In this document: positions 1 to 64,000 of the stretch, piece after piece
Position numbering within the stretch: the stretch's first letter is position 1
Layout: each line of letters starts with the position of its first letter
Origin: Paralichthys olivaceus
Lineage: Eukaryota > Chordata > Actinopteri > Pleuronectiformes > Paralichthyidae
Reading direction: 5' to 3'
Assembly: GCF_024713975.1 (NCBI RefSeq)
Contig: NC_091104.1
Coordinates: 14,775,580 to 14,839,579 of the forward strand
Length of the DNA stretch: 64,000 nucleotides
Position numbers and translations under genes: made by a program
Notes under the pieces: generated by a model
The model's database searches: none
The model's input: only the letters and a program-made list of their open reading frames with translations
Told to the model about the DNA's origin: nothing

Positions 1-751
1 TGGACCAACACATAAGTGCTGCATTAACATTTGACATGGGCATGCCAATGCTTATTGCTGGTGCAATCCTCATAACGACAACAATCACTATTTCATGGTT
101 GGGACACACAACGTATCCGGCTTTTGTGTACAGTGGAAATAAAATCCACAACCAGATTAACACAGACCAGGTTCACCAGCTGCCTGTATGTTCTCTTTTC
201 ACATTAAGATGAACCAGTCTGCCCCGTCAGAGAGACAAGGAAGATGCAGTGGACTGAACGCTACAGTTACTCACTATCACCTGTTGAGGTATAAAGTAGT
301 TTTACAAGACAGGACAGGTCAGGGCTAGCTGCCATCAGTAGCTATCTCTGCAATACATCATTGAAATAAGGTCAAAACTCCTGTTGATATTCCCCCCAAA
401 AAATGTTTAAGAAAATATTTCCAAATCAATGAAAACATTCACAGTAAGCCATCCAATTGTTGGAGGGATACAGTATTTTAATAAAAGAAATATCACCCTG
501 TGTTTGGTTGCACCAGAGCAAAAGTCAGATGCTCACAAGTCAGTAAGAATCACCTACTGGAGGATATGAATGTCTGTTAGTTAGTTAGACATTTTGCTGT
601 TCGTTAAAAAATGCAAGCCTGCTTTCGGAAAAGTGGTAGAATCAACAAAATAGAACCAATTTTGGTGAAAAACAATCAATTAGATAGAAAACTACGAGCT
701 GGTAGAGTATTAGTCACCTAAGACGTTCAATTTAATCCTCATGGGATCGTA

Positions 752-965
752 AATACCTGCAGCAAATTTCATGGCAATCCATCCAACAGTCGTCAAGATA
801 TTTTACTGCAAACCACAAATGTCAACCTCATGGTGGCGCTACAGTCAAAAGTCACAGGATAATCAAATCCTCTGGAAACTGTGAATGTCCCTGTAACATT
901 TTATGGAAACCCATCATATGCTTTTTGAGACATTTCCGTCTGGACCAAAGTGTTGAACTAACAAA
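752..965. repeat. Dispersed teleost repeat fragment
   Basis: About 210 bases with the wording of a common interspersed fish repeat: 'catggcaatccatccaa', then 'cctcatggtggcgcta', then 'tctggaccaaagtg'. Recognised from memory of the family, not by search. No coding potential. The rest of 1-1180 shows no gene. Confidence 0.45.
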
Positions 966-1792
966 CCAGCCAACCTGATGAGCCAACACTATCATCTCTG
1001 GAGTCTATTCATTAATCTAAACATCGACAAAAAGCAGAGCCAGTTAAGCTATTTGTCAATGGAGAAACAGAATAAGTATTAATGTATGGAGAAGTGCCCC
1101 AATCTGCCAAGACTTAAACTCTAGGCTTGAGGCTGTTCCAAGGACTCACATCTCTGTGCATGAGGAAATCAAATCAGTTTCACTGCATGGTGCAGAATTC
1201 CAGTCTGGAATAGTAGTAGCCTGCTATAAAATATGACAAATTGTACTTTTTGCTCCTGAAAGGATTTTTCCTCTCGTGTCCCGTTCCAGTGTTCGAGTCA
1301 AAGCAGGGACACATTTTTCCATTCATAATAGAAGCAATGGGTCCCCTGAATGAAAAATGTGGGCCTCTTTGCCTCCTCACCTCTGCTTCCAGCCTCAAGA
1401 GTGCTGCTGTGGGCAACAGGAGCAAACAAATTCCATCATGACAGCCAATACGCTCGCAATGAAAACTCCTGATTTGACGTCCTGTGACAGGCCACTGCTC
1501 AAACCAGACTCTTTATAACATCGGTCAATGGGGACAATGCACCGAGAATTTCTGGGGTCGCTCGCAAGAGGAATGAAAAACAAAGTGGAAGTGAAAAAGC
1601 CACAAAGCCATGTGGGGTCTCATTCAAGCCCAACGGAGGTGAACTGAAAGGAGGTGGGGGTGAAACTGAAAGGAGTGTCCGGGGGGCGTGTGTGTCAAAA
1701 GCAGTGGAGGCCTCATTCAGAGCTCGTTATCCAGCCATTCCCTGGCTCAGTGTGTATGAGTGTGTGTATACTAATTTTTGTTACCTCTTTAG

Positions 1793-1990
1793 GACCTTTT
1801 TCAGCATAAACACTGACCGTGACAGGACCAGTGAACCTCATGGGAGCCAAAGCCATGTCTGAGGTCCTGGTTAAGGACAGTTTGGTTAAGGTTCAGGTTA
1901 CGCATGAAGTGGTCATGGTTAAGGTCAAGGCTAAGGTTTTGGTTAGGCTGTCCACAATGAATGGAAGTGTGAATGTGTGTGTGAGTGTGT
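1793..1990 (+). repeat. Dispersed repeat with 'ggttaag/ggttagg' motifs, copy 1
   Basis: Begins 'aggacctttttcagcat' and continues with 'gacaggaccagtg', several 'ggttaagg' units and 'gcacaatgaatggaagt'-like sequence (here 'ccacaatgaatggaagt'), ending in a short GT run. The same order of motifs occurs at about 54105-54405, so this is a family of interspersed repeats and not unique DNA. Confidence 0.6.
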
Positions 1991-3045
1991 GATGAGGTAG
2001 CAGAAAAACAAAGATAGACAAGACTTTCATAACGAGGCGTTTGTGTCTGGTGTCGGATTGTAAAGATGACGAACACCCGACTGCTTCCTAAAATCGTAAA
2101 CAGAGGGAAAACAATGGAAGACTTGATGGCACGGTGATGTAAAAAAATAAGAGAGGAACCTTATCCTGAAATGATACGCAACAGGTATCTCCTTCCTGTC
2201 TGATTAGGTATTCTGATATGTCAGAGTGAGTCGACAGCAGCACAGACTCAAGCAGGCTGTGGCAAGTACAGCAAACAAGCACATACAGTAAGATGGGTCA
2301 GATAATATTTCTGTGCTTTAAATCAGCCTTTTATTCAATAACATCATAACGACAATGGCCGGACTTGTCAAAACTTGCTCAGTCCGAGGAACATCCTGAG
2401 GGCCACCATCATGTAAGTACAGTATGCGGCAGATACTGTATATTTTTGGAAACGGCAAAAGATTGTCTTGGTTTCCTGTTTTTGTACAAGATTCTTCTAG
2501 GTGCAACAAGGAGCCAGTGCTAGAGGAAATATATAGAGGAGGAGGGAGAAGAAAAGGAAAGAGGAGGGAAAGTTTTGGTTTCTGCACCCCCTGTCTGCTG
2601 CTGCTGTATGGTCACAATCATAAATCTCTAAGGTAAAATCTACAGTAAAACAAAAACGGCTTCCCCCGTTGAGGGGTGAAAGAGGGGAGCAATTGGATTC
2701 TCATCATTTCACTTTCTAAGGTGACTGAGTGAACAGCTGTGAAGCACAAAACGAAGCAGTGGAAGAGGAGGGGGTGGGGGGAGGAGGGTCCCTCTGTTGA
2801 CTTGGCTCCTCAAAAGAAAAAGAGAAAACAGAGCGGGACTGTAGAAATGAAGGAGGCTTGGAAACTGGGGTTGCGCAAGACAAACATTTCCCGCTGTGGG
2901 GCTGAAATGTTATTGTAAGGTCACTTGTAAGGTTCCAGCGAGGCGGACCCTCACCCCCACCTACAGGCTCTAAACAGTGTCCAGTATAATCAGACGCTTA
3001 TTAAATACAGAATAGATGCCAATTTAAAAAATCCCTTATCAATAT

Positions 3046-3426
3046 AGCTGGTTTCAGACATGCACCACACTCTGGTCGGATTCTGTAATTTATTTATTTT
3101 TACACTCAACAGAAATAAATCTGAAAATCACAAAAAGAAGACAAATATTTCAGGATGAAAAATAGGTGCAATACACATAGAGGACATAGAAGGTGATGTT
3201 GTTTATCTCGTCAAAAATATGTGATTTCAGCAGTGGAATTTAAACATTATTTCCCGCCTCCTGCATGCTCTACTCAGACACCACCCCTCACCTTAATGTT
3301 TCAGAAATGTTCTAGATGTTAAGAACCCGTCTGACCCAAACAATGTCCTGCTGCATGCGTTCTTCACATGTGAAAGGCAAAAATGTGCAGACCCAATTTT
3401 CTGGACATTCAGGTCTGAAAACGGCT
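3046..3426. mobile_element. MITE-like element with terminal inverted repeats, copy 1
   Basis: The left end reads 'agctggtttcagacatg'. The right end, read on the other strand, gives 'agccgttttcagacctg', so the termini form an imperfect inverted repeat. Internal sequence ('cctcctgcatgctct', 'cagacccaa') matches the element at 24619-25140 in the same order and orientation. No transposase reading frame is present. Superfamily is undetermined. Confidence 0.6.
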
Positions 3427-5635
3427 TATGTGTGGTAAATCGAGGGGGAGAGAAAAAGGTTGATTATTATTTGAATGGTGACAATCTGACCCCCTCCACG
3501 TGCGCTTTGTAAACTGCTCCATGGGTTTCGTGAAAGTTAACAGGAGCAAAAGGAATTCTATTTAACCAAACCCAAATCCATTCAGCCAGCAGGAAGAGTG
3601 TGTGTGGTCTGAAAACAGTCCCGGAGCCAACTGCCCAAACAAACTAATCAGCATTGTACACACAGAGACCCTCCTATGAGTCAATGGGATTTTCTTAAAA
3701 CATTAAAAAAAGGAGAAAATTTAATTCTCCTCATGCCCCCGGGAGCATTAGCATACAGCTGAGAGTGAGGAACACTGAGAGCGAACAATGCCTTGTTGAA
3801 ATTACACATGAATGCTAATTGAAGTGTCCATTAAAGTCAGTCAATGAGGGGAGTGTTGCTCACAGGGATTATATGACCCCACTAAAGCAAACACCAACTG
3901 ACCTCCATTATGACTACTTATCACAGCTACAGCCCTTTCCTTTCTTTCCCTGCGAGGGGTGAAGTCTGACACATTCCTCTCCCCGAATCTTTCCTCCTGA
4001 ACTGACAGGGTCGGCAGTGTGTGCTGATAGATGGGGAACATGGATTGCTGGAGTAGTGGTAACATTATTTCCGTGATAGAAACAGAGGGATCATAGCAGG
4101 AGGAATAGTATTTCCACCTGGTGCAGTGGGGAGGGAGGTGGAATAGCGGTTGGTGTACCTCTGAGGTTTTCCAAATTGCCCCATGCTCCTTGGATGTCTC
4201 ATTACCATGACTTTTCTCAGGGTAATTTCAGTCTGCTTAATAAAACACACACACATATATCCAGGCGCATGAAAGAGCGCTCATTCACTCTCGTAACTTC
4301 TTCTCACGCACCTCTAAATGGCAAGCACCTCAGTAAAGCGAGTCCCCCGTCTGCTGCAAGGGATGAGGAGTGTTTAAAATATATTACTGCTGCCCTGTCC
4401 GACCTAGGGGACCACCACGCGTAATAATCCATCCATTGTTCCCCACCAATGGACCCAGACTCTGTAAACGGGGGCTACGGACAGCCCAGAAAGGCTGGGT
4501 GGGAGTAAAGGTCAGCTCATGCCTTGTTTTAACGACAGCACATTAACTTAACTCACTTCCTTCAGCTTTACACTGGTAATAAATTGGAGGAAACACAAAG
4601 AGAAGCAGGGGAAAAGAAGGGGGACATGTGTGACAAGGGTGGCAGTCAGTGCTGGTTGTCTGGTTTGATAAACGCAGGAGGTTGAAGGTGTTAGACAGTC
4701 GCACTGATTAGAGTTGAGGCAGAAGTTGAAGGATGTTTGATTTCCCTTGAGTTCTGCTGATTGTGGGCAGAAAAACAAAATGTAACACGAAACTGATTTT
4801 ATTTCGAAGATGTAAATGGAGCATTAAAATACGAGTTGGCTTGAAAAATACGCTACTCAGCAGTAAAGACAAGCTTTTTCACCACAGCTTGGCGTACGAG
4901 CCAGAACACCACTGTTACACCTTCTTACTATTCAGGAGCTATTTAAAAAATACAAGGACTTTGGGGCATTTGGTTACTGAGAAACTAGCCTCATTATGGT
5001 TAAAGGAAATGGAATACTGTTGAGGAGCCAAATGGCCTTGTGATTTTAAGAGCCCTTGGCATGCAGTTTATCTCATAGTACCTTCTTGTTATGAGACCAT
5101 GATGTAACGCTCTTATAAAATGTATATTTTCCAAACAGGGCTGCAGAGCAGTCAGCGAGCTCTAAACTTCACCAGATGTCTCCAGAGGTGAAACAAACAT
5201 GTGCGGTGTTAAAAAAAACAGCAGATTTGTGCACATGCATCAAAAGACACAGTTGTTTCTGATGCCTCTGTAAAATGCATCAAAACACAACGATTCAGAG
5301 TGTGTGTTTATTGTTCGATTGTTCTGGTGCATAACAGAGACACCTGGTGCCTCTCTGTTTCTCCCAGGGTGCATTTCTGGAGATCCATATGCCCAGGCTG
5401 CCACATTCCTCAGCTAGTGGAGCCCAGCGGTCCCCAGGCCTGTCACCACATTAGAGGCTCTGCTGGGACACATCAGTGAGCACCTCCTCCAGCTGCTGGG
5501 GGTGGCAGAGCAACAGAGGGGGAAGAAAGAAGTCGCTGGGCTGGAGGAAGTGGAGGTTTTCCTAAAGTGGGGGGGTCGTACAAAATGATTCTTGCTTGGC
5601 CAGTCGCAAATTCGTAGCAGTGAGGAGAGGGAGGG

Positions 5636-5637
<2 letters not shown>

Positions 5638-5709
<72 letters not shown>
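5638..5709 (+). repeat. (GT)n microsatellite
   Basis: An uninterrupted GT dinucleotide array of about 72 bases. It generates artefactual Thr-His or Val-Cys open frames on the two strands. Confidence 0.98.
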
Positions 5710-5711
<2 letters not shown>

Positions 5712-7077
5712 TGTGAGGGCAGGGGGTCCTGGGTCAGGTGTCGCCTGATGATTGACAGCAACAGGCTTAAATTCGTTCACCCAAACTTACTGTTTTCTCA
5801 CTTGTATTGTCTGAAGTGTTCAGATAAGGGCAGTAAACTCACTCTTTAAACACACAAACCAAAGAACTTCTGGTCTTTAAAATGTAATTTAATTTGTCAA
5901 AGATGTCATCATTCACTGTTAAATTTAACAGGGAAAATGCCAGCCAGCTTGCCGGCCTTCACTTCTCTATAAAAGCTTTTGAGTCAGAACCCTGACTGTA
6001 TTTCACAGGATGACAGTGTCAAACATTTGCGTTTGGACTGTAACAGTGAACTTACTGTGTCAATGCTTCTGCTAAAGGAAAACTGTGAGATATTTACACT
6101 TCACAGATTGTCAAACACCATTCAGAATCATCTCCCTCAAACCCTCAATGCCAACTGTATTACTGTTGATGTGTCTATCTGTCTGCACATCTGCAACCAC
6201 TTCCAGGGTAATTTTGAACAACCGGCTGTGAATTATTCCTTTTCTCTGACACAAACATCAGTTCAGAGCCATTGGACTTCCACTCGCCATCGTCCCATCA
6301 GATCCCCCTTTGGGTTTCTTCTTCACTGACATCTGTTAATCTGTAAACATACAAAATTGCCTGTCTAATCTTATTTAGCCCTCACGTCTTGTTTACTTTT
6401 GGTTTAGTTGTGCCGTGAAGGCACGGCTGCCATGCTGTGAATGAAGCATTGTCTACAGACCCACAGATCTTATCGCCCTCTCTAAACCGCAGCCAACCCC
6501 CCCACCCACCATCTTCCTCTTGCCTCCTCTACCTCAGGCCTTTATGGCCACATGCAGGTATTGTACCAATCAGACGCCTCTTGAATTCACTTCCACACGG
6601 AGCTGGAGAATAGCATTATGTAGTCTGCGTGTTTTGCCAGTGCCAGGTCTTTCGGGGAAATGTGTCTGGCTTTCACATTTCTCTCATTAAAGTCGAGTGT
6701 CCTTTTCAAGTTTTGCCTTGGTCTTTCACTCATGCCACTGGATTGCATCAGACACTGTTCAGTAGTCAGTGATGGTGGACGAAATCATAGTTATTCATGT
6801 CCTGTTGACAAGCTCACTGCAAATTGTCTTTATAAAGCAAAGTATTGATACTGGCACAATCAACAGTCCATTGAATTGTGGTCTCCCACTCTGCACTCAG
6901 GTGTTTTGATCATGAACACACACACACAGACTGATGTGAGGCAGTTCCTTGGCCAGGCGCGGGAGAGCTGGACTCTAACACTGACTTGTGTTCTTTCACC
7001 CCGGGAAGCTGATGGATGATGTTTGTTTGGTTTAGCTGTAGTGAATGTGCACACACACATTCTCTCTCTAACTCTTA

Positions 7078-7078
<1 letters not shown>

Positions 7079-7122
<44 letters not shown>
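7079..7122 (+). repeat. (AC)n microsatellite
   Basis: AC array of about 44 bases, flanked by shorter CA runs at about 6917-6928 and 7050-7060. Confidence 0.97.
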
Positions 7123-7126
<4 letters not shown>

Positions 7127-7419
7127 TGAAACACAGACTGAAACACACACAAGCTTTGGGTAGGGGTAGGCTTGCCCTCTCTCATTACCCTCCTCGTGTT
7201 GATTTTGGGCTCTGTTTAGAGATTTTTTTTTTTTTCGTTTTACTTTTCCATCTCTTACTTCTTGTTGAGAAAACTTTAAGAGGCAACTGAGGCTTTCTTC
7301 ATGCTCACAAGAAACCAGCCAGTCAATGTGACTTATAATGAACTATGAGTCTGGTGTCACCCTCCAAGTTAAAGACCTTGCATATTAATAAAAAAGAAAG
7401 TTTGTGAAGCAGCGCTCAC

Positions 7420-7504
7420 CTCTTGCGCAGTCTGTCAGTAAAACAGCCTCAAAGATGAACAGCACAATCTTCAGGACTTCCATGCTGTGCAAAGACAACT
7501 TCAT
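7420..7504 (-). CDS. First coding exon (signal peptide) of a minus-strand secreted or membrane protein gene
   Basis: On the minus strand a good acceptor (tctttcag) precedes an exon starting at 7515. The first ATG is at 7504-7502, and a clean donor (gtgagc) follows position 7420. The exon encodes 28 residues plus one base (phase 1). The product starts MKLSLHSMEVLK, followed by a hydrophobic stretch (IVLFIFEAVLL) and TDCARG, which looks like a cleavable signal peptide. The gene reads away from zfyve28 and its other exons are not in the window. A signal-peptide exon ending ...ARG in phase 1 fits FGFRL1, which also lies in human 4p16.3 with ZFYVE28, but no Ig-domain exon is visible to confirm it. 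The exon itself is well supported; the gene identity is a guess. Confidence 0.6.
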
Positions 7505-7727
7505 GCTCCCTGAATCTGAAAGACACATGGGGAAAGATAAAGGAGAGAATAATCAAGCAATTGCTTTGATTTTTAAAAATAATGCTTGCTTAAAAATGCC
7601 TGACTGGTAACATCACGTCATATACAAGTAATATAATTGTCTATCAGAGCACTTATGAAGCTGTTTATAAGTTACAGGTACGGTTTTTTTCGGGGGAAAA
7701 AGTTGATCTACATTTGACCTCAGTGGT

Positions 7728-8235
7728 TCCCAAACTAGATTCCTGGGACACTTTGGGAACTGTAAAAAAAAATATCTAAAGGGTCTAAAATTAAGACAAA
7801 ATGAAGCAGGTTTAATGTCAATTTTTAAAAAAAACATTACATATAAATTCCAATTTAAATCATAAACAGTAACCAGCCACATATAGACTCAGGTCTGGCG
7901 TCTGTCTGGGACGTTACATTGGGGGTTTTAAGTCCTGGTTTAAGTAAAAACACAGTCGTGTGTGTGTAGGCTGGATTTTCAGATGGTTCCCCAACTAGAC
8001 TCCAGGGAAACTTTGGGAACCGTGAAAAACAAATCTAAAAGGTTCTCAAATTAAGCCCAAAGAAAGCAAGTTTAATCTAAATACTACAAAAAACATTCAA
8101 TGTAAATCTAGATTTAATTCAGAGACAATAAGTCTGCTCTGTTACAGGATGTGTGACAGATTTCCCTCTGTAACCAGCCACAGGTCTGGGGTCTGTCTGG
8201 GAGTTTACATTGGGAGATTAAGACTATTTTAAGGG
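7728..8235. repeat. Imperfect tandem duplication, period about 255 bases
   Basis: Two copies begin near 7728 ('cagtggttcccaaact') and 7979 ('cagatggttccccaact'). Each continues with 'actttgggaac', a 'tctaaa..ggt' block, 'aattaag', and later 'aaccagccaca' and 'gtctgtctggga'. The copies differ by many substitutions and small gaps. They lie in the intron between the noncoding exon and the signal-peptide exon. Confidence 0.75.
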
Positions 8236-8472
8236 TCTTTGTAGAAAAATAAAAGTGTAAGTAAAAACATGAGTGCAGAGGCTGAATATCCAGTTAGCTA
8301 GCTAACGTGTTGAACAGCAGAGTGCACATGAAATAGTCGGTTTCCACAGTTTGTCTCGACTGTACTTACAGTAACATGACAGAAGTTAGTGCTGCAACAC
8401 TAACGTGCACATTAACCGGTTCACGTTGTTTTAAAGTGGCTAAACGTGGGTATGGACGTGTGGCGGACTTAC

Positions 8473-8640
8473 CTGCGCACTGAATGAACGAAGTCAACCT
8501 CGTATTAGCCTCTTGGCAGAAAAGCTTCCAGCTGGAGTTGAGTCCATGAATCAGAAGTGTCAGTGTCGACTCCTCAGCCGCAGCTAACGGACCCGCCGCG
8601 CGCTCCTCTGCGGCGCAAACCCCAATTAAATGTCGAGTGA
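8473..8640 (-). promoter_or_regulatory. GC-rich promoter and noncoding first exon of the left-hand gene
   Basis: On the minus strand a strong donor (GCGCAG|gtaagt) follows position 8473. Around and upstream of it, to about 8870, CpG density rises well above the surrounding AT-rich DNA, as expected for a CpG-island promoter. The exon carries no obvious start codon that would precede the signal-peptide ATG at 7504. The transcription start is not determined; the 8640 limit is approximate. Confidence 0.5.
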
Positions 8641-9046
8641 AACCCGGAAGTTGCCGCAAATCACAGAGAAACCGCCATGTGTTCGATTTCTTTTCCAAAA
8701 ACAAACAACCGCGGCAGGACCACGCTGGTGTTGTGGTCCGCTCCGTCCACACTGTGACTTCTCCCAGTGCGCACTCAGCGGAGGAGGGCCGTCCGTCCCC
8801 AGCGCTGAGGCCGCGGGCCAATCAGAGGCCGCGCAGCCCGGACACGTTTAACTCTTTCTGTCTCTCACGCGCACGCTGACCTCTTCATCACAGACTATTC
8901 ATGTGAACACCGACAGTGCACGAGGGAACAGACAACAGCTGGTCAGTGTTAGAAAGAACACCGCTGCAGAACTGTATGGCTCTATCACAGGGAGCGTACC
9001 TCTGTAATCCTGCTTTACATGAGGAGTCTGCTTAAATTATTGTTAA

Positions 9047-9490
9047 CACGCAAACTCAAATCCACTCATTACTCTTATAAAATGTACTTTTACTTGATTG
9101 TAATGTTCCATATTACTAATGGGTCGTTTGTTCTTTTCTTTTACTATCAATAATAATACATTTAAAAGTAGAAAAGTATGTTTAAGTGATTAACTTACAC
9201 TTGTGCATCGCAAACTCAAATTCACTCATTACTCTTATAAAATGTACTTTTACTTGTTTATTCTTTCCCCTACTACTTATGTGTCTTTTGTCCTTTTCAT
9301 TTGCTATTAATGACAATAAATTTAAGAGTAGAAAGGTATGTTTAAGTTATTAACTTACACTTGTGCATCACAGACACAAATCCACTCATTATTTTTATAA
9401 AAGGTACTTTCAGCTAGTTTTGTTTTTTTGCTGTTTCTTATGATTCTTAATCCTTTCTTTTTGCTATTAATAACAATACATTTAATCAGA
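9047..9490. repeat. Degenerate tandem repeat, three units of about 159 bases
   Basis: Unit starts fall near 9050, 9209 and 9368, each with 'caaa..cactcattactcttataaaa' type sequence followed by 'gtactttta' or 'gtactttca'. Each unit also contains 'tgctattaat.acaata' or close variants. Units 1 and 2 are closest; unit 3 is more diverged and truncated. This looks like a small satellite-like array in the intergenic space. Confidence 0.8.
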
Positions 9491-9756
9491 AATTGTATTT
9501 CACCTTTTGCCATTTCTAGACAGCCAAGCACACCTTACCACATATCACATAAACACATAAATAATTAAGCATTCAAATCTGATGAGGAGATACAAACACC
9601 TATGCAACAAAGTGAAATGTGAACACAACAGTGACCAACAGTCAAACCATAGGAGAGAAAATCTGATCAATGAGGAATAGATGAATAATAAATTATCTTT
9701 AATATTAAATAATTTACTAGATCATCAATGCTACTCTATTATTTTGCTTGTTTTAA

Positions 9757-9836
9757 TTTAGTTCTCTGTGAAGCACTTTGTAACGGCTGTGTTGAAAGGT
9801 GCGATATAAGTTAAGTTATTATCATTATTATTGTTA
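9757..9836 (+). mobile_element. LINE/SINE 3'-tail remnant
   Basis: The sequence 'gaagcactttgtaacggc' followed by 'gcgatataagttaagttat' and an ATT-rich tail resembles the 3' end shared by many vertebrate L2/CR1-type LINEs and the SINEs that use them. No body of the element is recognisable upstream. Confidence 0.5.
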
Positions 9837-10667
9837 TAAAAGTCCTAAATTGCTGCTGAATCCACGCCCAACAGAACATTTTAGATATTTAAGTGTAAAT
9901 ATATTAAAACATATGGTTCACTACTGAACTGAACTGATAAATACCATTATGCCACACTATAAACATGTGCTGCCACCTAGTGGACCTCATGGAGACCAGA
10001 TCAGTTCCCAATCATAACTGCAGAAGTTCCCCAGCAAGATCAAGAACAGTTTAAACTCATTCGATGTTAAAAACTGAGGTTTCTGACTGTTGTTTGTGTT
10101 TCTAATGCAGCACTGACCGCTGATATCATGTAACCAGTTAAAAGTTAAACACATCTGAAATGGTTTGGTACATTGTAAAAGGGATTTTTGGAGTCTTTAA
10201 AAGTATTAGTTTTCCTCTGCTAATAAAGTATGTTTTGTATTGCATTCCTATAAAATTAAGGGACAATTCATGCACCTATTTCTGTTAAATCCTATCTTTC
10301 TTTATAAAGTTCCTGTCAGAGCCACAGAAAACGTTACACAAGTATTCACAGGCTGAACAGTCCCCATGACTAACCTTTCTCTGTGAAATCATCAGAGTGA
10401 CCCTTTTACAATATGGAAACTCTGAATGTGTCACTATAGTTCCTCATAAAATTCAGTTAGGTTTGTGTTGCTCATCAGATGAGTGGGCCCACACCTCCAA
10501 CTGAAGCGGCAAGAACATCTGATGAGGTGTGAATTTTGACAGAACACCCAATTAGGACCAACAATCTATTGACACATGTTTCAAGGCAGAAATTTCCTGT
10601 TTCAGGTATTTCCTGACAAAAGTACAGAGACAGTATCAGTCAATATTTTTTAAACAGGAAAAAGTAA

Positions 10668-12395
10668 TTTATTTCAATATACATTGCATTTAAAACTATA
10701 TAACATTATTTGTTTGTTGAATATTTTACACAGCTTTTATCATGGAAATGTACTGGAATTTTACAAAATAAGACCAAGCTCTGAAATAATAATAGGATAT
10801 CCTGCCCCTTAATTTAATATGATAATGATTCCTTGTTTTATTTCTTTTACATAAAAGTAATTATAGCTTCATACATTATTTTAGTTCTTTATGAAAGAAA
10901 AACAACATACCTTTTCAAAGTGAGTTAATGAGTTCTTTGATGAAAATCAGATTTATACAACAATAGTGATTCTGATGATGTAAAGCCTGAGAAACTGCTT
11001 TGAGTCAGAGCAGAATGGACATAATGTGATATCAGACTGTTGCCGTTTGACTGGTCACTACAAACTGTTCAGATGGATGTTGGGAGCATGGAAGATTCTT
11101 TGTATGTTTTCATTGCAGTGGAAGCAGATTCAAGAGCAGAAAGGAAGTCAGATGTAAATCTTGTTGGTCTGGAAACCAAATATCTGTTCCAGCCCGACAG
11201 TACCACCAGAGCCAAACATGGGAATAATTTAGTGTAAACAGAATTCAGCACAGCTTCGCTCTGCAGAAATGGCCTAAAACTACAATTTAAACAGCAAATG
11301 ACTGCCTGTAAAGTGTGCAGAGCCACTGCAGTTCGTAGTAATATTGCACTATAATAAGGGTGAGGAAGGGAAAACCAATAGGGCAATAATTGGCCTGTAG
11401 CATGTAGGCAAGCCCCTGAGAAGGCCGATGGTTCAAAACATTTGTTCTCATCATGGTGATTACGGCACTGAGCGAAGAGACGACAACTCTCCACTAGGGG
11501 GCCTTCAAGTCCTGATAGTGATGACTGAGGAATCCCGTTTATCTATCTCACTGTACACCGGAGTCCCCGGAAAAAACATGCCATGGTGCCAACTGTAAAA
11601 GCAATGGGCACAGCCCATCACCATCAAGAGCTGGACAGTCCTCGATGGAACCTAGATCTCATTTCTCAAAGTGGTTCAGAATTACACATTCATTGACATT
11701 AACACATGAAGGAATTTCAATATAAAAGCCATCTGTTTTTCATTTTTGCTTCATTGGGACTGGTATCCTGTTGAAGGTTGGTTTCTAGTTCCAATACATA
11801 GCAATCATTTACTGGAGACATTTTAGAGTAGCTATTACCAGAATTATCCTTATTTACATTGTTATCATGACTTACATTCTTTTGAGTAATCCGAGTCCCG
11901 AGGGAGCTCTGGCACAAATGTAGGAAGCCCACTAAAGCATAGGAAAATATTTCACAAGTCCTTTCATTTACACCAAAGCAACAAAAAACAGTGTGTTTGT
12001 TTCTGATTTTGTGTTGCAAACTGCTACAGAAGACTGTTGCACAATACCAGTACAAAATCTGTTATTGCCCATTCATTCCCTTTCTTTTTTGCAGCTCTAT
12101 TATCAAGACAGGCATTTGTGAACCGTTTGTAACGGCTGTGCACAGAAAACCAACCATGCTGTTACGACTGAGGCGCCAGCATCTCTCAGAAACAGATCTC
12201 ATCGTCAGCACTCTGTGACTGGTCTCTCTGCTCTGTCGTCTGTAATGGCCTAACTCTGAAGCCTTGCTTAGCAGCAACAATGACGACCATTTAAGTTGAC
12301 CAGAGCAGTGTAGCATTTGCTTTGTACACAGCGGTGGATCTGTGTGTTGCATATGATCTTGGTGTGGACTGTGTGCTTTCTTTGATAATCTGGGG
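10668..12395 (-). other. Probable 3' UTR of zfyve28
   Basis: This lies directly downstream of the zfyve28 stop codon. The first clear AATAAA on the minus strand that I noted is at 10673-10668 (plus-strand tttatt). Open frames inside (for example minus 11069-11494, about 141 codons) have no domain and no splice partners. The extent of the UTR is inferred and a nearer polyadenylation site may be used. From about 8880 to 10667 I see only intergenic DNA plus the repeats listed separately. Confidence 0.4.
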
Positions 12396-34215
<21,820 letters not shown>

Positions 34216-34650
34216 CGTTACCTCGCCACCTTCCTTTGTCACCAACCCCTCCTCTCCTCCTCTCCCGTACCTGTGTGTCTCACTCTGTCCGCGCCTGCTA
34301 AAGCTAAGCTAACGCTGCCGGAGCCTCCACAGCGGAGAGCGTGTAGAGAATAACACGGTAAGTTGCCCTGAACGCTACAGCGCGTCTCCGGAGGCGCACA
34401 AAGGAGGAGACGTCCGGAGACTTGTTCCCATCGTCCCCCTGAATCCCGAGCTCGGCTGCCTGTCTCTCCCCCCACCCGCCCCGGTCACTTCTCCACAGAG
34501 TCCCGACGACACAGACGAAGCGGAGCGGCGACGGTGGAACTCCGCTGGTCTCTGCCCTCCTCTTTCTGTCCTCCTCTCTGTGTCCTCCTCTCTGTGCCCT
34601 CCTCTCTCTGCTCCTGGAACCGTCACGTTGACAACATTCACCTCCCACTT
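34216..34650 (-). promoter_or_regulatory. zfyve28: CpG-rich promoter and 5' UTR of zfyve28
   Basis: Immediately upstream of the zfyve28 start codon the sequence becomes GC- and CpG-rich ('ctccggaggcgcacaaag', 'gacgaagcggagcggcgac') in an otherwise AT-rich intergenic region. No TATA box is obvious. It fits a CpG-island promoter driving zfyve28 leftward. Whether cfap99, which starts 2.66 kb away in the opposite direction, shares it is unknown. The exact transcription start is not visible. Confidence 0.6.
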
Positions 34651-34960
34651 TCCCATGAAGTGATGCCTTCACGGGCTGCTGTCAAAATACCGACCTCCCA
34701 CAGCCGTGATGGGAAACACAGACAAAACAGACCATGTAAGCATGACTGGAGATTTTTTTAATTTTTTTAATAATTTTAATTTGATTTATCCCCACTCAAG
34801 GAACATAAGATTAAGATTAAGATTACTGTATTATCATGTTGCATTCAATCCACACAGTAATGACACACAATTGAAATTTGTTTACTAATAAAGATTGTTA
34901 TAGTTTATTATCGTTCCTACAAACACAACATTGTCAGACACAACGTTTCTAGATCCTCTC

Positions 34961-35274
34961 TTAAAGGTCCAGTGTGTAAGATTTAGGTGAAGGGATGTAT
35001 TGGCAGAAAATGAATATAAAAATAATCCTAGTGATGTTGCTTTCTTTAACTTGGAACGGGCCCTTTATGTTTAAATACTTTATATTTACACCAGGAGCAG
35101 GTCCTCTTGTTTTTTACCTGGACAAACTAAACACCTTTTGAGTTTTTATGACAACTGAAGATGCCACAGATTTTCTTTCATGTCTGGAAGGGGAGGGTGA
35201 GGTGAGGGGGTATTCAGCTGCAACATGCAACTTCGCCACTAGATGTCACAAAATGTTACACACTGAACCTTTAA
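34961..35274. mobile_element. TTAA-flanked MITE between zfyve28 and cfap99
   Basis: The left end is 'ttaaaggtccagtgtgtaag'. The right end on the other strand is 'ttaaaggttcagtgtgtaac', giving a terminal inverted repeat of about 24 bases with two mismatches. TTAA at both outer edges may be the target duplication, a piggyBac-like feature. The interior ('atcctagtgatgttgc', 'ttttgagtttttatgaca') belongs to a very common fish MITE, recognised from memory. It is 314 bases and non-coding. Confidence 0.8.
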
Positions 35275-35654
35275 AGGTAAATTCACAGAAAAAATAAAAT
35301 TCCCTCATTATCTACTCATCACTATTCAGATGGCGTGGGTGGGTGAATTGTTTTCACAAAACACTTTCGGCATTTCAGCCGTAAACAGCATTGCAGCCAA
35401 ATCCAATACAATTGAAGTAACTGGGGATGAATTCTTCAAACGTAAAAAAACAACATAAAAAACATAAAATGCTTCCTTATTGCTCCTGTGGTGTCACCCA
35501 AGTGTCAAAATCGACTCAAAACGGGGTCATTTACACCAGGTTTTTAGCCTAAATGTCGATATCCTCCTGTGGAACCGTGTTCACAAATATCACTTATTTG
35601 TTTATACAAAATATTCAGCCCATTTCGAAACATCCACCTAAAACATGTTGACAA

Positions 35655-36150
35655 CAGAATACTAAACTAATAACTTTGTTTACATGCTCACAAAATAATC
35701 AGATTATGTTAATCAGATTAATGCAGCAACTCAGATGATGCATTGTGAGACTACTGTAAAACCTTGGTTTAATCTCTGATTTTCCCTTAGTAAAGCCTCA
35801 CGTAGAGTTACTCACTTTTCCCTCTTTTCCTTGCCATTACATATATTTTTTACCACAATCATTCACTGGCCCGTTGTTTTAATCTGGTTATAATTATTGT
35901 CATGTGTTTAATCTTTTCCTGTTCTATTTATCACGTTGATTTAATAGTCGTGCCAAATCTAGCATTTCCAACAGCACGTGAAGGCAGCACAGACGTCACA
36001 ATATACTACGTCATAATCATTGTTGTGGGAGCCAACAAAGGATCAGATGTGACAATGTTAATATTCAATTGATGGATTAAAACCATCGATGTTTTTAATC
36101 CAGTGAACAAGAGCAATCAATAATAACAACAGTGTGTCATTAGTAGAGTA
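35655..36150 (+). repeat. 5' flank of cfap99 copy 1, duplicated at 43870-44165
   Basis: The blocks 'tttgtttacatgctcaca', 'gatgatgcattgtgagac', 'tcacaatatactacgtcat' and 'gatggattaaaaccatc' recur in the same order at about 43870-44165. In the second location about 200 bases (unit-1 positions near 35760-35955) are missing. This shows that the duplication behind the relic copy included upstream DNA. Confidence 0.8.
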
Positions 36151-36306
36151 CTCGTTGATGTTTGTGATCTTGTTGCTGTGGTCTCTTTAGAGTGCGGGGA
36201 GGTCTGACCAGAGTGGCCTTTATTCTGAAGACTGTTTATTGTTTTTCACCATAATGTCAAAATGTAACACTTGGAAGAACATAATATAAATAAAAAATAC
36301 ACAGAC

Positions 36307-36331
<25 letters not shown>
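36307..36331. repeat. (TA)n microsatellite
   Basis: A 25-base TA run inside a longer stretch rich in 'acatac' and 'acacac' (36290-36450). Confidence 0.9.
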
Positions 36332-36339
<8 letters not shown>

Positions 36340-36671
36340 TACAGACATATACACACATACTTACACACACGTACATACATCTTTATATACAGTCTATGAT
36401 ATATACATACATACACCTATAAACACGCATATTTACACATACATACATGTCCAGAGAAAGGAAAGACCAAACGAGAAAAAGCAGAAAAGAATATGATAAA
36501 AACATAAATAATAATAATAACAATAATAATACAATTAATAAATAGATTTTTTTAAAGCAAAAAAAACAAAAAAACATCATCATTTCCCTAGTCTCGACAT
36601 CCCGTAGTGCATAGGACATATATGGACTCAAAAATGTATAAAGGTCTTGTTAGGTCTGTTTACACCAGTGT

Positions 36672-36684
36672 GTTGCTAAGCAAC
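36672..36684. promoter_or_regulatory. Perfect X-box (RFX site) upstream of cfap99 copy 1
   Basis: GTTGCTAAGCAAC is a perfect palindrome with a one-base spacer and fits the RFX X-box consensus RYYNYY(N1-3)RRNRAC at every position. It lies 189 bases upstream of the cfap99 start codon. X-boxes bound by RFX factors are an established feature of ciliary gene promoters. A second half-site (ATGGCAAC) follows at 36693-36700. Binding is inferred, not shown. Confidence 0.7.
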
Positions 36685-36872
36685 GGCAAAACATGGCAAC
36701 GGTTCGAGCTGAAAACAAACTGCTCTTCTTCTTGGGAGAACTCTTCATGAATTTATAACAATTTATAACATCACAGTTTTCTATAGGTTAGAACTTTATT
36801 TTTGTGGCATTTTCTGTCACTGTGGATCACCTCACCAGTCATCTCCATCCGTTTTCTGCAGGTAGTTGTAAA

Positions 36873-39800
36873 ATGGCATCAAACTATGGATCTCTTGTCA
36901 AGGAGGCTATTGTGTTGCTGGATAAATTCAGAGCTGGCAAACAGAGTTTGGATGACTTCATAGAAGATGCTGCAAAAGATCGGCAGGTAGGTCAAGTCAG
37001 ATCTGTGTCAGTTTTATCTTTTCATGTAACACCAATTAAAATGTGATTTTTTTTTCACCTTTCTACGGCAGGTTTTCTTTTATATGAGTTATTTATTTAT
37101 AGATAAGTATTTGTAATAATATTGGGAGGGGGGTTGTTCTTGTTTGATAACCGCCTGAGTGTATTCTGTAAATAAAAATGTAATAAAAACAAATACATAA
37201 ACAAACGAAAATATTTAAAAAATGATGTACTTCATATGTGACACATTTTACAATGATCAGCTGTTCAAGTATACATTTACATTGAAACAACCATTACGTG
37301 TTTTGAAAATAAAAAAAGAGGTAAGTGTTGAAAAACCATGAAGGTCAAATGGGGGATAAAGAAGAAGTGTTTGGTAAATTGAACACTTTCTTTATTTGAT
37401 GCCATACCTTTAACAAGTGTTTGACTATAAAAACCAATCCCTTTAAATGACCTAAGAGGTTTTTTGGAGTAGGAAGGGAACTACTACTGCTCTATAGACA
37501 GCCATGATGGGGTTGTGTCTTTAAGCTCTTAAGGATATGCATCCTGTCAGTAAATAAGGGCTAAGGTCAGCATTTCACAGCATTAATATGGCCAATCATT
37601 CACAGGGAAAGTGTTTGCCAGTATTCATTATCACTCCTAAGTTTATCATAACTCTATAGTCCAGTTTATAAAGAAGGTCTCATTGCTTAGGAACAGGTGC
37701 TCCAGGTCCCCAGGTACTTTACATGGTCAGTAATTTCAAACAGAAGATTGCAGAGAAACCCAGGCTCTAGATCCTGACTCAGAGGCATTAATTCACTCTT
37801 CTACCAACTTATAGTACACCCCGATAGCTTCCCAAACTTTTTAATAAGGTCTAGCAGTGGTGGGACAGATTCCTCACACTGTGACAGAAATAAAACTATG
37901 TCATCAGCTACTGCAAATTTTCTTAGAAATCCATTTTCCAAGAACCTAATTATTCCTACATGAAAACATTTTTTTTGCAGAACATGGATGCTCAGCATAA
38001 GAAGTTCATACTTGATGTTGTCTCTGGATGCACTGAGTACAAAAAGTTACTGGACGCAGTTGTCAACGTCTTCTACGGCCAGAATGGGAGATGGTTATCC
38101 AGAGGTGACCGGAGCCAGTTTCTCAGTAAGTCAAAGAAAATAAACAGACATGAATTTTTGATAAAAGAACATATTTATAACATTTTGTTGCTCCTTAGTT
38201 ATCTGTTACCTCACCACATTCGTCCTCGATGACATTGGGCTTCAGTGTTTTAGCAACATTGTCAAATCTCTGGACATCAAGAAGATGCACACAGTAAGTT
38301 CCTGAACACATCACTGTCCTTGTAATGGAAAGACACAGCAATAAAAGCTCTGTTGTGTGTTTTGTTATAGTTCCTCAACTTCTTCTTCACGCACCTCACC
38401 ACATGGATACAGGAAGAGTGGAATAATATCTACGATGCAGCCTGTGTGGAGGAACAGTGGATCGGTCCCCTGCTGAGGTAAAATGGTCCTGGAAAATCCT
38501 TCTCATACTGTTATATTATAAAAACAAGACATAGCAGCATATGTCTGTTTGTCCTTTAGATGGCGCCCCGATATTGATATTCTAATGGACCAGCTTGCTT
38601 TGAAAATATCCTGTGGGAGTCAGGTCAAGAAAGCTCCAATCAAAATCACAAAGCCCCGGGAGTTCTGTCTCACCAAACCCAAACCTCGACCTCTGCCGAT
38701 CCCAAAGCTCATCCCACAGCAGGAAAAATACAAACCGGTCAGCCTCATTCACAGTTGTACACTGTATTTACTTTCAATATTGCTGATCAGTTGGTTTACA
38801 TATGTACTGGCTGCTGTTTTAGCCTGTAGATAACCCTTATGACAATACACCTGGCCTTTATGCTGTAGATTCTGTAGTGGCTGATTCACTGAACTCGTGA
38901 GGCTTTTGTTTTGAAGGTACCAAACAGCACATACAAGGCTCCAAAGGAGATGCAGATCATAAAGGAGATAAAACAGGAGAACCATCAGAAGACTAAGGTA
39001 CAGCTTCTGGTTTACTATTATATTCAAAAAGTATTCTTGTATGTAAAAGGCTAAAGATGGTCTGTTTAACAAATATATTATATTACAGGAAAACATTTGT
39101 TTTTTATTTTGTTCACTCCAGGAACTGCTGAATGAGGCAAACATGAAACAGTTCAGATGTGGGAATCCACAGAAGTCTGAAAGCACCAAGGTAGGGACTA
39201 TTTTTCTCACATTACCCTCTGGAGGCTGGATTAAACCTTGACGTTAAGCACACATCCACCTTTCACTTTGTATTGAGCCATTTTCACTGATCAGCTGTTG
39301 ATGAACCATCGTCTGTGTTGCAGCGAGCGATGTCCCAGATTCAGAAAGACTTGGATTCAAAGCTCCAGTTCAATTCATTTCATCACTCTGAACCTCCACC
39401 CAGTAATAAGGTGAGATCTGATTATTCCATCTGATACAAATAATCAATCATGAATATCAAGTCTAGTATATTAATATATAATTGAATGTGTTCATTTTGC
39501 TGATGTTGTCAGATCAAAAACTGTCCTGTCAAGCTCAACGGTGCAGCCATCCTGAGGCAGAGGGTGCTGCGTAACCGTAAGGAGGAGGAAGAGCTGCAAA
39601 GGTACAGCACTGTGTTTACCTGCTACACCTAAACCCACTTCTCAGCATGATCAGTACCCTACGGTGGCCAGGAAGGGCAAAGGACAACAGCAAGTGAGGA
39701 ATCACAACGACAAATCACAAAAGACAACGACAAAAAGCAAAACACAATGAACTTAACCTCTCCCGGAAAGTAGGTACCTGCAATGACAAGGATCATTGCT

Positions 39801-42370
39801 GATGGGACAGAAGCACTGTCCGTATTTTAAACAGGCGGGAGACGAGGTGCATTCAAATAGTCAATTTCAAGAGAACTGCTGTATGAAGTCTTTTATACTC
39901 CCACCCACAATGACACAAGGGATTATTATCTCAATTCTAAAACCTACCAAAAACCCGACATTTATAGAACACACAGATGTTATCATCAGCCAACTAGATC
40001 AATTAATAGATGGATAGTTGCAAAGGATGTTGTGATACTGGTGTGCAAAGTATGGTGGTGATAACACACTGATGAAATGATGATAATAATAATAATTGTT
40101 GTGAGTCCCTATTTGTTGTTGTGCTTTTTGATTTGAAGTTGTGATTCCCCGTTTACTGTTTTGAATTCCTGCCCAGGACACAATTAGAATGAACTGCAGA
40201 AAATGTGAATTTGAGGGATTTAATAAGTCTTGTAAAAGAGTTCCTTGATCCAATTCAGAGTTTCTAAATTCAAACAACACTAGAGTAATGTCTATGTGTT
40301 TTTGTGCATGTTGATGCAGGGTGGAGCGTTTGGCAGAAGGAGGAGGTGAGGCCTCCTCTTTTGTACAGTGGCAGAAGAATATGCGAGAGAGGGACCTTCA
40401 GGAGGAGCTGGCCAAGCTTGAGCAAAGGCGTCTGGAGGGACTCATCAGTCACAAGGAGGCAGCCATTGCCCGAATAAACATCATGGAAAGCAACCAGAAG
40501 GCCGCTCAGCTCAAGAAAGAAGAGGTTGGAAAAGACCACTCAACAATCATTAATAAAATGGATTTATAGAAGATTACACGGTGCATTAGTTACATAAAAG
40601 CATGTCTGTTTTCTACAAACATCTTTAAACAAGTAATTTTACAGGGGATTTACAATTATACATGAATAAAATGGTTGCCATAAAATTGTAATTAGGGTTG
40701 CTTTGTTGTGTATCGCAGACAGCTCAGCTGATGAGGGAATATGCTGAGAAGAGGTTGCAGGAAGAGGAAGAACTGAGGGACTTGGTACAACAAGTGGCAG
40801 AAGGACACAAGAACTCAAAAATGGCCAAAGAGAAGTTACAGAAATTCAAGCAAAGTATAGGTACGACTCCACTTGTGATTTAATTCAATTTTTTTGTCAA
40901 GATTTCCTTTTAATTCTCTTGTACATTTCACAGTGAAAGAAGTGTCAGGGCAAAGTCAAGCACTCCTTCGACAAGCACTGGAGGAAGCACAGGCAGAGCT
41001 GAGCAGGAAGTTTCAAACCATCCTTGAAATCCGCGCCATTGAGTCACTTCCTCACATCAGAATGAAATATTTTGACGACACAAAGGTGAGTGGAAGACGT
41101 CATTACAGATTTCACATACTTTAATGTACAGTATCTCTAAGTTAACCTGTTGTCCCTTGTCAGACTGCAGGACATGAACTGATGGGAGAGATGTCCATGA
41201 TTGAGCTGAAGTTGCGACTGGCCCACCTGAAGGAAGTCCAGCAAACAGAGCAGCAGAAGAAACGTGAGAACATCCTGGAGGAGAAGCAGAAAAAGAAGCA
41301 GCTGCTGTTGGAGGAGGTGGCGCTCAATAACCTCCACATGAGAGCAATGACACAGGTTGCAGCCATCAGGTCAGGAAAAACATGTTCGGCTCTGACTTGA
41401 TTATGGCAACAGGTACCCAAGTACTAGTGTCTTAAAGCAGATGCCGGCAGCCACTGGTAACCAGTGAAGGGAGTGGAGTAGTGAGTGAACTTAGGTATAC
41501 TGAAGACCAGTCGAGCTGCTGCATTCTGGATGAGCTGCAGAGGTTGGATGGCATTAGCTGGCAGACCAACCAGGAGGGAGTTGCAGTAGTCTCAGCATGA
41601 GATAACAAGAGCCTGGACCAGAACCTGTGCCGCCTTCTGAGTGAGAAGGGGACGTATTCTCCAGATGTTGTTCAGCATGTATCTACAAGAGCGGGTTGTT
41701 GCAGCAATGTTGGCAGTAAGGGAGAACTGGCTGTCGAGGTTTAGACCCAGGTTCCTTGCGATCTGGGTGGGGGCTACCACGGTGTTGTCGATGGTGATAG
41801 TAAGGTCAAGGGTGGGAGAGCCTTTCCCTGGAAGAAAAGTAGTTCGGTCTTGTCAAGGTGGATTTTCAGGTGGTGTGTGGACATCCACTGAGAGATGTCA
41901 ATCAAACAGGCAGAGATTCGTGCTGCTACATAGACATTAATGTTATGTTCTTTGGCATGTTGCAGGAAAGAGAAGGAGAGGAAGGCCAGCCTGGATCTTC
42001 AGCAGAAAGTTGCTCAAGACAAGAGAGTTTTGGCTATGCAGAAGAAGCTTGAGGAAAAACAGCAAGAGCAGCGAAGGCTGGAGCAAATCAAGAGCAGCAA
42101 GGCCAAAACCGCTGAACAAACAACAGTGCATGCAGGGACATGTGACAAAGTGAGTATGAAATCCAAATCAAAGAAGCTCTCTGCTCTTACTAACAGTTTT
42201 AGCTTTGTCTGGTTTTTGTTTGTGTTTCGATTTTTCAGTCACAGCAGCAGTGAAATAATATTCCTTATTCATCTCCACATTTCTCTTCTTCCCAGAAAAC
42301 CAAGACGGCGGAGGAGATTTGTGAGTCGATGACAAAGAATTTAGAGCAGTTGATCCAGAGGGGCTTTTAA
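36873..42370 (+). CDS. cfap99: Cilia- and flagella-associated protein 99, copy 1, 15 exons
   Basis: Exons: 36873-36986, 37981-38125, 38199-38293, 38371-38477, 38560-38737, 38917-38997, 39122-39190, 39324-39410, 39513-39601, 40320-40524, 40719-40860, 40934-41085, 41164-41369, 41966-42149, 42296-42370. All junctions are GT-AG with consistent phase, total 1929 bases, 642 residues. The N-terminal about 155 residues form a conserved globular region (LDDFIEDAA, FILDVVSGC, EEQWIGPLLRW). Residues about 160-320 are basic and proline-rich. Residues about 320-620 are long charged coiled coil (QEELAKLEQRR, EKRLQEEEELRD). The assignment to CFAP99 rests on recalled family sequence and on adjacency to zfyve28, as in human. 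Known role: predicted axonemal protein of motile cilia and sperm flagella. Intron 13 contains a LINE fragment absent from copy 3. Copy 1 keeps the X-box. Confidence 0.9.
37345..37960 (-). mobile_element. L1-like LINE reverse-transcriptase fragment in intron 1 of cfap99 copy 1
   Basis: Read on the minus strand, 37801-37960 encodes FAVADDIVLFLSQCEES and then PPLLDLIKKFGKLSG. This is the reverse-transcriptase palm region of an L1/Tx1-type LINE, with the usual YADD catalytic box reading VADD. Stops and deletions show it is dead. It lies antisense to cfap99 and ends close to the exon 2 acceptor. The same fragment occupies intron 1 of copy 3. Confidence 0.75.
39660..40175. mobile_element. Decayed inverted-repeat MITE in intron 9 of cfap99 copy 1
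   Basis: Starts 'cctacggtggccaggaagg' and contains 'gacaaaaagcaaaacacaa', 'ggtacctgcaatgacaagg' and 'ggacagaagcactgtcc'. This matches the left half of the better-preserved element in copy 3 (51370-52094). The right terminus is eroded. Its presence in the same intron of all three copies means it was inserted before the duplications. Confidence 0.65.
41413..41925 (-). mobile_element. L2/CR1-like LINE fragment in intron 13 of cfap99 copy 1 only
   Basis: On the minus strand the translation includes LGLNLDSQFSLTANIAATT, then RSCRYMLNNIWRIRPLL, then AAQVLVQALVIS and, after a stop, DYCNSLLVGLP and QNAAARLV. This is the familiar C-terminal part of a CR1/L2-type reverse transcriptase. The stop and truncation make it inactive. 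Intron 13 of copy 3 is only about 105 bases and lacks it, so insertion followed the duplication, or copy 3 lost it. Confidence 0.85.
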
Positions 42371-42721
42371 CTTTCAGACCGGGACGATCATCAGTGTATC
42401 TGCTGCCAGGAGAGAAAACTGTTTCATTTCTGCATTGCCCCATTGACACACTGGAGGCCATAAATTATATATTATATATGTTATAAATGATCAAATATGA
42501 ATCCTTTTGAGTTTCCTGCTGTTCTCCTGGAGTTTGAATTTCACAGATTTTTCCCCCTACACCATGAAATTTCCCCATCTGCCCATCCACTGTAACATAT
42601 ATCAGTTGTGTTAAACACAAGCACACAGTTCCTGGTAACAGGAAGGTGTTTGCGCACAGTCAAAGCATGGATTCACCTGAAGAGCAAGTTGAAGCGAAAA
42701 AAAACGCCCACGATTACCTAA

Positions 42722-43215
42722 AGCATAGGTCACCAATAGGCGGACCGCGGCCCGGACCAGACCAAGACGCCGTTCTATATGGGCCCAGACCTGTTATTAG
42801 ATTCTTATGAACCATTTTTATTTTAACCGAAACAACGGTTTTGCATTTACAGTAGTCTTATTTTAACCTACGCAGCTTTATCCTTCTTTCCAGTAGTAAA
42901 TCCTGGAAGCCCATGGTTGAGTTTACTGCTGTTACTGAACAACAGAAAGTGGGAACAAAAAGAAAAGGTGTTAAAGCTATTTAAAAGTTAGTTGAGATTG
43001 TTTATATGTGTAATACAGTTATATTCTAAGAGCAAAGAAGAAAAGGGGAAACTCAAACCAAATCTTTTTATTTTCTAAAATGAAGCACTTTATTTTAAGA
43101 TGCCTTTTTTTAAAAGCTCTTTATCTTGTTGTTAGATGCAAACCTTATTTTAATTTATTGTATTATTAATAGTACCCTCCACTTCAGTGTGAAAATGAAT
43201 AAACATTGTTTAAAT
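42722..43215. mobile_element. Probable nonautonomous hAT-like element fragment
   Basis: Opens with 'aggtcaccaataggcggacc' and 'gcggcccggaccagacc', followed by 'gacgccgttctatat' and 'cgaaacaacggttttgcat'. This order is typical of an abundant fish DNA-transposon repeat, recognised from memory. The ends are uncertain and no transposase domain is seen. Confidence 0.5.
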
Positions 43216-43869
43216 ACAGTTGAATTAGACTTTCCTTATTTTGTTTGACAGTCAGTTATTGACATCATACAGACATTGATACAACTACTAGGCTACTTCA
43301 AGATGATATTTTTGATGGACTGCTTAACTTGAATTTACAGTGTTTTGATATTCCTCCAGAAAGTTACTTGAATTTAACTTTGGTTTTCATTTATATTGTT
43401 GTTGCTGAATGTAGATTGATATATCCCATTTACTTTAATCGAACAAGCTCTTGCACTCATTTTATTTTGGAGACTCAGACTCAGCTATTTTATTACCTTA
43501 TTTGTTGTGGAATAATGCCTTGCAGTGCATACTTTGTTTTCTATCAGATTTGTTTGTATTTAAGAGAAGATGATTAAATAAATATAAATGATATACGTTT
43601 TATGTAAGTTTTTAAATTTTTATTTTTGATAATATTCATTATTATATGAATCCAGTAATACGAAATGATTAATTGAACATTAAAGATTGAAGATGAATTG
43701 GAAAATCAGTCATAAGAAAAACAATTATCCATAGTTGAGTGACTTTCAAAGAAAAAAATGCCTAATAAGCCACTGAGGCGTTAATGGGAGGACCTTGATC
43801 CGACGCATGCTCTAAATCAGCAGAAAACAAAATTCATGTCCGGTTTGCAGCTTCAGATTTATTAAGACT

Positions 43870-44165
43870 ACAGAATACTAAACTAATGACTTTGTTTACA
43901 TGCTCACAAAATAATCAGATTATGTTAATCAGATTAATGCAGGGACTGAGATGATGCATTGTGAGACTAAATCCAACATTTCCAACAGCGAGGGGAAGGC
44001 AGCATAGATGTCACAATATACTATGTCATAATTAAGGTTGGAGCCAACAAAAGATCAGATTTCACAATGTTAAAATTGAGCCGATGGATTAAAACCATCA
44101 GTGTTGTTTAATCCATTGAACAAAACTGATCAATGATAAAACAAATCTGTCATTTTAGAAGATAG
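43870..44165 (+). repeat. Second copy of the cfap99 5' flank
   Basis: Aligns in order with 35655-36150 upstream of copy 1, but lacks about 200 internal bases. It lies about 850 bases upstream of the first recognisable exon of the relic. It marks the 5' side of the duplicated unit that later decayed. Confidence 0.8.
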
Positions 44166-46769
44166 GACAAGATGGAGAATATCCCTTGAATATTTGAAGG
44201 TCTACCACACAAATTAAGATGCCAACCAGCATTTGATGTTAGAAGATGTTTGCGACAAGCAGTGGATGTTAGGGACATATCTTCAGTTGTGTACCTTAGG
44301 ATCACATCGTAACAAGTAAAACCTGAGGGTACGCTGTGGCTAAAGGTGAATCTGACTGGCTATCTCATTAACTAACGCTTGCCTACTGTTAGATGAAAAT
44401 AATGTAATCACTGATTATTAATGGTGAGCACAAATCTGTACACAAAACACATTTCCTGATAACTGATAACTCATTTATAACTCTTCAACTGACTGTAATA
44501 ATGTTGCAATTGCTACCATCTCCACCGTGTAAACTGACAAATGATCTGATCTCTGTCTGGTATACTGAAACCAAAACCTGTTTGTCATGTAATAGGATGT
44601 TTGGATCCATCTTCATATAGTGGAACAAATGTTTCATATAATTTTTTACATTTCGAGAGTACTTAGTATAGTACATATACTGTGTATATGTTAATTCCAT
44701 TTTACCACACACCTCAAAACCTTCTTTCTTCTTTGTTCAGTTTATTGGCAGGTGGAAATCTACATCAAAGCGCATTACCGCCATCTATTGTGTTGGTGCA
44801 CCATTCATGGAGGTACTTTATTCAATAGATTTTTATCATCATGGGTAAAATTTCCTTTGATCTTCAAAAGGAAAATATCCTTTGGTGATGCTTTTTGATT
44901 GTCAGGGTTAGGGTTAATCAAGTAAACAAAAAAGTTTCTGTACTTGAAGGGTGTTTCAAGTTGGATACATATAAACCGAAAAAAGAAGAAGAAATTCTTC
45001 TTAATTTTTGTTTGTCTTGCTCCGATATTGATATTCTCATGGACCAACTTGAAGCCACGAAGTCCCAGGACTTCTGTCTCACAGAAACCGAACCTCAACA
45101 TCTGCCAATGCCTGAGATCATCCCAGAGCAGGAAGAATGCAAACTGGTCAGCATCATTCACAGTTATACACTATGTTTATTTACAATATTGCTGATCAGT
45201 TAGTTTATATATTTTAGCCTGTAGATAACCCTTAGGAGAACATAGACCTGGCCTTTATGCTGTAGATTCTGTAGTGGCTGATTCACTAAACTCACGAGGC
45301 CTTTGTTTTGAAGGTACTAAACAGCACATACAAGGCTCCAAAGCATGCAGATCATAAATTAGATATTATCTTCTATTAGATTTAATATTATCTTCAAGAA
45401 AATACTCTGATATCTAAAAGGCAAAATATGGTCTGTTTGACAAATGTATTATAATATAGGACATTTAAACAGAGGGGGTAGGTGTAAATCAACAGCTCGT
45501 ACATCCGACAAAACAATTTGAAACAATAAAAAGTGTTATTCTATGAAGGGTATATATTTTCAGTAAATCCTTTTGTAAAATTGGAGACTCTAAGTTGAAC
45601 ATAGGTGTGAATGTGAGCATGAATTGTTTGTGTCTTTATGTCAGTCCTGTTGTATGCTGCCAACCTGTCCAAGGTGTCCCCACTGGCTTCTCACCCCAAT
45701 GTCAGCTGACACCCCCACAACCCTTATACAATAAAAACAACCTCAATTTATTTAAAACATTCTATCAAGTTATTATAATCACTACTTATATGTGCCTAAT
45801 TACATGCATTTGTAATGACATCCTATCTGTTTTCCACAGGAACCTCGGAATGAGGAAAAAATTAAACAGCTTTGGGAGAAAAAGTCTGAACAATTGAGGG
45901 TAGGGACTATTTTCTGTGATTGATATGTTATTCTCATATCACCTCCCTGGAGGCTGGATTAAACCTTGACGTTATGCACACATTCACTTTTCACTTTGTA
46001 TTGAGCCATTTTCACTGATCAGCTGTTGATGAACCATCGTCTGTGTTGCAGCGAGCGATGTCCCAGATTCAGAAAGGCTTGGATTCAAAGTCCAATTCAA
46101 TTTATCCCACTAAACCTCCATCCAGTAATAAGGTGAGATCTGATTATTTCGTCTGATTCAAATGATCAATCTTTCATTTCATATGTATGTAAATATCGTG
46201 TATATTAAATTCTAATTTAATTTGTTCATTTTGCTGATGTTGCCAGGACATAAACTGTCCCGTCAAGCCCAACAATACAGTCAAGCTGAGGGAGAAGGCG
46301 CTTCATACCTGTGAGGAGAAGGAGGAGCTGCAAAGGTACAGCACTGTGTTTACAAGCCACACCTTGACCCACTTCTCACTGATCAGTATCCCACATTGGC
46401 CCTGGGCAAATGACAACAGCAAATAGAGAATCACAAAGACAAATCCCAAAACACAACAACAAAAAGCAAAACACAACAACAATTCTTTTGAATATAGGAG
46501 ATGGTGAATATCCTTGTACATTTGATGGTCTTCTGCACCATTTAAGTTACAAATAACCAGTTAGTAGGTGTTAACAGTCGCCAGGGACATAACTTCAGTT
46601 GTGCGCCTTAGCGTCATCAAGTGTTTAGACGTTGTAATCAACAGTGTAATCAACGCTCAGTAGATCAGTTGTCATTACCTCTATGCCCTTTTGAACTAAA
46701 CACTGTACCATTTTAGAACATAAGAAAAGATGAAGAATATCCCTCTCCTGTTCAATCGCACTGAATAAT

Positions 46770-47150
46770 GCCTACCACCAGTTGATCCTAGCAGATGTTA
46801 GTGAGCACCTTCACACACATCTTCAGTGATGGAACTATAAGCCAGTGAGTTGAGGAGGCCCTCCCTGTCCCCTTCTTGGACAAATTTGTCCTTTGACCTG
46901 CATTTGCTTTGGACGGCAAGGCATTGGTAGCAGTTCTCATTCTGGCCCATGTGATTATTTCTTCAAGTTTCCCTAGCAACTTACTGGTGTCATCATGTCA
47001 TCCATGTAGGCCCTGATTGGTGTTAATCGGACCCCCAACTTTTGTCACTCACCACCTACCACCCATTTTGAAGCTCTGATAATCACTTTCATCACCATGA
47101 TGAACGCGAGTGGGGAGAGCTATGTAGACAGCTATGATGCCTATAGACAC
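46770..47150 (-). mobile_element. LINE reverse-transcriptase fragment replacing exons of the relic
   Basis: The minus strand encodes GVRLTPIRAYMDDMM, then LLGKLEEIITWARMR. A YMDD catalytic box and a following KLEE..WARM block are typical of a fish non-LTR reverse transcriptase. Later frames are disrupted. The fragment sits between the exon 9-like and exon 14-like pieces of the relic and probably inserted with, or after, loss of exons 10-13. Confidence 0.7.
46967..46980. promoter_or_regulatory. Candidate X-box upstream of cfap99 copy 3, inside LINE-derived DNA
   Basis: GTTTCCCTAGCAAC fits RYYNYY(N2)RRNRAC at every position. It lies 537 bases upstream of the copy 3 start codon, within the dead reverse-transcriptase fragment (opposite the LLGKLEE codons). 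It may be a chance match. Copy 3 has lost the palindromic X-box of copy 1, so this is the nearest remaining candidate I found. Confidence 0.35.
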
Positions 47151-47516
47151 TCATGTTATGTTCTTTGGCATGTTGCAGGAAAGAGAAGGGGAGGGAGGCC
47201 AGCCTGGATATTGAGCAGAAAGCTGCTCAACACAAAAGAGTTTTGGCTCTGCAGAAGAAGTCTGAGGAAAAACAGCAAGATCTGCAAAGACTCAACCAAA
47301 TCAAGAGCAGCGAGGCCAAAACCGCTGAGCATGGTATTGGTTCGAGCTGAAAGCTGCTCTTCTCCCTCAGAAAACTCTTCATGAATCAAGAATATTTTAG
47401 AACAAATATATATTTTTCCACTTTTCTATTGGTGATAACTTTTTTTTCTCTCTGCAAGTGCAGATCATCTCACCACAGTTATCACTCTCCATCTGTTTTC
47501 TGCAGGTTGTTGTAAA

Positions 47517-50500
47517 ATGGCATCCATCTATGGATCTCTTGTCAAGGAGGCTATTGCATTGCTGGATAAATTCAGCGCTGGCAAACAGAGTTTGGATGAC
47601 TTCATAAAAGATGCTGCTAAAGATCTGCAGGTAGGTAAAGTCAGATCTGTGTCAGTTTTATATTTTCATGTAACACCAATTTGAATTTGAATTGTTTCCC
47701 CTTTCTACTGCATTTTTTATAGCTTTTTTGAGGGGTGGGTTATTCTTGTTTATTTTATTCATAGCTTCAGGAAAAAAAGACAGAACATTGAGGCGGTTAT
47801 CAAACAAGAATACATTTTGCCCGTGATTTAAAGTTTCTTACTATTGAGACCAGCCTTTATTGGCTTTTTCTGGAATGGGAGGAAGATTGTTCCCATAGAC
47901 ATGTTAGAAGCAATGAAAGACTTCTGACCAGTGTAGTTTGCTGCAGAAACAAAACATGTGAGCCAGGGTTCCTTTAGATTGTTTGTATTTGATACAGAGT
48001 GGAGATGAGGATGGTTAAACTGAGTGTAATTTAACAGGTGAATGATAGTCTATGTAGGACCTTATATTGAATTAGCTGATGGTTGGAGTCAATTGAGCAA
48101 GAGTGTATGCTAAGAAGACATTTAGCCCATTAACCCTTTGAGATTTCTACTCCCATGTCACTCTCCCAGGACGTCCTCAGATGCTGCATAGGTCGAGCAG
48201 TCGCGCAACATATTTACAAACTTAGAGACCAGTTTTTTGGTAACAGGTTCAGTTGTCAGTAAGGACTGAAGCTCATCAGGAGAATTATAAGTTTCAAAGT
48301 TTGAAATATTTCCTCTGACATAGTTCCTGATTTGCAGATACCCGAAAAAAATCTGATGACTGCGGTATAGATTTGACTTTAAGCGGAGCAAATGAGGATA
48401 ATCCATTATTAGTATACAAGTCACTGATGGTAGCGGGAACTTTCCTCCAGATTTAAACAACAGCATCTTTGGGAAGGGAGAAATGCATGATTATAACAAA
48501 TGGGGGATAAAGTAGAAGTGTTTGGTAAATTGAACACTTCCTTTATTTGATGCCATACCTTTAGTGTCAGTTTTATATTTTGACTATAAAACCAATCCCT
48601 TTAAATGACCTAAGAGGTTTTTTGGAGTAGCGCTGGAAGGGAACTACCACTGCTCTATAGACAGCCATGATGGGGTGTCTTTAAGCTCTTCAGGATATGC
48701 ATCCTGTCAATAAATATGGGCTCAGGCTAAGGCTGTCTTTAGATTTACAAAGATATTTTTGGGTGCTTGACAGGTCACCATTTCACAGCATTAGTATGGC
48801 CAATCATTGACAGGGAAAGTGTTTGCCAGTATTCATTATCACTCCTAAGTTTATCATAACTCTATAGTCCAGTTTATAAAGAAGGTCTCATTGCTAAGGA
48901 ACAGGTGCTCCAGGTCCCCAGGCACTTTACATGGTCAGTAATTTCAAACAGAAGATTGCAGAGAAACCCAGGCTCTAGATCCTGACTCAGAGGCATAAAT
49001 TCACTCTTCTACCAACTTATAGTACACCCCGATAGCTTCCCAAACTTTTTAATAAGGTCTAGCAGTGGTGGGACAGATTCCTCACACTGTGACAGAAATA
49101 AAACTATGTCATCAGCTACTGCAAATTTTCTTAGGAATCCATTTTCCAAGAACCTAATTATTCCTACATGAAAACATTTTTTTGCAGAACATGGATGCTC
49201 AGCATAAGAAGTTCATACTTGATGTTGTCTCTGGATGCACTGAGTACAAAAAGTTACTGGACGCAGTTGTCAACGTCTTCTACGGCCAGAATGGGAGTTG
49301 GTTATCCAGAGGTGACCGGAGCCAGTTTCTCAGTAAGTCAAAGAAAATAAACAGACATGAATTTTTGATAAAAGAACATATTTATAACATTTTGTTGCTC
49401 CTTAGTTATCTGTTACCTCACCACATTCGTCCTCGATGACATTGGGCTTCAGTGTTTTAGCAACATTGTCAAATCTCTGGACATCAAGAAGATGCACACA
49501 GTAAGTTCCTGAACACATCACTGTCCTTGTAATGGAAAGACACAGCAATAAAAGCTCTGTTGTGTGTTTTGTTATAGTTCCTCAACTTCTTCTTCACGCA
49601 CCTCACCACATGGATACAGGAAGAGTGGAATAATATCTACGATGCAGCCTGTGTGGAGGAACAGTGGATCGGTCCCCTGCTGAGGTAAAATGGTCCTGGA
49701 AAATCCTTCTCATACTGTTATATTATAAAAACAAGACATAGCAGCATATGTCTGTTTGTCCTTTAGATGGCGCCCCGATATTGATATTCTAATGGACCAG
49801 CTTGCTTTGAAAATATCCTGTGGGAGTCAGGTCAAGAAAGCTCCAATCAAAATCACAAAGCCCCGGGAGTTCTGTCTCACCAAACCCAAACCTCGACCTC
49901 TGCCGATCCCAAAGCTCATCCCACAGCAGGAAAAATACAAACCGGTCAGCCTCATTCACAGTTGTACACTGTATTTACTTTCAATATTGCTGATCAGTTG
50001 GTTTACATATGTACTGGCTGCTGTTTTAGCTTGTAGGTAACCCTTATGAGAACATACACCTGGCCTTTATGCTGTAGATTCTGCAGTGGCTGATTCACTG
50101 AACTTGTGAGGCTTTTGTCTTGAAGGTACCAAACAGCACATACAAGGCTCCAAAGGAGATGCAGATCATAAAGGAGATAAAACAGGAGAACCATCAGAAG
50201 ACTAAGGTACAGTGTCTGATTTTACTATTATCTTTAAAAATGATTCTAATGTGTAAAAGGCTAAAGATGGTCAGTTTAACAAATATATTATAATACAGGA
50301 CATTTAAACAGAGGGGGTTAGGAGTAAATCAACAGCTAATATATCCAACAGTTAGATAAAACACAGAGAAACATTAGAGAACATTAATAAATATATTCTA
50401 TACCATTGTAAGTGGGGTTTATGGTGTTTCAACAATTTCTAAGTATACAAATATCTTGGTTTGACATAAATGCACTAATGTTGCTTCTGTTGTTTCCAAT

Positions 50501-53500
50501 TTCAATTAAATGTGAAGGGTGTATATTGTCAGTATATTGGAGACTCCAAATTGAACATAGGTGCAAATGTGAGCATGAATGGTTGTTTGTGTCTATATGT
50601 CAGTCCTGTGATATGCTCTCGACCTGTCCAAGATGTACCTCGCCTCTGGCCCAATGTCAGCTAACACCCCCAAAATAATGAAACAATAAACACAACCTGT
50701 CACAGTTATTAACTATTTAAAGTGTTGTCTGATAATCACCACTTATATGTGCCTAATTACATGCATTTGTAATGACATCCTGTCTGTTTTCCCCAGGAAC
50801 TGCTAAATGAGGCAAATGTGAAACAGTTCAGATGTGGGAATCCAGAGAAGTCTGAAAAGACCAAGGTAGGGACTATTTTCTGTGATCAATATGTTTTTCT
50901 CATATCACCTCCCTGGAGGCTGGATTAAACCTTGACGTTAAGCACACATTCACTTTTCACTTTGTATTGAGACATTTTCACTGATCAGCTGTTGATGAAC
51001 CATCGTCTGTGTTGCAGCGAGCGATGTCCCAGATTCAGAAAGACTTGGATTCAAAGCTCCAGTTCAAGCCATTTCATCACTCTGAACCTCCACCCAGTAA
51101 TAAGGTGAGATCTGATTATTCCATCTGATTCAAATGATCTATCAATCTTTCATTGCATATGTATGTTAATATCATGTATATTCATTTCTAATTTAATTTG
51201 TTCATTTTGCTGATGTTGTCAGAACATAAACTGTCCCGTCAAGCCCAACAATGCAGCCAAGCTGAGGCAGAGGGCGCTCTATAACCATAAGAAGAAGGAG
51301 GCGCTGCAAAGGTACAGCACTGTGTTTAAAAGCCACACCTTGACCCACTTCTCAGCATGATCAGTATCCTACGGTGGCCAGGAAGGACAAATGACAACAG
51401 CAAATAGAGAATCACAATGATAAATAACACAACAACAAAAAGCAAAACACAACAGCAAATATTTGGGAATATAGGACTAGATGGTGAATATCCCTTGTAC
51501 ATTTGAAGGTCTTCTGCACCATTTAAATCGCCATCTACCAGTAGATGTTAGCAGGTGTTAGTGACCATGAGCAGGTGTTAGGCACATAACTTCAGTTGTG
51601 TAGATCTCTCTTCTAACTCTTAGCTGTTTGGATTTGGTGCCAGATAATGCTAGTGTATTTTAAACATCCAGAGAACCCTGGAATTCCAAGAATCACACTG
51701 ACAAGTCAGAAAACAACAAAAAGCAAAACACACCATTAACTTCTACCAGAAAAGGTAGGTACCTGCTTTGACAAGAGTTATTGCCTATTGGACGGAAGCA
51801 CTGTTCCTCTTTTGAACAGATGGGAACACTAGATGGGGTGTGTCTGAATAGTCCATTTCAAGTGAGTGAACTGTATTTCAGCAGCCACAGTGCTTCCGTC
51901 CAACAATCCTTGTCATAGCAGGTAGCTACCTTTTCCGGTAGAAGTTAATGTCATTGTGTTTTTTAATTGTTGTTATGATTTGCCATTGTGATTCCCTGTT
52001 TGTCATTGTGTTTACCTTTTAGTTGTTGTGTTTTGTGATTTACCGTTGTGATTCCCTGTTTGCAATTTTAATTTGCCCTTCAGAGCTACCGTAGAATCCT
52101 ACACAGGACACAATTTAGAATGAACTGCAGAGAAATGTAAATTCGAGGGAGTTAACAATTCTTGAGAATGGTTTGATTAATGTAACTGCATAGAAATATA
52201 TAAAATAGTCCCTTGATCCAATTTAGATTTTCTAAATTCAAACAACACTAGAGTAATGTCTATGTGTTTTTGTGCATGTTGATGCAGGGTGGAGCGTTTG
52301 GCAGAAGGAGGAGGTGAGGCCTCCTCTTTCGTACAGTGGCAGAAGAATATGCGAGAGAGGGACCTTCAGGAGGAGCTGGCCAAGCTTGAGCAAAGGCATC
52401 TGGAGGGACTCATCAGTCACAAGGAGGCAGAAATTGCCCGAATAAACATCATGGAGAGCAACCAGAAGGCCGCTCAGCTCAAGAAAGAAGAGGTTGGAAA
52501 AGACCACTCAACAATCATTAATAAAATGCATTTACAGAAGATTACACGGTGCATTAGTTACATAAAAGCATGTCTGTTTTCTACAAACATCTTTAAACAA
52601 GTAATTTTACAAGGGATTTACAATTATACATGAATTAAATGGTTGCCATAAAATTGTAATTAGGGTTGCTTTGTTGTGTATCGCAGACAGCTCAGCTGAT
52701 GAGGGAATATGCTGAGAAGAGGTTGCAGGAAGAGGAAGAACTGAGGGACTTGGTACAACAAGTGGCAGAAGGACACAAGAACTCAAAAATGGCCAAAGAG
52801 AAGTTACAGCAATTCAAGCAAAGTATAGGTACGACTCCACTTGTGATTTAATTCAATTTTTTTGTCAAGATTTCCTTTTAATTCTCTTGTACATTTCACA
52901 GTGAGAGAAGTCTCAGGGCAAAGTCAAGCACTCCTTCGACAAGCACTGGAGGAAGCACAGGCAGAACTGAGCAGGAAGTTTCAAACCATCCTTGAAATCC
53001 GTGCCATTGAGTCACTTCCTCACATCCGAATGAAATATTTTGACGACACAAAGGTGAGTGGGGAAGACGTCATTACAAATTTCACGTACTTTCATGTACA
53101 GTATCTCCAAGTTAACCTGTTGTCCCTTGTCAGACTGCAGGACATGAACTGATGGGAGAGATGTCCATGATCGAGCTGAAGTTGCGACTGGCCCACCTGA
53201 AGGAAGTCCAGCAAACAGAGCAGCGGGAGAAACATGAGCACATCCTGGAGGAGAAGCAGAAAAAGAAGAAGCTGGATTTGGAATCAGAGATCGAGTACCT
53301 CCGCGAGAGAGTAATGGCACAGGCTGAAACCACCAGGTCAGGAAAAACATGTTCGGCTCTGACTTAATTATGGCAGCGGGAAAAATATACAAACACAAAT
53401 ATCATACAGACATTAATGTTATGTTCTTTGGCATGTTGCAGGGAAAAGGAGAGGAAGGCCACCCTGGATCTTCAGCAGAAAGTTGCTCAAGAAAAGAGAG

Positions 53501-53798
53501 TTCTGGCTATGCAGAAGAAGCTCGAGGAAGAGCAGCGAAGACTAGAGCAAATCAAGAGCAGCAAGGCCAAAACCGCTGAACAAACAACAAGAGTGAGTAT
53601 GAAATCCAAATCAAAAAAGTTACTGCTCTCACTGACAGTTTTAGCTTTTTCTGGTTTTATTATTTGTGTTTCATCCATAGAAATAATATCCCTCATTCAT
53701 CTCCACATTTCTCTTCTTCCCAGAAAACCGTGACGGCGGAGGAGAAGTGTGAGTTGATGAAAAAGAATTTAGAGCAGTTGATCCAGAGGGCCTTTTAA
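47517..53798 (+). CDS. cfap99: Cilia- and flagella-associated protein 99, copy 3 (second intact copy), 15 exons
   Basis: Exons: 47517-47630, 49188-49332, 49406-49500, 49578-49684, 49767-49944, 50126-50206, 50797-50865, 51018-51104, 51223-51311, 52288-52492, 52687-52828, 52902-53053, 53134-53336, 53442-53592, 53724-53798. Every exon of copy 1 has a counterpart. All junctions are GT-AG in the same phases, giving 1893 bases and 630 residues. The 12-residue difference comes from in-frame changes in exons 13 (3 bases) and 14 (33 bases). There are no stops or frameshifts, so it looks functional. Exons 2-5 and 10-12 are almost identical to copy 1, while exons 9 and 13 differ at many residues. Its upstream DNA begins at the duplication junction (about 47333) and lacks the X-box of copy 1, so expression may differ. 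Confidence 0.9.
47840..49165 (-). mobile_element. L1-like LINE fragment in intron 1 of cfap99 copy 3
   Basis: The minus strand of 48158-48466 encodes HQIFFGYLQIRNYVRG and other C-terminal reverse-transcriptase-like sequence. 48500-49165 is nearly identical to the fragment in copy 1 (37345-37960), including the region encoding VADD. This copy retains more of the element than copy 1. It is antisense to the gene and ends just before exon 2. Confidence 0.7.
51370..52094. mobile_element. MITE with long terminal inverted repeats in intron 9 of cfap99 copy 3
   Basis: The left arm starts 'ctacggtggccaggaagg' and the right arm on the opposite strand starts 'ctacggtagctctgaagg'. Inner arms also pair: 'ttaacttctaccagaaaagg' on the left with 'ttaacttctaccggaaaagg' on the right read backwards, then 'ggacggaagcactgt'. 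The whole element could fold into a long hairpin. No open reading frame of note. Flanks 'gtatcc' and 'gaatcc' may be an imperfect target duplication. Confidence 0.75.
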
Positions 53799-54352
53799 CT
53801 TTCAGACTCGGGCGATCATCAGTACCGGCTGCCAGGAGAGAAATACATTGAATAGCTGTTTCGTCTTTTATTACGTTTTTAATGTGACACATTTTTATTG
53901 CATTAAAATTTACAATCACAACAATCGATGTCAGATTTGTCTCGATGATGAAGTTTTCTACAGACTTGAATGTAGTCCACCTTTTACTGCAGGTGTAAAT
54001 TTAGTGTTTCATGTTGCACCAGGGTTTGTTATGTCCTTTAAATATTGAGATTTCAGAATTGTTTCATTTCTGCATTACACACACCCGTCTGTGGCCTTAG
54101 GACCTTTACCAGCATAAAAACTGCCCTTGTCAGGACCAGTGGATCTGATGGGGACCGAACTCAGGCTCTAATGAAGTAAAACATCATTTCTGGGGTCCTG
54201 GATAAGTTTAGGGGAAAGATGTGAAGTGTGGCAAGGTTAAGGTTAGGGTTTGGTATTAATCTGCCATGGTTAGGGTTAGGGATACAGTTTTGGTTAGGCT
54301 TTGCACAATGAATGGAAGTCAATGCAAAGTCTTAATAAGGATAGCTGCGCAA

Positions 54353-54406
<54 letters not shown>

Positions 54407-55322
54407 CAACAAACAGGAAGTAAAACTAAACAATGCAGGTGTTATTTCTTTGGCCCGTTTGTTTTTTGTATCAAGTTACAGTAAAAAACATTATTCATCA
54501 TGAATCAGCTGTCGTCTCTCAGAAGAGAACCAGGACTTTAACAGGAAAACGTTTTTATAGCACAATACAGATTAGAATATTTTATTTGTTGAAGAATTCA
54601 ATTCACATGTAGGAAAGTTTTTTCAATATTATAAATTAATAGAAGTGCTTGTAACTATAGATTTACAATTGAGCCTCACATTCCTGTGAATATAGGGGGA
54701 ATTATTTGCTCAATAGTGGTATGGTGGCATCATGTAAAATTAAATAAAAATCTAATAAAAAATACATATAAATGTTTTTTTAAAAAGCAAATTCTTGTCA
54801 ATAACTGGGAAATCCAATGCAATATTTTAAAATAACAAAATACAACTTTTTACCTGCGAAAAATATTTATTACATTAAAAGGTTGTACGTTTTGTATATT
54901 TATATTGTACGAAAAATTTTTATGTATATTGGTTAAAAATATATTTTTACTATTTACACTCACTTAGAATTTAACTGTTTAAAACTATCAAACAATACAA
55001 ATCGGACACAATCGTTTAAATACCACATTTCTCAAATGTTTAAAATGCTGCAGCAGTCTCCACACTGATTACACAAGGACCAATAGCGCCCCTGCTGGAG
55101 ACTGGGTTGGCCCTGATTGCAGCCCATTTTGTGCAGTTTTTTTTTCCCTCTAAAGCAAAATCACATGATACGTATTTTTGTCATATGACACTGATGAGAG
55201 ACCTGATCCCACTGAGAGAGAGCGACTTCCACATTAAAAACAACGGCAGCTCGACCACTTGTCAGGGATGCGATGCTGTAGACGGACACTGCTCGGGGGT
55301 CGCAATCGATAATATCCGGAGG
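53799..55322. other. 3' flank of cfap99 copy 3 and intergenic DNA
   Basis: Homology to the copy 1 3' flank continues to about 53840 and resumes briefly at about 54058-54075 ('tgtttcatttctgcatt'). The dispersed repeat copy (54105-54405) then follows. The rest is AT-rich without exons. An ATTAAA at 53902-53907 is a possible polyadenylation signal for copy 3. CpG content rises near 55200-55370 at the start of the next gene. Confidence 0.5.
54105..54405 (+). repeat. Dispersed repeat with 'ggttagg' motifs, copy 2, ending in (GT)n
   Basis: 'ggacctttaccagcataaaa', 'caggaccagtggatctgat', repeated 'ggttaggg' units and 'gcacaatgaatggaagtc' match the copy at 1793-1990 in order. It ends in a GT array at 54356-54405. 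Confidence 0.7.
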
Positions 55323-57487
55323 ATGATGGAGTGTCGGGGACTTCTGCCTCTTATAGCCGCCGCTTGTTTCATAGGTGAGATCTATAACTCTTCTATCAGC
55401 GAGCAACATAACTGGTGTGACCCTGAATAACACCAGGAAGGATTTTAACAAACCAACTAGAACCACTCTTCCTACTGGAGTTGTCTATAATTTATAATAT
55501 TTAAACAAAGTTTAAAAAAAACACTATAAATGCAACAACATTTTTGTATATACGTTTGTATAAATGTTTCCATAGAAATTAAGTCCATGAGTTGCTTTTC
55601 TTGAAGGTGTTTTTTCACAAGTTTTTATCACACAATCCTCCAACCTCAAATCAAACTTTCTTCTTATGGACAATGTCTATATACAATTAATGTGCTGGCT
55701 TACTGGGTTTCTACTGCACTACATTAGTCCGTCTGCCCTCTCTCTCCATCCAAATGTTGTGATTTAGGATCAATAGCAGGGTTACTTTCTTTTCTTTTTT
55801 TTCTGCCACTTCAATGGTTTGATAGAGAAATGTTGCCAAACCAGAGGACACTGAACCGGCGCAATCACATGACACCCTGAGTAATTGCATTTCATGAGTA
55901 GGATGGCTCCTATTCAAGAAAGCACTTAAGTACACGGCTAATGTGATTACTACCACAATATAAGCTCTGTTCCACTGATGTGCTTATACCTGTTGCTCTC
56001 ACTTTCTCGCTGCATGGTGAATGACGTGCCTTAGATTTTCTGGAGTGATTTTACAATACCACAATGATACAGCTACGCAGGGAAGGGGTGGAATAGCTGG
56101 ATTAGGCAAACGCTCTAACCCTAAACCTGACCCACCCACCTGCAAAGATTTTCTTTCCTTGGTTACATGTCCGTTTCTTTGCCTGGATTCATGTTCAGCA
56201 CATGTCTGAGAAGAAAGTATGTTATGTTATGTGGATCTTCTGATATCGACTGTTTACTCAAGATCGCAGCTGTAAATATCTGAAAAAATAAACATGAAGG
56301 ATTCCTCTCCTCCAGGACTGGTGGGAAGCCAAACCACACTTACCCCTGCTGTGGTCAGCACCACTCTCATCGAGAATGTGACCAGTCTGACTATTACTCC
56401 CGTGATTCTCAGCAGCACGACCCCAGGCTGCTCTGCGTTCAACACTTCAACCTGTGAGCCTTGTGCTCCGGGATCACAATACGACAATAGTGAGTCAACG
56501 ACTGCGTCATCTGACTGTAGACCACATTCTTAGACCTTTTTTTAATGTGCTATGGTGGATTATGAAATCAATTTATGTAACTTTTTCGGATCATAACTCA
56601 TTCTTATTCATTAGATACATGTTTTGACTGTCCTTCGTGAAAAGATAAAAAAGATTTCTTACTTTCTTAAAGTCAAAGTTAAGAAATCATTTTCTATCCC
56701 TCTATAGACACCCTGCTGTGTGCATGCTGTTCTGACCCCGGGTTGTGTCTATTTCCTGGAGCCTGCCTGGCATGCGCCAGAGGTTTCTATCAGTCCCTTG
56801 CAGGACAGCAGCAGTGTCTGCCCTGCAGCCAGGGCTCCTACACAAAGTAAGGCAACAGATTATGCCACTGAACTCAACATGCTCTTCTGCTTCTATTTAA
56901 GTGTCTTCTTCACTTGTCAATTTATTTTATGTTCTACACCAACTACACAGTTTCACTGGAAGTCCATTATGTCACCCCTGCCCTGCTGGATCCTTCAACA
57001 ACAATAGTGGTGCAGACAGCTGCACAAGTTGTTCACCAGGTATGTTTATTCAGCTTTAGACCAAAACTCAAAGTCATGTTGTAATAACTTTATAGTTCAC
57101 AAAACTGCAGTTTGCATGTTGTCAGAAACTAGACTTGTACATTTAAAATGTATCTGCAAAAACAATTATCAAGGAATTTTAGCCAGAAAATGAATAATTT
57201 AGACTGAGTTTCATATAATCAAAAACTCGAATCACATGTTTTGAGTTATTTTGTGTCTGCTGCTTTCAGGTTTCTTTTCATCACAACTAAGTTCCACTAT
57301 GTGCGCACCATGTTCAAGAGGAAGTTTTTGCAAGTAAGTTACACTTGAATGTCACTGGGTTTCAGTTTCTTTTTCTCTTCCTGTTTATGACCAGTATCAC
57401 TAACAACCCGGATCAAACATCACATGTTTCCATTCCATGGCTCTGTTTGCCAGCATAGAAACATCTACACTCACTCACACACACACT

Positions 57488-57582
<95 letters not shown>

Positions 57583-60305
57583 TTCCCATCACTAATGCAA
57601 GTTTGAGATATGGTTACAGCAGGTTAAGCAATACAGCCAATATTCTTCCTCCCAGCCACATTCTTCAGGATTGGAAAAGTAATTCCTCCAGAGTGTTCTT
57701 GATTTGCCCTGGATCTAAAGTGCCCTAAATTCTGTCAACACCTGGAGGCATCACAAGCAAAGCAAAGGAGGAGTATTGAGGAAGCAGCAGTTTCCTTGAA
57801 CTCCTCCCACATATAAACTGATTTCAACATCATATATTTTCAGATTTGATTCAAAGCTTGTGACCTTCTTGCTGAACCTGAAAAACTGCCTCCTCTGCAA
57901 GCTCTTGGGCTGCTGCCGCCATAGGCAAAGCCGTCTCTGCGGCCACAGCTCCATTGTTTGTTTTCACAGCGATTGGATCTTGGATAGCCTATTCACTCTT
58001 TAGTTTTATTAGCGCAAGTGTCCAAACAACTTCACCAACAGAGATTTACAGCGATTTACATCATTTTAGATCTTTGCTCTGGAAGTTGCTCCGATGTCTG
58101 TTTGCTCTGTGAAACCAAACTTCAGCAGTGGCTTCAAACTACACTTTTTTTTGTTGCAAGATGCCTCTAAGTTTCTTGTGGTACAAACCATAATAATCTG
58201 CAGCTTTATGTTCACAAACACCTCTTTCTACTTCTCCTACAGTTCCTCTGGTTGCTCACATTGCCAGATGTGTCCTGTAGGAACAGAGGCTCTACAGAAC
58301 GCTGCTAAAGACTGCACACAGTGTCGGCCAGGTAGTGCACACCACGTCAACTTAAAGCTTCAGGGCTGTAGTCATTTCTATGAGAGCCTGACAAGGCTTG
58401 TCATTTAAAGCATGAGTGTGTATCCGTCTGTCTTTTGACAGGCATGCACAAGGCTTCCCATCAAACTATGTGTCAGATCTGCGGCAGTGGCTTCTATCAG
58501 ATCCACTGGGGCCAGGAAAGCTGTGACGTCTGCCCAGAGAATCACTACTGCCCTGTGAGTGCTGCAGCCTCGACATTCTGCACTCTGCAGCCTCTACAAT
58601 GTGCACCCACCACATACTGCAGTCTCCAAACTCTGCACCCTCCACCCTCTGATCCATCTACATTTGTGTTTGAGAGATGTCCTGCATGTTTGTCCCTCAT
58701 ATCATTTTTTCAGAGTCCAGATGTGAACCCCATTCTGTGTCCCAACGATGCCTTTTGTCCAGCGGGCAGTTTGGCTCCAGGCTACTGCATGGAGACCTTC
58801 TTCCGCAAAGCAGGGGATGTTTGTGAGCTGGCTCCTGTCACTATTGCTCTGTTAGTTATTGGAGGTGGAGGTAAGTATCAATGCTGGTACAAGTGCATTT
58901 AAATGTGTTTTTCCAGATATATCAGCATTATATCCTGCCTTTGCTAAATGCCATTTTAAGGTATTAGAATTCTAATTATGATTTTCAAACTAATGTGTTT
59001 AAACTAAACATATTCTCCACTGCAGGGTCATATATATATGCAAGACTTTTTCTTTCATACTAATGTTATTAGCATTTGTTTGACATTGTACTGACTCTTA
59101 ACTTCCTTTGTGTAACATTAGCATGCCTATTTTCTGTGGCCCTACAGGGCGAACAACATGTATAACTGACCACCATGGACACAGATCAACATAAAGCCTT
59201 TAAACAGCTGAACCATAGAATTTATTAAATTCGAATAACACAATAAGTTTGATCAAAATTCACAAAGAACATCATTCTATTTATTAATTGCAATGCATGT
59301 TACAAAAGGCTGTATGTTAACAAGTCAGATTGATGTACATCAGAAACCATCTGCAAACTCTAAACACCAATTTATCTTCGTATGTGGGCCAATGCTGACT
59401 GCATTTATATATGGCTCTCAGGACACAAGACTTTAAACCTAGACCTGATGTTAATATGTATCTAATGCATCAATAAACAAGGGACTGCTGCTGGTGGAAC
59501 AAACCAGTTCACAACACAGAAGGGCCAAGTTATTATTGCTGCTGGATTAATAGTGAGCAGCCGGCACACAAGTAGCCATACAACTGGATGCCACTCCCAC
59601 CTTACACAATATGGCTAGCACCATGAGGTGGACAAATCACAGAACAAAGGTACTTAATCTACCTCAGCACAACACTTACACAGGTGACCAACACAAATGT
59701 TGAGTGCAGCAGCCACAACCCAAAAGGGTCACAAGTAGAACACCTAAAAAGTTGCTGCCATTCACAAACAGCAGAACACGAAGACCCAATAAAGTGAGCT
59801 GCCACTACCACAACCCACCTCCACACTCACTGTCATATAAGTAAACCAGCAACATACACCAACTTGATAAATGATGTATTTGTATTTGATGTTTGTCATA
59901 CATACTGATTTTCTGAGAGAATTGTTTTCTTTTCTATTCAGTCCTTTGGAAAAAATACTTTTCTTGTTGCATACAGGAAACGGATTCTGTTTCTGGCCTT
60001 ACACTGAGGACACATTGTTCACAAACAAGACATAATCAAACAAAATAAGAATCATGCTCGTGTATCAATGCATTCTTTGTGCGTCTAATAAGCCCGAGTG
60101 TAGATGGTCATTCCATGTAACGTTTGTGTTTTTTCCCCCTTTTCCAGTGGCGCTGCTCTTCATCATTTTAATGATTCTGCGTCGACGGAGAGACACTGAC
60201 GGAGAACTGACTGTTGCTCGAGCTCCACTGTTATGCAAAGAGCGGCCTCAAGGTCGATACTACGGCATCCCCTGTGATGCAGAACCTGTGTATGCTGGCT
60301 GGTGA
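55323..60305 (+). CDS. Type I membrane protein with TNFR/ephrin-receptor-like cysteine-rich repeats, 9 exons, unnamed
   Basis: Exons: 55323-55374, 56316-56489, 56708-56846, 56951-57039, 57270-57333, 58243-58331, 58442-58554, 58714-58870, 60148-60305. All GT-AG, phases agree, 1035 bases, 344 residues. The start MMECRGLLPLIAAACFIG is a likely signal peptide; an upstream in-frame ATG exists. Residues about 19-65 are Ser/Thr-rich with NVT and NTST glycosylation sites. Residues about 66-275 hold at least six short cysteine-rich repeats (CLACARGFYQS, CHPCPAGSFNN, CAPCSRGSFC, CQMCPVGT, CDVCPENHYC), a pattern of GCC2/GCC3 (ephrin-receptor-like) and TNFR modules. A transmembrane helix (about 282-303) is followed by RRRR and a 37-residue tail ending AEPVYAGW. 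No kinase or death domain. I do not recognise the gene. A polyadenylation signal AATAAA lies at 60905-60910. Introns 5 and 8 contain repeats but no other gene. Confidence 0.82.
57490..57581 (+). repeat. (AC)n microsatellite in intron 5 of the cysteine-rich gene
   Basis: An AC array of about 92 bases preceded by shorter interrupted AC runs (57470-57486). Confidence 0.97.
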
Positions 60306-60904
60306 CCCAAAGGACCTTAGTGTTTATATAGGAACGTGCTCTGAGGCACAACAAACTGAAGTCGGTTTTTCCATGTTGGTCTCCACTAAAGACAAAGACC
60401 AGATAGAGGAAGACTGACAGGGAAATCCCTGGACGGTGCCCGAGTGCTTCGACAACCCACCAGCTTTTTGTATGTTCTACATTTTAATATATTACTGAGA
60501 AACAGAAGTTTTGTGAATTCTTGCAGTTTGACACTATTGCAGTGGTTGCCTCTCAGAGATGAACACTTTCCTTTTGTAAAGTAGGTTATTGGATTATAAG
60601 AGGTATGCTGGAACGGTGAAGATGACATGCGTGCCTCCACTTGGTGGGAATGTCTCCCTCTTAGGAAAGCACTTTTTTCATGAAGGTAATTGATTTATTT
60701 TGCACTCGTGTTGGCGGACTTGCGGGTGCCTCCGTTACTTTGTGTAGTTCCTCAGTGACAACGATATGTAAAAGTGTGGTTGGGGCCTTGTGTGTTTTTT
60801 AATGCGTTTGATTTCAGTACGTCATGTGTCTGTATTTTCACTGATATCTTTGCTTAAAATTTTCAACTGCTTTTTTAAGATTATATTTGTATGTTTTAAA
60901 AGAA

Positions 60905-60910
60905 AATAAA
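60905..60910 (+). terminator. Polyadenylation signal of the cysteine-rich membrane protein gene
   Basis: AATAAA, overlapping a second AATAAA-like run ('aaaataaataaaaatg'), 600 bases after the stop codon on the same strand. This is the first strong signal noted in the 3' UTR. Confidence 0.6.
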
Positions 60911-60949
60911 TAAAAATGATAAAATGGAGTTTAAATTATTGTCATCATT

Positions 60950-61130
60950 ACCTCCACCAAGAAAGTTATGCTTTCACCAGTGTCTGGTGGTTTGTGTTTG
61001 TCAGCAGGATTACAAAAAAAACTACTTAACAAATTGCAACAAAACTTGGTGGAGGGACGGGGCCTGGGAAGAAGCCATTCAATTTTGGTACAGATGCAGA
61101 TTTTCTTTCTTTGTCTTTAACACTGCAACA
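60950..61130. repeat. Dispersed repeat fragment, same family as 13075-13470
   Basis: 'gtcagcaggattacaaaaaa', 'aaaacttggtggagggacgg' and 'gcagattttctttc' correspond to the left half of the copy in zfyve28 intron 11. From about 61130 to 62300 I see AT-rich intergenic DNA without a supported gene; the minus open frame 61749-61997 has no recognised domain. Confidence 0.6.
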
Positions 61131-62364
61131 TGAACGTTTTATAATTCCCTGAACTTGATTTTCCACTGTTTAGGATTGGAATTTATGACACATAAATCAT
61201 TTAGGCTATTAGACCACTTCCTTTTTTCTTTCCTACTATAATAGTCAGGCTACTATGAGTAGAATTGTTCCGCTTTGTGTTCTGATGAGTACCATACTAC
61301 TTTAAATTGGATTACAAATTAACATTACATCTTTTTTTCCAGCCCTGGTTTCTCCCCATTTTTTCTAGCTTCATTTCTTTGAACTTTTGGTCAGGTTATC
61401 ACTTAATGCTGAGAATAAATAAGATTTTTCAAAATGTAGTGAAGGCCCTTCTGTATTTTAGTCCCAAAAAAACAGCCTAATTAATTTTACATGTAGGGTC
61501 AGTGTGTGTAGGGAAAACCATCCAGATACACAACATTACTGAACAAACAGTTTTAGCATTTTATTGAATATGAACATTGATCGTCCACAAACTCTGCCTT
61601 CACAGGACTTTAGTTAGATATTTTTGGATGATATCTTCACAATAGTGAAGCAGGCACTATGAAATAAATGTGGAAAGTGTGAAAAAGGACATCTTCAGGG
61701 TTTTTTTTCAGTTTTTTCTGTATAACTCCCACATGCATTACTGTAGCTTCAACATGCAGCAGCATCCATTACTTTGAGTAATAGTTTGATTGTAGCGACC
61801 ACTGGTTTACACCATACCAAGAAAACCACATGTCTGCCATTGACAACCATGGACCAGAAAGATGGATACAGTTGATAGTTGCACACAAGGCGACCATGCA
61901 AGATTGTGAGCTTCAGAGTCACACAGAGTGAACACTGGAGATCATTTATCCCCAGGATGTTTATCTCAGTAGAAGACAGACGGGATGTTTGAGCCACTTA
62001 TTCTATAAATACATGTATATATTATCAACAAAGATATTATTGATACAATGTGGATATTGCACATTTTACTTATTCAAGTATTTACATAAAAAAGTACTTT
62101 CAATATAAAAAGTAAAAGAAAGGATTATCCAGGGTGGACTTTCTTATTGCACTTTTTGAAATGTTATCATTTTTTCTGCTGCTAATGTTTTATCTGGTGA
62201 AAGTGAAACTACTTTAATCTGATTACTATGCCATATAATTTAACTATTAACTTTATATCTTTATGAGCTGATATATATTTTTTTTAAATGCTATACATGA
62301 TCTGAAAGAGTGAGTCAGTCACAGATAAACGCGTGGTCGTTTACAAGAACTGTTTTAGAGCCGT

Positions 62365-62370
62365 CACGTG
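62365..62370. promoter_or_regulatory. mrpl35: CACGTG E-box upstream of mrpl35
   Basis: CACGTG in the context GTCACGTGAT, 152 bases before the mrpl35 start codon. A second CACGTG lies in intron 1 at 62623-62628. This core is bound by USF, MYC and TFE-type factors; function here is inferred only from position. Confidence 0.35.
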
Positions 62371-62521
62371 ATTTCACGACAGTGATCGTAGGTAAACATT
62401 GATGAGTGAAAAATGAACAGATGCATTTCCAGGAGCAGTCGTTAGGTGGCGATAACGCGCTGTGTTGAAAGTGTGTCCTTGCAGGATACCGTACTGACGA
62501 CAACACGCTCACAGGGAAAAC

Positions 62522-63926
62522 ATGGCCGCGGCCTTAGCGAGGAGGGTGTCCGGTGTGTATGCACTATTTGACTTTCACACTTCACAACCTCATTTGTGTT
62601 CTTTAGTAAAAGTGTAGCGTGTCACGTGTGTTTTGTTGCACCGAGCCACCGGAGCACGGGGCTGTAGTTAGTACAGATAGTGTCCAGGGGGAGTCTGAAC
62701 ATTAGCTAACAGTAAGGTCACTGGTGGCTCCATGTTGCTGTGTGTCCTCGCGTGTTTACCTGCTGTTCTTGTGTGTTTCAGTGTTCCTGAGGCCGCTGTC
62801 TGCCTCTCTTCGCCCCGGGACACCGCAGCTCCGTCAGCTCTCCAGCCTCATCCACCCTTCGCCGCTCTACAGCTCCGCTGCTGCGGCCGCCGTCCGCGCT
62901 CCTCTGCCGGCTGCAGCCTATCAGACACCCCGCTACCACATCCTCCAACGGTAAAGACCCGGAGCAGCACCACTGCACACATCCACCATCACTGTCAGAG
63001 AGTTACAGTGTTAGTAAGATCTTTATAGTAAGATCAGCACTCTAAGCTGACAGCACTATCTATCTATAGATATCTATATTGATAGATATCTATATAGATA
63101 TCTATATCTTACTGTGGCCGAAGCGATTGCCTGTTATGTTCAAAGCAGGGGGAAGTATGATACAGGTATCAACAGACAGGACAATATACAGTAAGTGTTG
63201 GATAGATGGTGTTTTGATCTCTTTTAAAAAAAATTTTTAAATCAGTGTGTTTAATACCATACGTGGAAAACAACAGGAATGATAAATAAAACCAGCTTCT
63301 ACAAAGTAAATGTTGAAATGGTTAAGCTGTAATTACCACCTCTAACCTTGTATAACGGTCTCAGACAGTCACAGTGGGCATCCACTTTTAGGAAAGAGTT
63401 CATCAACACATCTGAATAATTGTGAGCTCACTTGAGGTGTAAATTTTAAGTTTTTGCCTCCACCCCAACACCCAGAGATGCAGTGTGTCCTGCAGGAAAT
63501 ATTTGAACGGCATTGATAAGCTATTCAGATTCAATGTGAAAGATTAGTTCTGCTCTTAACTATTATTTATTAAGGTGTTTTACTTTAGTAATCTTAGCAG
63601 AGCCAGAGATGTTTCTATTTTAGGCTTAACTTTGCAGCAAAACTGGAAAACAGTTTCTTTACAGTGAAAACACTGATACTCATCCTTTTTTTTTTTCAGT
63701 GTAATTGACCCATGTTCTATGTAGGCATTTTAGGTTGTTATTATTTTAAATAGCAGTTGTTGTGCTTCTCTGTTTTTGCAGGGTGTCAGCTCTTGTTCCC
63801 AGTCTGACTCTGCAGCCAAGCAGAAGTCTGATCTACTATAGTCTGAAGAAGGGGAAGAGAAAAACTGTCAAATCTGTCACACAAAGATTCCTGAGGCTGC
63901 ACTGTGGACTTTGGATCAGACGCAAG
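62522..63926 (+). CDS. mrpl35: Mitochondrial ribosomal protein L35 (bL35m), 5' part, exons 1-3
   Basis: Exons: 62522-62552, 62782-62950, 63782-63926. GT-AG with consistent phases, 345 bases (115 residues) in the window. A donor (gtgtgc) at 63927 leads to further exons beyond the right edge. The N-terminus ([17 protein letters not shown]) is basic and hydrophobic, as expected of a mitochondrial targeting peptide. Exon 3 encodes the family core: [18 protein letters not shown] and [15 protein letters not shown], close to the recalled human protein ([24 protein letters not shown]). Role: component of the large subunit of the mitochondrial ribosome. The human gene is on 2p11.2, so synteny with 4p16.3 ends between cfap99 and here. 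Confidence 0.93.
63057..63108. repeat. Palindromic GATA/TATC tetranucleotide array in mrpl35 intron 2
   Basis: Alternating 'tatctatagata', 'gatagatatcta' and 'tatagatatctatat' blocks of about 50 bases that can pair with themselves on either strand. It resembles a GATA microsatellite with an internal inversion. Confidence 0.8.
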
Positions 63927-64000
63927 GTGTGCTTTTTTTTATTTTTTTACAGTTTTTACTGGTTTGTTAACTGCAATGCAATGACCCATCTGACAGCTTG

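Follow-up and report, generated by a model that had tools for sequence, protein, structure and literature searches.

The cfap99 locus of Paralichthys olivaceus consists of two complete tandem genes on either side of a broken third copy, and the contig also carries two distant arrays of truncated copies derived from cfap99. The two complete genes are mosaics of near-identical and diverged stretches, one of them shares a rearrangement joint with truncated copies, and four truncated copies retain open frames that carry a signal in codon site models. Taken as a whole, this is probably explained by an ancestral locus that was partly duplicated in tandem and then subject to gene conversion, and from which short copies were dispersed, four of them still coding.

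The window analysed here is a stretch of 64,000 nucleotides on contig 12 (14.776–14.840 Mb) of a 588-Mb assembly in 25 contigs. Gene models and repeat matches revealed three cfap99-derived units in one orientation, as and where a sequence-only reading of this DNA had proposed. Specifically, unit 1 (36873–42370, plus strand; gene model and homology) encodes a full-length protein of 642 aa in exons E1 to E15 (36873–36986, 37981–38125, 38199–38293, 38371–38477, 38560–38737, 38917–38997, 39122–39190, 39324–39410, 39513–39601, 40320–40524, 40719–40860, 40934–41085, 41164–41369, 41966–42149 and 42296–42370), with GT/AG splice sites in 14/14 introns and a single terminal stop. Unit 3 (47517–53798, plus strand; likewise from gene model and homology) encodes a full-length protein of 630 aa, its fifteen exons being located at 47517–47630, 49188–49332, 49406–49500, 49578–49684, 49767–49944, 50126–50206, 50797–50865, 51018–51104, 51223–51311, 52288–52492, 52687–52828, 52902–53053, 53134–53336, 53442–53592 and 53724–53798. 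Both units agree in exon phases and splice sites, which bears out their earlier description as intact 15-exon genes with consistent phases and no internal stops. Unit 2 (45019–47331, plus strand) is, by sequence comparison, the relic of six exon pieces that it had been taken for, with parts of E5 (45019–45144), E6 (45314–45365), E7 (from 45840), E8 (46052–46132), E9 (46247–46335) and E14 (47179–47331). Its E6 carries a 2-nt deletion and has lost the donor end, and no match to E1–E4, E10–E13 or E15 was detected between units 1 and 3. The proposed arrangement of two intact paralogues around a dead copy is thus supported, and the search of the assembly yielded no full-length cfap99 genes other than these two. 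The adjoining gene is zfyve28, which lies at 12–17 kb of the window on the strand opposite to cfap99, with a homologue of Lateral signaling target protein 2 (Lst2) at 15465–17048 (minus strand, E=4.3e-43) and FYVE-like motifs at about 12.46 and 12.68 kb; the two genes are neighbours in human as well.

Both full-length proteins match mouse CFAP99 (9ijj_J) over nearly the whole protein (E=8.6e-136 for unit 1 and 2.4e-125 for unit 3), and both also match Chlamydomonas FAP99 (7n6g; E=1.6e-57 and 4.5e-54, respectively). Since Pfam returned no family above the cut-off for seven single exon frames, the whole of unit 1 or E1–E5 of the array copy A3 (see below), the identification as CFAP99 is based on these PDB sequence matches. 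In mouse sperm, CFAP99 is reported to run along the C1 microtubule as part of the 32-nm repeat, with its N-terminal domain meeting CCDC180 (PMC12297659), while FAP99 is described as a filament protein of the C1 outer surface, again with a 32-nm repeat (PMC9113940), and a 2021 review places CFAP99 in C1d (PMC7999657). In salmon, cfap99 is reported to be downregulated in germ-cell-depleted testes (PMC12469351). By homology, the place of both fish proteins would be on the central-pair microtubule C1 of motile cilia or sperm tails. The fish locus differs from these CFAP99/FAP99 relatives in having two complete tandem copies together with truncated N-terminal ones, and among the papers listed by literature searches on CFAP99, duplication, paralogues and fish there was no report of these copies or of a duplicated cfap99 in fish.

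A protein search of the genome placed 61/61 matches (E<=0.001) on contig 12, where three sites, the locus included, hold several cfap99 exons. Outside the window, matches were located at 21.104–21.113 Mb (array A) and 22.883–22.902 Mb (array B), 6.3 and 8.1 Mb from the locus, plus a single scrap of exon 2 at 23.71 Mb. A DNA search with positions 36650–37650 yielded 15 matches, 14 of them on contig 12; the remaining one is a non-coding 109-bp match on contig 5, from intron 1. These repeat counts are lower bounds. Array A reads A1 [E5 to E9, E14], A2 [E1–E9, E14] and A3 [E1–E6], and array B reads B0 [E5, E14], B1 [E1–E9, E14], B2 [E1, E6 parts], B3 [E5 to E9, E14] and B4 [E1–E6]. The array copies lack E10–E13 and E15: for E10–E13, the protein search of the 588-Mb assembly gave no match outside the window, and for E15, to which that search was too insensitive (it missed even the one in unit 3), none was found in the sequence of the two arrays. 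Consequently, A2, A3, B1 and B4 are derived from cfap99 without being full members, the part encoded by E10–E13 being absent; E1–E5 of A3 still match mouse CFAP99 at 5.3e-35. A gap inside E5 is common to A1, B0, B3 and unit 2. Identity of the arrays is mostly 80–86% to the window, with some stretches near 70%, and mostly 85–91% to each other. Transposon-like open frames surround the arrays.

Gapped matches far beyond chance, one of 1809 bp with 94% identity and another of 1373 bp with 90%, link units 1 and 3, and identity along the alignment is markedly uneven. After removal of 50-column blocks with more than 35% mismatch, a first tract in unit 1 (37453–38823, plus strand; partner at about 48.6–50.0 kb in unit 3) showed 13 mismatches in 1367 columns and a second (40163–41212, plus strand; partner at about 52.1–53.2 kb) 33 in 1050, against 247 in 2083 columns, or 12% divergence, outside both. 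The first tract is a 1.4-kb block, introns included, that is 99% identical between the units, and it contains their longest identical run of 732 bp (38092–38823), the maximum in 2000 permutation shuffles being 178. Introns 2–4 show zero differences, and across E2–E6 there are 0 synonymous differences (about 129 synonymous sites) and 1 nonsynonymous one. The identical run, together with a near-identical block that takes in introns inside 12% diverged flanks, indicates gene conversion between units 1 and 3 in tract 1, this being the pattern by which conversion of tandem paralogues is recognised, and tract 2 is likely a conversion tract as well. The units differ in E1 by a Ks of 0.13 and in E14 by one of 0.19, so the duplication predates tract 1; Ks in short exons outside the tracts varies and is 0 in E8 and E15. 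The patchy divergence along the alignment rules out that unit 3 is a simple recent copy.

The direction of conversion is hinted to be from unit 1 to unit 3, because the likeness of copy A2 to unit 3 drops from 88% in 304 bp of sequence outside the tract to 82–83% within it. The coding differences between units 1 and 3 in E9, E13 and E15 are chiefly replacements, with 3 synonymous versus 14 nonsynonymous differences in E9, 3.5 versus 23.5 in E13 and 0 versus 7 in E15. Among the 46 aligned positions at which the units differ and mouse has a residue, the mouse-like state is found in unit 1 at 16, in unit 3 at 4 and in neither at 26, and the protein of unit 3 is thus the faster-evolving one. In E7–E9 and their flanks, a sister relation of units 2 and 3 is suggested by 61 columns that these two alone share, against 16 shared by units 1 and 2 only. 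However, not every block groups unit 2 with unit 3: E6 (3 versus 10 columns) and E14 (3 versus 8) lean the opposite way, which counts against the history preferred below, and E5 is silent.

The homology of unit 3 to the upstream region of unit 1 starts near position 36692, and directly before it lies the E14 fragment of unit 2 (47179–47331, plus strand), so that a broken exon adjoins the former upstream region of unit-3 E1 and its frame meets a stop a few codons beyond the joint. The same E14/E1 joint is present in unit 3, A2, A3 and B4 and, interrupted by a small gap, in B1, that is, in the window and in both arrays; in B2, the sequence past the joint position is unrelated. On the side lost at the joint, unit 1 retains a palindromic match to the RFX X-box, GTTGCTAAGCAAC (36672–36684, plus strand), 201 bp before its ATG, and unit 3 lacks it. 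This site fits the restricted consensus GYTRYY N1-3 RRHRAC (PMC2375033) and is the sole palindromic one of that consensus within the window. The source of the consensus also states that an X-box by itself does not predict RFX control (PMC2375033). The strict pattern gave one site in the window, matched on both strands, against 0.96 matches expected, and 2 matches were reached in 26/100 shuffles; the restricted consensus gave 14. As a result, the unit-1 X-box is suggestive as an RFX site only by its position, its palindrome and its nearness to the joint.

A candidate replacement in unit 3, GTTGCTAGGGAAAC (46967–46980, minus strand), lies 550 bp before the ATG; it is non-palindromic and not beyond chance by itself, the near X-box pattern of unit 3 being seen 6 times with 10.6 expected. 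A non-palindromic match was also found at –559 in A3 and at –576 in B4, and none of that kind within 1 kb upstream in A2, B1 or B2. Six derived copies contain E1, and in none of them was a palindromic X-box detected in the preceding 1 kb. Because the joint adjoins an X-box that unit 1 alone keeps, units 1 and 3 probably differ in their control. Moreover, the missing palindromic X-box and the faster protein change of unit 3 would make differential control likelier than pure dosage.

Four short copies (A2, A3, B1 and B4) have a reading frame uninterrupted between ATG and stop. Their E1–E5 are equal in length with 0 stops in 639 nt each, GT/AG is kept, and the exon matches contain no gaps. In A3 and B4, corresponding new stops in E6 terminate the frame after 239 aa. 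A2 reads through E1–E9–E14 to the stop a few codons beyond the joint; B1 follows the same course, but its E14 is altered and the stop comes earlier. According to a manual count from the alignment, 4 indels occur in 240 intron bases (introns 2–4) and 0 in 639 exon bases (p=0.005). In a neutral simulation of copies evolving without conversion, the probability that all four remained open was 0.0003–0.06 depending on branch lengths, and the value of 0.06, obtained in one of the five settings, was counted against constraint.

Selection was examined on these four copies and units 1 and 3, leaving aside B2 (which lacks E2–E5), A1, B0, B3 and unit 2 (which lack E1–E4) and the 23.71-Mb scrap. Omega over the six copies was 1.21, not different from 1 (p=0.30), which counts against selection in that the same is expected of unconstrained sequence; positive selection from the mean omega alone was accordingly rejected. 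Two of 15 pairs had omega above 1 at an uncorrected p<0.05, namely A2–A3 (3.5, p=0.008) and unit 1–A3 (1.9, p=0.03). Nonsynonymous divergence exceeded intron divergence (p<0.05) in 6 of 10 non-independent pairs (5/6 between short copies, 1/4 against unit 1). The site model M2a was favoured over M1a, with an LR of 24.7 (p=4e-6) in the six-copy set and of 23.7 when the four short copies were taken alone. In the six-copy set, codons 64, 67, 68, 71, 75, 156 and 160 had a posterior above 0.9, and the signal falls in two patches. When the gene was split and the topology altered, the E1–E2 signal stayed (p from 0.00004 to 0.008) and that in E3–E5 was weak (p 0.02–0.13). We grade positive selection on the short copies as likely only, because the codon models were run in custom code and recombination, present among the copies, can inflate site tests.

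These data might also be read as plain tandem duplication into two redundant genes (dosage), with truncated copies that are drifting pseudogenes, open by chance. An omega near 1, six derived copies devoid of a palindromic X-box and arrays set among transposon-like frames are all in keeping with such drift. However, all four testable short copies, which are about 82% identical to the window locus, are open with unchanged exon lengths, and indels did accumulate in their introns 2–4; nonsynonymous divergence exceeds that of introns in most pairs, the site models favour positive selection, and unit 2, which carries the same joint, is plainly disrupted. On balance we regard drift as possible and rather doubtful.

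An origin of the second gene or of the identical block in the assembly itself, through haplotypes or collapsed repeats, would be very improbable. Mis-joined reads could indeed yield a 732-bp identical run amid diverged copies. However, the divergence outside the blocks is far over the usual allelic level, the assembly comprises only 25 contigs, and the joint of unit 3 recurs in copies 6–8 Mb away. An assembly duplicate or uncollapsed alleles are therefore unlikely, given both this shared joint and the wide variation of identity along the alignment.

The preferred history of duplication, conversion and dispersal would then run as follows. The locus would be the ancestral one of cfap99, part of which underwent tandem duplication, with unit 1 as its canonical gene and an RFX X-box close to the start of that gene. 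A derivative duplication would have joined a broken E14 to sequence just before E1, removing the X-box, and unit 3 and the truncated copies that carry the joint would descend from it. Unit 3 would have retained its 15 exons, with conversion between it and unit 1 making E2–E6 alike and that of E10–E12 probably being earlier, while unit 2 decayed. A truncated unit (E1–E9 plus E14, or E1–E6) would have been copied to the two arrays, where four short copies would still encode N-terminal-domain proteins. If made, these would have the CCDC180-contacting domain known from mouse but not the remaining part of CFAP99, and they may be modifiers or competitors.

The shortened, fast-changing copies may in turn constitute a gene family of recent origin with a role in sperm or cilia. 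In Drosophila, Sdic is a family of tandem chimeric sperm dynein intermediate chain genes, and the likeness lies in a young tandem family from an axonemal gene, a new promoter at a joint and fast change; the cfap99 copies differ in being truncated and dispersed along one contig. In fugu protocadherin clusters, tandem paralogues are reportedly homogenised in blocks by gene conversion, giving a patchy identity of neighbouring copies as in units 1 and 3, although cfap99 is an axonemal structural gene and its alike blocks take in introns and N-terminal exons. A more far-reaching proposal, to which we give little credence, is that the short copies are an expressed young family whose products compete with the two full-length proteins, or retune them, where these dock with CCDC180 in the sperm tail. 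Sexual conflict, sperm competition or segregation distortion would be the driving force, and conversion would protect the N-terminal block of the full-length pair. Among the matches listed by a search on truncated sperm paralogues and drive, titles and abstract beginnings held nothing on CFAP99.

In the central apparatus CFAP99 has a structural role, and supernumerary or shortened subunits would be expected to do harm there. Two full-length genes alike in the N-terminal domain, together with short copies changing fast there, would amount to a natural experiment in which a fixed axonemal lattice has to tolerate duplicates or can exploit them. The cfap99 pair would, moreover, test whether the loss of an RFX site shifts a ciliary gene to another tissue.

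Intron 13 of unit 1, one of the two full-length cfap99 genes in the window, was found to carry an insertion of approximately 500 bp (window 41412–41920) that is absent from unit 3. Its minus-strand frame looks similar to the terminal part of a reverse transcriptase from a non-LTR retroelement. Repeat pieces are furthermore scattered around units 1–3, with window 43866–44293 being 77–95% alike to 35650–36141 and 51461–51602, and these pieces possibly represent either a transposon or copies of the upstream flank of unit 1. Downstream of unit 3, the plus strand holds cysteine-rich protein frames (window 58070–58902), which yielded an Ephrin_rec_like (PF07699) match at 58384–58902 (+; E=1.2e-6) and a weak TNFR_c6 match at 58070–58408 (+).

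Elsewhere on contig 12, a lone cfap99 exon-2 scrap was located at 23.713 Mb (L017), which contains a stop and is 84% identical to both window copies over 630–632 columns. Frames that we take to resemble retroelement reverse transcriptase lie beside array A of shortened cfap99 copies (L011:2013–2938) and within array B, between copies B2 and B3 (L014:774–1742).

Despite belonging to these separate arrays, copies A3 and B4 have short-form residues in common, such as FPNV at the start of exon 5, and the exon 6 stop of A3 matches that of B4. Apart from these common features, however, A3 groups with its array neighbor A2. This combination is a sign that array A underwent internal conversion.
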